Shown piece by piece: positions 1 through 64,000 of a DNA stretch of 64,000 nucleotides (positions are counted from its first letter, which is position 1; every line of letters starts with the position of its first letter). The notes under the pieces were generated by a model that did not search any database, was not told where the DNA came from, and worked only from the letters and a program-made list of their open reading frames with translations. The position numbers and the translations under genes are program-made. Source of the DNA: Verrucomicrobiota bacterium (GTDB taxonomy: Bacteria; Verrucomicrobiota; Verrucomicrobiia; Limisphaerales; PALSA-1396); assembly GCA_016200005.1 (NCBI GenBank), contig JACQFP010000046.1, forward strand, positions 1 to 64,000. Reading direction: 5' to 3'.

Positions 1-380
1 TCCCCGCAGAGCCCTATCCTCCGCTGAAGCGAGGACACTTTGCGCCTCAGCAACGCACCCCTCAAGTAAAACAGCAGCGGCGCCCTCATCATTCCAGCTT
101 TGCTCGCACAGCCCTCTCCAACTTTGCTCGCACCACGACAAACATCCCCATATCAGCCTTCGGCAACGGAGGCTGCTTTTTTATACGCAATCAAGAACTG
201 GCCGCAACACGCCAAGCACACCCCGGTTTACAAAAAAGAACAAAGCCTTGACCCGGGGTTCCCGCGCCGTAACCTTCAAATGTTATGACCCAGGAAAGGC
301 ATTTCCAGGTTTGGTTTCCAAAAGTCAATCGCAGGGAAATCTTTCGATCTAAATGAATTGTTAGGCGCAAGTGCGAGCCT
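1..380. other. Intergenic stretch at the window edge, no gene supported
   Basis: No convincing gene is seen. The only open frame (100-288, +) has an unstructured Pro/Gln-rich translation, crosses a terminator-like hairpin and resembles no family I know. The 12-base string ctttgctcgcac occurs twice, near 101 and 124, as a short direct repeat. The stretch probably holds the 3' flank of a gene lying before the window plus the leader of the unknown gene starting at 381. Confidence 0.5.
154..182 (+). terminator. Putative intrinsic terminator
   Basis: cagcct pairs with aggctg, and the stem extends by a T-G and a C-G pair across a short loop. A run of T follows directly (ctttttt). This is the classic rho-independent arrangement on the plus strand and would end a transcript that begins before the window. 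No gene upstream is visible to confirm it. Confidence 0.5.
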
Positions 381-791
381 ATGGCATTCACAATCAACGG
401 AATCGGGACGACGTTTTACGGAAAGCGAGACTTTCGCACTGATGGCTCCTTTTTGACGACAGAGTGGGTGTCATTTCTTTACTTCCCCCTTTTTCCATTT
501 CGCAGCCTTCGTGTTCGATATCAGGGGCCAGCAGAGCGTCGCTTTCCCATAGGCGTTGGGTCAGCCGAGAGTTACGCAATCTATGAGAAGACAGCACCAA
601 ATCGGAAGCAGGTGCTTTATATTTATGGCTACGCTTTCTTCGTAGTCGGTTGGATGCTGTCGGTTCTTACGCTTTGCGTTAGCACCAAAGAGGCGGCTCT
701 GGCATTGACAGTGTTTTTCGTTGGCTCTTTGTTGCCCGTACCCATTCCTTGGATTTTGAGATATTATGCGAGACGAAAATTGTTCGCCTAA
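381..791 (+). CDS. Hypothetical membrane protein, 136 aa
   Basis: I do not recognise a named family. The N-terminal half begins with a GIGTTFYGKRDF segment and is soluble-looking, rich in aromatic residues and arginine. Two hydrophobic segments follow at about residues 78-100 and 105-127, and the protein ends in a basic RYYARRKLF tail. Two membrane passes with a cytoplasmic basic tail are the likely topology. The next gene on the same strand starts 17 bases after its stop, so the two may be co-transcribed. Base composition is visibly more AT-rich than in the genes after 1.5 kb, which hints that the pair was acquired. No function is proposed. Confidence 0.6.
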   Translation: MAFTINGIGTTFYGKRDFRTDGSFLTTEWVSFLYFPLFPFRSLRVRYQGPAERRFPIGVGSAESYAIYEKTAPNRKQVLYIYGYAFFVVGWMLSVLTLCVSTKEAALALTVFFVGSLLPVPIPWILRYYARRKLFA

Positions 792-808
792 GAGGCTCGG
801 TCGTTGAT

Positions 809-1405
809 ATGGCGTTCGGTTCTATGCGTTATCCTCATTGGCAGTTTTTTGAGTCGTTGGACGATGATCTGCATTCGCTCTCGCGCATAATCGAGTTCGA
901 CCGGAACAATTTCTCGACCCATTCGGTTCTGCTTGCTCGGCTGTATCTCTCCGTCTGTTCCGAGATCGACGTGGTCGCCAAGCTTCTTTGTGCGCGAATT
1001 GATCCCGCTAAGTCTCCAGCCAACATGGATGAATACAGGTCTTTGATTGCAGGCCGCTATCGCAATTTCTCAGTTCTCAAGATAGAGATGCCAGCGCACG
1101 AGTTGGATTTCCAACCATGGTCGACTTGGAGTTCAGGGACAAATCCACCGTGGTGGGGAAACTACAACAAGGTTAAGCATCAGCGGAACACGTACTATCG
1201 CGAGGCCAATCTTGGAAATGTCCTCGAATCAGCCAGCGGTTTGCTTGTCATGCTTACGTATTACTATCAACCGGAACTCTACGCGTTGAAGGCCCCGTTT
1301 CAGCCTCTTTTTAAATCTATGAGGATTGAGGCTCAGTACGCTCGCACTAATCGTTTGCCTACTTATTATTCGCTTCCGGACTTTGGCAAAGGTGCCACAG
1401 GATGA
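809..1405 (+). CDS. Hypothetical protein with HEPN-like motif, 198 aa
   Basis: The open frame begins at 749, inside the preceding gene. The ATG at 809 avoids that overlap, follows an agagg string at 791-795 and gives a 198-residue product. The protein looks alpha-helical, with a helix around residues 45-60. It carries WWGNYNKVKHQR at 115-126, followed by a hydrophobic helix. An N-x-x-K-H-x-R pattern before a helix resembles small HEPN-type or AbiV-like proteins, several of which act as RNases in defence or toxin systems. That link is an inference from one motif. Codon use is AT-rich like its upstream neighbour. An ordinary uncharacterised domain is equally possible. Confidence 0.6.
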   Translation: MAFGSMRYPHWQFFESLDDDLHSLSRIIEFDRNNFSTHSVLLARLYLSVCSEIDVVAKLLCARIDPAKSPANMDEYRSLIAGRYRNFSVLKIEMPAHELDFQPWSTWSSGTNPPWWGNYNKVKHQRNTYYREANLGNVLESASGLLVMLTYYYQPELYALKAPFQPLFKSMRIEAQYARTNRLPTYYSLPDFGKGATG

Positions 1406-1541
1406 GAACCTGAATAGCTTGAAAGAATAAGTCAAAGTATCTCCCGCAAAGCCTTTCCAGTGTGGCTCGCCCGGCAAGCAACAATTTATCCGTCCTAGTG
1501 CCCGCTCATTCGCGAAGTTGCCATTTCCCTCTGTTCTGGTG

Positions 1542-4500
1542 ATGATTCGCCATCGCATGAATACTTCGTCGCGCTGGTTCGCCACGTCAATGCTGGCCGC
1601 AACGTTCGCTGCCGCCGCTGCATGCGCCGCAGATTTTCCCGCCGTTTACAACAGTGAGCCGGACACAAACGCTGCGCCGCCTTCGCCAAAGGAATCGTTG
1701 GCGAAACTAAAACTCCCGCCCGGTTTCAAGGCCACCGTGTTTGCCGCCGAGCCGGATGTGCAAAATCCCATCGCCATGGCCTGGGATGCGCGGGGCCGGT
1801 TGTGGATCGCGGAGAATTACACCTACGCCGAGCGCGCCAAGAGGTTCGATCTGCACTTGCGCGACCGCATCCTCATCTTTGAGGACAAAAACGGCGATGG
1901 GCATTTCGATTCACGCAAAGTTTTCACGGACGAGGCGCAAATGCTCACCAGCGTCGAAGTCGGTCACGGCGGCGTGTGGGCAATGTGCCCGCCGCAGTTG
2001 TTGTTCATCCCCGACAAGGATGGCGACGGAGTTCCGGACGGCCCGGCCGAAGTCGTGTTGGACGGTTTCACCGTGCCCGCGAACAATTATCATAACTTTG
2101 CTAACGGCCTGCATTGGGGGCCGGATGGCTGGCTCTATGGGCGCTGTGGCGCGTCAGCGCCCGGCAAAATCGGCGTCCCCGGCACGCCGGACAGCGCGCG
2201 GTTGCCGGTCCCGGGAGCGATCTGGCGCTATCATCCGAAGCGAAAAGTTGTGGAGGTGCTCACTTCCGGTCCGATGAATTCCTGGGGCCACGATTGGGAC
2301 GCCTATGGCGAAGCCTTCTGCATCAATACGGTCAACGGCCATCTCTGGCACGTCATTCCCGGCACGCATTATCTCGTCGGGCACACGATTGATCCCAACC
2401 CGCACACTTACGAGTTGATGGACATGCACGCCGACCATTGGCACTTCGACACGGCAAAAGGCTGGTCGAGATCGCGCGATGGTTCGTCGGATTCTCTCGG
2501 TGGCGGCCACGCGCACGTCGGGGCGATGATTTATCTCGGCGACAACTGGCCCGCTGAATATCGCGGTCATCTCTTCACGCTGAATTTGCACGGTCACCGC
2601 GTGAATCAGGAAATTCTCGAACGCTCCGGCTCCGGCTACGTGGGCAAGCACGGCGACGACTGTTTCTTTTTCGGCGACGGCTGGTTTCGCGGGCTGGAAC
2701 TGGGCTACGGTCCTGACGGCGGCGTGTTCGTGCTCGACTGGAGCGACACCGGCGAATGTCACGAAGCCGACGGCGTCCATCGCACGTCGGGCCGCATCTA
2801 CAAGATTACTTACGGCGATCCGAAGCCGTCACCGGTCACAGACCTCACGAAGCTGAGTGTGAGCGAGTTGGTGAAGTTGCAGTTGCATCCGAATGAATGG
2901 TTCGTCCGTCAGGCGTGCTTGCAACTCGCCGAACGCGCAACTGCTGGTCGCGAATTCGAAACCGCCAAGATGCAACTTCGCGAAATGTTCGCGCGTCAGA
3001 CGAATTCGGTGATGCAACTCCGCGCGATGTGGGCGCTTTACACCATCGGCGCGGCGGATGAAGATTTTCTCCGTGCCCAACTGCGTCATCCGGACGAGCA
3101 CGTTCGCACCTGGGCCATCCGCCTGCTCACAGACTTCTGGCCGCTGGACACCGTGATGTCCACGCGCGCAGTCGGTAGGGCCGACCTGCCGGTCGGCCAG
3201 ACTTTGAAGGAGTTTACTCGCCTCGCGAAAACCGATTCATCTGCCCTGATCCGTCTCGCTTTGGCCACCGTGCTGCAACGCCTGCCCGTGGCGCAGCGCG
3301 CTGAACTTGCCGCGCCGTTGCTCGCTCACGTCGAAGATGCGAATGATCACAATCTGCCATTGATGATTTGGTATGGCCTGATTCCCGTCGGCGACGCCGC
3401 GCCGGCTACGCTAGCTGCTCTGGCTGCGGATTGCCAGTTACCGCTGACGTTAAAATATATCGCCCGCCGGCTCGGCGAGGACATTGAGAAAAATCCCGCG
3501 CCGCTGAACGACTTGTTGAAGTTGACCGCAAGCAAACCGGAGCAATTTCAAACCGACATCCTGGCCGGCTTGTCTGAAGCGTTGCGCGGTTGGAGCAAGG
3601 CGCGGAAACCGGCGTCGTGGGAGGCGTTGCAAAGGGAATTGGCCGAGCCGCCAAACACTCGCCTGCGCAATCAAACCCGGGATCTCAGTGTTCTCTTTGG
3701 CGATGGCCGCGCGTTGGACGAAGTCAAGCGCGTCGCGCTGGATCGCAAAGCCGACCTCGCTTTCCGCCGTTCAGCGTTGCAGACGCTGATTGAGAACAAG
3801 CCCGCCGACTTGCGAGCCATCTGCGAGGAATTGTTGAAGGTGAGGTTTCTCAACTCGACCGCGGTTCGCGGTTTGGCCCTCTTTGACGATCCGGTGATCG
3901 GCGAAAAGCTGGCCGAGAGTTACCAGGAGTTTCATCCCTCGGAACGCGGGGCGGTCATGGACACGCTGGTTTCCCGCCCGTCGTTCGCGCGGCCGTTGCT
4001 CGAAGAAATGGCCGCCCGGCGAATTCCGCGCGCGGACATGACGCCGTTTCACGCCCGGCAGGTGCGCAGCTTCAATGACGCAACGCTCAGCAAACGACTC
4101 GCTGAAGTTTGGGGCGAACTGCGCGACAGCCCCGCCGATAAGAAGCAATTCATCGCGCAGTTGAAAACGAGACTCACGCCTGCCGCTCTCGCCGCTGCCG
4201 ACAAGAGCGCGGGCCGCCAGGTGTTCAATACCGCGTGCGCCGCGTGCCACACGCTTTACGGCCACGGCGGACAAACCGGTCCAGACCTCACCGGCTCGGG
4301 CCGCGACAATCTGGATTACCTGCTCGATAACATCGTTGATCCGAGCGCGGTCGTGAACGCGGATTTCCGCATGTCGGTCCTCGATCTCAAGGATGGCCGC
4401 ACGCTCAATGGCCTGATCGCCGCAAACACCGAGCGCACGCTCACACTGAAGACTTTGACCGAAACCTTGACACTGGAGCGCGCCGGGGTTCAAAGCGTTC

Positions 4501-4607
4501 AGCAATCTTCGCTTTCCCTGATGCCCGAAGGTTTGCTCGAAGCCTTGAACGAGACGCAGGTGCGCGATCTCATCGCCTACCTCATGCATCGGACCCAGGT
4601 GCCGTGA
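1542..4607 (+). CDS. PVC-type exported dehydrogenase with HEAT repeats and cytochrome c domain
   Basis: This is a large secreted protein of about 1021 residues. A signal peptide ends near the ACA/ADF boundary; in-frame ATGs at 1518, 1542 and 1557 are all possible and 1542 is a compromise. Residues of about 45-440 form the glucose/sorbosone-dehydrogenase-like propeller typical of Planctomycetes and Verrucomicrobia, with calcium-type DxDGDG loops (KNGDGHFD, DKDGDGVPD). A middle region of about 450-860 looks like helical HEAT repeats. A c-type heme site CAACH lies at 899-903, followed by TGPDLTGSGR, which matches the C-terminal heme-binding domain of the family. Periplasmic oxidation of sugars or alcohols with electron transfer to heme is the usual inference; the substrate is unknown. 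The gene converges on the esterase/SMP-30 gene. A palindromic repeat appears inside the reading frame near 3179. Confidence 0.9.
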   Translation: MIRHRMNTSSRWFATSMLAATFAAAAACAADFPAVYNSEPDTNAAPPSPKESLAKLKLPPGFKATVFAAEPDVQNPIAMAWDARGRLWIAENYTYAERAKRFDLHLRDRILIFEDKNGDGHFDSRKVFTDEAQMLTSVEVGHGGVWAMCPPQLLFIPDKDGDGVPDGPAEVVLDGFTVPANNYHNFANGLHWGPDGWLYGRCGASAPGKIGVPGTPDSARLPVPGAIWRYHPKRKVVEVLTSGPMNSWGHDWDAYGEAFCINTVNGHLWHVIPGTHYLVGHTIDPNPHTYELMDMHADHWHFDTAKGWSRSRDGSSDSLGGGHAHVGAMIYLGDNWPAEYRGHLFTLNLHGHRVNQEILERSGSGYVGKHGDDCFFFGDGWFRGLELGYGPDGGVFVLDWSDTGECHEADGVHRTSGRIYKITYGDPKPSPVTDLTKLSVSELVKLQLHPNEWFVRQACLQLAERATAGREFETAKMQLREMFARQTNSVMQLRAMWALYTIGAADEDFLRAQLRHPDEHVRTWAIRLLTDFWPLDTVMSTRAVGRADLPVGQTLKEFTRLAKTDSSALIRLALATVLQRLPVAQRAELAAPLLAHVEDANDHNLPLMIWYGLIPVGDAAPATLAALAADCQLPLTLKYIARRLGEDIEKNPAPLNDLLKLTASKPEQFQTDILAGLSEALRGWSKARKPASWEALQRELAEPPNTRLRNQTRDLSVLFGDGRALDEVKRVALDRKADLAFRRSALQTLIENKPADLRAICEELLKVRFLNSTAVRGLALFDDPVIGEKLAESYQEFHPSERGAVMDTLVSRPSFARPLLEEMAARRIPRADMTPFHARQVRSFNDATLSKRLAEVWGELRDSPADKKQFIAQLKTRLTPAALAAADKSAGRQVFNTACAACHTLYGHGGQTGPDLTGSGRDNLDYLLDNIVDPSAVVNADFRMSVLDLKDGRTLNGLIAANTERTLTLKTLTETLTLERAGVQSVQQSSLSLMPEGLLEALNETQVRDLIAYLMHRTQVP
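3179..3198. repeat. Palindrome inside the dehydrogenase reading frame
   Basis: ggccgacc at 3179-3186 and ggtcggcc at 3191-3198 form a perfect 8-bp stem with a four-base loop inside the coding sequence. It encodes the low-complexity linker GRADLPVG between HEAT-like helices. It resembles the short GC-rich extragenic palindromes found elsewhere in this window, and the frame is preserved. Confidence 0.5.
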
Positions 4608-4700
4608 GGCGGATCGGCATTGAATTTTGCAAGCGCACGTCGCGAAGCGCGCTGGTCTTCTGTCGCAGGTCATCCTGTGACGCGGCGACGACTAACGGAA

Positions 4701-6470
4701 TTAGAGCCTTGGCGGCGCCGGTTTGTTTGGCACATCCCAAGCGTTCGCGCCTCTGACTTTTAGTTTCCGCTTGAAGACTTTGTCGCCGCACGTGGCGAAG
4801 AGCGTGTCGAAGTTCTCGCCGCCGAAGCAGAGGTTCGCGATTCTTCCGTTCGGTGTCGGGATGATGCAGTTCACGCGGCCCGCCTGGTCGCAAACCTGGA
4901 TGCCCATGCGCGTGGCGACGTAGAGGCGACCATCTCGGTCCACCTTCATGCCGTCGGCGCCGCTGTCGTCGGCAGTGTCGGGCACGTGCAGATGAAAGTA
5001 TTGCTGCTTGTGGGCGAGTGAACCGTCGGACTGGATTTGGTAGCTGTAAACCCAGTGCGAGCGACTGTCAGCGACGTAGAGCAGCGTCTGGTCGGGCGAG
5101 AGTGTGAGGCCGTTCGAGAAGCGCAGGCCGCTGTCCACTTCCTTCTTTGTGCCGTCAGGCTTGATGTGCCAGACGCGGCTGGTGTTGGTGTTCGCGCCGG
5201 TCCAGTTGGGATTGGTGGCGTAAATGTCGCCGTTGCGTGCCACAACGATGTCATTGCCACGAAATCCTTCCGCCATGACCGTCGCTTTGGCACTGGCGTC
5301 GTATGCGAGAACTTTTTCCTCGCCGCCCGTGATTGTGTAGAGACGACCATCCGGTCCGAATGCCTGGCCACTCCCGCTACGGGTCTGCTCGGCAAAAACC
5401 GACACCGTGCCATCAAGACTGATTTTGTGGATGCGGTTGTTAGGAATGTCCGTGAAGAAAATTTCGCCTTTCGCGTTGACCGCCGGGCCTTCGGTGAATT
5501 TGTAACCTTCAGCAACCAGTTGCCAACTCTCGCCGGGCAACAGGATTTCCTTGAGTTGCGGTGAGCCGGCGCCCGCTTTGACCGGCGTGGGCCAGTCCTT
5601 CCAAAGCCAGCGCACCGCGTCGGGGAAAATGGCGGCGGCGTGTTTGCCGTTGTGACCGCCGTCGCCCCAGACGTGATTGACTTCATAACCGGCGAACGTG
5701 AGCGCGCGTTCCATCTCTTGATTCGCCATCCACCAGTCACCGGCATAGATGTTTTGATCAGCGCTGCCGTCTTGAAGAAACACACGGATGGGCTTCGGCT
5801 CGAATTTGCGAATGAGCGTCGGGTAATTATTTCCACCGCGCAGGCCGACGAACGTGCCGACGGTGCTGAAAACGCGACTGAACGCATCGGATCGCTCCCA
5901 CGCCGCGGTGAACGCGCAAATCGCGCCGCTGCTCGAACCGCCAATGGCGCGGTCGTTGCCATTCTTTGACAAACGAATCGGTCGTCCATCGGAAGTCGTC
6001 TTCTTCTCGACCTCCGGCAGGACTTCTTCGAGCACGAAGCGGGCGTAATTGTCGCCGAGGCCATCATATTCGTAGCTGCGATTGAAGCGGTCGAGCGCGT
6101 TAGTGGACGGTGCTTTCACGCGCCCGTGCATTATGAAGACGCCGATGGTCACGGGCATTTCCTTTTTGTGGATGAGATTGTCGAAGACGACCGGCGCGTT
6201 ATATTGCACGCCGTCCTGATTCACGTAAACGCACGCCGGCGTGGCGGGATCGTATTGCTTCGGTACATAGATCCAGTAATCCCGCACCGCGCCAGGAAAG
6301 ATTTTGCTGTGCTCGAACGTGAATTTCGTCACCTCGCCCTTGGGCACGCCGGGTTGTTCCTTCGAGTCGGGGCCGGGCTGGTAGTCATCGGCTGCGCGGG
6401 AAGAAATGCTTTGAGAGAGTAGCCAAAGGATTACCGTGCCGCAACGGGTGAAGGAATAAAGTGATTTCAT
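4701..6470 (-). CDS. Secreted esterase fused to SMP-30/gluconolactonase domain
   Basis: The product has 589 residues with a signal peptide at 1-26. Residues of about 45-295 match the enterochelin-esterase-like alpha/beta hydrolase fold. The nucleophile elbow is GSSSG with Ser180, an aspartate lies in the segment FLQDGSADQN (231-240), and His273 in GGHNG is the likely catalytic histidine. Residues of about 310-585 form a six-bladed SMP-30/gluconolactonase-like propeller (TEGPAVNAKGEIFFTD, FSNGLTLSPDQ). Such fusions occur in Planctomycetes and Verrucomicrobia. The likely role is hydrolysis of esters or lactones of plant or microbial carbohydrates outside the cytoplasm. The gene converges with the PVC dehydrogenase, only 93 bases away, and is preceded on its own strand by the oxoamine synthase, with a large inverted repeat between them. 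Confidence 0.88.
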   Translation of the reverse strand: MKSLYSFTRCGTVILWLLSQSISSRAADDYQPGPDSKEQPGVPKGEVTKFTFEHSKIFPGAVRDYWIYVPKQYDPATPACVYVNQDGVQYNAPVVFDNLIHKKEMPVTIGVFIMHGRVKAPSTNALDRFNRSYEYDGLGDNYARFVLEEVLPEVEKKTTSDGRPIRLSKNGNDRAIGGSSSGAICAFTAAWERSDAFSRVFSTVGTFVGLRGGNNYPTLIRKFEPKPIRVFLQDGSADQNIYAGDWWMANQEMERALTFAGYEVNHVWGDGGHNGKHAAAIFPDAVRWLWKDWPTPVKAGAGSPQLKEILLPGESWQLVAEGYKFTEGPAVNAKGEIFFTDIPNNRIHKISLDGTVSVFAEQTRSGSGQAFGPDGRLYTITGGEEKVLAYDASAKATVMAEGFRGNDIVVARNGDIYATNPNWTGANTNTSRVWHIKPDGTKKEVDSGLRFSNGLTLSPDQTLLYVADSRSHWVYSYQIQSDGSLAHKQQYFHLHVPDTADDSGADGMKVDRDGRLYVATRMGIQVCDQAGRVNCIIPTPNGRIANLCFGGENFDTLFATCGDKVFKRKLKVRGANAWDVPNKPAPPRL

Positions 6471-6547
6471 TGGCTGAGGTTTTTATTCGTTGGCGAGCGG
6501 GATGTCAAAGTCAGTCAACGTGCCCGTCGTGTTCGTAGCGGTCGGCC

Positions 6548-6622
6548 AGGAGCGCGGACAGCCTTGTCCGCGAGTCTTGTTGATGGCTTCGCGTTTTCGC
6601 GGACAAGGCTGTCCGCGCTCCT
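6548..6622. repeat. Perfect 25-bp inverted repeat
   Basis: Arms at 6548-6572 and 6598-6622 are exact reverse complements, starting aggagcgcgg on the left, with a 25-base spacer. Each arm holds its own small palindrome built on ggaca/tgtcc. It sits between the stop of the oxoamine synthase gene and the start of the esterase gene, both on the minus strand. No T-run follows, so it is more like an extragenic palindromic or miniature element than a simple terminator. Confidence 0.8.
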
Positions 6623-6650
6623 GTTTGTGCGCAGTTGCGGTCAGTCTTGA

Positions 6651-7757
6651 TTACACCTTTCTAGCGACAAACACCATTAGTGCCTCGACTAAATCATCCA
6701 GTTGCTTCCGGCTGTGCTCGCTGGAAATGGTGAAGCGGAAGTAGCCATTCTTCGGTCCTCCCGGATAGCGAATGAACGACGGGAAAATTCTGTGGGCTAG
6801 AAGTTGCCTCTTGAGGCGGACGCCATCGGCGGCGCGGCGCGGGATGATTGCGACGATTGGACTGTGAGTTTCCCCAACTGGAAGCCCGACTTTACGCAGC
6901 GCCAATTTCACATACTGAGTATTGGTTGCAAGACGCCGAAGCAAACTTCGATCGGTTCTGAGAATCTCCAATGATTCCAGTGCCGCGTTTGCGAGCGGCA
7001 AGGGCAGGGGAGTGTTGCCGACAACCACACGGCTACGGGCGACGATCTTCTTCCTTAGCGCAGTCGTTCCCAACACCGCGCCGCCGTAAACACCAAATGC
7101 CTTGCTCAACGTGATTGTTTGAATGATTCGGTCTGTGGCAATGCCCGCGTGCTCCGCTGTCCCGCGTCCGTTCTTGCCGAGAACTCCCGCGCCGTGCGCG
7201 TCGTCCACCAGCAAGGCGGCGTTGGCGGGGAGCGTGTCCAAATAGGATTTGAGCGGGGCGATGCTGCCGTTGTGAGAAAACATTCCATCGGTCAGCATGA
7301 TCAGCTTGGTGTTCTTTCCTAGCCGACGAACGTGTCGCGCGACATCGTTTGCATCGCGATGTTTGAATTTCACGATGGGGCAATCGAGAAACTGAGCGGC
7401 ATCAACCAGCGAGCCATGCGCCAGTTCATCAATCAATGCATGAGAAAATTCTCCGGCCAGCGCTTGCGCGACCATCAGGTTGGGCAGATAACCGTTCGAG
7501 GCGAGCAGGGCGCTTTCAACACCGAAGAATTGTGCGAGCTTCGCTTCCAGCAATTCGTAAAGGCGATGGTTGCCGGTGGTCAGGCGCGAGGCCGCCACGT
7601 TTAATCCGTAGCGCTGCAATCCCCCGCGCAGCGCGGCCAGCACTGCCGGATGACTGCCAAGCCGGAAATAATCGCAGCCGCCGAAATACGACAGCGTGCG
7701 TCCGCGCTGACAGACGTAGGTGCGGTTGACCTGCTGGAGAGGCGCGGGTTCGGTCAT
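6651..7757 (-). CDS. 8-amino-7-oxononanoate synthase-like PLP enzyme (alpha-oxoamine synthase)
   Basis: A fold-type I PLP enzyme of 368 residues. LLASNGYLPNL at about 85-94 and the DDAHGAGVLG loop (Asp185 and His188) are family landmarks. The cofactor lysine is Lys219 in TLSKAFGVYGG. These are the signature positions of BioF, KBL and HemA-type alpha-oxoamine synthases, which condense an amino acid with an acyl-CoA and release CO2. The DDAHG loop is closest to BioF, which makes the first committed biotin intermediate from pimeloyl thioester and alanine. No other biotin gene lies nearby, so a different acyl or amino-acid substrate is possible. It is slightly shorter than typical BioF. Confidence 0.8.
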   Translation of the reverse strand: MTEPAPLQQVNRTYVCQRGRTLSYFGGCDYFRLGSHPAVLAALRGGLQRYGLNVAASRLTTGNHRLYELLEAKLAQFFGVESALLASNGYLPNLMVAQALAGEFSHALIDELAHGSLVDAAQFLDCPIVKFKHRDANDVARHVRRLGKNTKLIMLTDGMFSHNGSIAPLKSYLDTLPANAALLVDDAHGAGVLGKNGRGTAEHAGIATDRIIQTITLSKAFGVYGGAVLGTTALRKKIVARSRVVVGNTPLPLPLANAALESLEILRTDRSLLRRLATNTQYVKLALRKVGLPVGETHSPIVAIIPRRAADGVRLKRQLLAHRIFPSFIRYPGGPKNGYFRFTISSEHSRKQLDDLVEALMVFVARKV

Positions 7758-7870
7758 GCACGACTACTTTAGCCGCGTTGTAGCAGATGAGGCGAGGAAA
7801 GTTTGGATAGACGCGAGACAGTGGACTAGGCGCGAACAATTGCAGCCTATCTCTATATCAGGCCATCGTC

Positions 7871-8464
7871 TCAATGTGCACATTCTTCAACTCGGACAAA
7901 TGGTCGTGAATCGGGTACATCTTCCAAGAATCCCTCGGCATCGTATGACAGTTTATCCTCCTTCCGGAAGAGGACATCCTCGATTGGTATGGAATAACAA
8001 ATTACGACGCGATCATCCCCCGGCAGAAAGTGTCTTAGTTTGATGTTCAACGCCGCCTCCTGACAGGAGACCCAACACTCAAACCCGATGTATTTCAGGC
8101 GAAACCGACGCTCCGAGCCGTCCGGAAGGATGTAATAATAATCTTCGCGATCATCTCGCATGCCGACTAGCGGTCCAGCCACGAAGTGATCAGGCTCAGT
8201 TGATGTTCTGACGCGGCTACCGGCGGCAGGCCAGAGGCTATGAGAGCCTACAAATCCACGATACAGCCACAACTTGCTTTCGTAGGAAAAAGTGAACTCG
8301 ATTCCCAAGCGCCCCTGAACTTCGTGATGGAATACTCCAAATGGCCATGTCGAAGCAAAAAGACGCAAGTCTCCTGTCAAGGAAGTTCCCTTTCTCAGAA
8401 TGAAATTTCGGCGGATCTGATTTTGGAACGAATGGTCCCGCTCTAACTTCAGCATGATGTTCAT
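7871..8464 (-). CDS. Hypothetical protein, 197 aa
   Basis: No family is recognised. The 197-residue product has no signal peptide or membrane segment, is rich in charged and aromatic residues, and looks like a soluble mixed alpha/beta protein. It contains REDYYYILPDGSERRFRLKY at about 105-125. A second ATG three codons in, at 8455, is an alternative start. It stands alone between the oxoamine synthase and the SLBB lipoprotein, with 100-200 base gaps on each side. Its base composition is more AT-rich than its neighbours. No function is proposed. Confidence 0.6.
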   Translation of the reverse strand: MNIMLKLERDHSFQNQIRRNFILRKGTSLTGDLRLFASTWPFGVFHHEVQGRLGIEFTFSYESKLWLYRGFVGSHSLWPAAGSRVRTSTEPDHFVAGPLVGMRDDREDYYYILPDGSERRFRLKYIGFECWVSCQEAALNIKLRHFLPGDDRVVICYSIPIEDVLFRKEDKLSYDAEGFLEDVPDSRPFVRVEECAH

Positions 8465-8654
8465 AGGGTGTTGACCTACTTTAGATCAGTTGCGGGATTT
8501 GCGGCCTAACATCTTTCACGGTTGAAGCGTATTCTGGACGTAAGTTTCTGTCCAGCGCAGTCTTCATTACAGCATGAGCCTCGCACAGTCACCGACAAAG
8601 GCGGCAAACTATCTGCACGATAACTGAACCCTCAGCCGGACGAAATGTATTGAC

Positions 8655-9041
8655 TCACTGCTGAATCTCAATCGTATCGCCTGGCTCCAACGGCGGGTCT
8701 TCTCTGCCTTTGAGCAACTGCTTGACGTTGACCTGAAATCGCTGGCCATTCCGAATGATGGTGATCACACGCGGGTCCGAAAACCCCTGGTATTCGGCCG
8801 CCACCAACGCTTTGGTCAGGGTCATTTCTTCGGACCACGGAACAATCCGGTTCCTGGCCATTCCCACGAAGTTTACGACCGGACCCTGTTGCTGTTGGGC
8901 GAGCGCTTGTTGTTGTCCAAGCAGGAAGGCGGTGCGCGCTTGAGCTTTCGCCTTCGAGTTGGTCGTGCAGCCGGAAGCAGCCAGCACAAACAGCAATATA
9001 CCGGGAACGAGCGTTCCAAAAATCACCGCGTAATTCTCCAT
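8655..9041 (-). CDS. SLBB-domain lipoprotein
   Basis: Starting at the ATG at 9041 gives a 128-residue lipoprotein. A hydrophobic segment runs to an LAASGC lipobox, then come a Gln-rich linker and a C-terminal SLBB-like fold. The SLBB features are a SEEMTLTKAL helix, an IIRNGQRFQVNVKQLL strand-turn pair, and a terminal LEPGDTIEIQQ, as in the last domain of Wza-type polysaccharide export proteins. The poly-export N-terminal domain is missing, so it is not a complete exporter subunit. An upstream in-frame ATG at 9098 would break the signal peptide and would start inside a palindromic repeat. It probably lies in the periplasm bound to a membrane, with an unknown partner. The PilT-like ATPase lies 272 bases upstream on the same strand. 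Confidence 0.7.
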   Translation of the reverse strand: MENYAVIFGTLVPGILLFVLAASGCTTNSKAKAQARTAFLLGQQQALAQQQQGPVVNFVGMARNRIVPWSEEMTLTKALVAAEYQGFSDPRVITIIRNGQRFQVNVKQLLKGREDPPLEPGDTIEIQQ

Positions 9042-9065
9042 GAACATAAGAAGTTCCGCAAGGTT

Positions 9066-9142
9066 TTGGACTGCGGCAGTCCCCTGCCGCTTTCCCACCG
9101 GTGGCGCACTCCCAAAAGCGGCAGAGGACTGCCGCAGTCCAA
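9066..9142. repeat. 27-bp inverted repeat, one mismatch
   Basis: The left arm 9066-9092 and right arm 9116-9142 pair over 27 bases with one mismatch, around a 23-base spacer. Each arm contains an internal ctgcggcag-type palindrome. It lies between the PilT-like gene and the SLBB lipoprotein gene. The layout matches the 6548-6622 element (two long arms, each self-complementary) although the sequence differs, so it is likely one of a class of extragenic palindromes. Confidence 0.8.
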
Positions 9143-9313
9143 GACGCTGTCGCGCTGTTCGAAGCTCTCTGGCTTCGAGGGCTCAAGGGGCGAAACCATG
9201 TTTGGGAGAAATTTCTTGCGTCGGAAGTGGAGGGGGCTGGGCGAAGGCCGGGTGAGGGGTAATTCGCTTTTCTTTCTGAAACACTTTCATGGCAATCACT
9301 CTCGTGCCCACGG

Positions 9314-10516
9314 TCAATGCTCCGGCTTTTTCAGAATTTTTCCGAACTCGGCCACCGGCTCGATCTCGATTCGTCGCTCACGAGAATCTGCGGGAGTTGG
9401 ACTCGTCTTCTTTTCCGCGCCTTTGATTTCAGTTGTCTTGGTAGCGGACAACGGCGGCAAGTTGGAAGAAGCAGTTGGCGGAACGGTCGCGGGTTCTTCT
9501 GCGGGCAATTCGGACTTTTGCGGTGGGACGTAAAAGTTTTTCCGTTTTTGCAGGTACGTCTGATAGCGCTGGAACGTCCACATGCCGTGGTCTGCGCCGG
9601 TTTCGAGCAGAGACGGGATTTTGAAGAACTCGCGGTTGCGCACGAAGTTTTTGACGGGATGCGTGGAGACGAGCACTTCACATTCAGGCACGCGAATGTT
9701 CAGATCGGCGCGAAACTGAAACCGTTGGGCGATGACGGCAACAAGACAATCCGCGAGTTCAGCCGCAACGCTGCTCTGGATTTCCGAGGGGAATGCCGAA
9801 ACGATGCGTTGCAGCGCCTCGGCGCAATTCGAGGAGTGGACGGTGGCGAGAACGAGATGGCCGGTTTCGGCGGCGTTCAAAGTCAACCGCATCGTCTCCG
9901 GCTCGCGCATTTCGCCGACCATCAGCACGTCCGGGTCTTCGCGGAGCGCGTCGAGGAGCGCCTGTTCAAAACTCGGCGTGTCGCGTCCGACTTCACGCTG
10001 GCGGATGTACGCGCGGCGCGGTCGGAAGGAATACTCGATGGGACTTTCGATGGTCACGATGTGGCGCGGCTCGGCTAGATTTATTTCCTGGATCAATGCC
10101 GCCAAGGTCGAGGTTTTCCCGCTGCCGGTCGGCCCGCTGACCAGAATGAGTCCGTTGGTATGGGCGATGAACTTCTTGAAATCGGGATGGAGATTCTGTG
10201 TTTCCAGTGTGGCTTCGGAGGTCGAGAGCAGCCGGATCGCGAAGCCGACGCCGCGCGAACTCTGAAGAATGTTGATCCGGCAACGCACGCCTTGAATGAC
10301 TTTGGAGAGGTCGAACGAACGGCGCTCCAGAAACTGCGGCCATAGGTCGTGATCAATCACGCCGCGCGCGAAGCCGAGGATGGTTTCGGCGGCAACCGGT
10401 TCACCGATGGTCCGGAGCACGCCGCGGACGCGCAGCGCGGCAGGGAGGCCGGCTTCGAGATGGAGGTCGCTCGCGCCGCTTTCCTTGGCGGTGGTTATCA
10501 ATGATTCCAAAGTCAT
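9314..10516 (-). CDS. PilT-like type IV pilus ATPase with C-terminal tail
   Basis: A 400-residue secretion ATPase. The Walker A motif GPTGSGKT is at 128-135, the Asp box ESPIEY at 157-162, the Walker B region DPDVLMVGEMREPE at 194-207, and the His box TGHLVLATVHSS at 218-229. This set and the short N-terminal domain starting LESLITTAKESGASDLHLEAG point to the PilT/PilU retraction class rather than PilB. After the core, at about residue 335, a Pro/Lys/Glu-rich low-complexity tail of some 60 residues follows. No pilin, pilM-Q or pilB gene is adjacent, so its machinery must be encoded elsewhere. The two pilin-domain proteins in this window are far away. Confidence 0.88.
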   Translation of the reverse strand: MTLESLITTAKESGASDLHLEAGLPAALRVRGVLRTIGEPVAAETILGFARGVIDHDLWPQFLERRSFDLSKVIQGVRCRINILQSSRGVGFAIRLLSTSEATLETQNLHPDFKKFIAHTNGLILVSGPTGSGKTSTLAALIQEINLAEPRHIVTIESPIEYSFRPRRAYIRQREVGRDTPSFEQALLDALREDPDVLMVGEMREPETMRLTLNAAETGHLVLATVHSSNCAEALQRIVSAFPSEIQSSVAAELADCLVAVIAQRFQFRADLNIRVPECEVLVSTHPVKNFVRNREFFKIPSLLETGADHGMWTFQRYQTYLQKRKNFYVPPQKSELPAEEPATVPPTASSNLPPLSATKTTEIKGAEKKTSPTPADSRERRIEIEPVAEFGKILKKPEH

Positions 10517-10842
10517 AGGTTGAGAGTTTTTACCGAGAGTGAATGATTCTCAGGCGATTCAATTGTTCCCTCACCTGGTGCCCGGCCTGCGCGACAGCGT
10601 TTGTAGTACGGTGACTTGTCACCGTTGTTGAAAGCGCCGACAAGTCGGCGCACCCCAAACGCTCCGCGCGGTGCAGAGCATTCTCCGAAGTGATAGCATC
10701 GCTTCTGTCTTGGTACATGGGCACGCAAAGGTGAGGGGTCGCCTCTTGACAGCAAAGTTGTGATTGTGCTGGCTATCATCTCAAATCGAATTAAACATGC
10801 TTTCCGTCGTTCAGTTCCTTTGACAACGAATGTTCCCGGTCG
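10517..10842. other. Intergenic region with hairpin repeats, no gene
   Basis: No supported gene. It holds two adjacent hairpins: ggtgacttgtcacc at about 10610-10623, and gcgccgac/gtcggcgc at about 10634-10651. Both are typical of the short extragenic palindromes in this genome. An open frame over them on the minus strand is a by-product of the repeat. The rest shows no recognisable signal. Confidence 0.5.
10610..10651. repeat. Tandem extragenic hairpins
   Basis: Two consecutive small palindromes built on the same core, acttgt/acaagt, are separated by about ten bases. The first is ggtgacttgtcacc. The second is gcgccgacaagtcggcgc. They lie between the mog stop codon and the PilT start. Confidence 0.6.
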
Positions 10843-11325
10843 TTAGCAACTTGTCGGTACTTCCTGCAAAACCTCGACGCAATGCGGAATCGCGCCGACG
10901 ACGAAGCCGAGGCATTCAACGGCACCGCTCGGTTTGCCGGGCAGACAGATCACCAGCGTCTTATCGACGACGACGGCGAGATTGCGCGACAGAATGGCGT
11001 TCTTGGTGATCTTCATGGATTCGATGCGCATGATTTCGCCGAAACCGGGCAGTTCACGGACAGCAATTTCGCGGACGGCTTCCGGCGTCACATCGCGCAG
11101 CGCCACGCCGGTGCCGCCGGTGGTCAGAATCAACTCGCAGCCCTTGGTGATCTGTTCGCGGACGGCGCGTTGGATGTCCTTCTTCTCGTCCGGCACCAGC
11201 GACTCGGCGGCGACCTTCCAGCCGTAACCTTCCGCCGCCTTCTTCAGCGCTGGCCCGCCGAGGTCGTCGTAGAGCCCTTTCGACGCGCGATCCGAAACCG
11301 TGATGATTCCGACTTGAATTTGCAT
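10843..11325 (-). CDS. mog: MogA/MoaB-type molybdopterin adenylyltransferase
   Basis: A 160-residue protein of the MoCF-binding fold. The TTGGTG signature followed by RDVTPEA, then ELPGFGEIMR, NAILSR and LPGKPSGAVECL, all match MogA, which activates molybdopterin by adenylylation before molybdenum insertion. MoaB proteins share the fold, but the PGFGE and LPGKP segments fit MogA better. It is the last gene of the run panB-moaC-unknown-mog, 25 bases after the unknown gene. The protein is shorter than E. coli MogA (195 residues) but holds all core motifs. It acts in the cytoplasm. Confidence 0.9.
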   Translation of the reverse strand: MQIQVGIITVSDRASKGLYDDLGGPALKKAAEGYGWKVAAESLVPDEKKDIQRAVREQITKGCELILTTGGTGVALRDVTPEAVREIAVRELPGFGEIMRIESMKITKNAILSRNLAVVVDKTLVICLPGKPSGAVECLGFVVGAIPHCVEVLQEVPTSC

Positions 11326-11350
11326 AAATGAATGAAAATCCGAGTGAATC

Positions 11351-11725
11351 CTAATTACCGTGCTTCTCTTTAGGAATACTTGGGCGAAAGAAAAGTCGTT
11401 TTAGTGCATGAGGTTCTACCTTGGGGTCCAATTCGACAAATCGAAGCTCTGTTGGCGATGCCTCCAAATAGCATTTGTAACCAGACCCACTTTCAAACAC
11501 CCACCGGCCTTCGTGTTTGTAGTATCTGCCCATCTCATTTCGAACGTCAGGTGTCACTAACCAGACACGCCCCTTGTCGAATTCCATATAAGAAAACCAC
11601 AAGTGCGCAACTTTAGGTTCATCAAATATTCCGTCAGGTGTGGAGTAACGGGCGATTAGCGCCCCTAGAAGAAGGAGCACACCAAAGAAGAGGCACGCAA
11701 CTAAGAGCTTTTTTCTCGTCATCAC
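11351..11725 (-). CDS. Hypothetical single-pass membrane protein inside the moa operon
   Basis: The product has 124 residues. After MMTRKK comes one hydrophobic segment, about 6-26, which is probably an anchor or uncleaved signal. A soluble domain of some 95 residues follows, with WLVTPDVRNEMGRYY and WVFESGSGYKCYLE. The start overlaps the moaC stop (shared ATGA), so translation is probably coupled. Position between moaC and mog does not by itself imply a cofactor role, and the lower GC content suggests a recent arrival. No family is recognised. Confidence 0.6.
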   Translation of the reverse strand: MMTRKKLLVACLFFGVLLLLGALIARYSTPDGIFDEPKVAHLWFSYMEFDKGRVWLVTPDVRNEMGRYYKHEGRWVFESGSGYKCYLEASPTELRFVELDPKVEPHALKRLFFRPSIPKEKHGN

Positions 11726-12174
11726 TTTTTCGTCTTGGAAACTAGCTTAATGTCAGTGATTCGCATCTTCTTGTCCACCGCTTTGCACATATCGTAAATG
11801 GTCAGAGCTGCAACACTGACTGCCGTGAGCGCTTCCATTTCGACGCCGGTCTGGGCGGCGATTTTCGCCGAGGCGGTGATGAGAACGCGATCCTGACTGT
11901 TCGGAATCTCAAACTTCACCTCGCAATGGTTGATGGGAAGTGGATGACAGAGCGGAATCAGTTCGCCGGTTTTCTTCGCAGCCAAAATGCCGGCCAATCG
12001 CGCGGCAGCAAAAACGTTTCCCTTGGCGATCTTGTTCCTTTGAATCAAGTGGATTGTGTCGCGGTGCAGACGGATTTCGCCGGAGGCCACGGCTTCACGC
12101 AACTGCGTCGGCTTGGCGGAGACATCCACCATCCGGGCTTCGCCTCGATCGTCAATGTGAGTGAGTTTTTTCAC
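11722..12174 (-). CDS. moaC: Cyclic pyranopterin monophosphate synthase MoaC
   Basis: The 150-residue protein carries the full MoaC pattern: an opening HIDDRGEARMVDVSAK, then KGNVFAAARLAGILAAKKT, the active-site segment LIPLCHPLPI, GVEMEALTAVSVAALTIYDMCK, and a closing KAVDKKMRITDIKLV. With MoaA it converts GTP into cyclic pyranopterin monophosphate, the first step of molybdenum cofactor synthesis. Length is normal for the family. It begins 18 bases after the panB stop and overlaps the next gene by four bases. No moaA, moaD or moaE is visible in the window. Confidence 0.95.
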   Translation of the reverse strand: MKKLTHIDDRGEARMVDVSAKPTQLREAVASGEIRLHRDTIHLIQRNKIAKGNVFAAARLAGILAAKKTGELIPLCHPLPINHCEVKFEIPNSQDRVLITASAKIAAQTGVEMEALTAVSVAALTIYDMCKAVDKKMRITDIKLVSKTKK

Positions 12175-12192
12175 TGGTTGAATTGCCGAACA

Positions 12193-12957
12193 TTAAATCG
12201 ATTTTTTCCACTCGACAAACACGTCGCGCATCAGCTCGGCGGAGTTGAGCCTGGGTTTCACGAACCCGGGCGTGAACCACGGAAACGTCCCGATCAAATC
12301 CTGCGTGACCAGAATCTGCCCGTCGCAATCCGGTCCGGAGCCAATACCGATGGTTGGTATGGGGATGCGTCGGGAAATCTCCCCGGCGACGGGAGCAGTG
12401 ACGAGTTCGAGCACCAGGGCAAATGCGCCCGCCTCAGCCAGCGCGACGGCGTCGTTGAGCAGCTCTGCATGGCCTGCGTCATCGCGGCCTTTGATGCGGT
12501 ATTTGCCGCCTTCTTCGAGCACGTGCTGCGGCAACATGCCGAGATGTCCGCAATAGGGAATGCCTGCCGCGACGATCGCGCGGACTTGATCGAGAATCAC
12601 ACGGCCACCCTCGGCTTTGACCGACTCCGCGCCGGCGGCGATTAATTTTCTGGCGTTGACCACGGCGGAGTCAACGGAGTCATAGCTGTGAAAGGGCAGG
12701 TCTGCGCAGACGAGCGCGCGGGGTTGTGCTCGTGCCACCGCGCGGACGTGATGCTCCATCTCTTGCATCGTGACGTGCGTGGTGTCGGGATAGCCGAGCA
12801 CGACCATGCCCAGCGTATCGCCGACGTGAATGAAAGGGATGCCCGCTTCATCAAGCAACTTCGCCATCGGAAAATCGTAGGCCGTCAGCGCGGCGATTTT
12901 TTCGCCACGCGCTTTCATGGCGCGAATGGTGTCGGCGGTGATTTTGGAAGAATTCAT
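12193..12957 (-). CDS. panB: 3-methyl-2-oxobutanoate hydroxymethyltransferase PanB
   Basis: This enzyme adds a hydroxymethyl group from methylene-tetrahydrofolate to 2-oxoisovalerate to give ketopantoate, the first committed step to pantothenate and CoA. Family landmarks are AALTAYDFPMAKLLDEAGI, the metal-binding HVGDTLGMVVLGY segment, VKAEGG, PYCGHLGMLPQ, and the late IPTIGIGSGPDCDGQILVTQDL. The ATG at 12957 gives 254 residues, normal for PanB, and has a gaggt Shine-Dalgarno seven bases upstream. An earlier ATG at 12999 adds an unlikely extension. It heads the run panB-moaC-unknown-mog. Confidence 0.95.
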   Translation of the reverse strand: MNSSKITADTIRAMKARGEKIAALTAYDFPMAKLLDEAGIPFIHVGDTLGMVVLGYPDTTHVTMQEMEHHVRAVARAQPRALVCADLPFHSYDSVDSAVVNARKLIAAGAESVKAEGGRVILDQVRAIVAAGIPYCGHLGMLPQHVLEEGGKYRIKGRDDAGHAELLNDAVALAEAGAFALVLELVTAPVAGEISRRIPIPTIGIGSGPDCDGQILVTQDLIGTFPWFTPGFVKPRLNSAELMRDVFVEWKKSI

Positions 12958-13267
12958 TTTGAAACCTCGGTCAATGAATCGGCGAACGTTGGAGTTCACG
13001 CTTTAGCGTGCCGGCCGGACAAGCTGAAGCCCTGTCTATGCAGTCAGAAACATTGTCCGCCCTCACCCTCTCCCCCAGGAGAGGGAAATCACAGCCGCCA
13101 GGCGGGAAAAAGTCACTGGACGAGGAACATTTTCCAGTGCTGAAAAAGTCTCTCCCTCTCCTTGGGGGAGAGGGCCGGGGTGAGGGCGAACGTTTCATTT
13201 TACTGAATTATTACGGCTAAAGCTTGAACTTCAACAAGTTCGTGCAATTCGCGGATGAAAACCATGT
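12958..13267. other. Intergenic region with large inverted repeat
   Basis: This gap between rfaE1 (stop at 13268) and panB contains no gene. Most of it is the palindromic element described at 13058-13188. Promoter elements for panB could lie in 12958-13050 but none is clear. Confidence 0.6.
13058..13188. repeat. Large imperfect inverted repeat (CCCTCACCCTCTCCC type)
   Basis: The left end cgccctcaccctctccc and the right end ggccggggtgagggcg are complementary. Each arm contains its own hairpin (ctctcccccaggagag and ctctccttgggggagag). The spacer is about 60 bases and contains further partial complementarity (ccagtg/cactgg). A shorter relative with the same gagaggg/ggtgagggg core is present at 39117-39180, so this is a dispersed family. 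Confidence 0.75.
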
Positions 13268-14284
13268 TCATCGGTGACGAAAACTCGCCAACAATTCCTC
13301 CGGTGCCACCGTGGCCGTGCCAACTTTGCCGACCACGATGCCAGCGGCGTGGTTGGAAATGATGGCGGCCTCGACCGGTGACGCGCCGGCGGCAGTGGCC
13401 ATCGTGAACGTCGCAATCACGGTGTCGCCTGCGCCCGAAACGTCGAACACTTCCTGCGCGACAGTGGGAATGTGGAAAGGCTTTTGTCCGCGCTGACAGA
13501 GCAACATACCTTGCTCGCCAAGGGTGACGAGCAGCAACGCCGGACGCAATTTATTGAGCAATCGATCCACCGCGCGCAACAGATTGACATCCGCCAGCGG
13601 ACTGGTGTCGCGGGTTTCATCGGGCAGGTTTGCCAGTTCAAACGTCTCCTTCCGATTGGGCGTAATCAACGAAAGGCCGGTGAGATTGAGTTGATGCACT
13701 GGCTTGGGATCGAGACTCAACCAGACACCATGCTGCCGGCAGAATTGTTTGATCTCATCGAGCAACGATTGAGTGACGACTCCCTTCCCGTAGTCGCCGA
13801 TAATGACAGCACCCGCCGACGCAATTTTGGGTTCCAGCGAGGCGAGAAGTCGACGGGTCGTCGCGGCGTCCAATCCGGTCCGGGTTTCACGGTCAACGCG
13901 CACCATCTGTTGCTTGTGGGCCACGATCCGGGTCTTGACGCTGGTTTGTCGCGACGAATGCGGCAGCAAGCCGTCGCAACCGATTCTCTGTTCACGCAAC
14001 AATTGTTTTAATTGCCTGGCTGCGCCGTCCCGACCCGTCACACTGAACAGTTCCGTGGGGATGTCGAAGGCGGTCAAATTGCGCGCCACGTTGGCAGCGC
14101 CACCGGGCATGAAACTTTCGCGTTCCAAATCCACGACCGGCACCGGGGCTTCCGGAGAAATCCGACCGACCTGTCCCCAAATGAAATGGTCCAGCATTAC
14201 GTCGCCGATGACGAGCACGCGGGCTTTACGCGCCGCCGCCAGCAACCGGTGAACGCGCGGCCTGGAAATCGTTTTGTGGTTCAT
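13268..14284 (-). CDS. rfaE1: D-glycero-beta-D-manno-heptose-7-phosphate kinase RfaE1
   Basis: A PfkB/ribokinase-fold sugar kinase of 338 residues. [20 protein letters not shown] at about 22-41 and [21 protein letters not shown] are characteristic of the RfaE/HldE kinase domain. The anion hole and catalytic base lie in [13 protein letters not shown] near the C-terminus. It phosphorylates heptose-7-phosphate at C1 on the way to ADP-heptose for lipopolysaccharide inner core, which supports a Gram-negative envelope. The adenylyltransferase half of bifunctional HldE is absent and must be encoded elsewhere. The start overlaps the thiG stop (ATGA), so the two genes are probably translated together. 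Confidence 0.92.
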
Positions 14285-15075
14285 ACTTGATTGAGGAACG
14301 CGGTTAGCGGACTCGTCGGACTCGCGGCTTCCTGTGGCACCGCCAAGCCGGATTCATACGCCGCGCGGCCGGCTTCCACTGCCATCTTGAACGCCACGGC
14401 CATTCGATTGGGATCGCTCGACACGGCGATGGCGGTATTCACGAGGACTGCATCTGCACCCATCTCCATCGCTTCCGCCGCGTGGCTCGGCGCGCCGAGT
14501 CCGGCATCCACGACCACGGGCACCGTGGCTTGTTCGATGATGAGGCGAATCTGGTCGCGCGTCTGGATGCCACGATTCGACCCGATGGGCGAACCGAGCG
14601 GCATTACGGTGGCGACGCCGACGTCCTGCAAGCGTTTCGCCAGGACCGGATCGGCATTGATATAAGGAAGCACAGTAAAACCTTCCTTCACCAAAATTTC
14701 CGCGGCTTTGAACGTCTCCACTGGATCGGGCAGCAGATAGCGCGGATCAGGATGGATTTCGAGCTTCACCCATTTGGGCAAGCCGGCGGCGACGGCGAGG
14801 CGGGCGAGTCGGACGGCTTCCTCAGCGTTCATTGCGCCGCTGGTATTCGGCAGCAACAGATATTTCTCCGGGTCGATGAATTCCAGGATGTTGGCGAATG
14901 GGTCTTTCTTGCCAGTGAGATCGGCGCGACGCAGCGCAACCGTCACCAGTTCCGTCTCGCTGGCGGCGAGGGCGTCGCGCATCGCTTCCGGGGAAGAAAA
15001 CTTGCCCGTACCCAGAATGAGCCGCGAGTGAAATGTGCGCCCGGCGATGACCAATGGACGATTCGCTAATAACAT
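14281..15075 (-). CDS. thiG: Thiazole synthase ThiG
   Basis: ThiG builds the thiazole phosphate of thiamine from deoxyxylulose phosphate, dehydroglycine and the ThiS thiocarboxylate. The 264-residue TIM barrel starting at 15075 is of normal length. It opens [15 protein letters not shown], continues ILGTGKF, and has the Schiff-base lysine Lys104 in the segment [36 protein letters not shown] and [11 protein letters not shown] form the phosphate-binding C-terminal part. The longer frame to 15159 would run into the toxin gene and adds no family sequence. It overlaps rfaE1 by four bases. A degenerate copy of its first codons lies at 15713-15781, beyond a toxin-antitoxin pair. No other thi gene is nearby. 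Confidence 0.95.
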
Positions 15076-15142
15076 CGCCGGCAGTCTAGCTGGGAAGGCA
15101 GGGTCTTGTCGAGCCAAGCGGGAGTGCAAAAGGCGGCTGGGT

Positions 15143-15397
15143 TCAGCGATACACGTCACGCCGGTTTCCCACTGTAACGATCAAAATCTGTTGAGCCCGA
15201 TCATGGATTTCGTAAATCACGCGATAATCGCCGACCCGGATTCTCCATGCGCTGCGGCCTTTGAGCTTTTTTACGTCGGGCGGGCGGGGATTGGATTCGA
15301 GTGCGTCCAAGCGCGCCAAGACGCGGCTCTCGATGTCATCCGGCAGGTGGTCTAATTCTTTCTGGACCGATTTCGGCAGGATGACGCCGTATTTCAT
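15143..15397 (-). CDS. RelE/ParE-family toxin
   Basis: An 84-residue toxin-like protein beginning [19 protein letters not shown]. The middle [22 protein letters not shown] and the ending [14 protein letters not shown] are the standard RelE/ParE superfamily core, with the strand-borne arginines and tyrosines associated with mRNA cleavage in RelE. The start ATG shares the bases ATGA with the antitoxin stop codon, which fits antitoxin-first coupled translation. A long in-frame extension upstream to 15862 is an artefact of the missing stop. The cassette lies between thiG and a duplicated thiG fragment. Confidence 0.88.
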
Positions 15398-15624
15398 TTT
15401 GATTTTCGCGTGCGGATGGCGTGGTATTTCGCCAAAGACACAAAACGGCCGCCTTCGACTTCCGCTTGCACGGCCGGCCGCGCGGAATCGTAGGCGCGAA
15501 CATCCGCCAACTCTTCTTCGGCCTCGCGCAGGCGCTCGTATGTTTTCAAGTCGAGAAGCACACCCACGCGTTTCCCATTTCCATTTGTGATGAACTGTTC
15601 TTCCTTCAATGTCGCCGTCTTCAT
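15394..15624 (-). CDS. Phd/YefM-like antitoxin
   Basis: The ATG at 15624 gives a 76-residue antitoxin. It opens MKTATLKEEQFITNGNGKRV and continues VLLDLKTYERLREAEEELAD, matching the Phd/YefM or RelB-like 'put a residue pattern on DNA, then bind the toxin with a helix' design. The charged C-terminal part would wrap the toxin. Such antitoxins usually repress their own promoter, which should lie in 15625-15710. Its stop overlaps the toxin start by four bases. The exact antitoxin family is uncertain from sequence reading alone. Confidence 0.8.
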   Translation of the reverse strand: MKTATLKEEQFITNGNGKRVGVLLDLKTYERLREAEEELADVRAYDSARPAVQAEVEGGRFVSLAKYHAIRTRKSK

Positions 15625-15712
15625 GACTAGGAATATGACGGTGTCTTGATAGATTCGCAACGTGAAAGAAAAACCTGCACCTGATCAGTGCCACTGGCAT
15701 CAAGAATATCGG

Positions 15713-15781
15713 GCCTGTCTCCAAAATCCATCGGGAGCGAAACGTGCGCCCGGCAATGACCAATGGACGATTCGCTAATAA
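15713..15781 (-). pseudogene. Truncated thiG 5' fragment
   Basis: In the minus frame this reads [14 protein letters not shown], then R-SR-IL-TG, matching ThiG residues 2-24 of the intact gene almost exactly. The start codon is lost (CAT to CTT) and the frame departs from ThiG after about 23 residues. DNA similarity continues upstream to about 15820 (ending ttgtcgag in both copies) and downstream is short. The core (gtgcgcccgg through cgctaataac) differs from the functional copy at one base in about 39. It is a duplicated gene end, not an active gene. Confidence 0.75.
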
Positions 15782-15998
15782 CCTTGTCGCCAGCTTAGGC
15801 GGGGAGGGGGCGGTTTGTCGAGAGTCGAGGGATGTCCTCGGCAGGGCAAACGGTGCCCTCACTAATCCAGCCGCAGATCAAGCTTCAAATGTGAATTGAC
15901 TTTCCGCCATCGACCACGGCTTGATGGAATGGCTGAACGACAGATTATGTGATGAATGTGGGTGGAAGTGTCGTCAAAGATTCGATCCGACAATTTCT

Positions 15999-17108
15999 AT
16001 GGCTAAACTTAAAGGTGACCTGACTCTCTCGAAACTCATTTGTTGTCTGGTTTTCGCGTTTCTGGCGGCAGCGGATGCGCCGGCGTTGACTCTCAAAGTG
16101 GGCGACATCTTTGTGGCGAATTTCGGCGGCAACAACATCCTCAAGGTCGATCCCAAGTCTGGCGCGTTGCAAAATTGGGGTGCGGTGGCTCAACCCACCG
16201 ACGTGGCACCGTCTTCCGACGGGTTTATTTACATCACCAGCCTCAACAACACGGTCAGCAAACTGTGCATCGGCAATGGTTCGGTCACGCCGCTGAGTTC
16301 CGGCGGGTTGTTGAACCAGCCCTACGGCATTGTACTGGGGCCGTCCGGGGATTTGTTTGTCACGTCGTTTGCCAATAGTGTGGTGGTGCAGGTGGATCAC
16401 GTCACGGGCGCGCAGACACTCGTGGCTTCCGGTGGGTCCTTGTCTGGCCCGCTCGGTATCGCGTTCAACGCGGCAGGCAATCTGGTGGTGGCCAATTACA
16501 ACACCAGTTCGATTCTGCAAATCAACCCGACCAACGGGACGCAAACGGTCATTCTCTCCGGCAACGGTTTGAATCATCCGCACCACCTGATTCTTGATGC
16601 TTCGGGTGCGATCTTTGTTGGCAACGACGTGCTCAATGCCGGGAACATCATTCAAAGGGTCACCCCGGGGAGCACCACGGTTACGAACATTTCCGTCGGC
16701 GGCAAATTAAAATCCCCCAGAGGCATCGCCATCTCCGGGAGCGGCAAACTGATTTCTGCGCAGTTCGACAACCGGCAGATCGTAAGTGTGGATTCCACCA
16801 ACGGCATCCAAACAGGCATTACTTCCGTCGGCGGGTTGTTAAACCAGCCCTATGGCGTGGCGGTTTACAACTTCCCCGCCGTGCCGCCGGATGTGTGCAG
16901 TCCGGATTTAAACATCGCTCAAGGTGGGCCAAACGTGGTCCTCTCCTGGCCAACCAATTCAATGGGGTTCACTTTGCAGACCACCATGGATCTTTTGTCA
17001 CCTGATAGCTGGACGAGCGTCACCAACGCGGTCCAGGTTGCCGGGACAAATTATTTGGTCACGGTGGATGCGAGCGGCGGTCCCAGTTTCTTTCGGTTGA
17101 GAAAGTGA
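15999..17108 (+). CDS. Secreted NHL/SMP-30-like propeller protein
   Basis: The ATG at 15999 gives a 369-residue protein with a signal peptide (SKLICCLVFAFLAAADAPA, cleaved near ALT). Five to six imperfect blades repeat a G-x-L-x-V-x-N or G-x-I-Y-I-T pattern, for example GIVLGPSGDLFVTSFANS and GIAFNAAGNLVVANYNTS. A C-terminal module of some 70 residues (LSWPTNSMGFTLQTT, then WTSV, ending PSFFRLRK) is shared with the metzincin protease and the 1463-residue repeat protein in this window. It may be a targeting or binding domain. No enzymatic residues are evident. An earlier frame start at 15921 lacks a signal. Confidence 0.8.
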   Translation: MAKLKGDLTLSKLICCLVFAFLAAADAPALTLKVGDIFVANFGGNNILKVDPKSGALQNWGAVAQPTDVAPSSDGFIYITSLNNTVSKLCIGNGSVTPLSSGGLLNQPYGIVLGPSGDLFVTSFANSVVVQVDHVTGAQTLVASGGSLSGPLGIAFNAAGNLVVANYNTSSILQINPTNGTQTVILSGNGLNHPHHLILDASGAIFVGNDVLNAGNIIQRVTPGSTTVTNISVGGKLKSPRGIAISGSGKLISAQFDNRQIVSVDSTNGIQTGITSVGGLLNQPYGVAVYNFPAVPPDVCSPDLNIAQGGPNVVLSWPTNSMGFTLQTTMDLLSPDSWTSVTNAVQVAGTNYLVTVDASGGPSFFRLRK

Positions 17109-17190
17109 CGGCGGCCGCGTGGCCTCGCACCATTCGGTTCCGGTTTGAATAGCACTCGACACCCGCGGCGCGACGCTCGACAATTCCACC

Positions 17191-18006
17191 ATGTTCAGAC
17201 CGTGCATCGATCTCCACGAGGGGAAGGTAAAACAAATCGTCGGCGGCACGTTGAGCGACGATCCGAAGACCCTGCGCACGAATTTTGTCTCCGAGCGTCC
17301 GGCGGCCTGGTTTGCGGAGCTTTACCGGCGCGATGGTTTGAAAGGCGGTCACGTGGTTATGCTTGGACCGGGCAACGAAGCGGTGGCCCGGTCGGCGTTG
17401 GCCACCTTTCCCGGCGGCCTGCAGATTGGCGGCGGCATCAACATCGACAACGCGCGCGCCTGGCTGGAGGCTGGGGCTTCGCATGTCATTGTGACTTCCT
17501 GGGTGTTTTCGGCAGGACGTGTGAATTGGGAGCGGCTCGAAAAACTGGTGGCAGCGGTCGGGCGGAATCGGTTGGTGCTGGATCTGAGCTGCCGCCGTCG
17601 CGGTCAAGAGCATGTCGTTGTCACGGATCGCTGGCAAAAATTCACGGAGTTAACCATCAGCCGCCAGACTTTGAAAATGCTGGCCGACCATTGTTCGGAG
17701 TTCCTGGTTCACGCGGCGGATGTGGAAGGACTCTGCAAAGGGATGGATCTGGAACTGATCGAAAAACTCGCGCAATGCTCGCCGCTGCCGACCACTTATG
17801 CCGGCGGCGCACGCTCGCTGGCCGATCTCGAAGAGGTGACCCGAATCGGGCACGGAAAAATTGACCTGACGATTGGGTCGGCGCTCGACATTTTCGGCGG
17901 CGATGGCGTACAGTACGCGCAAGTCGTCGCTTTCAATCGCCGACCATCCGTCGGCGGTGCGAAGCAGGCGACCCGTGGGTTTGGGGTGACGGACACCAAC
18001 AACTGA
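17191..18006 (+). CDS. hisA: HisA of the eukaryotic HIS6 type
   Basis: This is phosphoribosylformimino-5-aminoimidazole carboxamide ribotide isomerase, the fourth step of histidine synthesis, in a 271-residue TIM barrel. The sequence follows the fungal/plant HIS6 pattern rather than the usual bacterial HisA: CIDLHEGKVKQIVGG, TNFVSERPAAW, VIVTSWVF, LDLSCRRR, FLVHAADVEGLCKGMD, TYAGGARSLADL and TIGSALDIFGGD. The catalytic acid/base aspartates are the ones in CIDLH and AADVEG. No other his gene is adjacent. The DUF2062 gene follows 13 bases later and is probably co-transcribed. Confidence 0.9.
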   Translation: MFRPCIDLHEGKVKQIVGGTLSDDPKTLRTNFVSERPAAWFAELYRRDGLKGGHVVMLGPGNEAVARSALATFPGGLQIGGGINIDNARAWLEAGASHVIVTSWVFSAGRVNWERLEKLVAAVGRNRLVLDLSCRRRGQEHVVVTDRWQKFTELTISRQTLKMLADHCSEFLVHAADVEGLCKGMDLELIEKLAQCSPLPTTYAGGARSLADLEEVTRIGHGKIDLTIGSALDIFGGDGVQYAQVVAFNRRPSVGGAKQATRGFGVTDTNN

Positions 18007-18019
18007 ACTGAATCAATCC

Positions 18020-18526
18020 ATGAACGTCCGCGGCTGGCTGCAACGACATTCACTGAGACTGCTGGCGATTGCCGATACTCCGAATGCCATCGCGGGCGGG
18101 GTGGCGATAGGGATTTTCTTTGGCTTCACGCCGTTGTTTGGACTCAAGACGCTGCTGTCCATTTTCTTTGCCTGGCTGATGCGCTGCAACATTCTTGCGG
18201 CGGTCATCGCGGTGACGTTGCATGACATCGCCATTCCCTTCATGCCGGTGCTGTACCGCTGGGAATACAAAGTGGGTTACTGGATCTTGAGCGACCCACA
18301 CGAATGGCCGCCGTCGCTGGCTCAAACGCACTGGGATTTCCATGCGTGGCGAAGCTGGACGAAGTTTTTTACCGTTGGCAAACCGCTGTTGGTGGGGTCG
18401 CTGGTCATGGGTGCGCCAGTGGCGTTGCTGGTGTTCAGCCTGACAAAGGGCTTCATCATCCGCCATCGGAAAAAAGTGCACGCGCGGGAGCACCCGACAC
18501 CCGACTACGATCAGTTGTCCGATTGA
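18020..18526 (+). CDS. DUF2062 membrane protein
   Basis: A 168-residue integral membrane protein with the DUF2062 layout. A short N-terminal helix (RHSLRLLAIADTPNAIAGG) leads into a hydrophobic GVAIGIFFGFTPLFGLKTLL segment, the family hallmark, then two more membrane segments at about 57-80 and 128-150, and a basic cytoplasmic tail. The function of the domain is not established; members are often found next to glycosyltransferases. Here it follows HisA by 13 bases, which suggests shared transcription rather than shared function. Confidence 0.85.
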   Translation: MNVRGWLQRHSLRLLAIADTPNAIAGGVAIGIFFGFTPLFGLKTLLSIFFAWLMRCNILAAVIAVTLHDIAIPFMPVLYRWEYKVGYWILSDPHEWPPSLAQTHWDFHAWRSWTKFFTVGKPLLVGSLVMGAPVALLVFSLTKGFIIRHRKKVHAREHPTPDYDQLSD

Positions 18527-18582
18527 TTCCGGTTCAGACCGGCGCTGGAACGGGACGTTGACCCGTGTCACCGGAGGAATGC

Positions 18583-20529
18583 TCAGGGCACTTTCTGAAT
18601 CCGAAAGTATTGTCTGGGCAAAGCGCTGTTGAAGAATCCCGTGGCCGTACCCGTGGAAGTGGTAGGCAGGATGGGATTGAGCACGCGCGTCCAGGTCGTC
18701 AGGTTCGTGGAGCCCTGCAATTCGTAGAGTTCGTACGGCTTGGCTTGCCACTGGAGTGAATTGGAACTTAACAAAGTGATGCGTTGGGCGGAACTCCCGG
18801 AAGTCGGGTCCATGCCGGCGATGTATTCCTGCAGATTGGTCAATCGGTCGCCGTCGTTGTCCTGATTTGCGCCGCGATTGGCGCCGGCGGCTGGATCAGG
18901 GTTGCCGAAATAGGTACTCATCCAGTTGTCTGGAACGCCGTCGCTGGTTGGGAACGGATGGCTGTCCGCGTTGAAAGAAAGAATGCGCACAGATACATAC
19001 GGGGAGGCGTTCGTTCCGTCACTGTAGCGAAAATCTATTTGATCCCAATAACTGCTGCCGGCTGGGTCAAGACGACCGGAGTCAGAGAAGAACCCCGACG
19101 GCGTATATTGAAGGCGGTTCCCCGCCCTGGCAAAGGTGCCGTTGCTCGCCGTGTCGTTGGTCGTGGCTAGGCTCAGGTTGGTCGTCTGCAAATCGTAGCC
19201 ACGTGGCTCGACTTCGTTAATGCCTTCGACGCTCGGCGTCGTGCTGGCTGAGGTGATGTCCAAGACTCGCGGGTAGGTGTAAGGCGGCGTATTGGCCTGC
19301 GGATGCGCCTGTTGAATGACAGGCGGATCGTAGCTGCCCAATGTTGCGCCGCGCCCGTCGGCATGCGCCAGATAATACATGATGGACTCATACAGCGGCG
19401 AGCCCGTGGGTTCATTCGGGTCTTCGCTGGAATGCGCCATCCCCAGCGAGTGGCCGATCTCATGGCACAGCACTTCCGTGAACGTCGAGAGCGTTTGCAT
19501 GGCGGTGTTCGTGCGTTCCAATACGACAAATCCTTTGGTCGTCAGATGGAATTCTTCGCCGTCCACATTTCCGCCTCTGCCCCAACCGGCTGTGGCGAGC
19601 AACGGCCCGGAAGTGCTCTGACCGCCAATCCCCAACGTGCTCGAACTGTTGATGAAATTGTAATTGTCATGAAGCTGGATATACAAACGCCCATCCTTGT
19701 TCGTCAGGTTGGCCGCCGCCACGCCGAAACTTTGCAGGCCATCAAAGCTGTACTTGAGGCTCGTCACCGCCGTCCAGGCCGCGAGGGCATTTTGCACGGC
19801 TGTGACTGCCTGGGTTTGAGTGATGCCGGCAGGCAGTGAATCCGCATCAATCACATAGTGGATCGGTTCGCCTCGGTCGCATTGGATGAATCGTGCCGGC
19901 ACGCCGCTGCCATCGACGATCAACCCGCTGACGCTCGCGATGTGGATGTAGTCGCCACCTTGAGGTTTGACGCGCGCGCCTGCCGATGTGTCCGCGGCCT
20001 GGTCTGTGACGTCACTTCCTCCAAGCGTATCGCCCTGCGTCAACCGGAGCACTTCCGCCAGCAGGAAACGATGCCGCGGTATGAAGTCGGCAGTCCCGTC
20101 CTTGGTGATGGAACCGTTCGCACTGGCGCGTTGCAACTTGATCGCGCTGGTGCCGCCCTGTGTTGCGAACAGAGTTCCGTCGCTCCGCCGTGACACGAAC
20201 AGCAAGCGCTCCTCGCCCACTTGGAATTGCGGCGCAGAACTGATTGTTTCACCTTCATCGTCCACCGTGCCGCCGCGATGAACCAGTTTGACGGCGGGTG
20301 GGAGCTTTCCCTTGAACGTCTCGTCAACCCGGACGACGGTGCGCGTATAAATCTGGCCATCTGCGGGATTCCGGTAGGAAGACACATTCACGACCGTTCC
20401 ACGAAAAACTGCAGCAGACGCCTTTATATGCTCCTCCGTTGTCAGCGGAAGAACTGAAGAGGCAAGCACTGGAGTGCCCCGAGCGAGCGCAAGCGAGACC
20501 ATCAATGTCAACAGACTGAATTTAGTCAT
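18583..20529 (-). CDS. Secreted metzincin (matrixin-like) metalloprotease
   Basis: A 648-residue exported protease. The signal peptide ends near VLASS. The zinc site HEIGHSLGMAH at 356-366 has the full HExxHxxGxxH metzincin pattern. A following SIMYYLAHADGRGATL is the Met-turn region seen in matrixins. The part from 25 to 150 looks like a beta-rich pro- or accessory domain. The C-terminus has a type-3 calcium repeat (NQDNDGDRLTNLQEYIAGMD) and then the STNLTTWTRV-FRIQK module shared with two other proteins here. It likely degrades proteins outside the cell. It is convergent with the DUF2062 gene and lies downstream of the two-component system. Confidence 0.9.
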   Translation of the reverse strand: MTKFSLLTLMVSLALARGTPVLASSVLPLTTEEHIKASAAVFRGTVVNVSSYRNPADGQIYTRTVVRVDETFKGKLPPAVKLVHRGGTVDDEGETISSAPQFQVGEERLLFVSRRSDGTLFATQGGTSAIKLQRASANGSITKDGTADFIPRHRFLLAEVLRLTQGDTLGGSDVTDQAADTSAGARVKPQGGDYIHIASVSGLIVDGSGVPARFIQCDRGEPIHYVIDADSLPAGITQTQAVTAVQNALAAWTAVTSLKYSFDGLQSFGVAAANLTNKDGRLYIQLHDNYNFINSSSTLGIGGQSTSGPLLATAGWGRGGNVDGEEFHLTTKGFVVLERTNTAMQTLSTFTEVLCHEIGHSLGMAHSSEDPNEPTGSPLYESIMYYLAHADGRGATLGSYDPPVIQQAHPQANTPPYTYPRVLDITSASTTPSVEGINEVEPRGYDLQTTNLSLATTNDTASNGTFARAGNRLQYTPSGFFSDSGRLDPAGSSYWDQIDFRYSDGTNASPYVSVRILSFNADSHPFPTSDGVPDNWMSTYFGNPDPAAGANRGANQDNDGDRLTNLQEYIAGMDPTSGSSAQRITLLSSNSLQWQAKPYELYELQGSTNLTTWTRVLNPILPTTSTGTATGFFNSALPRQYFRIQKVP

Positions 20530-20684
20530 AAGCTTTGGCCTTCAGCGTTTGAATCCGAAATGTTTCCTAATTGCTCTTGATTGAATTCAACCTGACACAA
20601 ACAGTTTTGGAATGAAAGGGAGAAAAGGCTTCCGCGAATTGATTTCCCCGCCGCACAATCCGGTCTTGATTCAAAACTCCGGGT

Positions 20685-21332
20685 TCACTCCTCCGCGTCC
20701 GGATTTTCCCATTCCGGATAGACTTCTGGCTTGAGCTGGCCGCGACGAATCAACTCCTGCAAATCGCGGATAATGGTGCGGCGCGCCACGGCAAATTCCC
20801 GGGCCAATGCGGAAATGTTCGGACGCTCCTTGGATCGGGCGAGCGACTGACGGATTTGATTCTGACGGCTCAACCGGTCGGTGGAACGGCTGAATAATTC
20901 CTGGGCGTCGATGCGTTTGGAGCGTTCCAACGCCTCGAACTGGCGAACGACTTCGGCTTCGCCGCATTCTTTGAGCGCGGTGGCCACGGTTTGTTTCAGT
21001 TCGCGCACATCCACCGGCTTGGTAATGCAATAATGAGCGCGCCGCGGCCCTTGCAAGGCATGAATCTGCTGGTGCACCTCCAGCGCACCGGAAACCACGA
21101 TGATGGGAACGAAAGGCAGAAGTTCCTTGAACTGCGGCAAAAAATCCAAACCGCGCTCACCTTCGGCCAGCACGTGATCGAGAATCACCACGTCCGGCGG
21201 ATTTTTGGCGATGAGGTCGAGCGCCTTACTGCCAGTCTGGGCGCGCACCAGTTTGTGTCTGGCCAGCGCCTCCTCGTAAATCTCGTATTGCAGATCGTCG
21301 TCTTCGATGATGAGGATTTGTTTCTCTTTCAT
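20685..21332 (-). CDS. Response regulator with C-terminal helix-turn-helix
   Basis: The receiver domain occupies residues 1-120. The acidic pair is Asp11/Asp12, the phosphorylated aspartate is Asp52 in VVILDHVL, Ser81 sits at the conserved Thr/Ser position and Lys105 in TKPVD completes the site. A linker rich in Arg and Glu leads to NISALAREFAVARRTIIRDL at about 172-191, a helix-turn-helix of the DeoR/HTH_11 kind. This is unusual for a response regulator and suggests DNA binding on phosphorylation. The gene lies 42 bases downstream of the sensor kinase gene on the same strand, so the two are the likely cognate pair. Confidence 0.88.
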   Translation of the reverse strand: MKEKQILIIEDDDLQYEIYEEALARHKLVRAQTGSKALDLIAKNPPDVVILDHVLAEGERGLDFLPQFKELLPFVPIIVVSGALEVHQQIHALQGPRRAHYCITKPVDVRELKQTVATALKECGEAEVVRQFEALERSKRIDAQELFSRSTDRLSRQNQIRQSLARSKERPNISALAREFAVARRTIIRDLQELIRRGQLKPEVYPEWENPDAEE

Positions 21333-21374
21333 GCGTGGCCTCGGGTCACAATTAAACTCATCAGAGGCCGGGTT

Positions 21375-24300
21375 TCAAGGAGTCGCCTCGGGCGCCAAAT
21401 CGCGGATGGGAATCAGGATCGTGAACGTACTGCCTTTGCCCACGACGGATTCCACGGTCAACCCGCAACCCGTTTTCCGCGCCAGTTCATAGACCATGGA
21501 CAGACCCAAGCCCGTGCCGCGGCGCGCGGAAAACCCTTTTGTCGTGAAAAATGGTTCGAAGATGCGTGGCATGATCTCTGGCGCGATGCCGCAACCAAAA
21601 TCCGTCACCGCAATAAAAAGGTAATCCGTTGCTTGAGCCGGCGACAAAGTCAGATTGCCGGGCAAGCGCGCCAGTTTTCCAGTCCGCAGAATGATTCTGC
21701 CCGGGCCGGCAGAGGCGTCGGCGGCATTGAAGATGAAGTTCAGCAGCATTTGCTGGATGAAATCCTTGACGGTGGGAATCTCCGGGAGGCCGGGTGTCGG
21801 TTCAAAGTGAATCTGCACTTCGCGTTGAAAACGGTCGCCCAACAATTTAATGGTATCCTCCACCACCGCATTGAGGTCGCAGAGCGTCGGCTTCTGGTCG
21901 GACGTGCGGCTGAAACCGAGCATCGCCTTGACGATGCCCGCGCCCTGGTCCACGACGGTTTTGATGCGGTCGATGCGGGTCTGGATTTTTTCGCGGTTCT
22001 CCAAATTGTCTTCGATGATCTGGGCCGAGCCTTTGATGATGGACAGGATACTGTTGAAGTCATGGGCGATGCCGGCGGTCAACGTGCCGAGCGCGGTCAT
22101 CTTCTGACTCTGCATCAATTCCTGGTTGGCCTTCTCCAATTGGCCGGTTCGCAGCGCCACGATTTTTTCCACTTCCGCGTAGCTTCGGGACAGTTGACGA
22201 TGGCGGTTGAACGCGAGCACGGCAAAGAACAACGCGATCCCCATGCCCGCGGCCGAGATGAGCACGAGCCGGGTTTCCTTGTACCAGGGCAACGCAATGG
22301 CAAATTCCCGGAGCGCGGGGTTGGGATCCACGTTGCCGTTGCGATCCATCGCGCGCACCTGGAAATAATGCCGGCCCGGCTTCAACTCATTTAAGGTAAC
22401 GCTGGTTTCGGCCTGGTAGGGTGACCAGTCCTGCTTTTCGAGGCGATATGAATAAAGCAGCCGTTCCGTCGGCGTAAATCGCCACTTGTCCCGTCCGCCG
22501 AAAACCAGCGTGACGGTTGGTTCGGTGGAGGCGTCCTTTTCGTTGATTACTTTTCGGATGAAAGAGCGCGGCGGATCGACATCCGCTTCGGGATGGTAAA
22601 GGCTCACCCCCCGCGACGTGCCGGCCCAGATGCGTCCGTGTCGGTCTTCGTAGATTTCGCTGACGGTCGCGCCGGGCAGGCCCTCCTCAACGGAGTTCAG
22701 AATCCATTCGCCCTTGTGATAGCGGTGCACCCCATTGTTGTCAGCCGCCCAGATGTCACCATCCCGGCTTTTGCGCAGGGTGTTCACCACGTCAAAATCA
22801 AACCCGACGATGGACCATTTTTTACCGTCGAATTCCCGGACTGTTTTTCGTCCACCGCACCAGATTTTCCCTTCTTCTATCTCGGCGATGCAAAACGCGC
22901 CGTCCGGCGGACTCCCCTCCAAACGATCAAAGGTCCGCCATTGTGCGTCATGAAAGCAAGCCACGCCGCCGCCGCCGCCCAGCCAGAGATCTCCGTTGCG
23001 GGCGGTGAACAGGGAAAAAAGTTCGCGACCGAGATCCAGGTCGGCAGTCGGGTGAGGAAACGGTCGAAAATGTTTGCCATCATAAACCTCCAGATGGTAG
23101 GCCGCGCTGTTTGCTTCGCGAGGAAAAGTCCGCACGCACACGGTTCCGTCATCGAGCTGGCCAATCAATTTGAGCTGTTCCGCCATCGGGTGCGCCACTT
23201 GGCCGAATATTTCCGTCCGCGGATCGAATCGCATCATCTTCCCTCCGCCCTCGAAGATCAACGTTCCATCGGGAAGACTGAAGAGGGCGTCGGTCGCCTG
23301 AAAACTGAATTCCAAATTCTCCGGTATGCGATGGACCTTCCAGCGGTCGTCCTCCAGTGCAATCAGCGAATTTGCATTGGCAAACCAGAGACGACCCGCG
23401 CGATCTTCCCGAATTGAATGCACGAGCGAATTCAGATGGCGAACGGCGACCGGCGTGCGCCAGGCCAGGGGCGCATAGCGAAACAGCCCCTCGGAAGTCG
23501 CCAGCCAGAAAATGCCGCCCGGCTCCGTGGCCACGTCGAAATACGAACCAGCCGAGATTTCCTCATCCTCGATGACTTGCGAGCTGTCAGGTTCGAAGTG
23601 GAACAGTGAATTGATGGTGGCAAAACGAAACAGGCCATCCGCATCGCGCCAGGCATGACGAATCCTTTCCCCGCGCCCTTCGCGGATCGTCCACTGCCGT
23701 CCGTCGAAATACGCCACCGCCTTTTTGCGACTGACCGTCGATTCAGCGACGGCAGTAATGCCGCCCTGATCATCTTCAGTCAGCGCTTGCAAATCCCGGA
23801 CCGGGAGCTGGGCGTCCAGAAGGTGTTCCTGCCATTCCGTTTCCGGTTTTACCACACGCCCGGTGACGGGTACGCGCGCCAGGCCGTTGGCGCCGCTGAC
23901 CCAGATGGCGCCGTCCCGCGCCGCAATCACGTCCCAGAATTTTCCAAGGCCGGTTTGGCGTACCTGGCGGATGACATTGATCTGCGTTTGAAACTCATTG
24001 TCGAATTCCATCAAACGATCCGTGAGCAGGAACAGCACGTGTCCCTGTTTCATCGGCACCAACGGAATCGGCCAGGTCTGCCGCAGCGCGTTGGTTTGAT
24101 ACTCGGCGCGAATTTCCCGGATCGGATGACGAATCCACTCGCCATCGCGATATTCCTGCAAGCCTTCCGGATAAACCGTCCAGATTTGTCCGGCGCGCCC
24201 TTCGTAAACCCGGTAATTGCCCACGCCCGGCGAGGGGATGGATTTTACGTCGTAGCCATCAAGCCAGTTGATCGAGTTCGCCTCGAAATGCTTCGCCCAG

Positions 24301-24461
24301 ACGTGGCCGCGCGGACTGACCATGACGGAAGTCGTGAACGATTCGGCCAGGCCATCAGCGGCTTTGAAGGAGCGCCAGTTCGATGCCTTCTGCGCCCAAC
24401 TCAATTCCGGCCTGAGCAAGAGCGCAACCAGCAACATCGGAAACCAGCGTGCAGGCGACAT
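21375..24461 (-). CDS. Propeller/Y_Y_Y sensor histidine kinase
   Basis: The 1028-residue protein begins with a signal peptide and a large periplasmic region of two-component-regulator propeller repeats (RAGRLWFANANS, DGDIWAADNN, RHGRIWAGTSRG). A Y_Y_Y-type Ig-like domain follows at about 665-735 (RLLYSYRLEKQDWSPY). One membrane segment lies near 742-763. In the cytoplasm there is a short coiled coil, a HisKA domain with His800 in GTLTAGIAHDFNSIL, and an ATPase domain with N, G1 (AVTDFGCGI) and G2 (GTGLGLSMVYEL) boxes. Kinases of this design often sense oligosaccharides in Bacteroidetes. There is no internal receiver or HTH, unlike the hybrid kinases of that phylum. Confidence 0.9.
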   Translation of the reverse strand: MSPARWFPMLLVALLLRPELSWAQKASNWRSFKAADGLAESFTTSVMVSPRGHVWAKHFEANSINWLDGYDVKSIPSPGVGNYRVYEGRAGQIWTVYPEGLQEYRDGEWIRHPIREIRAEYQTNALRQTWPIPLVPMKQGHVLFLLTDRLMEFDNEFQTQINVIRQVRQTGLGKFWDVIAARDGAIWVSGANGLARVPVTGRVVKPETEWQEHLLDAQLPVRDLQALTEDDQGGITAVAESTVSRKKAVAYFDGRQWTIREGRGERIRHAWRDADGLFRFATINSLFHFEPDSSQVIEDEEISAGSYFDVATEPGGIFWLATSEGLFRYAPLAWRTPVAVRHLNSLVHSIREDRAGRLWFANANSLIALEDDRWKVHRIPENLEFSFQATDALFSLPDGTLIFEGGGKMMRFDPRTEIFGQVAHPMAEQLKLIGQLDDGTVCVRTFPREANSAAYHLEVYDGKHFRPFPHPTADLDLGRELFSLFTARNGDLWLGGGGGVACFHDAQWRTFDRLEGSPPDGAFCIAEIEEGKIWCGGRKTVREFDGKKWSIVGFDFDVVNTLRKSRDGDIWAADNNGVHRYHKGEWILNSVEEGLPGATVSEIYEDRHGRIWAGTSRGVSLYHPEADVDPPRSFIRKVINEKDASTEPTVTLVFGGRDKWRFTPTERLLYSYRLEKQDWSPYQAETSVTLNELKPGRHYFQVRAMDRNGNVDPNPALREFAIALPWYKETRLVLISAAGMGIALFFAVLAFNRHRQLSRSYAEVEKIVALRTGQLEKANQELMQSQKMTALGTLTAGIAHDFNSILSIIKGSAQIIEDNLENREKIQTRIDRIKTVVDQGAGIVKAMLGFSRTSDQKPTLCDLNAVVEDTIKLLGDRFQREVQIHFEPTPGLPEIPTVKDFIQQMLLNFIFNAADASAGPGRIILRTGKLARLPGNLTLSPAQATDYLFIAVTDFGCGIAPEIMPRIFEPFFTTKGFSARRGTGLGLSMVYELARKTGCGLTVESVVGKGSTFTILIPIRDLAPEATP

Positions 24462-24989
24462 TTATTTAGCGAGGTTAGGACAACCGTTCAGTGATAAAAC
24501 GATTGCCTGAGCGGGGGCCAACATCAAGTCTGCTTTTGACTGTGCGACCAGACGCACAGGGTGTGCCTCCAGACGCACACTTCCCGCACCCTCGCTTTGG
24601 TGTCATCTTCCATCCATCAAGCAAACCAGCGTCGAGGAATTACACTCGGCGCCTGGGAAATTTCGAAATGCTTTCAAAGCAACAAGAATTTACGGCCGCT
24701 GACAATCAACGCTTGCTTTCGGTGCGCGCAGGAATACGGAAACCCCGCTTCAACTTCAGTCGCGCGTCATTCTCACGCAACTTGCGTGAAGATTGCGCAC
24801 AAATCGCTGACAGACATCTGCGACTTCGTGGAAACAGCCGGACAATCGACGCGGCATGGTCATTGCTGACCAGTTTCCCAGTCAGCTTGATTATTGTGGA
24901 AGGTGGTCAACCGTCGTCCGGTGTTGTGCCGAAAGACGATGTGCAATTTCGGAAGGGTTAAGCTTTTGTAACGAACGGAGAAGAGAATC
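24462..24989. other. Intergenic region between divergent genes, no gene supported
   Basis: This gap of about 530 bases separates the sensor kinase (-) from the repeat protein (+) and must hold their divergent promoters. A 156-codon plus frame (24491-24961) has no motif, no signal and biased composition, so I do not accept it as a gene. Near 24538-24580 two copies of an agacgcaca string form a short imperfect repeat. A better sign is the ggagaagag Shine-Dalgarno at about 24976-24984 for the downstream gene. Confidence 0.5.
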
Positions 24990-27900
24990 ATGAAGACGAA
25001 CCTTAGTTTCCGTCGGTTGATGATCTTATTGATCGCGGTCTTGGCCGTTTGCTTTCTATTCTTAACGCATTCTCATCTTTCACCTGCGGATCATCACCCC
25101 ACCACGATTCCACAAACGGCGGCCATGCCATCTGCAAAGGTCGGGGTGGTGGCCGTACGAAAAGAAACGATCAACTCATCCAGCGGGTCGGCCGCGCCCC
25201 GGCGTTTCAGTTCAAGTTCGCAGCGCACGTTTCATTGCTGGCAACACCCCGAAGACGCGCCCACCTGGACTGTGGCTTACGGGAAGGAATTTTGGCGGCA
25301 ACGCCAAACCCAAAATCTTCGGTTGCAACCCTCGACGAAGGCGACAGAGGCTGCGATCAAACTTCCGTCGTCCGTCAATTTGGGTGATGTAATTGAGCGC
25401 GTATCCCACGCTTTGGCTGCGGACGCGGACGAAGGCTATCCGCACGTCCGGGCAAAAACATACGCGGCCAGCTTCGACGAGCATGGTTTGCGCTTTTCCC
25501 CTTACCGCTCCGCGACCACCTCTGGCGAAAAAGCCCCATTTGCCCGCGGCTTTCCTGAGCCAGACTCATCAACCGAGGCTGTGTTCAGAACCGTTTCCAT
25601 TCACCGAGAGAATCAGTCGTTCTATTCTCCGGGCGCATCAACGCTGGACTGGTCAGTGCTGGGCAACACGGCGCAGGCGTTGCTCGAACCTGGCTTGGAT
25701 TTGGTCGAGCACTTCGAGGCCCGCAGCGAAGGCGTGGCGGTCACCTGGGTGGTATCGAAACCCCTGGCGGGAACAGGGCCGTTGCTCGTGGAAGCAGAAC
25801 TCAAAGGGCTGGACTACTGCGGCCAAACGGAAAGCGGTCACCACTTTGCCGACGCGACCGGGACCGCGCGCTTGCGCGTGGGCAACGTAAAAGTCGTGGA
25901 TGCGGCGGGAGCAAGTTGGGACGCGGCAATGGAGGTAAACGAAAATCAACTTCGTTTTACTGTGCCGGAAGCCATCCTAGCCCAGGCCACTTATCCGTTG
26001 GCGATTGATCCGGTGATTGGAACTGAATTCGGTATTGACGCTCCGGTGTTCGTTCCAGCGGCGGGCAATCAATCAACGCCTGCGGTGGCCAGTAATGGGA
26101 GCGATTATTTGGTGGTGTGGCAAAACGTTCCCACTCGTACGTTTATCCTCCAAGGGTCGCGAGTGAACAGCGTTGGAACTCCTCTTGATCCCGCCGGCAT
26201 AACGATCAGCAGCACTGCCACTGTCAGTCAGGAGGCGTCTCTTGGCGTTGCTGCCAATGGGAGCGACTATTTGGTGGTGTGGCAGGACTCGCGGAATATT
26301 TCCACCAACAGCCAGGACATCTATGGTGCCCGAGTGAGCAGTACTGGACTACTGCTCGATACAAACGGAATCGCGATCAGCCGGGCGATGAATACTCAGA
26401 GTTATCCCGCTGTGGCTGCCAGTGGGAATGGTTATTTGGTCGTGTGGCAGGACGCGCGCAATGGTTTTTCCAATACGGACGTTTACGGAGCAAGAGTGAC
26501 AGCATCGGGCGTTTTGGTTGAGACCAACGGGATCGTGATCAGCAATGCACCCAACAACCAAAATGCTCCTGCCGTCGCCGCGAATGGCGGTGATTTCCTG
26601 GTGGTGTGGGAAGACTGGCGCAACTTCGCATCGAGATCGGACATCTACGGCGCGCGCGTCAACAATTCAGGTCTAGTGCTTGAGTCCAACGGGATCGCGA
26701 TCAGTCAGTCGCCGGTCTTTCAAAGTGTTCCTGCGGTGGCGGCCAATGGAACCGACTATTTGGTGGTTTGGCAGGATTATCGGAACCTAAACAATTATGA
26801 CATTCACGGTGCGCGTGTAACCGCCTCTGGAGACGTAGTGGAGACAAATGGAATCGCCATCAGTCGGGCGGCAAGTGCTCAACTCGCCCCGGCTGTCGCG
26901 GCCAGCGGAACGGACTATTTGGTGGTCTGGCAGGACTTACGCAATGGTGTCCCAGACGTTTATGGAACACGGATAACGAATGCCGGAATAGTAGTCGAAA
27001 CCAACGGGACTGCCATCAGCCGGGCGATCAACACGCAAAGCGCTCCCGCGGTGGCCGCTAATGGAAGTGGTTATTTGGTCGTGTGGCAGGACGCGCGCAA
27101 TGGTGAAGCCAACACTGAAATCTTCGGTGCGCGGTTGACTCCCTCCGGCGCGTTGATCGAAACAAATGGTCTCGTGATCAGTTCCATCGTAAACAACGAG
27201 GCAGTTCCCGCTGTGGCTTTCAACGGAACCAACTATTTGGTGGTATGGACGGACTCACGAAATTGGACGAATAAACTCTTCAACCTCGACATTTACGGCG
27301 CACGGGTGAGCAACGCCGGAACAGTATTCGACCCGAACGGCATTGCGATTTGTCGCGCGACAGCCGATCAAGCAGCTCCCGCCGTCGCAACCGATGGCAG
27401 CAATTTTCTCGTCGTCTGGCAGGACTTGCGCAATCAGTCCACGACGGCTACGGATGTTTACGGTGCGAGGGTGACTGGCACGGGCGCCCTGATGGAAACT
27501 AATGGGATTGCAATCAGCCGGGCTGCCAATAATCAAACTTCTCCAAGTGTGGCTGCGAGCCGGAGTGGGTTTTTGGTGGTATGGCAGGACATGCGGAACG
27601 CTTCCATTGGCTCTGATATCTATGGTGCACGCTTGACCACTGCAGGGGCAGTACTTGATTCGGGCGGGATTCCCATCAACAGAGCGAAGGATGACCAACG
27701 TTTTCCCGCCGCGGCGTTCAACGGCAATAACTTTCTGGTGGTTTGGGAAGACTGGCGAAATTCCAAGCCCGCAACCACGAACGGTGCTGACATTTACGGG
27801 ACGCTCATCACCATGGCCGGCACAACGGTCGACACGAATGGTTTTGCCATCAGTCGGACGGAAAAGAATCAATTGTTTCCTGCGATCGCTGCGAACGGTC

Positions 27901-29381
27901 TGCCCTCTAATATGAACGGGTACCTTGTTGTTTGGCAAGACGCTCGCAATACATCTACAAGTGGGTACGACATCTATGGTGCGCGCGTGAGTTTGGCAGG
28001 CGATATTCTCGACACCAACGGGATCGCTATCAGCACCGCGACCAACGACCAGACGTTTCCGTCTGTTGCCAGTGATGGCAACGATTATCTCGTAGCCTGG
28101 CAGGACGCTACTTATTCAGGTACTACGAGAGCAGTTACCAATCTAAACATCTATGGTACACGCGTGACCAGTGGCGGAATTGTGTTGGATAAATCTGGCT
28201 TGGCAATAAACACCAACGCCTTCAACCAACAACTTCCCGTGATTGCTTTTGGCGGCGGCGAACAATTTCTGGTGGTCAATCAAGGCACGCGCTTCGGAAC
28301 GAACCGCACCGTGGGTAATTTTGTTTTCCTCAATGTTCCGCCCGTGGCTCAGTCGCAGTCGCTCTCCGTCAATGAGGACACGCCACTAACCATCACGCTC
28401 ACTGCCTCCGATGCGGATGGTGACCCGTTGACCTACTCAGTCGTGACTCCGCCGACCCACGGAACGTTGACCGGCACACCACCCAACCTGATCTACCTCG
28501 GCTTCACCAACTACAATGGCACGGACAGCTTCACGTTCAAAGCTAACGACGGCAAAGTCGATTCTGGCATCGCCACGATTCACATCACCGTCCTTCCGGT
28601 GAATGATCCGCCTGTGGCAGTGGCCAGAGCCTTCCCGTTGATATCGCTCTCGCCTGACGACACGAACGACTTTGTGATTTCGCGGAACAATACCAACGCG
28701 GTCGTCTATTTCGACGGCTCGCTTTCCACGGACGTGGAAAATGATCCGCTGCAATTCTTCTGGTTCGAGGATGGCGCGACCACGTCCTTCGCGACCAGTG
28801 TGGTGGCGAGCAATATTCTCAGCGTTGGCTCGCATACTATCATGCTGGTCGTGAGCGACGGAATGGACGCGGGCACCAACCGCATCGTGGTGAACGTGAT
28901 TGCCGCCAGCGAAGCCGTGCAGAAACTGATCGACCTCGTCAATGGTTCTCGCCTTCCGCACCAGGACACTCATCCATTGATTGTTACTTTGAACGCGGCG
29001 AGCAACTCGTTTGACCGCGGCAACGGGACGGCGGGCATCAACCAACTGGAGGCGTTTCAAAACAAAGTGCGCGCCCAGATCAGCCCGGATGATCCAGCGC
29101 TGGCGGATTTGCTCATTCAAGCCGCGCAGAACATCATCGACGCTTTCGGGGAGTCGAGCGAACAGCCGGGAATCGTCCGATTGGGCCGCCAGTCTTTGGG
29201 AGGCTTCCACCTCCAGATTGCCGGCAACCGCGGCCGGGTTCATCTGCTTCAGGCCTCGACCAACCTTGTCGATTGGGAAACGGTGGGAGTGGCGCGTGAC
29301 ACTGGGAATGGGAAGTATGAATTTGAAGACCCGGAGGCGAGTCGTTTCGTCAGTCGCTTTTACCGCGTGGTATCGCCTTGA
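24990..29381 (+). CDS. Giant secreted repeat protein with cadherin/PKD-like domains
   Basis: A 1463-residue exported protein with a clear Shine-Dalgarno. The signal or anchor helix is at 9-27. Residues of about 30-345 form a non-repeated N-terminal region. About fourteen units of 54-62 residues follow, each carrying a version of ANGSDYLVVWQDSRN, DIYGARV and TNGIAISRA; the pattern suggests an extended beta-solenoid or propeller array. Residues of about 1115-1205 hold a cadherin/Ig-like domain (VNEDTPLTITLTASDADGDP), then a PKD-like domain. The end (LLQASTNLVDWETVG, FYRVVSP) is the C-terminal module shared with two other proteins here. Adhesion or polymer binding is a reasonable inference. Confidence 0.85.
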   Translation: MKTNLSFRRLMILLIAVLAVCFLFLTHSHLSPADHHPTTIPQTAAMPSAKVGVVAVRKETINSSSGSAAPRRFSSSSQRTFHCWQHPEDAPTWTVAYGKEFWRQRQTQNLRLQPSTKATEAAIKLPSSVNLGDVIERVSHALAADADEGYPHVRAKTYAASFDEHGLRFSPYRSATTSGEKAPFARGFPEPDSSTEAVFRTVSIHRENQSFYSPGASTLDWSVLGNTAQALLEPGLDLVEHFEARSEGVAVTWVVSKPLAGTGPLLVEAELKGLDYCGQTESGHHFADATGTARLRVGNVKVVDAAGASWDAAMEVNENQLRFTVPEAILAQATYPLAIDPVIGTEFGIDAPVFVPAAGNQSTPAVASNGSDYLVVWQNVPTRTFILQGSRVNSVGTPLDPAGITISSTATVSQEASLGVAANGSDYLVVWQDSRNISTNSQDIYGARVSSTGLLLDTNGIAISRAMNTQSYPAVAASGNGYLVVWQDARNGFSNTDVYGARVTASGVLVETNGIVISNAPNNQNAPAVAANGGDFLVVWEDWRNFASRSDIYGARVNNSGLVLESNGIAISQSPVFQSVPAVAANGTDYLVVWQDYRNLNNYDIHGARVTASGDVVETNGIAISRAASAQLAPAVAASGTDYLVVWQDLRNGVPDVYGTRITNAGIVVETNGTAISRAINTQSAPAVAANGSGYLVVWQDARNGEANTEIFGARLTPSGALIETNGLVISSIVNNEAVPAVAFNGTNYLVVWTDSRNWTNKLFNLDIYGARVSNAGTVFDPNGIAICRATADQAAPAVATDGSNFLVVWQDLRNQSTTATDVYGARVTGTGALMETNGIAISRAANNQTSPSVAASRSGFLVVWQDMRNASIGSDIYGARLTTAGAVLDSGGIPINRAKDDQRFPAAAFNGNNFLVVWEDWRNSKPATTNGADIYGTLITMAGTTVDTNGFAISRTEKNQLFPAIAANGLPSNMNGYLVVWQDARNTSTSGYDIYGARVSLAGDILDTNGIAISTATNDQTFPSVASDGNDYLVAWQDATYSGTTRAVTNLNIYGTRVTSGGIVLDKSGLAINTNAFNQQLPVIAFGGGEQFLVVNQGTRFGTNRTVGNFVFLNVPPVAQSQSLSVNEDTPLTITLTASDADGDPLTYSVVTPPTHGTLTGTPPNLIYLGFTNYNGTDSFTFKANDGKVDSGIATIHITVLPVNDPPVAVARAFPLISLSPDDTNDFVISRNNTNAVVYFDGSLSTDVENDPLQFFWFEDGATTSFATSVVASNILSVGSHTIMLVVSDGMDAGTNRIVVNVIAASEAVQKLIDLVNGSRLPHQDTHPLIVTLNAASNSFDRGNGTAGINQLEAFQNKVRAQISPDDPALADLLIQAAQNIIDAFGESSEQPGIVRLGRQSLGGFHLQIAGNRGRVHLLQASTNLVDWETVGVARDTGNGKYEFEDPEASRFVSRFYRVVSP
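26065..28300 (+). repeat. Coding tandem repeats, about 14 units
   Basis: Coding repeats of 160-190 bases, diverged at the DNA level but conserved as YLVVWQD and DIYGARV at the protein level. Unit boundaries can be followed at 26088, 26253 and 26418 (spacings 165 and 165 bases). The last units lose the tryptophan (YLVAWQD, FLVVNQG). They are part of the protein at 24990-29381 and are not a CRISPR array. Confidence 0.8.
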
Positions 29382-29390
29382 GCGGGACCA

Positions 29391-31391
29391 TCAAATCTTC
29401 ATCACTTCCATTCCCACCAGGCAGACGTCGTCATCAAATTCCCGCTTGAGGGCGAAACGTTGGATTTCTTCCAGCAGCTCATCGAACAATTGCGAGGCGG
29501 GTTGATGGATGCGTTTGGTCACGGCCGGCAGCATTCTTTCCTGCCCGAAGAATTCCTGATTTGGGCCTTCCACTTCGTAAAGACCATCGGTGTAGAGCAT
29601 GATGAGATCGTTAGCGGTAAGTGGGCATTGGGACGTCGTATAGACTGAATCCTCGATCAAGCCGAGCGCCGGGCGGGATTTGCGCTCCGTATTTTCCAGG
29701 AGTTCCACCTGGCCGGTGCTGCGGCGCAGGAGCAAGGGTTTCGGATGACCGGCGTTGGCAAAGCGCAGCGTGCGGGTTTTCAGATCGGCCACGAGATAAA
29801 ACGCGCTGGCGAACATCGGCGAGCCGGTTTGTTTGAGGATGGCATTCAGATCATGATTGATTTGCGTCAGCAATGCGCCGGGGTCCTGGGCGAGGTGAAT
29901 CAATTCTTCCACCAGCGCGCGCATCATGGCGGTGATCAACGCCGAGCGCACCCCGTGGCCCATCACGTCGCTGATGAACACGCCGGCCTGCGTGTCGGAC
30001 AACGCCAGCACGTTGAAAAAATCGCCGCCCACCGTTCCGGCGGGCAGATAGCGATGGCAAAAGCTCAACGCGCTTTGTTTGGCATCGACGCCCGTCGGGA
30101 AGGTCGGGTATTGCTGGGGAAGGAAGGCCAGTTGAATTTCGCGCGCCATTCGGAGACTTTCCTCCATCTGGTCGTTCTTTTTGCGAAGCTCCGCCTGACT
30201 GCGGGCCAGTTCGGCTGTGGCCAGACGTTCGCGTTCCTCAGCTTGTTTGCGCGCGGTGATGTCCCAGAAGATTCCTTGCAGCCCGATGATTTTGCCCTGG
30301 GCGTCGTAGATCGGTGTCTTCATGACTTGAACGTACAGCTTCTCCTTGCCGGGGGGCTGATGTTCTTCCACCGTCTCAAACATTTTTCCGGTGGCGATGA
30401 CTTGCCGGTCGTCCTGTTGATATTTTGCGGCCAGTTCGGGCGGGAAAAAGTCATAGTCGGTCTTGCCGATGATCTCCTCCAATGGCCGCCCAAGCGTCTG
30501 GCAAAAACGTTGATTGGCGAAAGTGAACCGTTCGGACAAGTCCTTGCGTAGAATGTTTTGCGGGAGATTTTCCACCAGGGAATGATAAAGCGACTCTGAA
30601 TCACGCAGGCGTTCTTCGGCCCGCTTGCGTTCAGTGATGTCCTCGACGGTGCCCTCATAATACAACAAGCGGCCCTGAGCATCGCGCACGACGCGGACGT
30701 TTTCAGAAATCCAGATCACCTTCCCGTCTTTGCGATTTACCTGGGACTCGAAACCGGTGACGATCTGGTTTTCCTGCATGAGGCGCACGAATTCTGCGCG
30801 CCGGTTCGGGTCCACGTACAAACTTCGCGCGATGTCCGTGATGGCCCGCATCAACTCCTCCGGTGAATCGTAGCCGTAGATGCGGGCCAGCGCGGAGTTG
30901 GCGCTCAGGTAATGGCCATCCGCCGTTGTCTGAAAAATGCCCTCGACCGTGTTCTCAAAAATGCTGCGATATTTTTCCTCGGCCTGCAGCAGCGCCAGTT
31001 CCGCGCGTTTGCGTTCGATCGCGTAGCGAATGGTGCGAAAAAACAGATGCTTGTCCGTTTGTCCCTTGACCAGATAATCCTGCGCGCCGGCCGCCAGCGC
31101 CTCTACTTCGAGCGTCTCATCATCAACTCCGCTCAAGACGATGATCGGCAATTGCGGCACTTGGGTCTGGACTTTTACGACGGTGTCCAGCCCGTCGCTA
31201 TCGGACAAGTAGAGATCCAGCAGCACCAGGTCGATGCCACCCGCCGCCAGCCGCGTCAGCGCCGCCGCCAGGCTCGCCGCGGATTCACATTCGAAACGAT
31301 GTCGTTTCGTCGCCCGCAGCATGTCGGCCACGGCGTCGGCGAATTGCGGCTCGTCCTCGACGATCAGCACCTTGACTGGTTTCTCATCCAT
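29391..31391 (-). CDS. REC-PAS-PAS-SpoIIE-type phosphatase
   Basis: The ATG at 31391 gives a 666-residue signalling protein; a frame start at 31442 adds an unlikely extension. A receiver domain spans 1-125, with Asp59 in DLVLLDLYL and the acidic residues VEDEP near 11-15. Two PAS domains follow (about 140-265 and 280-400; RSIFENTVEGIFQTT and YHSLVENLPQNILRKD), then a coiled coil. A PP2C/SpoIIE phosphatase domain spans 440-660 (GGDFFNVLAL, GHGVRSALITAMM, DLIMLYTDGLYE). RsbU-like proteins of this type dephosphorylate an anti-sigma-factor antagonist to switch on a stress sigma factor. No such partner is in the window. Confidence 0.92.
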   Translation of the reverse strand: MDEKPVKVLIVEDEPQFADAVADMLRATKRHRFECESAASLAAALTRLAAGGIDLVLLDLYLSDSDGLDTVVKVQTQVPQLPIIVLSGVDDETLEVEALAAGAQDYLVKGQTDKHLFFRTIRYAIERKRAELALLQAEEKYRSIFENTVEGIFQTTADGHYLSANSALARIYGYDSPEELMRAITDIARSLYVDPNRRAEFVRLMQENQIVTGFESQVNRKDGKVIWISENVRVVRDAQGRLLYYEGTVEDITERKRAEERLRDSESLYHSLVENLPQNILRKDLSERFTFANQRFCQTLGRPLEEIIGKTDYDFFPPELAAKYQQDDRQVIATGKMFETVEEHQPPGKEKLYVQVMKTPIYDAQGKIIGLQGIFWDITARKQAEERERLATAELARSQAELRKKNDQMEESLRMAREIQLAFLPQQYPTFPTGVDAKQSALSFCHRYLPAGTVGGDFFNVLALSDTQAGVFISDVMGHGVRSALITAMMRALVEELIHLAQDPGALLTQINHDLNAILKQTGSPMFASAFYLVADLKTRTLRFANAGHPKPLLLRRSTGQVELLENTERKSRPALGLIEDSVYTTSQCPLTANDLIMLYTDGLYEVEGPNQEFFGQERMLPAVTKRIHQPASQLFDELLEEIQRFALKREFDDDVCLVGMEVMKI

Positions 31392-31518
31392 GGTATGCCA
31401 CCGGCGAAAATGTAACCAACACAACCGCCAGCGCCAGCCCAAACGTCGCGCCGCAAAAATCCAATCGACGATCAGAGGAAATCCGGTAAGGTTTCATCAC
31501 GTTGCCCACTGTGAAACT

Positions 31519-34500
31519 ATGAAACAGAAATCTGCGTTCGCCCTCGCACTCCTGCTTTCCCTCCTCTCTCTTCCCGCCCAACCCGGCAAACCGCTGCGCA
31601 TCTTCATCCGCGCCGGTGAGAAAACGCACGGTCCCGCCGGCAATGGGCAGCACGATGGACCCTTATTTCTCAAGGAATGGAAGGCGATGCTCAATCAACG
31701 CGGCGCAACGTGCGATGGCGCGATTGGTTTCCCCACCGCCGAACAGCTTGAGAACACGGACGTGCTGTTGATGTATTCAGCCGAAGGGGGAACGATCAAG
31801 CCAGAAGACCGCGCGAACCTTGACAAGTTTCTGAAGCGCGGCGGCGGCGTTGCGGCTTTGCACGATTCGGTTTGTGGCAATGACCCGCAGTGGTTCAAGA
31901 CCATCATCGGCGGCGCGTGGGAGCACGGACATTCCAAATGGTTCGAAGGCGACATCTCCTTTTACTACCTTGATCAAGAACATCCCATCACCGACGGCTG
32001 TTCGAACTTCGATTTCGATGACGAAGTCTATTGGGACCTGCACCTGATGCCGGAGGCCAAAATCCTTGCGGCGTCCTGGTCGCCGGACAAACGGAACACC
32101 AAGAGCGGACGACCGTTCCCGCACATTTACGATGTCATCCCGCAAATGTGGACTTACGAAAAAGACAATTACCGCGCGTTCGTCTGCATCCCCGGCCACA
32201 ATTACAAATCCTTTGGCCTCCCACATTTTCGCGCGGTCATTCTGCGCGGCATTGCGTGGGCCGGCAAACGCGACGTTAATTCACTTTGCAACCAGGAAGA
32301 ACTGGCGAGCCTGCGTTATCCCGAAGGCGGCCCGACGGCTCCGGAGAAAGCCGCTGCGAAACTGGAAGTTCATCCCGACTTCACCATCAAACTGGTCGCC
32401 GCCGAGCCGCTCATCAACAAACCCATCGCACTCGACTGGGACGCCGCCGGACGTTTGTGGGTCGCCGAGACGCCGGAATATCCCAATGGCCGCCGTGGCA
32501 TCAAACCCGACCAGAGCGCGGCGGCGTGGAAGGATCACGGTGGACTGTACGACACGCCCGGCAGGCAGGAACGTCCCGCCCATGACCGCATCAGCATCCT
32601 CCGCGACACGAACGGCGATGGACGCATGGACAAAAAGGACGTTTTCTACGAGGGGTTGGAACTGGTCACCGGCTTTGTCTTTTACCGCGATGGAGTGATC
32701 GTGTCGCAAGCGCCCGACATCCTTTGGTTGCGCGATACGAACGGTGATGGCAAGGCCGACAAGGTTGAGAAACTTTACACTGGTCTTGGCACGTTCGACA
32801 CCCACGCCGTGATCAACAACTTGCGCTGGGGTTACGACGGCTGGATTTACGCGACGCACGGTTACAGCGGCAGCGACCACGTGAGGAACGGCGTGGGCGA
32901 CAAGGATTTAGGCCGCATCAACTCCGGCGTCGTGCGCTTCAAGCCGGACGGCAGCGCGTTCGAGCAGTATTGCTCGAAGGGCGGCAACACGTGGGGGCTG
33001 GACTTCGGCTGGGACAACGAACTTTTTTTCACCCAGCCAACCAGCGGCGATTTGCTCATGAACGTCGTCCTGCCGGAAAGCGTCTTGGCGCGTGGGAAAG
33101 TCGGCAACACAACGAGTTTCAAGGTGGTGAAGAAAAGTCCGAAATCCTTTCCTTTGATGAAATCGGAGAACCTGGCTTATGTGCAGATTGATTTCGTCGG
33201 TTCGTTCACGGCGGCAGCCGGTTGCGCGATCTACGATGGCGGCACGTGGCCGGATGAGTGGCGCTACAGCTATTTCACGACCGAGCCGACCATCAACATC
33301 GTCCACCACGAAGTCGTGACGCCGGAGGGCGTGAGCTATACCGCGAACAAAACCCGCGAGGCGGAGTTCATTGGCTCGCACGATCTCTGGTTTCGCCCGA
33401 TTGAGACACGCATCGGGCTGGACGGCGCGCTTTACATCCTGGACTTCTATAATCAGGCCGTCATCCACAACGACACGCGCGGGCCGAAGCACAACAACGT
33501 CAACGCCGCCGTGCGCCCGGACCGCGACCATTACTTCGGACGCATCTGGCGCGTGGACCACAAGCTGGCGAAGACGATTTCGGTTCCACGCCTAGATAAA
33601 CAGGCCATTGGCCAGTTGATTGGAAGCCTTGCGCATCCCAACAGGAGCGTCCGCGGCACTGCCGCTCGCCTGCTGCGTGAGAAGGGTGTTGGTGAAAAAT
33701 TGGTTGCCTTCAAAGGGATGACGAAAGCATCCAGTCAAGGTCCGCACGCCCAGATAGCTGCGCTGAACACGCTCGGCGTTCTCGGCAAACTGGATGCCGA
33801 ACAACTCATCGCAGCGATGAATGACAACGATCCGATGGTGCGAAAGAATGCCCTCCAGATTGCTGCTGAGAATTCCACTCGGTTTGTAGATGCCTCCAAA
33901 CTTACGCTGTCGATCTTTGGACACTTGAAGGATCCGGATCATCGAACACGTCTGGCGGCAATCACGGCTCTCGCTGCGTTCCCAGTGACCTATGAAATCG
34001 CGCAAAAGCTTATCGGCATCTACCCGGAATTGGAAGACCCGTGGTCGCAATCTGCGGTGGTCGCCGCTGCCTTCAAATCCCCCGTCGAATTCATCGACGC
34101 AGCAATGGCGGTAACCAATCCTGACGCGATAAAGAGCTTGGTGGTCGAGTTGAGCCGGCAAGTTGCCGCGAAACAGGACGCTGAGCTTGCCGCACAACTG
34201 GTGCTCTTGATGGCCAACAAGCCGCCGTCTGCCGACGCGCTCAAGGCATCCGTGTTCGAGACTCTCGTCAAAGGTTTGAAAGCGGAAACAGTGCCCGCGT
34301 GGACTTCGGAATTGCAGAAGGCGTTCCAATCCTTGCTGGCTTCGGGCAATCCCACGGTGCCGGGCGCCGCGCTGCCGCTCGTTGCCCGCTGGGACAGGAA
34401 CGGCGCGCTGGCGGGCGATGTGAAATCGCTCGTCGCGAAGCTTACTTCCCAGTTAAACGACTCCGGGCAACCGGATGAACAACGCGCCCAAGTCGTCACC

Positions 34501-36639
34501 AGTTTGCTGGCCGTGCGTCAAATGAACGCGGAAGTTCTGCCATCGGTTGTCAAAATTCTCGGCTCGTCCAGTTCGCCGGCGCTGCAACGCCGGGTCATTG
34601 AATCGCTCGGCGCCACTGCTGATCCGTCGGTTGGCTCATTGCTCGTCGAGGCTTATCCGAAACTGGCGACCGCGGAGCAGGATGCCGTGTTCGGCCAGTT
34701 GATCAAACGCGCCGATTGGTCGGTGGCGCTGGTCGAAGCACTGAAGAAAGGGGAAATCAATCTTGCCACGCTTGGCCCGGCAGCCATTCACCGGTTGCGG
34801 ACGCATAGCGACAATGCGGTAGCGCAACGTGCCAACGCCGTCATTGACGAATTGCGCGGGCCAGAAGTGAAAGAGAAGAATGAACTCATCGCGAAATTCA
34901 CGCCGCTGGTTGAGAAGCCCGGCAATGTCGAGAACGGCCACAAACTGTTCACGCAAAACTGCGCGACCTGTCACAAGTTCAATGGCGAAGGCAAAGACGT
35001 CGCGCCCGATCTGACGGGGATGGGTGCTCACGGTGCGGCGGAGTTGCTTGTCCACGTGCTCGATCCAAATCGCGTGGTCGAGCCGACGTTCATTTCTTAC
35101 AGCGTCGAGACGAAGGACGGCGAATCGTTCGACGGCATCATTGCGCGCGAGAACAAGACAGCCGTGATGCTCCGTAACGCCAGCGGCGACGTGGAAGTCA
35201 AGACCACCGACATCAAATCGCGCCGCAACACCGGGCTCTCGCTCATGCCGAACGGATTCGAGGCGCTGGGCGGTGACGGGTTGCGCGACCTGCTTGGTTA
35301 CATCTGCGCTGGTGAATCGAAATATCGCTTGCTCGATCTCAAGCCCGCGTTCACCGCCGACAGCCGGAAAGGCATTTACATCACGCAGGAAAGCCTGGCC
35401 GAAACGCTGGAGTTCAGAAAATTTGGATTGATCAAGGTCGGCGATGTTCCGTTTGAGATCGTCAACCCGGCCAAAACCACGACCGGCAATAACGTCATCG
35501 TTCTCAAAGGCGGCAGTGGTTTCGCCAAGACGCTGGCCCAGAAAGTTGAAATTTCGAATGTCGGCCTCAAAGCGAGCAAGTTGCATTTTCTCGGCGGCGT
35601 CGGTGGCTGGGCGTGGCCGTGTTGTGGCGACAGCAAGAATGAGAATGTTCCAGTTGCCAAAGTTGAAGTTCAATATGCCGATGGCCAGAGGGAGGAGATC
35701 ATTTTGAAAAACGGTGTGGAGTTCGTGGATTATATCAACGCGAGCTACGAAGTGCCGGGCTCCAAGCTGGTGCCCGACCTCGTAACGCACGGCCAGGTGC
35801 GGTGGTTTACGAAGCCGCTGCAGCATCCGGCTATCATCCAGAAAATCACGCTGGAAAGTTTTGACAACATTGTCGCGCCGACGTTTGTGGGAATTACGGC
35901 GGAAGTGAGCGATGCAGCCCCCGACGTGAGGAGGGGGAAAACGTCGGAGTCTGCGGTTGAACCCACCCGCCTCGTCACCTCGGCGGCTACGAGCGGAAAT
36001 AACATTCGCGTCCTCCTCGTGGGCGGGGGGAGTTCGCACGATTTTGGCAAATGGTTTAATCAAGCCGACACCGCCACGTTGGCTGCGAACGGAAGCACGT
36101 CGGTTAACTACACGGAACAAATTCCGACGGTTTTATCCATGCTCAAAGACCTGGATGTACTTTACCTAAGCAACAATCAACCGATGGCCGATCCCGCGCT
36201 GCGAAAAGGAATCTTCGACTTTGCCGACTCAGGGAAAGGCCTGCTGCTGGTTCATCCGGCGCTTTGGTACAATTGGAACGATTGGCCGGAGTACAACCGC
36301 GTGCTGGTTGGCGGTGGCGCGCGAGGCCACGATAAGTATGGCGAGTTCGAGGTGACGGTGACTGAACCTGATCATGCACTGATGGCGGGGGTGCCGAAGA
36401 ATTTCAAAATCGCCGACGAACTTTACAACTTCATTCCAGACGAGCAGGGGACGCCCATTCAAGTTCTGGCGACGGGCACAAGCCCGATCTCGGGCAAAAC
36501 TTTTCCTGTCGTTTGGATTACAAAGCATTCCAAGGCGCGCATTGTTTGCATCACACTTGGCCACGATGGCAAGGCGCACGAACATCCCACTTACAAAGCT
36601 CTTCTAAAGAACAGCCTGAAGTGGGCGGCGGGAAGGTAA
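31519..36639 (+). CDS. ThuA-PVC dehydrogenase-HEAT-cytochrome c-ThuA fusion
   Basis: The ATG at 31519 has a good signal peptide (ALALLLSLLSLPAQPGKP) and gives 1706 residues; upstream in-frame codons overlap the phosphatase gene. A ThuA-like glutamine-amidotransferase-fold domain spans about 20-255 (IFIRAGEKTHGPAG, VAALHDSVCG). The PVC dehydrogenase propeller runs about 280-675 and HEAT repeats about 685-1110. A heme site CATCH is at 1148-1152 with VAPDLTGMG, and a beta-sandwich region follows at about 1280-1465. A second ThuA-like domain closes the protein at 1495-1706 (RVLLVGGGSSHDF, LLLVHPALWYN). ThuA is linked to trehalose utilisation; periplasmic sugar oxidation is the likely context. The linker before the second ThuA contains a palindromic repeat. 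Confidence 0.9.
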   Translation: MKQKSAFALALLLSLLSLPAQPGKPLRIFIRAGEKTHGPAGNGQHDGPLFLKEWKAMLNQRGATCDGAIGFPTAEQLENTDVLLMYSAEGGTIKPEDRANLDKFLKRGGGVAALHDSVCGNDPQWFKTIIGGAWEHGHSKWFEGDISFYYLDQEHPITDGCSNFDFDDEVYWDLHLMPEAKILAASWSPDKRNTKSGRPFPHIYDVIPQMWTYEKDNYRAFVCIPGHNYKSFGLPHFRAVILRGIAWAGKRDVNSLCNQEELASLRYPEGGPTAPEKAAAKLEVHPDFTIKLVAAEPLINKPIALDWDAAGRLWVAETPEYPNGRRGIKPDQSAAAWKDHGGLYDTPGRQERPAHDRISILRDTNGDGRMDKKDVFYEGLELVTGFVFYRDGVIVSQAPDILWLRDTNGDGKADKVEKLYTGLGTFDTHAVINNLRWGYDGWIYATHGYSGSDHVRNGVGDKDLGRINSGVVRFKPDGSAFEQYCSKGGNTWGLDFGWDNELFFTQPTSGDLLMNVVLPESVLARGKVGNTTSFKVVKKSPKSFPLMKSENLAYVQIDFVGSFTAAAGCAIYDGGTWPDEWRYSYFTTEPTINIVHHEVVTPEGVSYTANKTREAEFIGSHDLWFRPIETRIGLDGALYILDFYNQAVIHNDTRGPKHNNVNAAVRPDRDHYFGRIWRVDHKLAKTISVPRLDKQAIGQLIGSLAHPNRSVRGTAARLLREKGVGEKLVAFKGMTKASSQGPHAQIAALNTLGVLGKLDAEQLIAAMNDNDPMVRKNALQIAAENSTRFVDASKLTLSIFGHLKDPDHRTRLAAITALAAFPVTYEIAQKLIGIYPELEDPWSQSAVVAAAFKSPVEFIDAAMAVTNPDAIKSLVVELSRQVAAKQDAELAAQLVLLMANKPPSADALKASVFETLVKGLKAETVPAWTSELQKAFQSLLASGNPTVPGAALPLVARWDRNGALAGDVKSLVAKLTSQLNDSGQPDEQRAQVVTSLLAVRQMNAEVLPSVVKILGSSSSPALQRRVIESLGATADPSVGSLLVEAYPKLATAEQDAVFGQLIKRADWSVALVEALKKGEINLATLGPAAIHRLRTHSDNAVAQRANAVIDELRGPEVKEKNELIAKFTPLVEKPGNVENGHKLFTQNCATCHKFNGEGKDVAPDLTGMGAHGAAELLVHVLDPNRVVEPTFISYSVETKDGESFDGIIARENKTAVMLRNASGDVEVKTTDIKSRRNTGLSLMPNGFEALGGDGLRDLLGYICAGESKYRLLDLKPAFTADSRKGIYITQESLAETLEFRKFGLIKVGDVPFEIVNPAKTTTGNNVIVLKGGSGFAKTLAQKVEISNVGLKASKLHFLGGVGGWAWPCCGDSKNENVPVAKVEVQYADGQREEIILKNGVEFVDYINASYEVPGSKLVPDLVTHGQVRWFTKPLQHPAIIQKITLESFDNIVAPTFVGITAEVSDAAPDVRRGKTSESAVEPTRLVTSAATSGNNIRVLLVGGGSSHDFGKWFNQADTATLAANGSTSVNYTEQIPTVLSMLKDLDVLYLSNNQPMADPALRKGIFDFADSGKGLLLVHPALWYNWNDWPEYNRVLVGGGARGHDKYGEFEVTVTEPDHALMAGVPKNFKIADELYNFIPDEQGTPIQVLATGTSPISGKTFPVVWITKHSKARIVCITLGHDGKAHEHPTYKALLKNSLKWAAGR
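35914..35989. repeat. In-frame palindromic repeat in a linker
   Basis: cagcccccgacgt and acgtcggagtctg pair at 11 of 13 positions around a GA-rich loop, directly followed by cacccgcctcgtcacctcgg-type sequence. The coding result is a charged, low-complexity linker (PDVRRGKTSESAVEP) between the sandwich domain and the second ThuA domain. The composition differs from the flanking coding sequence, as expected of a repeat element that inserted without breaking the frame. Confidence 0.5.
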
Positions 36640-36712
36640 CCATTAACAAATAACTCTCCTGCGTCCCGCCGGCAGAGGCCAAAGAAAACAAAGGGAGATT
36701 TGAAATTCCAGC

Positions 36713-37603
36713 TTAGCGTTTAACGCTTGTTCGTTCCCAGAGCCAGTTGAAATCCTGCCTTCCCAAAGCGTCGAACCCCGGTCCGCCAGAATAAGCGCGA
36801 TTTGGAATCTGCTTGATGGTGGGGAAATTGATCCAGCCACCGCGCCATTTGTGGATTTCAGAATGGCCGTCGGCGAATGAAATGCCGCAGGCGCCGTCGT
36901 GGTAGGTGGCGGGCGAGTCGCCCCAACCACCCGAGTTCCCGGATGTGTTAAGATAAAAACCATCGTTGATGCTGTTAGGGTGCTCGTCCAGCATCACGAA
37001 GATTTTCACCGGTTGAGGAATGAGGGCGACTTTACGGAACTGGCGATAACCGCTATCGAAAGTGTTGACGGTGGCTTGTTGATCGGCAGCCGAGGGTGAG
37101 AACGGCCCCATGTAAGCATTCATCGACAGACTCCGCGTGCGTTCCTTCCAACCGGCCGCCCTCTGGCTCGGATCGAGGAAATGATCTGCCGGACATTTGT
37201 AAATGCCGAGGTTTCGGGAACTGTACGGAGCGATCAGGCCGTTCTTGATCAGATCGGTATTGGTAACCGATTGATCCAGGCTCCAACTCATATTGTTGTT
37301 GACCCAATTGCGATAAGTCTTGCCGGCGATCTCGGCAGCGGTTTCGCTGACGCCGAAGTTGTTGACGCATTTGTCGTTGTTGTCGTCGGCGTAGAGCAGC
37401 CAGGCGAGCATCAATTGTTTGCCGTTGCTCATGCACAAGGTGGCTTGCGCCTTGATCTTGGCCTTGCCGAGCGCAGGCAACAACAAGCCAGCTAGAATGG
37501 CAATGATGGCAATGACGACGAGCAGTTCAATCAAAGTAAATCCGTGCCGCTTGGCTGCGACGCAGTAATTTTCCGTGGCAGCAGTTCTTGAGTGTTCTTT
37601 CAT
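36713..37603 (-). CDS. Pseudopilin-type protein with [12 protein letters not shown] motif
   Basis: The ATG at 37603 gives 296 residues. The type IV pilin-like N-terminus [20 protein letters not shown] follows a basic leader and has the cleavage glycine, the phenylalanine and the glutamate at position +5. The rest is a globular domain ending with the [13 protein letters not shown] box and an FNWLWERTS tail. Hundreds of such single-pilin-domain proteins occur per genome in Planctomycetes and Verrucomicrobia. They are probably exported by a type II or IV-related machine and are not pili. It is divergent from the SGNH hydrolase. A longer frame to 37789 lacks support. Confidence 0.88.
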
Positions 37604-37783
37604 AACGTTCGGCTGGATGCTTTTCCTTCCGTCCGGCACACAACCGGAGTCCAGCATCTGCCTGAGCGTAGTACGGTGATCAGACCCGGTCAACTGTGCG
37701 TCTGACTGCACAGGTTCAGGGTGCGCCTGGACCAACATGCAAGACTTGACGGTGCCAAGGAAAAACCAAACACTTTCCGCACT

Positions 37784-39079
37784 ATGCAACCAACACGACT
37801 GTTCATCCTATTCGTCACGGCATTTTCTCTCGCCGCCAACGCCCAGTTCCTTGAGCAGAAACCCAACGATCCGTATTTCGCGAAATTCAACCCTAGGTCC
37901 GGGCCGCAACCATCGCGTCGCGTGCTACAACTGGGAGATCGCCTTGCGATCTGCGGCGATTCCATCACGGAGCAGAAAATGTATTCACGGATCATGGAAA
38001 CCTACCTGACCGTTTGCGAGCCAGATTTGGCTGTTACCGTCCGCCAATACGGCTGGGGTGGTGAGACGATGCCGGGCTTTCTGGCGCGCATGACGAATGA
38101 TTGTTTGCGTTTCAGACCAACCATCGCCACGACTTGTTATGGCATGAACGATCACGGCTACCGTGCTTACGCCCCGGAGATCGGCCAGCGCTATCGCGAA
38201 GCTTCCCTTGCCGTCGTTCGCGCGCTCAAACACGCGGGCGCGAGGGTGGTACTCGGTTCGCCGGGTTGCGTCGGACCAAAGGTGCCATGGGCCAAGGGGT
38301 CAGCGGAGGAGTTGAATTTGAACCTGGCTGAACTGCGCAACATCGACATTGAAATCGCGATTGCTGAGAAGATCGGGTTTGCCGATGTCTTTTGGCCGAT
38401 GTTCAAGACTGAATTTGCCGCGCACAAAAAATACGGGCCGGATTATTTGATCGCGGGCAAGGATGCCGTCCATCCCAATTGGGCTGGTCATCTTGTCATG
38501 GCTTACGCGTTCCTGAAAGCGTTCGGTCTGAATGGCGACATCGGCACCATCACGGTTAAACTCGATGTTGACAGGGCAAGCGTCTCGCGCGGGCACGAAC
38601 TCCTGGCGTTCAACAATGGCGTGGCTCAGATCAAGAGCCGTCGCTATCCGTTTTGCGCCGCCGGTGGCGACTTGTCGAAAGATGACAACATCCGTTCCGC
38701 CATGACGTTGATTCCATTCAATCAGGATCTGAACCGGTTTACTCTGGTGGCGAAAGGAGGCATGGCGAAGAACTACAAGGTGACCTGGGGCGAAGAAACC
38801 AAATCGTATTCCGCCGAGCAATTGGAAAAGGGTGTAAACCTGGCCGATGACTTCCCGATAAACCCGTTCTCCGAAGCGTTCGCCAAAGTGGATGCTGCTG
38901 TGGCTGCCAAGCAAGCCTACGAAACGAAGCAAATCAAGCAATTGTTTCACGGCGAGGAGGGCAGGGCGGACATGGCGGCAACGGTGGCGTTGACGGAGAA
39001 AGCTCGCGCTCCTTTGGCCGCTGCTATTCGGATCAACTTCGTGCCCGTGAACCACACGATCAAGATCGTTGCCGAGTGA
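37784..39079 (+). CDS. Secreted SGNH/GDSL-family hydrolase
   Basis: The ATG at 37784 gives 431 residues with a signal peptide ([15 protein letters not shown]). The block I motif CGDSIT places the nucleophile at Ser60. GGETMPG and YGMNDHG supply the oxyanion-hole Gly and Asn, and Asp227/His230 in DAVHPNW complete the triad. The extra 150-residue C-terminal part (LGFNGDIGT-like to the end) has a beta-rich look. Substrates of such enzymes in this phylum include acetylated polysaccharides; here that is inference. It starts 181 bases from the divergent pseudopilin gene and ends before a palindromic repeat. Confidence 0.88.
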
Positions 39080-39116
39080 TTACCAATCGCGGGTAAACAT
39101 CGGTGGAAGAAAGACG

Positions 39117-39180
39117 ACCCCTCACCCGGAATTCGTTCTCCCTCTCCCCATCCGATGGGGAGAGGGATGGGGTGAGGGGT
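39117..39180. repeat. Inverted repeat between convergent genes, probably a bidirectional terminator
   Basis: acccctcaccc at the left pairs with ggggtgaggggt at the right, and within it tctccctctcccc pairs with ggggagagggatgg. The stems enclose a short atccgat loop. It lies exactly between the convergent stops of the SGNH hydrolase (39079) and the FtsX permease (39218). A related, longer version is at 13058-13188. The T-run is weak, so termination is only likely. Confidence 0.7.
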
Positions 39181-39217
39181 GTTCGACTCATTTTACCAAC
39201 TATCACGGGCAATTACT

Positions 39218-40582
39218 CTATTCGTACCGCAGCGCCTGAATGGGATCGAGCTTCGCGGCTTTGAAGGCAGGGAACAAACCGGCGATGATTCCGACGCCCG
39301 CGCTGAAGAGCATCGCAATAATCATGACATCCGGCGTGATGACCGGGGCGTTTTGCGACGGTGCCATCAAGGTCACAAAGTCCACGACGTTGTAGGAAGC
39401 GACCAATCCGAGCAAAGCACCCACCACGGCTATCACCACCGCCTCCACGAGGATTTGCAGGAAGATGGCGGTGCCCGTCGCGCCCACCGCTTTGCAGATG
39501 CCGATTTCCCGGATGCGTTCGTTGATGCTGGCCAGCATGATGTTCATGATGCCGATGCCGCCCACCAACAGGCTGATTCCCGCGATGATGCCGCCGCTCC
39601 ATCGCGCCTTGTGAATCTGCGCGTTGATGTTTTCGATCTGATTTTCCTGCGTGCGAAAACTGAAATCCTCGATCCCTTTGTGCGTGACGAGGAGTACGTT
39701 GCGCACCTGTTGCAAGGCCGGCTCCAACAAGTCCAGACTGGCGACCTTCATATCGATGTCCGTCAAGCGTGGATCGGGAATGCTGGTGCTGCCGGTGGCG
39801 GAACGAAATTTGATCCACATCGTGTTGAGCGGAATATAAATCGTGTAATTCTTGGAATAAAACGCCCAACCACCGCGCCCGCCGCCCCAACCGCGTTTGC
39901 GCGCCGGGCCGGAACGTTTTTCCTCCGCCCGGACTTTCTTCGACAGTTCGCGCTCCTTCCTTTCCTGTTCCCCTTCATAATGAGTAAACATGCCGACAAT
40001 CGTGAACGGTTGACCATTGATGTTGATGATTTCGCCGATGGGCACGATTTCCTGCCCGGTTTTTTCCGGTGAGCCGAACAATTCGTCGCGGATGCCGGTG
40101 CCGATCACGCATACGCTGTTGGCATTCTCCTCGTCAATCTCGTTGAAGAAGCGGCCGTGCTCCACCGTGTGCAGATTCATGTCGAGCACCGCCGGCCAGA
40201 CGCCGACGCATTCGGAGGGATTGACCATTTTGTCGCTATGCGTGAGCGTGACATTGTCTTGCAACGCCATTTCCGGCGAGATCAGACGGAGGAGCGGCGC
40301 GCTTTTGCGCAACGCCTGCACATCCGTCATCGTGCGTCCGGACGCCTGGTCGGCCAGATGTTCCTGGTAAGCGGGCACCGGCTGTTGATCCAGCAGCACC
40401 TTGTCCGCGCCTCCCATGGCGATCATGGTTTCCTTCATGCCCCGCTCCATTCCCTTGACGACCGCCGCCATGGCGACGAGGCTCGCCACGCCCAGGATGA
40501 TGCCCTGCATCGTCAGCAGGGAGCGAAACTTGTGCGCCCAGACTTCCTTGAACCCGATCACAATGGTGTTCAGAAGATTCAC
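39218..40582 (-). CDS. MacB-type ABC transporter permease (FtsX fold), copy 1
   Basis: A 454-residue permease: one membrane helix near 20-40, a periplasmic MacB_PCD domain (about 45-270), and three helices in the FtsX domain at the end. Family landmarks are EVWAHKFRSLLTMQGIILGV, the segment IIAGISLLVGGIGIMNIMLA and the closing FPAFKAAKLDPIQALRYE. It is a close paralogue of the permease at 41729-43111; both share RGWGG-WAF-LNTMWIKFR. It is the last gene of the MFP-ATPase-permease run, but is cut off from it by the Rhs remnant. Macrolide-, toxin- or envelope-stress-related export is possible; the cargo is unknown. Confidence 0.9.
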   Translation of the reverse strand: MNLLNTIVIGFKEVWAHKFRSLLTMQGIILGVASLVAMAAVVKGMERGMKETMIAMGGADKVLLDQQPVPAYQEHLADQASGRTMTDVQALRKSAPLLRLISPEMALQDNVTLTHSDKMVNPSECVGVWPAVLDMNLHTVEHGRFFNEIDEENANSVCVIGTGIRDELFGSPEKTGQEIVPIGEIININGQPFTIVGMFTHYEGEQERKERELSKKVRAEEKRSGPARKRGWGGGRGGWAFYSKNYTIYIPLNTMWIKFRSATGSTSIPDPRLTDIDMKVASLDLLEPALQQVRNVLLVTHKGIEDFSFRTQENQIENINAQIHKARWSGGIIAGISLLVGGIGIMNIMLASINERIREIGICKAVGATGTAIFLQILVEAVVIAVVGALLGLVASYNVVDFVTLMAPSQNAPVITPDVMIIAMLFSAGVGIIAGLFPAFKAAKLDPIQALRYE

Positions 40583-40857
40583 AATCTGAGCTTACCAGCG
40601 GAATTGACTCCGTGCCAAACAGATTCTATGCAAAGCACGGCACTCTCTTCTCAACGCGCCGACTTCTTTAAAAAAGGTTCGGCGCGGACAAAGAGTAATC
40701 GAGGCGGCGCCCCTTGTGCCGATTCAGTATTTCGTAAAGAGGTTAATCTCCCGATACAAGGATTTCTCGATTGACAAGGATTGTTGCGGGGAGATGCTCG
40801 CGTGCATGGCAATGAAATGATCACAGCGGGTTACACCGCCAACAGTGTGCGCCTTAG
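40583..40857. other. Gap between permease copy 1 and the Rhs remnant
   Basis: No gene is supported in this 275-base gap. Bases from about 40620 do not match Rhs coding sequence in any frame I can follow, and no insertion-sequence end or target duplication is obvious. A ttgaca-like string near 40770 may be chance. Confidence 0.4.
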
Positions 40858-41487
40858 ATGAGAAAGGAAAATAATGCAAAGTGCGGGACTGACCCCTTTA
40901 CGGTCACGAACAAGTGGAAGAGCGAGTTTACGTATGACGGCAAAATGCGGAGACGGATTCGCAAGGAGTACACCTGGAATGGTAGCTGGGTGCAAACCAA
41001 TGAAGTTCGTTATATCTACCAAGGCAACGTTGTCATTCAGGAGCGCGATGCCAGCAATCTGCCGACGGTGAGCTACACCCTCGGACGCCGTCTGCGGGGC
41101 GGCAGTAGCGGCTTGCTGGCGCGCACCGATCACGGAACACAACTCACCGCTTACTATTATGCCGATGGAAATGGAAATATTACCGTCTTGGTCAACGCGC
41201 AACAACTCATAGTCGCGAAATATCTTTATGATTCTTTCGGGAACATTCTCTCCATGGCTGGGCCGCTGGCGGATGCCAACCTCTATCGCTTTAGCTCCAA
41301 AGAATGTCATCCGAGCTCCGGGCTGATTTACTTTGGACGCCGCTTTTACGATCCGAACTTGCAACGGTGGATCAACCGCGACCCCATCGCGGAAAAGGGC
41401 GGTGCCAATCTTTACGCCTACGTGGGCAACAATCCCATCAAAGTGAGCGGCAACCAACAGCAAGGCAAATGCCTCCTGTTTCAATAA
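40858..41487 (+). pseudogene. Rhs-family core remnant
   Basis: The frame starts at 40858 without a visible Shine-Dalgarno and reads WKSEFTYDGKMRRRIRKEY, then the RHS core: AYYYADGNGNITVLVN, YDSFGNILSMAGPLADANLYRF, SGLIYFGRRFYDPNLQRWI, NRDPIAEKGGANLYAYVGNNPI. That last box normally marks the border to a variable toxin domain; here only 15 residues follow before a stop. The N-terminal thousand-plus residues of an Rhs protein and a toxin are both absent. It lies on the opposite strand between two paralogous permeases, so it is read as a stranded fragment. Confidence 0.8.
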
Positions 41488-41728
41488 CGATTCCAGACGA
41501 GCTTCTTGGAGTTCGCGGCCTTGCAACGCGGCAGGTGCGCCATCTCATGTATTCATCCGAACGCCCCAAGACACGGGCCACCCACATCCAGTCCTGTCCA
41601 GGTCAACCACGGAAACTCCATCGCGGGCTCTTTCACCGTGGAGCTTCCGGCCAACCGAGTTAGAGGCGCGACTACATCCGGTTCTGTAAACAATTTATCC
41701 CGCAAGCTCAGTTTGTCTGTCAATTACT

Positions 41729-43111
41729 CTATTCATATCTCAGGGCCACAATCGGATTGAGTCTGGCGGCTTTGAAGGCGGGAAACAAACCGGCGAGGAT
41801 GCCGATGCAAACGCTGAAGCTGAACGCCACCGTCATGGCTGTGACCGTGATGACGGGATCGTTGCCCGAAGGCGAAAACGAACTCATTGATCGCACCAGC
41901 CCATACGAAGTCATCAGTCCAACCAGTCCGCCCACCACTGCGATTACCACACTCTCAATGAGGATTTGAATGAAAACGTCGCTTGTGCCGGCGCCCACCG
42001 CCTTGCGAATGCCGATTTCGCGAATGCGCCCGGAAATACTGGCCAGCATGATGTTCATGATGCCAATCCCGCCCACCAATAAACTGATGCCGGCGATGAT
42101 GCCGCCACTCATCCGGGCGTTGTGGATGAAGATGTTGATGTTCTCCGCCCACTCCTCCTGGGTGCGAAAGGAAAAATCTTCGATGCCCTTATGCGTGCTC
42201 ATCAGCACATTGCGGATTTGTTGCAGCGCGGGGTTCATTTGTTCGACCTCGGCGATTTTCACATCCAAGCCGGACAAGCGCGGATCGGATGGACTGACCA
42301 TGGCGCCCCAACCCCCCTGGGCGGCACCGCCGCCGGCGCGGAATTTGATCCACATCGTGTTGAGCGGAATGAAGACCGTGGCGTTCTTGAGTCGGAAGGC
42401 CCAATTCCGGTTGTTGCCGCCCCAACCACGGCTGCGCACGACACTGGTCTTGTTGGTCTGCGTTTTTTGGGCGGCCAGTTCGCGTTCCTTCCGATCCTGT
42501 TCGCTCTCGTAATGTTGAAACATGCCGATGATCGTGAGCGCCTGGCCGTTGAGGTTGATGGTTTCGCCCAGTGGAATGATTTCGTGGCCAACCTGTTCCG
42601 GTGAACCAAACAGTTCATCGCGCACGTCCGTGCCGATGACACAGACGCTGCGCGCCATCTCGTCATCAATTTCATTGAACATGCGACCGTGTTCGACAAC
42701 GTGTTCGTACATCTCCAGCGCCACCGGCCAGACGCCGGTGCAATTCCACGGACGATACGTCTTCGTGTTCGCCGAAACGGTCGCGCCGTATAACCGCATT
42801 TCGGGAGAAACGCGCGCCGCCAGCGGGGCGCTGGACTGCAAGGCATAAACGTCGTTGATGGTCACGCCCACGGCCTGGTCCAGCAAGTGCCGTTGATAGA
42901 TGGGAACTTTCTGTGGCTCGACCCGGATTTTTTGCAGCCCGCCAATGGCGACCAACGCCTCCTTCGCGCCATTCTCCATGCCTTTGATCATGGCCGACAT
43001 GGCGACCAGGCTCGAGACGCCGAGAATGATCCCCAACATCGTCAACAACGAGCGGAATTTGTGCGCCCAGATTTCCTTGAACCCGATGACAATGGCGTTC
43101 CAAAAATTCAT
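41729..43111 (-). CDS. MacB-type ABC transporter permease (FtsX fold), copy 2
   Basis: A 460-residue permease with the same architecture as copy 1: an N-terminal helix after EIWAHKFRSLLTMLGIILGV, a periplasmic domain with a Gln/Asn-rich loop (ESEQDRKERELAAQ), and a C-terminal three-helix FtsX domain including IIAGISLLVGGIGIMNIMLA. The start overlaps the ATPase stop by four bases (ATGA), so this is the copy whose translation is coupled to the ATPase. With the membrane fusion protein it forms a tripartite-like exporter; an outer-membrane channel is not in the window. Confidence 0.92.
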   Translation of the reverse strand: MNFWNAIVIGFKEIWAHKFRSLLTMLGIILGVSSLVAMSAMIKGMENGAKEALVAIGGLQKIRVEPQKVPIYQRHLLDQAVGVTINDVYALQSSAPLAARVSPEMRLYGATVSANTKTYRPWNCTGVWPVALEMYEHVVEHGRMFNEIDDEMARSVCVIGTDVRDELFGSPEQVGHEIIPLGETINLNGQALTIIGMFQHYESEQDRKERELAAQKTQTNKTSVVRSRGWGGNNRNWAFRLKNATVFIPLNTMWIKFRAGGGAAQGGWGAMVSPSDPRLSGLDVKIAEVEQMNPALQQIRNVLMSTHKGIEDFSFRTQEEWAENINIFIHNARMSGGIIAGISLLVGGIGIMNIMLASISGRIREIGIRKAVGAGTSDVFIQILIESVVIAVVGGLVGLMTSYGLVRSMSSFSPSGNDPVITVTAMTVAFSFSVCIGILAGLFPAFKAARLNPIVALRYE

Positions 43112-43836
43112 GCGACCTGCGGGGTAACGGCGACCGCCCGATCGAGTCCAGCCAACCGGGGATCAACTTTCTCAGCAATCTTGCCGTCGCGGATTTCAAT
43201 GCGACGCGGTGTGACGGCGGCGATTTCCGGATCGTGCGTGACGAGGATGACGGTGCTGCCTTCGCCACTCAACTTGCAGAATAATTGGAGAATGGCTTCG
43301 CCCGTGTTCGTATCGAGATTGCCGGTCGGTTCATCGGCGAAAATGATTTTGGGTGAGTTCACGAGGGCGCGGGCGATGGCCACCCGCTGCTGTTGCCCGC
43401 CCGAAAGTTGCGAGGGGCGGTGCTTGCTGCGGTTTTCCAAATCGACCATCTTAAGCGCAGCCATGGAGCGCTCGCGTCGTTCGCGGCCGGACACGCCGCT
43501 GTAAACCATCGGCAGTTCCACGTTCTGCAGGACGTTCAGTTTCGGCAGCAGATTGAAGAACTGGAAAACGAAACCAATCTTGCGGTTGCGAATGCCGGCC
43601 AGTTCACGCGGCGACGCTCCTTGGATCATGGTGCCGTCCAGTTTGATCGTGCCCTTGGTCGGCGTGTCGAGACAACCGAGAATGTGCATCAAAGTGGATT
43701 TGCCGCTGCCGGAAGGGCCGATGATGGAAATGAACTCGCCGGTTTCAATGTCGAGGGAGACATCGTCCAGCGCGCGAATTTCCTCCCCGCCGAGCAGGTA
43801 AATTTTGCTGACGTTGCGAAGTTCGACCAGTGCCAT
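43108..43836 (-). CDS. MacB/LolD-type ABC transporter ATPase
   Basis: A 242-residue nucleotide-binding subunit. The Walker A segment GPSGSGKST is at about 40-48, the Q-loop is VFQFFNLLPKL, the signature LSGGQQQRVAIARAL, the Walker B ADEPTGNLD, and the H-loop VTHD. The short LolD/MacB-type sequence LNVLQNVELPMVYSGV also fits. It pairs with the FtsX permease downstream (4-base overlap) and the membrane fusion protein upstream (15-base gap). Transcription should begin before the membrane fusion protein at 45072. Confidence 0.95.
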   Translation of the reverse strand: MALVELRNVSKIYLLGGEEIRALDDVSLDIETGEFISIIGPSGSGKSTLMHILGCLDTPTKGTIKLDGTMIQGASPRELAGIRNRKIGFVFQFFNLLPKLNVLQNVELPMVYSGVSGRERRERSMAALKMVDLENRSKHRPSQLSGGQQQRVAIARALVNSPKIIFADEPTGNLDTNTGEAILQLFCKLSGEGSTVILVTHDPEIAAVTPRRIEIRDGKIAEKVDPRLAGLDRAVAVTPQVA

Positions 43837-43851
43837 AAGTCAACGGGCGTG

Positions 43852-45072
43852 TCAGCGGGTGCGAGGAACCGTGGCGGGAGCGGCCTTGCCCGTGCCGCCG
43901 GTTTTTGAAGTGCTCTCCGACTTGCCGGCGCTGGCTTCAACCTTGTTCGTGTTGACGCCCAGCGGCGACTTGACGAGCCGGGCCAGTTCTTCCTTGGGCA
44001 ATTCCAACGCGACGACTTCACCGGACGACAACCCCTTTTCCACCTCCGCATAAAAAAAATCAGACACACCAATAAGGACGGGCCGGCGTTCATAACTCTC
44101 ATTCTTCACCACGTAAACAAACCTCTCGTTCTGTTGGGTCTCCTCATTCAGCTCGGTGAAAACGGCTGACAAAGGCACCGCCAAAACATTGTCGGCGGCG
44201 GCAACGGGAATCTTGATGTTCGCGGTCATGCCGGGCCGGATGCGCTTATCGACATCTTTCAGCAGGATGCGAGTGGCAAAACCTTTGATGTTGTTTTTGA
44301 TCGTGGCCTGCGGCGCGATGCGTTCCACCTTGCCGTTCACTCTCAGCCCGGGCACCGCTTCCACCTGCACTTCGACTTGCTGTTGCGCTTTCAGCCGGGC
44401 GACGTCCGCCTGGTTGATGTGGGCGTTGATGACCATCTCGTTGAGGTTGGCGATGGTCAAAACCTCCGTGCCGCCGGCAACCCCGCCGGAGCCGGACACT
44501 GCCTGTCCGACTGAAACCGGGCGCGTCAGAATTGTGCAATCAAATGGGGCGAGGATTTTTGTCTTCGTCAGTTGATATTCCACCAAGCCGAGATCCTTCT
44601 CGACTTTTTGGAGAGTGTTCTTGGCGAGGTCGTATTCGGTCTTGGTATCATCGAACAACTCCTGGGAAATCAGCTTGTCGTTGTAGAGTTGCACGCTGCG
44701 TTCATAGTCGCGCTTGGTTTTCTCCAGATTCAGGCGCGCCGCCTCGATGGAGATGAGCGTCAAGGAACGTTGCGTCTGCAGGTCTTGATCGTCGAGTCCA
44801 AACAACACGCTGCCCTTCTTGACCTGATCGCCAAGGTCCACCAACAAAGAATTGATCTTGCCATTGATTTCCGGGCGCACGGAGACCTGGTCGGCCGGTC
44901 CGATTTCACCGGCGGCGTTGACCGCAAAATGGATGTCGCGGGATTCAACAATGGCGGTGGTTGGTCGTCCGGGGTTCCCGTTCGTGTGGTTGGTCTTGTC
45001 CAAACCTTTCCAAACATAAACGCCGCCGCCACCCACTGCCACAACTGCCATTACCACAAAGAAAGTTTTCAT
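43852..45072 (-). CDS. Membrane fusion protein (MacA/HlyD family)
   Basis: A 406-residue periplasmic adaptor with one N-terminal membrane helix (FFVVMAVVAVGGGGVYVW). A lipoyl-type half motif (VRPEINGKINSLLVDLGDQV, VKKGSVLFGLDD) is followed by a helical hairpin of about 100-175 and the second lipoyl half (ILAPFDCTILTRPVSVGQAV). The beta-barrel domain (NAHINQADVARLKAQQQ) and membrane-proximal domain come next. A Ser/Thr/Lys-rich tail of some 30 residues is extra. It is the first gene of the exporter operon and links inner-membrane MacB-type permeases to an outer-membrane channel encoded elsewhere. Confidence 0.92.
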   Translation of the reverse strand: MKTFFVVMAVVAVGGGGVYVWKGLDKTNHTNGNPGRPTTAIVESRDIHFAVNAAGEIGPADQVSVRPEINGKINSLLVDLGDQVKKGSVLFGLDDQDLQTQRSLTLISIEAARLNLEKTKRDYERSVQLYNDKLISQELFDDTKTEYDLAKNTLQKVEKDLGLVEYQLTKTKILAPFDCTILTRPVSVGQAVSGSGGVAGGTEVLTIANLNEMVINAHINQADVARLKAQQQVEVQVEAVPGLRVNGKVERIAPQATIKNNIKGFATRILLKDVDKRIRPGMTANIKIPVAAADNVLAVPLSAVFTELNEETQQNERFVYVVKNESYERRPVLIGVSDFFYAEVEKGLSSGEVVALELPKEELARLVKSPLGVNTNKVEASAGKSESTSKTGGTGKAAPATVPRTR

Positions 45073-45200
45073 TAATCAACAACCTGCAGAGTATTCTTTC
45101 CGAAAGCCGCGTGCAAATGCGAACTTCAGGCGAAAAAGCGAACACGCTTCAGCCATTTAAACGATTTGAGGCAGGCCAAAGTTACCTTTGGCGCAAGAAA

Positions 45201-45224
45201 CCACGCGCCAACGGTGGCGCGTGG
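45201..45224 (-). terminator. Hairpin terminator after the PhoPQ-related gene
   Basis: ccacgcgcc at 45201-45209 and ggcgcgtgg at 45216-45224 form a perfect nine-base stem with a six-base loop. On the minus strand it lies 46 bases after the stop at 45271 and is followed by TTTCTT. A modest T-run makes it a fair rather than strong intrinsic terminator. Confidence 0.5.
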
Positions 45225-45270
45225 AATGTACAGAGATCGCTCTTGAGTCGGATTTGTGAAACAAACCTCG

Positions 45271-46707
45271 TCACTTCTTGGCCGTCTTCGGCACAAAGGT
45301 GTAAGGCAAAACGTCGGGGACCACGCTCACTTGCGTTGTGAATTTAAACGGGGCCGGTCCGCCATTCTTGTAGGTCAATTCAACAAAAAATGCCGTCCAG
45401 CCTTTTTCCGGTTTGGGCACTTTGCCGACATACATGCCGCCACCTTCGTCCGTCAATTCACTGCTGTGATACGCCGGTCCAATCTTTTCGAGCCGGAAAT
45501 CGCGGGCATTCGGATCGGTGGCCTGCCAGAGTTTAACCGCCGCCGGCTTGTCGATCGTCTTCACACGCAGAGAGCCGTCCTTCTCCAGCGCCCAAGTAAA
45601 CTCCGGAAGATGTCCCCCGGTCAGGACCGCGTTGTAACAGGCGAGCAATGTTTCCCAGGCGTCTGACCCGCGCAGCGAGTGATCGGCATTGGGAACGTAG
45701 CGAAGATATTTCGTGCCCGGCAAATCCTTGAAGTAAAACTGCGCCGAGTCGGGCAGGAAGAATTGATCGCCTCCGGCGTTGATGATGAACTTGGGCATCG
45801 TCAGTCGGTCACGGTATTCATACGGCTCCTCAATTTTCATCAGCGCCCGGTATTCCGGCGTGCCGTTCCAGTCCATGAGGCCCATCGCCACATAATCGCC
45901 CACCGCCGGCGCCCAGAATCCGTAGGCCTCCCAGTGATGCTTGAAAGAGGGTTCAATGTTCAGCAGATCAATCACAAATGGAACAATGGCAATGACGCGC
46001 TTATCCACTGCCGCCGTCGTCCACGTTGTCCAGCCGCGCTTGGAGCCGCCCGCGACCACAAACGAATCAACCTTTACGTTGCCACCCTCCGGGCTGCCGA
46101 GAAACGCGGTCACGGTATCCATGGCGCGCACGGCGCTCTTGGTCATCGGCAGACGTGCCGGCCATTTGGGGTCGCCGGTGTGAAGGAACTTGTTCCAGGT
46201 ATAAGCAATAAAAGAATCCTCCGAACGACCAAACGATTCTCCGACGAAGGTCAGCGGCTGGTTCGGCACTTGTCGTAATTCCGTGACGACGGATTTCGTC
46301 TCGACGGCGACCTTGACCATGTTGGCCTCGGCTGATTTCGGCGGGCCGCCGTTGTTATTGCCGCCGCCAATGAACAGGAGCGACTTGGAGCTCTCAACCT
46401 TGTCGGGCTTGACCATGACCATCCAATGTTTCCAAAGCGGTCGGTTCACCTCGTTCGTGGTCAAGTAGGCTTGCGAGGTCATTTCCAAAATGTAAGTGGT
46501 CTGGCCCTCGCCCTTGACGGTGTCCACAAGATGATAACTGTAATTTGGATCGGGTGTGGCGACGTATTTGTCGAGCGGAGTGGGCGCGGCGCCGGCCCTG
46601 GAATAAGACGCGACTTGCGCGTAACCGGTCAGAGAAAGGCCGATGGCCAAGGCGAGAAGCAGGTGCCGCCAGCCCATGAGAATGCGATTGGAACGATCTA
46701 ATTTCAT
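45271..46707 (-). CDS. PhoPQ-activated pathogenicity-related (PqaA) family hydrolase
   Basis: A 478-residue exported protein with a signal peptide (a second ATG at 46677 gives a tighter one, MGWRHLLLALAIGLSL). The alpha/beta-hydrolase core has the serine elbow VVAGGSKRGWTTW, which fits the PhoPQ-related family, then PFVIDLLNIEPSFKHHWEAYG, GGDQFFLPDS and a late ADHSLRGSD that supplies the histidine. The family's substrate is not established; members are abundant in secretomes of Planctomycetes and Verrucomicrobia. It stands between the sulfatase fusion and the exporter operon on the same strand, with gaps too long to assume one operon. Confidence 0.9.
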   Translation of the reverse strand: MKLDRSNRILMGWRHLLLALAIGLSLTGYAQVASYSRAGAAPTPLDKYVATPDPNYSYHLVDTVKGEGQTTYILEMTSQAYLTTNEVNRPLWKHWMVMVKPDKVESSKSLLFIGGGNNNGGPPKSAEANMVKVAVETKSVVTELRQVPNQPLTFVGESFGRSEDSFIAYTWNKFLHTGDPKWPARLPMTKSAVRAMDTVTAFLGSPEGGNVKVDSFVVAGGSKRGWTTWTTAAVDKRVIAIVPFVIDLLNIEPSFKHHWEAYGFWAPAVGDYVAMGLMDWNGTPEYRALMKIEEPYEYRDRLTMPKFIINAGGDQFFLPDSAQFYFKDLPGTKYLRYVPNADHSLRGSDAWETLLACYNAVLTGGHLPEFTWALEKDGSLRVKTIDKPAAVKLWQATDPNARDFRLEKIGPAYHSSELTDEGGGMYVGKVPKPEKGWTAFFVELTYKNGGPAPFKFTTQVSVVPDVLPYTFVPKTAKK

Positions 46708-46893
46708 AAATTGTGAATCAAAATGTTTTTGCCTTAATTAACAGTTAACGGAACCACGCCGCTTACAAACGCTGGTTTTGTCTCTTCTGTCAATCCGGTT
46801 TTTGCTTTTTCGGAACTGAACCGAAATGGAAATGCCACGTCAATCGGCTGTGTTTGGACGCCACTTCGCGGGATTGGATTCAAAAAGGACGGT

Positions 46894-49251
46894 TTATTTT
46901 GCCGGAAGTTTCACCTTTGCCAGGTAGATGCTCGCCTTGCCTTCGTGCGAGGAATAATAGCTGACCCAGAGCAGGCCATCGTGCCAGGCGAGGCCGGGAT
47001 AACTATTGTCGCCGCCGGAAGGAAGTTTAAGAAACTCTGTGAGTTTGCCGGAGTCGGCATCCACCCACATCAACGCTGTGCGCGCCCCGCCGTCGTAGAG
47101 CCGAACCGCGGCCACAATCCGCCCATCCGCCAAGCGAAGCATGTGTGGTCCGCCGATTTTGACACCGAGGTCTTTCCACTGCCATTCTTTGTAGGGCGGC
47201 CTGGCAAGGCCCAATTGGCCGGATGCTTTTTCGCCATCGCGACGCAGCAGGCACAACGCGGTATCATCGGGCAGAAAGACAATCGACGTTTCATTCGGAT
47301 GACCTTCATCGAAAAGTTTCGGCACAAGTGTCTCGAACCTCTTGCCGTCCTTGCTGGCGTAAAGCCGGATGAAGTTTTCTGCCGTCGTGTCGTAGCCGAC
47401 GCTGTAAGCAGTTTTCTTGTGCCACGTCGTCCGCCACAGCCAGAAGTTCGGGTCACCGATTTTGACCGGCTCACTCCAGTTGTGTCCATCCTTGGAAAAC
47501 CAGGCGAGCGATTGATGCTTGAACTCTGCCGGCTGGTGCAACGCCGCCGCGCCGCTGAGCATCAACTGACCGCCCGGCGTGATCGTGATCTTGGCGTCGC
47601 GCAAATCGCTTTTGTCACCAGTGATCAACGCGGCGGAGCTCCAGGTCTTGCCGTCACTTGAGGTAATGATTCGCAACGCGCCATCGGGCGAGACGTGCGC
47701 CTGGCCTTCACGAAACACGCAAAACCAGTTGCCTTTGAACCAAACCAAATCAGTGAAGGCATTGTGCGGGGCTTGGTCCCAGATTTTGCGGACTTCAACG
47801 ACTTCCGACTCGTTCCGTTGTCGGATTGAATCTGGTTGTCCGCCGGCGTGCAACAGAGCTTTTGTTTCCGCGACCGTGTGTGTGTACTTTGGATTGTTTG
47901 CCAGGTTGGTGAATTCATGAGGGTCCTTGTCATGGTCGTAAAGTTCCACGCCAGCTTTGCCGTCGTCCCATTCGGTGTAGCGCCAGCGTTCGGTGCGAAC
48001 ACTGCGGCCCATGATTTGGCGACCGTTCTCCGTCCGGGTCACTTGCGTGTAGGCCGGTTTGGTCCATCGAGCGTTCGGGTTGTTCAACAGCGGACGCAGA
48101 CTTTGGCCAGCGAGATTTTTTGGCGCGGGCAGGTCGCAGAGATCCGCCAGCGTCGGGTATAGGTCCACAAACTCCACTGTGCGCCCGCTGCCCTTGCCTT
48201 GCGCTTTCTGGCTCGGAGCAGCAATGATCAACGGGACGCGCGCCGATTCCTCAAACAAACTCATCTTCATCCACTGCCGGTGCTCGCCGAGCAGGTAACC
48301 GTGATCTCCCCAGAGCACGACGATGGTATTCTCCCAGAGCTTCAAGCGATCCAGCGCCTCGAGCAGTTTGCCGACCTGGGCGTCCATGAACGAAATGGCG
48401 GCGAAGTAAGCGCGCATGGCTTCACGCTGTTGTGGCTCGGTCAAACCCCAGTCCGGCGGCTTGGTGTAAAGCGCGACCGGCGGGATGTCGGCGAGATCGT
48501 TCGCGGGGTTTTGCGCCAGTTTTATCTTTTCCAACGGATACATGTCGAAATAGTTTTTCGGCGCAATGTAGGGACAATGTGGACGGTAAAACCCAACCGC
48601 GAGGAAGAACGGCTTGTCCTTGTGTTCTTCCAACAAACGAACCGCCGCGGCCGCGCCCTTGCCATCGGTTTGTTCTTCATCCGTGCCGTCCGCGGCGAGA
48701 AACGCCAGGGCGCTGCCAAGACCGCGCCTGGGTGTGTAGTTGGTGAGTTTGCCTTCCTCGTCCTTGTCGCGACCACGTGGATTCACCACCTCGTCCCACG
48801 ATTGCGGATCGTCCAGACCGTCGGTGCCGATTTGTCCGGGGACGCCATAATGAAAAATCTTCCCGACTCGTGCGACGAAGTAACCATGCTGACGAAACAA
48901 TTGCGGCAGCGTGACGACATCCGGCAGCGTCGATTTACGAAAATCAACCTTGAGATCAAAGATGCGCGTCGTGTCCGGACGCAAACCAGTCAGCAGTGAA
49001 ACGCGACTCGGACTGCAAAGCGGGAATTGGCAATACGCGCGGTCGAAACGAACACCACGCGCGGCGATCCGGTCGATGTTCGGCGATTTCACCAGCGAAT
49101 GGCCGTAACATCCGAGCGCATTGTTCAGATCATCAGCGGCGATGAAGAGAACATTCGGTTTGCGTGATCGTGTCTGGGCGGATTCAACTGCCGGAGAAAT
49201 CGCAGCCGTGAGACAACAGCAAACCAGAAGGATGGAGAATTGTCTTTTCAT
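46894..49251 (-). CDS. Sulfatase fused to a sialidase/BNR-like domain
   Basis: A 785-residue secreted protein with a signal peptide at 1-25. The sulfatase domain (about 30-470) begins [20 protein letters not shown] with metal-binding Asp40 and Asp41. The formylglycine site is Cys79 in CSPSR, and [15 protein letters not shown] and [14 protein letters not shown] fit iduronate-2-sulfatase-like members. The C-terminal 300 residues ([29 protein letters not shown]-like end) look like a six-bladed exo-alpha-sialidase/BNR propeller. The protein would remove sulfate from a glycan while binding or trimming it. An anaerobic or FGE-type maturase must be encoded elsewhere. Confidence 0.9.
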
Positions 49252-49521
49252 TTTCGCCAGAGTAATTGTCAGCGGAAACTTTTAATAGGAAGAAAGAACT
49301 GGAAAGTGGGACGCGGGTGCGGCGTTTGTCGCGACTTGCTCTTGAACCCAAACACATGAAAAACAGTACGAATGTTTTGCGTAGTGTCGAAGACTTCTCA
49401 TCTGATTCCCCCACATCTTGTGTCTGAAATTAACGGTCCCACTACATTCTGTGGGTTGATTTTGTTTCATAATGTCCGCATAATACGCCTGTTCGTTGGC
49501 TGAATTCTTACAAACGAAATT

Positions 49522-50019
49522 ATGTCCAGTCGTGGAGAAAAGTTGGGGGGTTCTCGTCGTGTCTTTCTCGAGCCGATGGCGATTTTTATTCTCTGCTGTT
49601 CGATTCATGCGCAAACGAACGAAACCCAGCCAGCCGCTACGACACCTTCTTCAAACCTTGACGCGAGCCGCGTGTTCGCGCTGGGCATGATCGAAACCGG
49701 GAATGATGATCGCGGCGTAGGGCGCGCCGGCGAAATCAGCCGCTATCAAATTCATCCCGCGGTCTGGAAAGCGTATTCAAACTCGCACGAGTATCAGAAT
49801 CCCGAAGTCTCGCTCGAGGTGGCGCGGCAGCATTGGACGACGCTGAGCAATTATTTTAAAGAGAAAGCCGCGCGCGAGCCGAGCGATTTCGACATGTATG
49901 TTTTATGGAACACGCGCTACGGGTTTTATGCCGCAAAAGGATTTGATCCGCTGCGCTTGCCGCGGTTTGTACAGGACCGCGCTCAAAGGTTTGTGAATCT
50001 GGTCAACCGCAAGGGTTGA
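49522..50019 (+). CDS. Exported transglycosylase-like protein
   Basis: A 165-residue protein with a signal-like hydrophobic stretch (PMAIFILCCSIHAQT) near 18-32. The core FALGMIETGNDDRGVGRAGEISRYQIHP resembles the first part of an SLT-type lytic transglycosylase or lysozyme-like fold, with Glu in the MIETG box at the catalytic position. The rest has FDMYVLWNTRYGFY and a helical end. It is shorter than most soluble transglycosylases, so activity on peptidoglycan is plausible but unproven. The gene is divergent from the sulfatase, 270 bases away. Confidence 0.65.
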   Translation: MSSRGEKLGGSRRVFLEPMAIFILCCSIHAQTNETQPAATTPSSNLDASRVFALGMIETGNDDRGVGRAGEISRYQIHPAVWKAYSNSHEYQNPEVSLEVARQHWTTLSNYFKEKAAREPSDFDMYVLWNTRYGFYAAKGFDPLRLPRFVQDRAQRFVNLVNRKG

Positions 50020-50470
50020 ACGTTTGCCAAACTTCGCGGGCAGGCTCGCCAGCCTTTGCCCATCGCTTATGCTTCCGCAAGAGCCTTGTTTTGCCCACAG
50101 GCTGAATATCGGCAGGTAAAAGATGAGCAGACGATACAACCGCCGTGAGAGGTTGGGCTTCCCGGCCAGGCAAACGCCCCTTGAACAACATGTGCCCAAA
50201 AGTTGTGCTGCGCGATGAGAGGCCGAAGGCGGCTTTGGGCGGCGCTGGCGGACGCAAAATTCCCAACGCCATCTTTGGTGTCCAGACTGGGTATATTGGA
50301 CTCGGAAGGTCGATGGAGGGCGCGATTTCCGCGCCGCGCCGGCACAGTATTTCAAAATGCCCGGTTACAAGATCGGTGCCCGCGCCCTGGTGAGTGTGGT
50401 GACCTTCAATCCCAAGTCAGGCGAGGTTCATGGCGCGTCACGCTAACGTCACCGGCAGATGCCTTGCCGA
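50020..50470. other. Gene-poor stretch with a possible coding remnant
   Basis: No intact gene is supported. Overlapping frames of 82-150 codons here have no start signals and Arg/Pro-rich translations. From about 50219 to the stop at 50446 one frame without an early start reads like degraded protein-coding sequence (see the separate entry). Confidence 0.4.
50219..50446 (+). pseudogene. Possible degraded coding remnant
   Basis: From 50219 this frame stays open to a TAA at 50444-50446. Its last third reads FRAAPAQYFKMPGYKIGARA and then ends FNPKSGEVHGASR, which has protein-like composition. The only ATG is at 50357, 29 codons before the end, and no Shine-Dalgarno precedes it. It could be a decayed gene end or a dispersed repeat; chance cannot be excluded. 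No family match is claimed. Confidence 0.3.
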
Positions 50471-50677
50471 TCACGAACGCGCATGGGCGAGCGCCGGTGT
50501 CTGGGTCGCTTGAGGTGCCATTGCGGGAGATGCCGCGTCTGGCTTGGGACTGGCGACTGGGTTCGCATTGTCCGGACCCATCTTGCTGTTCCGGAGCAGT
50601 AAATGGATGAGGGCGACGTAGGCGCCAACCATTACACAGACTCCAATGAAGATCAGAATCGACTCGATGCCAATCAT
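50471..50677 (-). CDS. Small single-pass membrane protein, 68 aa
   Basis: The start ATG at 50677 follows aggaga at seven bases, one of the best Shine-Dalgarno sequences in the window. The product begins MIGIESILIFIGVCVMVGAY, a membrane helix that runs to about residue 27, then a short basic turn and a Pro/Ala-rich tail of some 40 residues. It resembles the small, disordered-tail membrane proteins seen next to secretion or stress loci, but no family is recognised. It is divergent from the Tat-exported phosphoesterase. Confidence 0.65.
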   Translation of the reverse strand: MIGIESILIFIGVCVMVGAYVALIHLLLRNSKMGPDNANPVASPKPDAASPAMAPQATQTPALAHARS

Positions 50678-50851
50678 AGCGTTCTCCTGTTCGTTTCGGA
50701 ATAATGACCATCATTATTCCTGCGTTTGGTTAAAAAGTAAGTCCGACGGTGGTTCTGCACTCCACGAATGTTGCCAAATACCAGGCGGATTTTGTCCGCG
50801 ATTGATCGGTTTTATTTGCCAAGCAGAGGGGCCGACAGTTAAAAGCAGCAC

Positions 50852-51760
50852 ATGCCAATTCACCTTCCGCCAATCACGCGCCGGCAATTTCTGACGCGGT
50901 CAATCGCCGTTGGCGCGGGCTTGTTCATTAGCCCGCGGCCCGTGTCCGCTGAAGCAAGCGACCCGCACAGTCTGATTCTGCTGGCGGACACGCACATCGC
51001 CGCCGACCGAAACAAAAGCGCGCGCGATGTGAACATGACGGATAATTTGAAGACCGTCGCGGAAGAGTTCATCGCGTTACCCAAGCGACCGTCGGGTGTG
51101 CTGGTCAATGGCGATTGCGCCTTCAACACGGGCGAACCAGGCGACTACGCCACATTGACGGAGTTGCTCAAACCGATCCGCCAGGCGGGACTGCCGATTC
51201 ATCTGACCTTGGGCAATCACGACGCGCGCGATCATTTCTGGGCCGCCTTGACCGAGGTGAAGGCAGTGAAGCGTCCGCTCGCCGACAAGCACGTCGCCAT
51301 GTTGCGCACGCTGCGGGCGAACTGGTTTCTGCTCGATTCACTAGAAACCACGAACGTGACGCCCGGTTTGCTGGGCGATGCGCAACGCGATTGGCTCGTG
51401 AAAACTCTCGATGAGAACGCCGACAAACCGGCCGTTGTTTTTGCTCACCACAATCCGCAAAAGGACAACGCGCCTTCCGGCCTTAAGGACACGGAAAGAT
51501 TCTTTGAAGTCATCGAGCCGCGCAAACAGGTCAAGGCTTACATTTTCGGCCATACGCACAATTGGAACGTCACAAAGACGGACGGCGGCATCCACCTCAT
51601 CAACCTCCCGCCGGTCGCTTACGTTTTTGAAAAGGGAAAACCCAACGGTTGGGTGCAAGCGATGATGCAGCCGGACAGTCTCCGCCTCGAATTGCATTGT
51701 CTCGACCGCATGCACAAGGACCACGGCCAAGTGCTGAATTTGAAATGGCGTGCCGGTTAA
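50852..51760 (+). CDS. Tat-exported metallophosphoesterase
   Basis: A 302-residue protein. The N-terminus carries a Tat motif (ITRRQFLTR) before a hydrophobic stretch. The calcineurin-like core has LLADTHIAA, VNGDCAFN, LTLGNHDARDH, FAHHNPQ and FGHTHNWN, which are the usual two-metal ligand blocks. It likely hydrolyses phosphomonoesters or phosphodiesters in the periplasm after folding in the cytoplasm. The stop overlaps the sirtuin stop by four bases tail-to-tail. No promoter is clear. Confidence 0.9.
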   Translation: MPIHLPPITRRQFLTRSIAVGAGLFISPRPVSAEASDPHSLILLADTHIAADRNKSARDVNMTDNLKTVAEEFIALPKRPSGVLVNGDCAFNTGEPGDYATLTELLKPIRQAGLPIHLTLGNHDARDHFWAALTEVKAVKRPLADKHVAMLRTLRANWFLLDSLETTNVTPGLLGDAQRDWLVKTLDENADKPAVVFAHHNPQKDNAPSGLKDTERFFEVIEPRKQVKAYIFGHTHNWNVTKTDGGIHLINLPPVAYVFEKGKPNGWVQAMMQPDSLRLELHCLDRMHKDHGQVLNLKWRAG

Positions 51761-52545
51761 GGGACGAATGCTTCAACACTGCCGAGCGCGACGACGACCG
51801 CAGGCGGAAAAACTTTTTCCACATCTTCTTCAATTCGGATCGTGACTTGGGGCAGCGCGTCATGCTCGGTTTCACCGCGATTGATGATGACGTAGGGCAC
51901 ACCGTTTCGCGCCGCGAGCAGGGGAATTTCCGCCGCCGGATAAACAGAAAGTGTGGAACCAAGCGCGATGACGAAATCGGCGCGGCTCGCCGCGTCCTCG
52001 GCGCGCGACAAATCTTTCGGGCGAAGGTTCTGGCCGAAACTGATGGTGGCCGGTTTCAGAAAGCCACCACATTCACACAACGGCGGGCGTCGTGACTTGC
52101 GGAAATGATCGAAGTGCGCTTCCGGATCGGAGCGTCGCAAACAAGTCTGGCATTCCACCTCGCTGTTCGTGCCGTGCAATTCCACCAGACGTTCTGCGGA
52201 CGTTCCAGCGCGCGAATGGAGGCCGTCGATGTTTTGTGTGACGACCATGAGCAGTTTGCCGGCGCGTTCGAGTTGCGCGACGGCTTCGTGCGTGGCGTTC
52301 GGTCGCGCGTCCCGAAAGGCGTTCCAGGCTTCGAGTTTGTAATCCCAGTGTTCGATGCGCGCCGCTTCCGACGCCATGAAATCCTGGTAATAGACCGGTT
52401 GGCGTTTTTTCCAGACTCCGTTTGGCCCGCGAAATTCCGGAATGCCGCTGCCGGTCGAGATGCCCGCGCCGGTGAAGACGAGAACGTTCTTTGACGCGCG
52501 AAGCAGTTGAATCAATCGCTCGATCTCGGTGCTTGCTTTGGCCAT
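51757..52545 (-). CDS. SIR2-family NAD-dependent protein deacylase
   Basis: A 262-residue class III-type sirtuin. VFTGAGISTGSGIPEFRG is the NAD-binding loop, VVTQNIDGLHSRAG and VELHGTN contain the catalytic His, and the zinc ribbon has the pairs CQTC and CECGG. The closing LGSTLSVYPAAEIP is the family's final NAD contact. It removes acyl groups from lysines, using NAD and releasing nicotinamide. It lies between the phosphoesterase (convergent) and the rhomboid (divergent). Length is normal for the bacterial CobB group. Confidence 0.93.
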   Translation of the reverse strand: MAKASTEIERLIQLLRASKNVLVFTGAGISTGSGIPEFRGPNGVWKKRQPVYYQDFMASEAARIEHWDYKLEAWNAFRDARPNATHEAVAQLERAGKLLMVVTQNIDGLHSRAGTSAERLVELHGTNSEVECQTCLRRSDPEAHFDHFRKSRRPPLCECGGFLKPATISFGQNLRPKDLSRAEDAASRADFVIALGSTLSVYPAAEIPLLAARNGVPYVIINRGETEHDALPQVTIRIEEDVEKVFPPAVVVALGSVEAFVP

Positions 52546-52631
52546 GACGCCATTTTGGTTCGCCGGTGCGAAAATGCAATCCGGTGGTTTGCTGTTTACG
52601 GGAAGGAATTTGCCGGTAGGCTCAAGCCGTC

Positions 52632-53528
52632 ATGCGACAGATCGGCCATCTCGAAACTGAATCCGCCGCCCGCACCTTTGGCGACTATCTCATTGTGCAA
52701 GGCATCAAGAACGAGATTGAGATGGAGAAGGGACTGGGGTGGGCGGTCTGGGTTCACGCGGAAGAGGAGATGGAGCGCGCGAAGCAATTGCTGGCCGACT
52801 ATCGCGCAAACCCGAAAGACGCGAAGTTTCGAGCGGAGGCAAAGGCGACGAAGCTCCGCGAACGGGAAAAGGAGGAACAGAAAGCCTACGAACAACGCAT
52901 TCGCGGTCGGCGGCATTTGTTTCGTCCGCTTCGAGAATACGGCTTTGGCCCGCTGACGTTTGCGATGATCGTCATCAGCGTGGTCGTTTTTGTGCTTTCG
53001 AAAATGGGCGACGATCCGGAAGCGATCATGGGTTTGTTTGTCACGAAGTTCGACATCAGTGGCGGTTACATTCAGTGGGAACGCGGTTTGCAGGAAATCC
53101 GGCACGGTGAAATCTGGCGGCTGTTCACGCCGATGTTCATCCATTTCGGTCCAATTCACATCCTTTTCAACATGCTTTGGCTGCGCGACTTGGGCAGCAT
53201 GATCGAAGGCCGACAAAGCACTTGGCATCTGGCCCTTTTCTCACTGACAGTCGCCGCCCTTTCAAATCTGGGCCAATACCTGGTCAGCGGGCCTCATTTC
53301 GGAGGAATGTCTGGCGTCGTTTACGGTTTGCTCGGCTACATATGGATCAGAGGAAAATTTGATCCAGCTTCAGGCCTGTTTGTGCACAAATCCACAGTCA
53401 CGATGATGATCGTCTGGTTTTTTCTGTGCTTCACTCCTTTGCTGGGGCACATCGCCAACACCGCCCACGCCGTCGGCTTGGGGATGGGCATGGCGTGGGG
53501 TTATCTCAGCAGTCTCAAGTATCGCTAA
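52632..53528 (+). CDS. Rhomboid intramembrane serine protease (GlpG-like)
   Basis: A 298-residue protein. Residues 1-65 form a small N-terminal domain like that of GlpG (RTFGDYLIVQGIKNEIEMEK), then a basic charged stretch. The membrane core of six helices starts near 108. The catalytic serine is Ser227 in GGMSGVVYG and the histidine is His279 in GHIANTAHAVGLGMG; HFGPIHILFNM contributes the oxyanion-hole region. It cleaves single-pass membrane proteins within the bilayer. An unknown gene does not follow directly; the next stretch holds a large palindromic repeat. Confidence 0.94.
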   Translation: MRQIGHLETESAARTFGDYLIVQGIKNEIEMEKGLGWAVWVHAEEEMERAKQLLADYRANPKDAKFRAEAKATKLREREKEEQKAYEQRIRGRRHLFRPLREYGFGPLTFAMIVISVVVFVLSKMGDDPEAIMGLFVTKFDISGGYIQWERGLQEIRHGEIWRLFTPMFIHFGPIHILFNMLWLRDLGSMIEGRQSTWHLALFSLTVAALSNLGQYLVSGPHFGGMSGVVYGLLGYIWIRGKFDPASGLFVHKSTVTMMIVWFFLCFTPLLGHIANTAHAVGLGMGMAWGYLSSLKYR

Positions 53529-53551
53529 CCCAGATCAAAGCAGTCGAATTT

Positions 53552-53700
53552 GGGGAGCGCAGCCGCCCCGGCTGTGGTTTGGCGCGCCCTCGCGCCAAAC
53601 GTTTCTCGCGGCATCAGAACCAAATGGTTCGCTCGCACGCGGCACTCGAATGCCGACGACGAGGGCGTCGTCGGTTGCGCCCGGGGCGGTCGCGCTCCCC
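53552..53700. repeat. Large composite inverted repeat
   Basis: The outer arms ggggagcgcagccgccccgg and cccggggcggtcgcgctcccc pair with two mismatches. Inside, ggtttggcgcg/cgcgccaaac and gacgacgagggcgtcgtcgg form their own hairpins. The 149-base element fills the gap between the rhomboid and the amino-acid transporter ATPase, which converge. The design (nested hairpins between convergent stops) resembles the other elements in the window but is the largest. Termination of both genes is possible. Confidence 0.8.
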
Positions 53701-53721
53701 TTTTCCACTGAATGGTTTCGG

Positions 53722-54453
53722 TTAATACTTCAGCACTTTGGCAAGAAATTCCCGGCTTTGAGGAAAGTTCGGATGGTCGAAAACTTGTTGCACCGGCCCG
53801 GCTTCCACGATTCGTCCGTCTGCCAGCAACGCAACTTGATCGGCGACCTGCCGCGCGAAGCCCATCTCATGCGTCACCAAAATGAAGTCGCGCCCTTCCT
53901 CGCGCAGTTCCTTGATCATATCCAATACTTCAGCGGTCATCTCCGGATCGAGCGCCGAGGTGGGTTCGTCGAACAATAGCAGGCGCGGCTTGATCGAGAT
54001 CGCGCGGGCGATGGCGACGCGCTGACGCTGGCCGCCGGACAATTCCGCCGGTCGTTTGTGCGCGTGGTTGGCGAGACGAAATCGCTCCAGCAATTGCCGC
54101 GCAATTTCCTGCGCTTCGGCCAGTGGGTGGCCGTGCACTTTTTCCAACGGCAGCGTGATGTTTTGCAACGCGGTCAAGTGGGGAAAGAGATTGAATGCCT
54201 GGAAAACCGTGCCGATGGTTCGGCGATGTTTGAGCAGGTAATTCTCCTCGAACACCACGCGTTCGTCATTGATTTCAACCGCGCCCGTATCGAGGTATTC
54301 CAATCCGGCGATAACGCGCAGCAAAGTCGTTTTGCCGCCGCCCGACGGACCGATGAGCGCCAGCGTGTGAACTTTCTCGAGCGCGAGCGTCACGGCGTCG
54401 AGCACAAGGTGGCCGTCGAAGCGCTTGGAAATGTGATCGAGCCGGAGTTTCAT
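53722..54453 (-). CDS. Polar amino-acid ABC importer ATPase (GlnQ/HisP type)
   Basis: A 243-residue ATPase with Walker A GPSGGGKTTLLR, Q-loop VFQAFNLFPHLTALQNI, signature LSGGQRQRVAIARAI, Walker B LLFDEPTSALDPEM and H-loop VTHEMGFA. This is the GlnQ/HisP/ArtP pattern. The last gene of the five-gene run 58058 to 53722, it follows the permease by 35 bases. The substrate of the importer (polar amino acids generally) cannot be read from the ATPase. Confidence 0.94.
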   Translation of the reverse strand: MKLRLDHISKRFDGHLVLDAVTLALEKVHTLALIGPSGGGKTTLLRVIAGLEYLDTGAVEINDERVVFEENYLLKHRRTIGTVFQAFNLFPHLTALQNITLPLEKVHGHPLAEAQEIARQLLERFRLANHAHKRPAELSGGQRQRVAIARAISIKPRLLLFDEPTSALDPEMTAEVLDMIKELREEGRDFILVTHEMGFARQVADQVALLADGRIVEAGPVQQVFDHPNFPQSREFLAKVLKY

Positions 54454-54488
54454 GGCGCGTCAAAGCGGTTGCATCGTTGTATCATGCA

Positions 54489-55277
54489 TCACGTTTCAAA
54501 TTTGACCCGTTGCTCCAGATGCCGCGTCCAAAGCGAGATCGGCAGCGTCAAAATCAGATAACCCACGGCAAGGGGAATGTAACTTTCCAGCGCGCTGAAG
54601 GTGTAGGCGTTGACTTCGCGCGCGTTTTGGGTGAATTCGTTCAGGCTGATGGTGGAGAGCAGCGACGAGTCCTTGATGAGCGAAACGAACTGCCCGGCGA
54701 GGGGAGGCAAGGTCTGGCGCAGTGCCTGCGGAAAGATGACGTAACGATAAGTCTGTGCGCGCGTCAGGCCGATGGCTTTGGCGGATTCCAACTGGGATTG
54801 TCCCACGCTTTCGATGCCAGCACGGATGACTTCGGAGATGTAAGCGCCACTGAAGCAGGAGAGAATCAGGACACCGACGAGAAAACGGTTCTCGGCATGG
54901 AACGCCGGCGCGACGACGTAGAAGAAAATCAAAATCTGCACCAGCAACGGCGTTCCGCGCACGGCCTCTACATACACCACGCTGAAATAACGCAACGGTA
55001 GAAAGTGCGCGCGCCGCGCCAGCGCAAAGAAAAGACCGATGATCGTGCTCGAGCCAAGCGCGATGATTGAAATCAAGACTGTCGCCAGCCAGCCTTGGAG
55101 AAACTTTTCCCGATATTTGTAAACCGAGGCCCAGCCCCAGTGATAGTTCAGTTGGTCGAAAGCAAAATAGAACAGGAACGCCAGCAGCAGGAGTACGGCG
55201 GCGAAATTGAGGATTCGAACTGGCCACGTTGGTGCAGTTGCCGGCGTCGAGCTGGGAGCGAAGAACAATTCCTTCAC
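54489..55277 (-). CDS. Polar amino-acid ABC importer permease (HisM/GlnP type)
   Basis: A 262-residue inner-membrane subunit with five to six helices. It has the family signature FFYVVAPAF and the EAA-type cytoplasmic loop region SAYISEVIRAGIESVGQSQL-like, then LTRAQTYRYVIFPQALRQTLPP, which contacts the ATPase. An N-terminal cytoplasmic extension of some 25 residues precedes helix 1. Only one permease gene is present, so a homodimer is likely. It begins two bases after the substrate-binding protein's stop. Confidence 0.93.
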   Translation of the reverse strand: MKELFFAPSSTPATAPTWPVRILNFAAVLLLLAFLFYFAFDQLNYHWGWASVYKYREKFLQGWLATVLISIIALGSSTIIGLFFALARRAHFLPLRYFSVVYVEAVRGTPLLVQILIFFYVVAPAFHAENRFLVGVLILSCFSGAYISEVIRAGIESVGQSQLESAKAIGLTRAQTYRYVIFPQALRQTLPPLAGQFVSLIKDSSLLSTISLNEFTQNAREVNAYTFSALESYIPLAVGYLILTLPISLWTRHLEQRVKFET

Positions 55278-55279
55278 GT

Positions 55280-56110
55280 TCAGAAGTAGAAAGGAATGCC
55301 CATTTTTCCGAAAGCTTCTTTTTGCTCCTTTAAGTAGCGCTCGCCGAGTTCGTCAAACCCTCCCCTGGCTTTGAGGTCCTTCAGAAATGCGTTCACCTGC
55401 AGTTTCAACGCGGGGTTGCCTTTGCGAATGCCAATGGCCCAGGACTCCTCCTGAAACGGTTTCAACAGCGCGCGCGTGGTGTCAGGATTGCGCTGCCAGT
55501 TCTTGAAGGTGGACATTTGATCGTAGATGAAAGCGTCCGCCTTGCCTTGGACGACTTCCAACACGCAGGCATCTTCCTTGTCGAGCACCAGCACTTTTGC
55601 GTTCTTCACCTTCGTGGCCGTGTAAGTGTGGCCGGTTGTTCCTTGTTTGACAGCCAGGATTTTTCCCGGTTGGTCCACGTCTTGAATGGACTGAATGTTG
55701 GAGTTTTTCCCGACCAACAGACAGAGGCCCGTTTTCAAGTAGGGGACGGAGAAATCAATGGACTGAGCGCGCTCAGCCGTGGCTGTCATTGACGAAACGA
55801 TGAGATCGATCTTGCCGGTCTTCAGGGCGGGGATCAGCCCGTCGAACGGAAGGTTTTGAATTTGGACTTCTTTGCCGAGAAATTGGCCGAGCGCCGTGGC
55901 AATATCGACGCTGACACCAGTGGGGCTTCCACGTTCATCCGTCATTTCAAACGGCGGATAAGATAGTTCCATTCCCACAATCAACTTGTTGCTGTCTTTG
56001 GAAGAACAGCCAGAGAGCAGGCCGAGCAGCGGCGAGCAGAAAAGAATGAACGCCGACGCAGGCCAGTCCGCCAGGGTCGAAGTCAGTCGCTTTTTGGAAA
56101 CGTATTTCAT
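55280..56110 (-). CDS. Polar amino-acid ABC importer substrate-binding lipoprotein
   Basis: The ATG at 56110 gives 276 residues; ATGs at 56116 and 56134 are alternatives. The lipobox LLSGC near residue 34 indicates a lipoprotein. The bilobed family-3 binding fold is shown by GMELSYPPFEMTDERGSPTG, VDIATALGQFLGKEVQ, LIPALKTGKIDLIVSSMTAT and DAFIYDQMST. Substrate polarity is set by the acidic loop (EMTDE), typical for histidine, glutamine, lysine or arginine binding. It lies 42 bases after the methyltransferase on the same strand, so it belongs to that operon. Confidence 0.92.
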   Translation of the reverse strand: MKYVSKKRLTSTLADWPASAFILFCSPLLGLLSGCSSKDSNKLIVGMELSYPPFEMTDERGSPTGVSVDIATALGQFLGKEVQIQNLPFDGLIPALKTGKIDLIVSSMTATAERAQSIDFSVPYLKTGLCLLVGKNSNIQSIQDVDQPGKILAVKQGTTGHTYTATKVKNAKVLVLDKEDACVLEVVQGKADAFIYDQMSTFKNWQRNPDTTRALLKPFQEESWAIGIRKGNPALKLQVNAFLKDLKARGGFDELGERYLKEQKEAFGKMGIPFYF

Positions 56111-56152
56111 TAGCATTGGATAAGCTGGCGTCACAGTTTGGGCAACGATTCT

Positions 56153-56908
56153 TTACTTTCTAACCCATACACTGGCTTCCGCCACGCTCCATTGAAACTT
56201 GCGCGCATGTTCGCGAATCAAGAACGGAAGGTCTTTGGTGAACGAGAATCCGAAGTCGTGACCCAGGATGATCTTCAGCGTATCGAGTGTTCTAATTCGT
56301 TGACCGTCGTGTTCAAAACCGCCGAGCCAGTTTTCTCGCGGCGTGTATTCCTCCAACCACGTGTAGGGCGAAGTGATGATGAGTTGACCGCCAGGTTTCA
56401 TCAAGGCGGGAAGTTGTTGCAGACAACGACGCGGGGCGCTCAGGCGGTCGATGAGGTTCGCCATGAGCACAACCTCAAACGTTCCGAAATCGTCGCGTAG
56501 ATACATGGCATCACCGCGCTCGAAGTGCACACGTTGGCGGTCAATGTCGCGAGGAACGACCGCTTGACTGCGACGAGTGCAGTCACCTTCCTCGACGTAT
56601 TCAAACTCGATCGATCCACATTGTTGTAACGTGCCGGCGGCTTCGATGAATCGTTGTGAGTAATCAATGCCACTCACTTCGCGGCAGTGGCGTGCCAGTT
56701 CGAACGTTGCTCTGCCGACCGCGCAACCAAGGTCCAGCGCGCGCGCGGCCGACGACAATCGCACGGGTTCAAGGCATTCGCTTATGCACCGCGCCGGAAA
56801 GTTCAACGCATTCAACGGCCCGAAGTCATACGGCAGCACCTCTTCCGGCGAGCCATAATGAAACAGGAGATATTCGGCGACGGCGCGGTCAGTTTCGTAA
56901 AAGTTCAT
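56153..56908 (-). CDS. OvoA-C-type N-methyltransferase (putative 4-mercaptohistidine N1-methyltransferase)
   Basis: A 251-residue class I SAM-dependent methyltransferase. The SAM motif LDLGCAVGRATFELARH and the later VVLMANLIDRLS, GGQLIITSPYTWLEEYTP fit the fold. The start (YETDRAVAEYLLFHYGSPEE) and FPARCISE match the C-terminal methyltransferase domain of ovothiol synthase OvoA, which methylates 5-thiohistidine. Here it is a stand-alone gene: the sulfoxide-synthase part of OvoA is absent from this window. The start is one base after the stop of the M29-like gene. A methyl acceptor other than thiohistidine is possible. Confidence 0.82.
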   Translation of the reverse strand: MNFYETDRAVAEYLLFHYGSPEEVLPYDFGPLNALNFPARCISECLEPVRLSSAARALDLGCAVGRATFELARHCREVSGIDYSQRFIEAAGTLQQCGSIEFEYVEEGDCTRRSQAVVPRDIDRQRVHFERGDAMYLRDDFGTFEVVLMANLIDRLSAPRRCLQQLPALMKPGGQLIITSPYTWLEEYTPRENWLGGFEHDGQRIRTLDTLKIILGHDFGFSFTKDLPFLIREHARKFQWSVAEASVWVRK

Positions 56909-56909
56909 T

Positions 56910-58058
56910 TCAAGCCGTCAAGAGGCTGCGCAGATAGGCGGAAGGTTGATAATTCTCGATCACGACTTGCGTCTGCTCATCACGATACATCCGGACCTGC
57001 GGCACGTTGATTTCCGGCGTCTTGGTGGAGGAGAACAGGATGTCATCGTGCGTCGCGTTTTTGGCGGTGGCGAATTTGTCCGGGGTCAGGTGACCGCCCA
57101 GATGATCGCTGCGTCCCGTCGCCACGTGGAGCGTGCCCAGGATTTTTTCATCCTGGATGTCGCGTCCGGCGGGCGGCAATTCCTGGGTGCCGAAACCCAG
57201 TTCACCCAACTCGCCCGTAACCGGATCGTTTTTGAGCTTCAGGTTGTGAGCATCGACAACGCTTTGTTTGCCGAAGAACAGCGCGGCCTTTTGAATCCGG
57301 CCACCCGCCACTTCCATCAAGCCAAGCGTTCCGTCTTCGTAGCGCAACGGGAAGCGGCCTTCCGCGCCGGTGGGAACAAAATAAACTTCGCCGGCGGGCA
57401 GATTGGCCACGTCGGGTTTTTCGCCACGACAAAGACCGTGGCTTTTCTGTGCCTCCTGGCGGTCACAATAGAGTTTGAGCATCTCTTTGTGTCCATTCAT
57501 GTCAAAATCAATTTCAAACCTTTCGGCGCGCGTCAGGCCGAGCCGCAACTTTTCGGCGTTGCGACTGACTTCGTTGTAATCGACCGCCAATCCGGTTCTC
57601 AAAATGATTTCATTCAGGCCGTGCAGCGTCGCGCCGCGAAAGCCAAAACGCTTTGCGAACGCGGTCAGCGGCGCCGTGGCGGAATAAGTCGAGATGCAGA
57701 GCAGGATGTTGTAGCGCGGATAGATGTCCTTTTCAAAACTCAGCTCCCGCCCGGCCAGATCGACGACGCGATCGGGCAGATCGAGATTGCTGCCGCCGGT
57801 GATTTCGTAGGCGAACAAATCACCGCGGCGCAGTTTCAGCTCCGCCAGCCCACCGTTTTTGAGCCCTTGATAAAACACATCGTGCGCATGTCGTTGAATC
57901 GTCAGCCGGTCGTTCTTCAGGAAGGCAAAGTCCTTCACGTCTCGCGGATCCGCCAGATCAATCAGGATGGCAACGCTTTCTCCAGCCCTTGGCGCGAACA
58001 CCGTGTTGAGGAGGCGAGTCAGGCTGAACGATGGAAATTGATTGGGCGACTTGTGCAT
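56910..58058 (-). CDS. M29 aminopeptidase-like protein
   Basis: A 382-residue cytoplasmic protein. The region of about 220-380 has features of the thermophilic aminopeptidase (M29) family: LPAGEVYFVPTGAEGRFPL, GELGFGTQ, DEKILGTLHVATGRSDHLGG, and a THDDI box in which His and Asp match the M29 metal pair. The N-terminal part (VAILIDLADPRDVKDF, YNILLCISTYSATAPLTAFAKR) matches the M29 upper domain loosely. It is distant from AmpS/ApT, so it may act on a special peptide, amide or other bond. It is the first gene of the run with the methyltransferase and the amino-acid importer. Confidence 0.65.
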   Translation of the reverse strand: MHKSPNQFPSFSLTRLLNTVFAPRAGESVAILIDLADPRDVKDFAFLKNDRLTIQRHAHDVFYQGLKNGGLAELKLRRGDLFAYEITGGSNLDLPDRVVDLAGRELSFEKDIYPRYNILLCISTYSATAPLTAFAKRFGFRGATLHGLNEIILRTGLAVDYNEVSRNAEKLRLGLTRAERFEIDFDMNGHKEMLKLYCDRQEAQKSHGLCRGEKPDVANLPAGEVYFVPTGAEGRFPLRYEDGTLGLMEVAGGRIQKAALFFGKQSVVDAHNLKLKNDPVTGELGELGFGTQELPPAGRDIQDEKILGTLHVATGRSDHLGGHLTPDKFATAKNATHDDILFSSTKTPEINVPQVRMYRDEQTQVVIENYQPSAYLRSLLTA

Positions 58059-58160
58059 GATTGATTGAGCCGATTGAGTTTGCCTGTCAACCTGTACAAA
58101 TTATTCGGGAAAGCAACTGTGCAAGTCGAACATTTTTTCCAAGAGTGACCAACTGCCAGG

Positions 58161-58188
58161 TGGACAAGGCGTAGGACTTTGCTATGAT
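58161..58188 (+). promoter_or_regulatory. Candidate promoter for the pseudopilin gene
   Basis: tggaca at 58161-58166 and tatgat at 58183-58188, 16 bases apart, each differ by one base from the sigma-70 consensus. A TG before the -10 box (tgctatgat) gives an extended -10. Transcription would begin near 58195, about 10 bases before the first in-frame ATG (58205) and 22 before the second (58217). The region also serves the divergent five-gene operon. Confidence 0.4.
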
Positions 58189-58204
58189 CTGGTAAACCGA
58201 GGGA

Positions 58205-59032
58205 ATGAACGTGGCCATGACTTCTTCTTTTAGACGTTGTCCTTGTGGCATGGGGCGCGGTTTTACCCTGATCGAGCTGTTGGTGGTTATTGCCATCATC
58301 GCCATTCTGGCGGGCCTGCTGCTGCCCGCCCTGATCCGCGCCAAAATGAAAGGGCAGGGGATTTATTGCATGAACAATTTGAAGCAATTGCAAGTCGCCT
58401 GGATTCTCTACACTGATGATCATCAAGGACGATTGCCGCCGAATGTCGGCGGCGCTTACGGCAACTGGGTGGGCGGCAGTATGGAATTGGGAACCGTCCC
58501 AGTCGGCGCCGACAGCACCAACACTGTGCTGCTGGTTGACCGGGTCAAATCGGTGATGGGGCCGTACGTCCAGAACCCGAATGTTTTTCGTTGCCCGGCG
58601 GACAAGTCCAGAGTAATTGTCGGCCGAAATGGAGTGCATCCCCGCGTGCGCAGCATGTCGATGAACAATTGGATGAACGGCAGTGATCTCGACGCTCCGG
58701 CGTTCATCATCTTCCGTCGGACTGCGGACATCATCAAGCCGGCGCCCTCAAATGCTTTTGTCTTTATCGATGAACACGAGGACAGCATCAACGATGCGAT
58801 GTTTGGCGTGGACATGCGGGGCTTCGGCGCGGCGCTGACCGTCATCGATTGGCCCGCTCATTATCACAGCCATGCCGGAGGCGTTTCTTTTGCGGACGGG
58901 CACTCGGAAATTCACAAGTGGCGCGATCCCCGGACCCGGAAGCGTGTGACGGGCCGAGACCTGGGCCGGGAACCGTCGCCAAACAATCCTGATTTCGCCT
59001 GGTTGCAGGAACGCGCGACCAGCAGAAAATAA
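58205..59032 (+). CDS. Pseudopilin-type protein with [12 protein letters not shown] motif
   Basis: A 275-residue paralogue of the protein at 36713-37603. After a basic leader with a Gly ([22 protein letters not shown]) comes the pilin helix, then a globular domain with [20 protein letters not shown] and the same C-terminal box [15 protein letters not shown]. The start at 58205 is conventional, but gaggga lies directly before it; an ATG at 58217, 12 bases after that string, is also possible. It converges on the RRM gene through a clear terminator. Confidence 0.87.
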
Positions 59033-59035
59033 GAA

Positions 59036-59065
59036 AGGTGTGAGGTCCTTGCAGGCCTCACACCT
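59036..59065 (-). terminator. Strong hairpin terminator (bidirectional)
   Basis: aggtgtgagg at 59036-59045 pairs perfectly with cctcacacct at 59056-59065 over ten bases. On the minus strand it follows the RRM stop by 21 bases and is succeeded by TTCTTATTTT, a good T-run. On the plus strand it lies four bases after the pseudopilin stop with a weaker run. Both genes converge here. Confidence 0.75.
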
Positions 59066-59085
59066 TGAAATCTCTCCCAGTCGAC

Positions 59086-59424
59086 TTAGTAACGGTTGCC
59101 GCCATCGCGACGACCACCGCGTCCACCGCCGCCACCGCCACCACCACCGTAACCGCCGGAACGTGGAGGACGTTCTTCGCGGGGACGGGCTTCATTAACG
59201 GTCAGGTCACGCCCGCCAAAGTTTTTGCCATGCAGGGCTTGAATGGCTGCGTCGGCGCCTTCCTTGGTTTCCATGGTGACAAACGCGAAGCCGCGCGGGC
59301 GGCCGCTGAATTTGTCCATGATCAGATCGACGCTGGTCACCGGACCGTGCGCGGCGAAGAGATCCTGGAGATCGTTTTCGGTGGTGTTGAAGGAAAGATT
59401 TCCTACAAACAATTTAGTGCTCAT
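59086..59424 (-). CDS. Glycine-rich RRM RNA-binding protein
   Basis: A 112-residue protein. The RRM domain spans 1-80, with RNP2 LFVGNLSF near 5-12 and RNP1 RGFAFVTM near 43-50, both with the aromatic residues that stack on RNA. The C-terminal part is a Gly-rich stretch with Arg ([12 protein letters not shown]), typical of the cold-inducible RRM proteins of cyanobacteria and of many Verrucomicrobia. It probably binds mRNA. The 100-base region before the start (59425-59530) may be a structured leader; no motif is certain. Confidence 0.9.
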
Positions 59425-60186
59425 GATGATTTCACTGACTTAGACTCACTGTGTCTTTCCGGACTGTTCCCGACCATCGGGTTTCAAATCATCACTGAAA
59501 ACACTTTCAACTGAAGATTTACCATGACCCTGAAATCGACCAGTTATCTAACTGGCGAGGAAGATTGCCCGATTCCGCAATGAATGCAAGGAATTTTATT
59601 GGAGCTTACGGCCAAAGAGAGTCAAACAGAACAACATGGAGCGGCGGGAAGTTTTCCATCTTCCCGCCGCTCAGTCGCGATTTGAACTCGGCACGCCAAC
59701 CATAGCGTAGATGGTGCCGACGATTTTTTGAACACTGGGACAGCTTCTCGGTTACGAACACTTCTGAAAATGAAGCAAAGTTTCCCTTCATCAGACTGAA
59801 CATCCAAACGCCTTGCCCGCCTCGTGGCGCTGTCCCGGTTAACCAAGGGCGTTGTGGGGGGATTTTTCACTCTCAACACCCGGATCGCCTTCGGTCATGG
59901 ATGCGACTATCCCAGTTATGTCGCCCCGGTTTATTCCAGAAGTCTGCCGGGAGGTCAACAGCCTTCCCACCATTGGACAACGCAATTCCGGACTGCCGCG
60001 AAAACGGCCATTGGACTCTGCCCGCCACGACGGTTCAAAGACGCACAGTGGTCATGTTGCGCGTCCCAGCAACAAACGGTTAGCTTTGTGCAAAATCCGC
60101 CAAGACGTCCTCGGCAATTCCGGGAACAATTACCAAAACCAACCAATGAACCGCGGAGCATGAAACAGCATTGATTCCTGTAAACC
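59425..60186. other. Long intergenic region, no gene supported
   Basis: About 760 bases separate the RRM gene (-) from the URO-D gene (+). Open frames of 65-116 codons here are Arg/Ser/Gln-rich, lack starts with any Shine-Dalgarno and match nothing, so none is reported as a gene. The only clear structure is the hairpin at 59639-59672. The region should contain both promoters. Confidence 0.5.
59639..59672. repeat. Perfect 13-bp hairpin
   Basis: gagcggcgggaag at 59639-59651 pairs perfectly with cttcccgccgctc at 59660-59672 around an eight-base loop. There is no gene end within 200 bases on either side and no T-run, so it is an isolated extragenic palindrome. Confidence 0.7.
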
Positions 60187-61500
60187 ATGACCTCACGCGA
60201 ACGCCTCATCACCACGCTGAACCATCGCCCACCCGATCGCGTCTGTGTGGATTTCGGTGCCACTTGGATTTCCGGCATCCATACTTCCATCGTCCACCAG
60301 CTCAAGCAGCGGTTGATCGGGCCGTCCGCTTCGCCGGCGCGCGTTCACGAACCTTACCAGATGCTGGCCGAAGTGGACGCCGAACTCCGGTCCGCGCTGG
60401 GCGTGGATGTGATCGGCGTCTGGCCGCGCAAGAATATTCTCGGCTACGAAGCCTCCGGCTGGAAACCGTTCACGCTTTTCGACGGCACGCCCTGCCTGGT
60501 GCCAGGCAACTTCAATGTCACGCCCGCCTCCGACGGTGGCTGGCTGATGTATCCCGAAGGCGACCTCACCGCGCCGCCGTCAGCGCACATGCCCAAAGCC
60601 GCTTACTTCTTTGACACGCTTATCCGCCAGGAGCCGATTGACGAGGATCATTTGAATCCAGAAGACAATCTTGAAGAATTCAGCCTGCTCTCGGTGGAGG
60701 ACATCGCGCATTACGAGCGACAAGTGGCGTGGCTGGATCAGAACGCCACGGACACTGGTGTCGTATTGCTCGCGCCCGGCACTGCGTTTGGCGACATCGC
60801 GCTCGTGCCGGCGCCGTTCCTCAAGCACCCGAAAGGCATCCGCGACATCAGCGAATGGTACATGACCACCGCCGCACGCCCGGACTACGTTCACGCCATT
60901 TTCGAGCGGCAGTGTGAGTATGCGTTGAAGAATTTGGAAACGCTCATCGGCATGTTTGGCGACCGGGTTCAGGCGGTGGTGACCACCGGTACCGACTTCG
61001 GAACGCAGAAAGGCCTGTTCATCTCGGCGGAATCCTACCGGAACCTGTTCAAGCCCTATCACCAAAAACTCAACGAACTCATCCACCGGCAGTCGAATTG
61101 GAAAACCTTCATCCATTCCTGCGGCGCGGTGGCGCGGCTGATCCCGGATTTTATCGCAGCCGGCTTCGACATTCTTAATCCGGTCCAGTGTTCCGCCGCC
61201 GGCATGGACGCGGCGCTGCTCAAGCGGAATTTTGGCAAGGACATCACCTTCTGGGGCGGGTGCGTGAACACCCAACACACCATGTATCAAACGCCGGATG
61301 CGGTTTATCGCGAAGTGCGCAAGCGCATAGACATTTTTAACGAAGACGGTGGCTTCGTCTGCAACGCCGTCCACAACATCCAGGGCAATTCGCCGATTGA
61401 AAATGTCCTGGCGATGTTCAAGGCCATCAAAGACAGCAGCGGCTGGAAACATGGACCGAGCTGCGGCTTGGCGAAATGCGGCCTCTCCAGATTGGTATAG
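60187..61500 (+). CDS. URO-D family protein (MtaA/CmuA-like methyltransferase)
   Basis: A 437-residue protein of the uroporphyrinogen-decarboxylase superfamily. It starts TSRERLITTLNHRPPDRV, the standard opening of this family. FIHSCGAVARLIPDFIAAGFD near 315-335 has the His-x-Cys zinc site of the methyl-transferring branch (methanol, chloromethane or methoxylated aromatics), rather than the heme-pathway decarboxylase. GGCVNTQHTMYQ and VHNIQGNSPIENVLAM complete the family features. No corrinoid protein is adjacent. The beta-helix gene follows by 39 bases, so they probably share a transcript. Confidence 0.88.
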   Translation: MTSRERLITTLNHRPPDRVCVDFGATWISGIHTSIVHQLKQRLIGPSASPARVHEPYQMLAEVDAELRSALGVDVIGVWPRKNILGYEASGWKPFTLFDGTPCLVPGNFNVTPASDGGWLMYPEGDLTAPPSAHMPKAAYFFDTLIRQEPIDEDHLNPEDNLEEFSLLSVEDIAHYERQVAWLDQNATDTGVVLLAPGTAFGDIALVPAPFLKHPKGIRDISEWYMTTAARPDYVHAIFERQCEYALKNLETLIGMFGDRVQAVVTTGTDFGTQKGLFISAESYRNLFKPYHQKLNELIHRQSNWKTFIHSCGAVARLIPDFIAAGFDILNPVQCSAAGMDAALLKRNFGKDITFWGGCVNTQHTMYQTPDAVYREVRKRIDIFNEDGGFVCNAVHNIQGNSPIENVLAMFKAIKDSSGWKHGPSCGLAKCGLSRLV

Positions 61501-61539
61501 AGAATGAATCACGACACGGGCTTAAGAAGGTAAAAAACT

Positions 61540-63876
61540 ATGAAATCAATATCCGTCGCATGTTTGACCGCCCTCGCGCTCGCTAACGCTATGCAAGCCA
61601 CGGAATACCACGTCACCACGAGCGGCGACGACGCCAATCGCGGAACGAAATCGGCGCCCTTTCACACGATCCAGCGAGGCGCAGAACTTGCCCAGCCGGG
61701 CGATGTGATCACCGTGCATGAAGGCGTTTACCGCGAACGCATCAACCCGCCGCGCGGAGGCGAGTCCGACAGGAAGCGCATCGTGTATCAAGCTGCGCGA
61801 GGCGAAAAGGCCGAGATCAAAGGCTCGGAAGTTGTGAAGAATTGGGTGAAGGTCCAGGACAATGTTTGGAAAGTCGAACTGCCCAATGCCTTTTTCGGAA
61901 ACTTCAATCCTTACACCAACCTCATCCACGGCGATTGGTTCAATCCCAAGGGCCGCGAGCATCACACCGGCGCCGTCTATCTCAACGGCGACTGGCTGAC
62001 GGAAGCAGCGAAGCTGGACGAAGTCTTGATGCCCGGCGGCGAATCTCCGGCCTGGCTGTCCGGCGCCGACGCACAGTATCTGCTCAACGTGGCGTGGCTG
62101 CGGCCGGGCAAAGGGGCGGCAGACGTAGCGCGGATCCCGGCGACGAGTTTTGCCGCCAAACGCGGCACGCAGAACGCGCCGTGCTCGGAAGGCGGCGAGT
62201 GCATCGGTTTCATTTTGCATGGCAATTGGGTGCGCTACGAACGGATCAACTTCGGTCGAGGCACCGAGGAGCTGGAGATTCGCGCGGCCTCGGCCGCGGA
62301 CGGCGGGATCATTGAAGTTCGATTGGACAGCCAGGACGGCGAACTGTTGGGTGCTTGTGCGGTGCGAAGCACCGGCGATTGGCAAACGTGGTCGTCGTTC
62401 AATGCCCGTCTTAAAACCGTTAGCGGTATCAAGACCGTGTGCCTCGTGTTCAAGGATCCGAAAGCGAAAGCGTTGGAGGCGCGGGGTTTGAATCCGCAGT
62501 TGTGGTTTGCCCAAGTTGATGCCACGACCACCACGATCTGGGCGCAGTTCAAAGGGGTCAACCCGAACGAGCAACTCGTCGAGATCAACGCGCGGCGAAC
62601 CGTGTTCTACCCGGACCAGCCCGGTCGGAATTACATCACCGTGCGCGGCTTCACGCTGCGCCAAGCGGCCACGCCGTGGGCGCCGCCGACGGCGGAGCAG
62701 ATCGGTTTGATCGGCACGCACTGGAGCAAAGGCTGGATCATCGAGAACAACACGATCAGTCATTCGATTTGCTCGGGCATCGCGCTCGGCAAACACGGTG
62801 ATCAGTTCGACAACACCTCGGCTGACACCGCCGAGGGCTACGTCAAGACCATCGAGCGCGCCCACGCTTTTGCCATCCCCTGGACCAAGGACAACATCGG
62901 TCACCACGTCGTCCGCAACAACACCATCTCGCACTGCGAGCAGGCGGGCATCGTCGGCAGCCTGGGCGCCGCGTTCAGCACCGTTACCGGCAACACGATT
63001 CACGACATCCACGTGCGGCGACTGTTCACCGGCGCGGAGATGGCAGGCATCAAGTTCCACGCGGCCATTGACGTCCAGATCAGCCGGAATCACATCTACC
63101 AAACCTGCCTCGGCCTCTGGCTCGATTGGATGGCGCAAGGCACGCGCGTCTCGGGAAACCTTTTTCACGACAACGCCGGCCAGGATTTGTTCGTCGAGGT
63201 GGACCACGGGCCGTTCGTGGTGGACAACAACCTGTTCCTCTCGCCGGTTAACCTGCTGGATATGTCCGAAGACGGCGCCTACGCGCACAATCTGTTCGCC
63301 GGGAAAATCACCAACCGGCCCGAGCCGAGCCGCGAGACGCCCTATCATCCGGCTCACTCCACGACGGTTGCCGGCCTGACCACGATCAAAGGCGGCGGCG
63401 ACCGTTTCTACAACAACCTCTTCGTCGGCAATGGCGAAGCACCCTCTGCGGCGCAAATGGGGAATTTGAGCGAACTGCGCTGGATCAGCAGCCACGGATT
63501 GTGGGGATACGATGGCCGCGAATTCCCGCTCCAGACCGGCGGCAATGTGTATCTTCACGACGCGCAACCCTCCAGCAAAGAGACGAAACCGCTCAGGCTA
63601 CCAGACCACGATCCTGGCCTCCGACTCGTCGAGGAAAATGGCCGGACGTACTTGCACCTCGCGCTGGGCAATTGGCAGCGGCAGGTGGAGACAACTTTCG
63701 TGACGACGAAACTGCTGGGCGAAGCGAGGATTCCGAAACTTCCCTACGTGAACCCGGATGATTCGCCGCTGAAGATTGACACGGATTACTTTGGCAAGCG
63801 CCGCAACTCATCGCAGCCCACGCCTGGCCCCTTCGAGAATCCTGGCCAGGGAAAACTCAAACTCAAAGTCTGGTGA
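61540..63876 (+). CDS. Secreted right-handed beta-helix protein with CBM-like domain
   Basis: A 778-residue exported protein with an aaggt Shine-Dalgarno and a signal peptide (LTALALANAMQA). It opens with the DUF1565/pectate-lyase-type start YHVTTSGDDANRGTKSAPF and GDVITVHEGVYRERI. A carbohydrate-binding-like beta-sandwich (about 235-310; GGIIEVRLDSQDGELLG, WSSFNARL) interrupts the helix. Parallel helix turns follow (NNTISHSICSGIALG, NNTISHCEQAGIVG, VSGNLFHDNAGQDLF). A glycan-degrading enzyme or binder is likely, though catalytic residues are not identified. A sugar transporter starts 14 bases downstream. Confidence 0.88.
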   Translation: MKSISVACLTALALANAMQATEYHVTTSGDDANRGTKSAPFHTIQRGAELAQPGDVITVHEGVYRERINPPRGGESDRKRIVYQAARGEKAEIKGSEVVKNWVKVQDNVWKVELPNAFFGNFNPYTNLIHGDWFNPKGREHHTGAVYLNGDWLTEAAKLDEVLMPGGESPAWLSGADAQYLLNVAWLRPGKGAADVARIPATSFAAKRGTQNAPCSEGGECIGFILHGNWVRYERINFGRGTEELEIRAASAADGGIIEVRLDSQDGELLGACAVRSTGDWQTWSSFNARLKTVSGIKTVCLVFKDPKAKALEARGLNPQLWFAQVDATTTTIWAQFKGVNPNEQLVEINARRTVFYPDQPGRNYITVRGFTLRQAATPWAPPTAEQIGLIGTHWSKGWIIENNTISHSICSGIALGKHGDQFDNTSADTAEGYVKTIERAHAFAIPWTKDNIGHHVVRNNTISHCEQAGIVGSLGAAFSTVTGNTIHDIHVRRLFTGAEMAGIKFHAAIDVQISRNHIYQTCLGLWLDWMAQGTRVSGNLFHDNAGQDLFVEVDHGPFVVDNNLFLSPVNLLDMSEDGAYAHNLFAGKITNRPEPSRETPYHPAHSTTVAGLTTIKGGGDRFYNNLFVGNGEAPSAAQMGNLSELRWISSHGLWGYDGREFPLQTGGNVYLHDAQPSSKETKPLRLPDHDPGLRLVEENGRTYLHLALGNWQRQVETTFVTTKLLGEARIPKLPYVNPDDSPLKIDTDYFGKRRNSSQPTPGPFENPGQGKLKLKVW

Positions 63877-63889
63877 TGATCTTCACCCC

Positions 63890-64000
63890 ATGAAAGCGGA
63901 AATCAGTTCAAGCCCCGCCGCCGCGAGAATCAACATTTCCTATTTGCTGCCCATCTGTCTGGTGGCAACCCTTGGAGGGCTTTTGTTTGGTTACGACACC
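63890..64000 (+). CDS. MFS sugar porter, N-terminal part (runs off the window)
   Basis: From ATG at 63890 the frame is open to the window end (37 codons). After a short polar leader it enters ISYLLPICLVATLGGLLFGY and then D-T, the first helix of the sugar-porter family of the major facilitator superfamily (compare AGGLLFGYDTAVISG in XylE/GalP/GLUT-type transporters). It follows the beta-helix gene by 14 bases and is probably co-transcribed, importing sugars it releases. Nothing more of it can be seen. Confidence 0.85.
   Translation, partial: MKAEISSSPAAARINISYLLPICLVATLGGLLFGYDT

Follow-up and report, generated by a model that had tools for sequence, protein, structure and literature searches.

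The hisA gene in the window (the whole 64,000-nt stretch of verrucomicrobial DNA analyzed here) is ordinary for its lineage and belongs to a family of enzymes already known, whose name misleads. The HIS6-type hisA family is bacterial, old, and mobile, and the window copy is no recent transfer from a eukaryote. Very probably, the window gene is the cell's sole gene for ProFAR isomerase, derives from this mainly bacterial family, and was inherited within the order of the bacterium, with no recent eukaryotic source. Its product (HisA, EC 5.3.1.16), an eight-stranded TIM barrel, would carry out the fourth step of histidine synthesis, the Amadori rearrangement of ProFAR to PRFAR, and the HIS6 branch would serve as a one-for-one replacement of standard HisA.

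The window HisA matched the NCBIfam profile TIGR02129 (hisA_euk) with 373.8 bits (E = 4.7e-112; cutoff, 229.3 bits). The alignment was full length, joining residues 2 to 250 of the protein to positions 3 to 255 of the 255-position model. The score against TIGR00007, the profile for standard HisA, was only 74 bits, below the cutoff of 228.95 bits. When the protein was compared with PDB sequences, the top two were 9fcf, the plant enzyme, at 282 bits and 2agk, yeast His6, at 236 bits; the third was a HisF construct at 36 bits. An AlphaFold2 model, built from 60 aligned proteins from the window and from related loci, had a mean pLDDT of 92.6. Its best structural counterpart was ligand-bound plant HISN3 (9fcg; Z = 39.3, 1.6 Å over 253 residues), followed by yeast His6 (2agk; Z = 33.8, 1.3 Å over 226 residues), and ordinary HisA, PriA, and HisF structures ranged from Z = 26.6 downward. 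The first-pass annotation had called the protein HIS6-type, not standard bacterial HisA, and the two profile scores agree with that call; the motifs that it quoted are all present in the translation. It had also raised the possibility that the match is limited to generic TIM-barrel positions. Because the match is full length and family specific by profile, PDB, and fold scores, it exceeds such positions.

TABLE 1 Features of the window hisA locus
Feature	Position	Strand	Basis or remarks
hisA, predicted HIS6-type (TIGR02129 hisA_euk) ProFAR isomerase	17191..18006	+	ATG start, 271 aa; profile score, structural model
Asp7 codon, likely catalytic Asp	17209..17211	+	D in 235/237 family rows and 10/10 standard HisA rows
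Asp131 codon, DLSC motif	17581..17583	+	Invariant in 237/237 family rows
His174 codon	17710..17712	+	Invariant in 237/237 family rows; Thr in 10/10 standard HisA rows
Glu179 codon	17725..17727	+	Invariant in 237/237 family rows; Asp in 10/10 standard HisA rows
DUF2062 gene, neighbor; functional link only conjectural	18020..18526	+	13 bp past the hisA stop

The residues in Table 1 (Asp7, Asp131, His174, and Glu179) were derived from the present alignment, not from a family definition. The window protein resembles the named TIGR02129 enzymes, yeast HIS6 and plant HISN3, in Asp131, His174, and Glu179 and in its fold; it lacks a one-residue insertion found in yeast His6 and extra loop residues found in the Medicago enzyme. 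With standard HisA it shares the fold and, presumably, the reaction, and it keeps Asp7, Trp148, and glycines 81, 82, 180, 205, 206, and 229. It differs at two active-site positions, where the Thr and Asp of the standard YTD..xDG motif are replaced by His174 and Glu179; this contrast had no exceptions among the 10 standard and 56 HIS6-type rows on which it was scored. These residues would be the HIS6-branch version of the two positions. In the Asp7 column, the exceptions were one gap and one Asn, the latter in the Medicago row because 9fcf and 9fcg are, by their PDB titles, the engineered D57N mutant. The ligand-bound crystals of plant HISN3 (D57N), Salmonella HisA (D7N D176A), and Mycobacterium tuberculosis PriA (D11N) all have an Asp mutated to Asn. 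Since Asp7 aligns with the Asp of all 10 standard HisA rows and the alignment starts with model residue 1 at Medicago residue 51, Asp7 corresponds to D57, and it would occupy the position of the Asp mutated in all three enzymes. What Asp7, His174, and Glu179 do chemically in the window protein is inferred. The Asp131 column holds G (9 rows) or S (1 row) in standard HisA; the sequence alignment puts Asp131 two residues ahead of the standard enzyme's strand Asp, and we do not claim it as a substitute for that residue.

The first-pass annotation had suggested a search for a second, standard hisA in the genome. None was found in the assembly (6.54 Mb, 87 contigs), which is 96% complete, so that a gene may still lie in the missing part. 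Two PF00977 matches were over the cutoff, the window hisA and C77:30521-31225, which is HisF by its sequence (RVIPCLDVHDGKVTRGVQF); a third match was under the cutoff. The other his genes are spread over four other contigs, with hisG and hisH on C36, hisB on C9, hisD on C50, and hisI with hisF on C77. Their presence favors a ProFAR isomerase role for the window hisA, and with the his genes so scattered, an isolated hisA is nothing special. The first-pass annotation had read the neighboring DUF2062 gene, standing in place of a his operon, as a sign of separate inheritance; that reading is not supported, given this scatter and the rarity of the neighbor, which was found at just 2 of the 29 loci from relatives in the order (26 of them with at least 600 nt downstream). 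An operon of hisA with the DUF2062 gene was dropped as a candidate on the same count, and this neighbor lends the HisA assignment no functional support. Elsewhere in the window, a PfkB-family kinase gene is adjacent to a ThiG gene (13268 to 15159, minus strand).

HIS6-type hisA is nearly universal in the order, where the gene passes the TIGR02129 cutoff in 53 of 58 genomes, the window's own included. One of the 53 (G305) has the gene split over two frames (C11, 9320 to 10065). In two further genomes, G312 and G342, the gene is broken or partial and scores under the cutoff (the G312 pieces are at C228, 1448 to 2192), and three (G330, G331, and G340) match only weakly, with scores like that of HisF. 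The split genes in G312 and G305, both draft genomes, reflect either sequencing error or decay.

Across the phylum sample of 288 genomes, 123 had the HIS6 type, 147 the standard type (139 over the TIGR00007 cutoff plus 8 weaker or partial matches counted as standard), none had both, and 18 had neither, although one of the 18 (G246) has a hisA_euk piece of 92.6 bits at a contig end. Mutual exclusion was highly significant by Fisher's test (P = 2e-62), but the genomes are related and the P value is only indicative. Both types occur within single families: 5 HIS6-type and 19 standard genomes in family f5, and 24 HIS6-type and 3 standard (one of the 3 under the cutoff) in family f3. The same is true of genera. 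In genus g17, one genome (G140) is HIS6-type and two (G085 and G260) are standard, the latter two genes lying in a common neighborhood that is absent from the 16-kb locus of G140. Genus g3 has the HIS6 type in 15 of 22 genomes, the standard type in 3, and neither in 4. One g3 genome, G051, has its standard HisA in a tightly packed his operon that includes a HAD-HisB fusion (L282; C22, 6694 to 13717), likely an operon-borne displacement in a HIS6-rich genus. Thus, the two types replace each other at times, in a phylum-wide patchwork.

The family extends well beyond this phylum. A pattern search of named bacterial and archaeal genomes gave at least 594 matches, 580 of which encode relatives. The best 80 of the at least 580, ranked against the plant enzyme, give the spread of the family and no frequencies, and many are metagenome bins; they represent at least 14 NCBI phyla (a few rows have no phylum) and include isolates of Desulfobacter, Endozoicomonas, Pelagicoccus, Kineothrix, Cohnella, and Roseburia. 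A plasmid of Paenibacillus cellulosilyticus carries a hisA_euk (WP_110045644.1, hisA in RefSeq) that is 52% identical to the window protein over 91% of the query. Among the genes listed, this copy has no his gene within 6 kb; it differs from the window copy in being plasmid borne and in belonging to a species of the Bacillota.

HIS6-type genes were also seen on viral contigs. One from IMG/VR (L146, 72 kb; gene at 4001 to 4729) has it between GroEL and transglycosylase/endolysin-like genes, with Hsp20 and M18 peptidase genes nearby; a second contig (L145, 14 kb) has it at 4001 to 4756. A 4.5-kb fecal contig recorded as "Bacteriophage sp." (MT839235.1, 3639 to 4367) encodes a 52% identical protein, and two records of Acinetobacter phage MD-2021a have a gene annotated hisA with 26% identity.

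We infer that the window protein has ProFAR isomerase activity, and genetic context supports this. In Cohnella fermenti (L101), the his operon reads hisG, hisD, hisB, hisH, hisA_euk, hisF, hisIE, so that the HIS6-type gene holds the hisA position. It is very unlikely that the protein has the HIS6 fold but a different job, for example, as a promiscuous isomerase, with HisA activity coming from an unrecognized gene. That family members lie mostly outside his operons would fit such a reading: of 233 loci (flanks of 1.5 to 4 kb, shorter at contig ends), just 4, all in Paenibacillaceae, have hisF next to hisA_euk, and a fifth, weak hisF match (L179) coincides with a second hisA copy. However, the Cohnella operon, the mutual exclusion in 288 genomes, and the absence of any other HisA candidate from the PF00977 search of the window's genome all argue for ProFAR isomerase. 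Among other settings, the gene is beside mla genes in Desulfobacter and downstream of dapB and fbp in Kineothrix. At L179 (G157, C42), two hisA_euk genes of equal score lie 1.9 kb apart (48040 to 48789 and 49977 to 50726), by tandem duplication or as an effect of assembly.

The first-pass annotation had left two histories open, horizontal transfer and an old bacterial branch from which the eukaryotic gene came. The distribution favors an old bacterial family and speaks against transfer from a eukaryote, and the label "Eukaryotic-type" proved misleading. In all comparisons, the eukaryotic sample was two sequences, yeast His6 and Medicago HISN3. Identity to the window protein was lowest for yeast (47.8%, rank 236 of 236 rows), and Medicago ranked 208th (53.4%), below the median of 57.8%; the nearest rows were from the window's own order, at up to 75.2%. 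That a fungal or plant HIS6 gene was transferred into this bacterial lineage is thus extremely improbable. The motifs common to the window protein, yeast, and plants would suit such a transfer, and the TIGR02129 description is said to propose one for Fibrobacter. Against it stand the near universality of the gene in the order, the bacterial nearest rows, and trees of 87 and 102 rows in which the two eukaryotic sequences join different bacterial groups, neither of them next to the window's order.

The window copy would instead have been inherited within its order, and presumably its vertical inheritance is ancient. In the trees it grouped with its order and two named Verrucomicrobiales bins (L106 and L084), a position that points to a verrucomicrobial organism. 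In the 102-row tree, the rows of the order did not form one clean clade, and one (L260) stood apart; 6 label changes were counted, a number inflated by the other labels borne by the window protein and the two named bins, and at least 2 were forced by starred branches. This leaves room for some nonvertical inheritance within the order. We consider it rather unlikely, but well worth weighing, that the order acquired the family from another bacterial phylum and not from the ancestor of its own. The patchy spread, the replacements inside families and genera, and the intermixing of phyla in the 87- and 102-row trees are consistent with such an acquisition, but near universality in the order argues against it. 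When insertion, deletion, and motif columns were removed, the order grouped with other verrucomicrobial families (88/95), a grouping absent from the 102-row tree.

For these trees, two duplicates of the window protein were dropped. The 87-row tree omits 27 of the 37 Bacillota outside Paenibacillaceae, the 102-row tree was thinned by identity from 237 rows, and the control tree leaves out 32 of the 102. Bootstraps had not settled in the latter two. Rooting with 10 standard HisA proteins and the genome's own HisF gave outgroup branches of 5 to 9.7 changes per column and a root among verrucomicrobial rows, and was not used.

Identity between the yeast and plant proteins is only 44.6%; yeast reaches 55.6% with one bacterium (L007) and the plant 60.2% with another (L069). 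Yeast fell with verrucomicrobial rows in the 87-row tree (99/88, 99/91, and 99/95, the widest set including two viral-contig rows) and in the 102-row tree (100/93 and 96/93). Its one-residue insertion, located after TSxLF, recurs in 46 rows, each of them from the Verrucomicrobiota (families f2, f3, f5, f8, f11, and f23). It is missing from the remaining 190 rows, among them the window protein, the plant, the order's 29 rows, three rows from the same class families (L020, L032, and L198), and both viral rows. A clade of yeast plus plant was rejected on the full data (P = 0.00033 and P = 0.021), and not with the insertion, motif regions, and long rows removed (P = 0.083); the tested clades were named after a tree was seen, which weakens all of the AU P values. 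In the reduced control tree, yeast stays only with the wider verrucomicrobial group that contains the window protein (88/95). A clade of the 23 other rows of yeast's clade (21 bacterial, 2 from viral contigs) without yeast was not rejected (P = 0.269), so yeast may be sister to these rows and not nested among them. Yeast is one of the longest branches, and the sample, a single fungus and a single plant, is thin. The placement of the plant varied, from none in the 87-row tree to Lachnospiraceae-type Bacillota in the 102-row tree (100/96) and Fibrobacterota in the control tree (91/75) and the outgroup-rooted tree (87/25). We tentatively suggest, at somewhat less than even confidence, that HIS6 had separate origins: in fungi from a donor within the verrucomicrobial clade that carries the insertion and an AMNRWQ motif, and in plants from some other lineage of bacteria, one that was Fibrobacterota-, Desulfobacterota-, Armatimonadota-, or Lachnospiraceae-like. 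Perhaps, then, the gene passed from bacteria to fungi and plants, possibly twice.

The pathway of histidine synthesis is absent from animals. A 2024 paper by Witek and coworkers reportedly treats the structure and evolution of plant HISN3. In the literature titles and abstract openings that we searched, a coverage that takes in few subscription papers, neither the bacterial spread of hisA_euk nor a verrucomicrobial origin of fungal HIS6 was described. Despite its eukaryotic database label, the gene encodes an established second form of bacterial HisA that trades places with the standard enzyme, one for one, in genomes across a phylum and in some cases inside a single genus. The swap provides a natural displacement system in which two active-site versions of one enzyme can be compared, and the gene also points to a testable bacterial source of fungal and plant HIS6.
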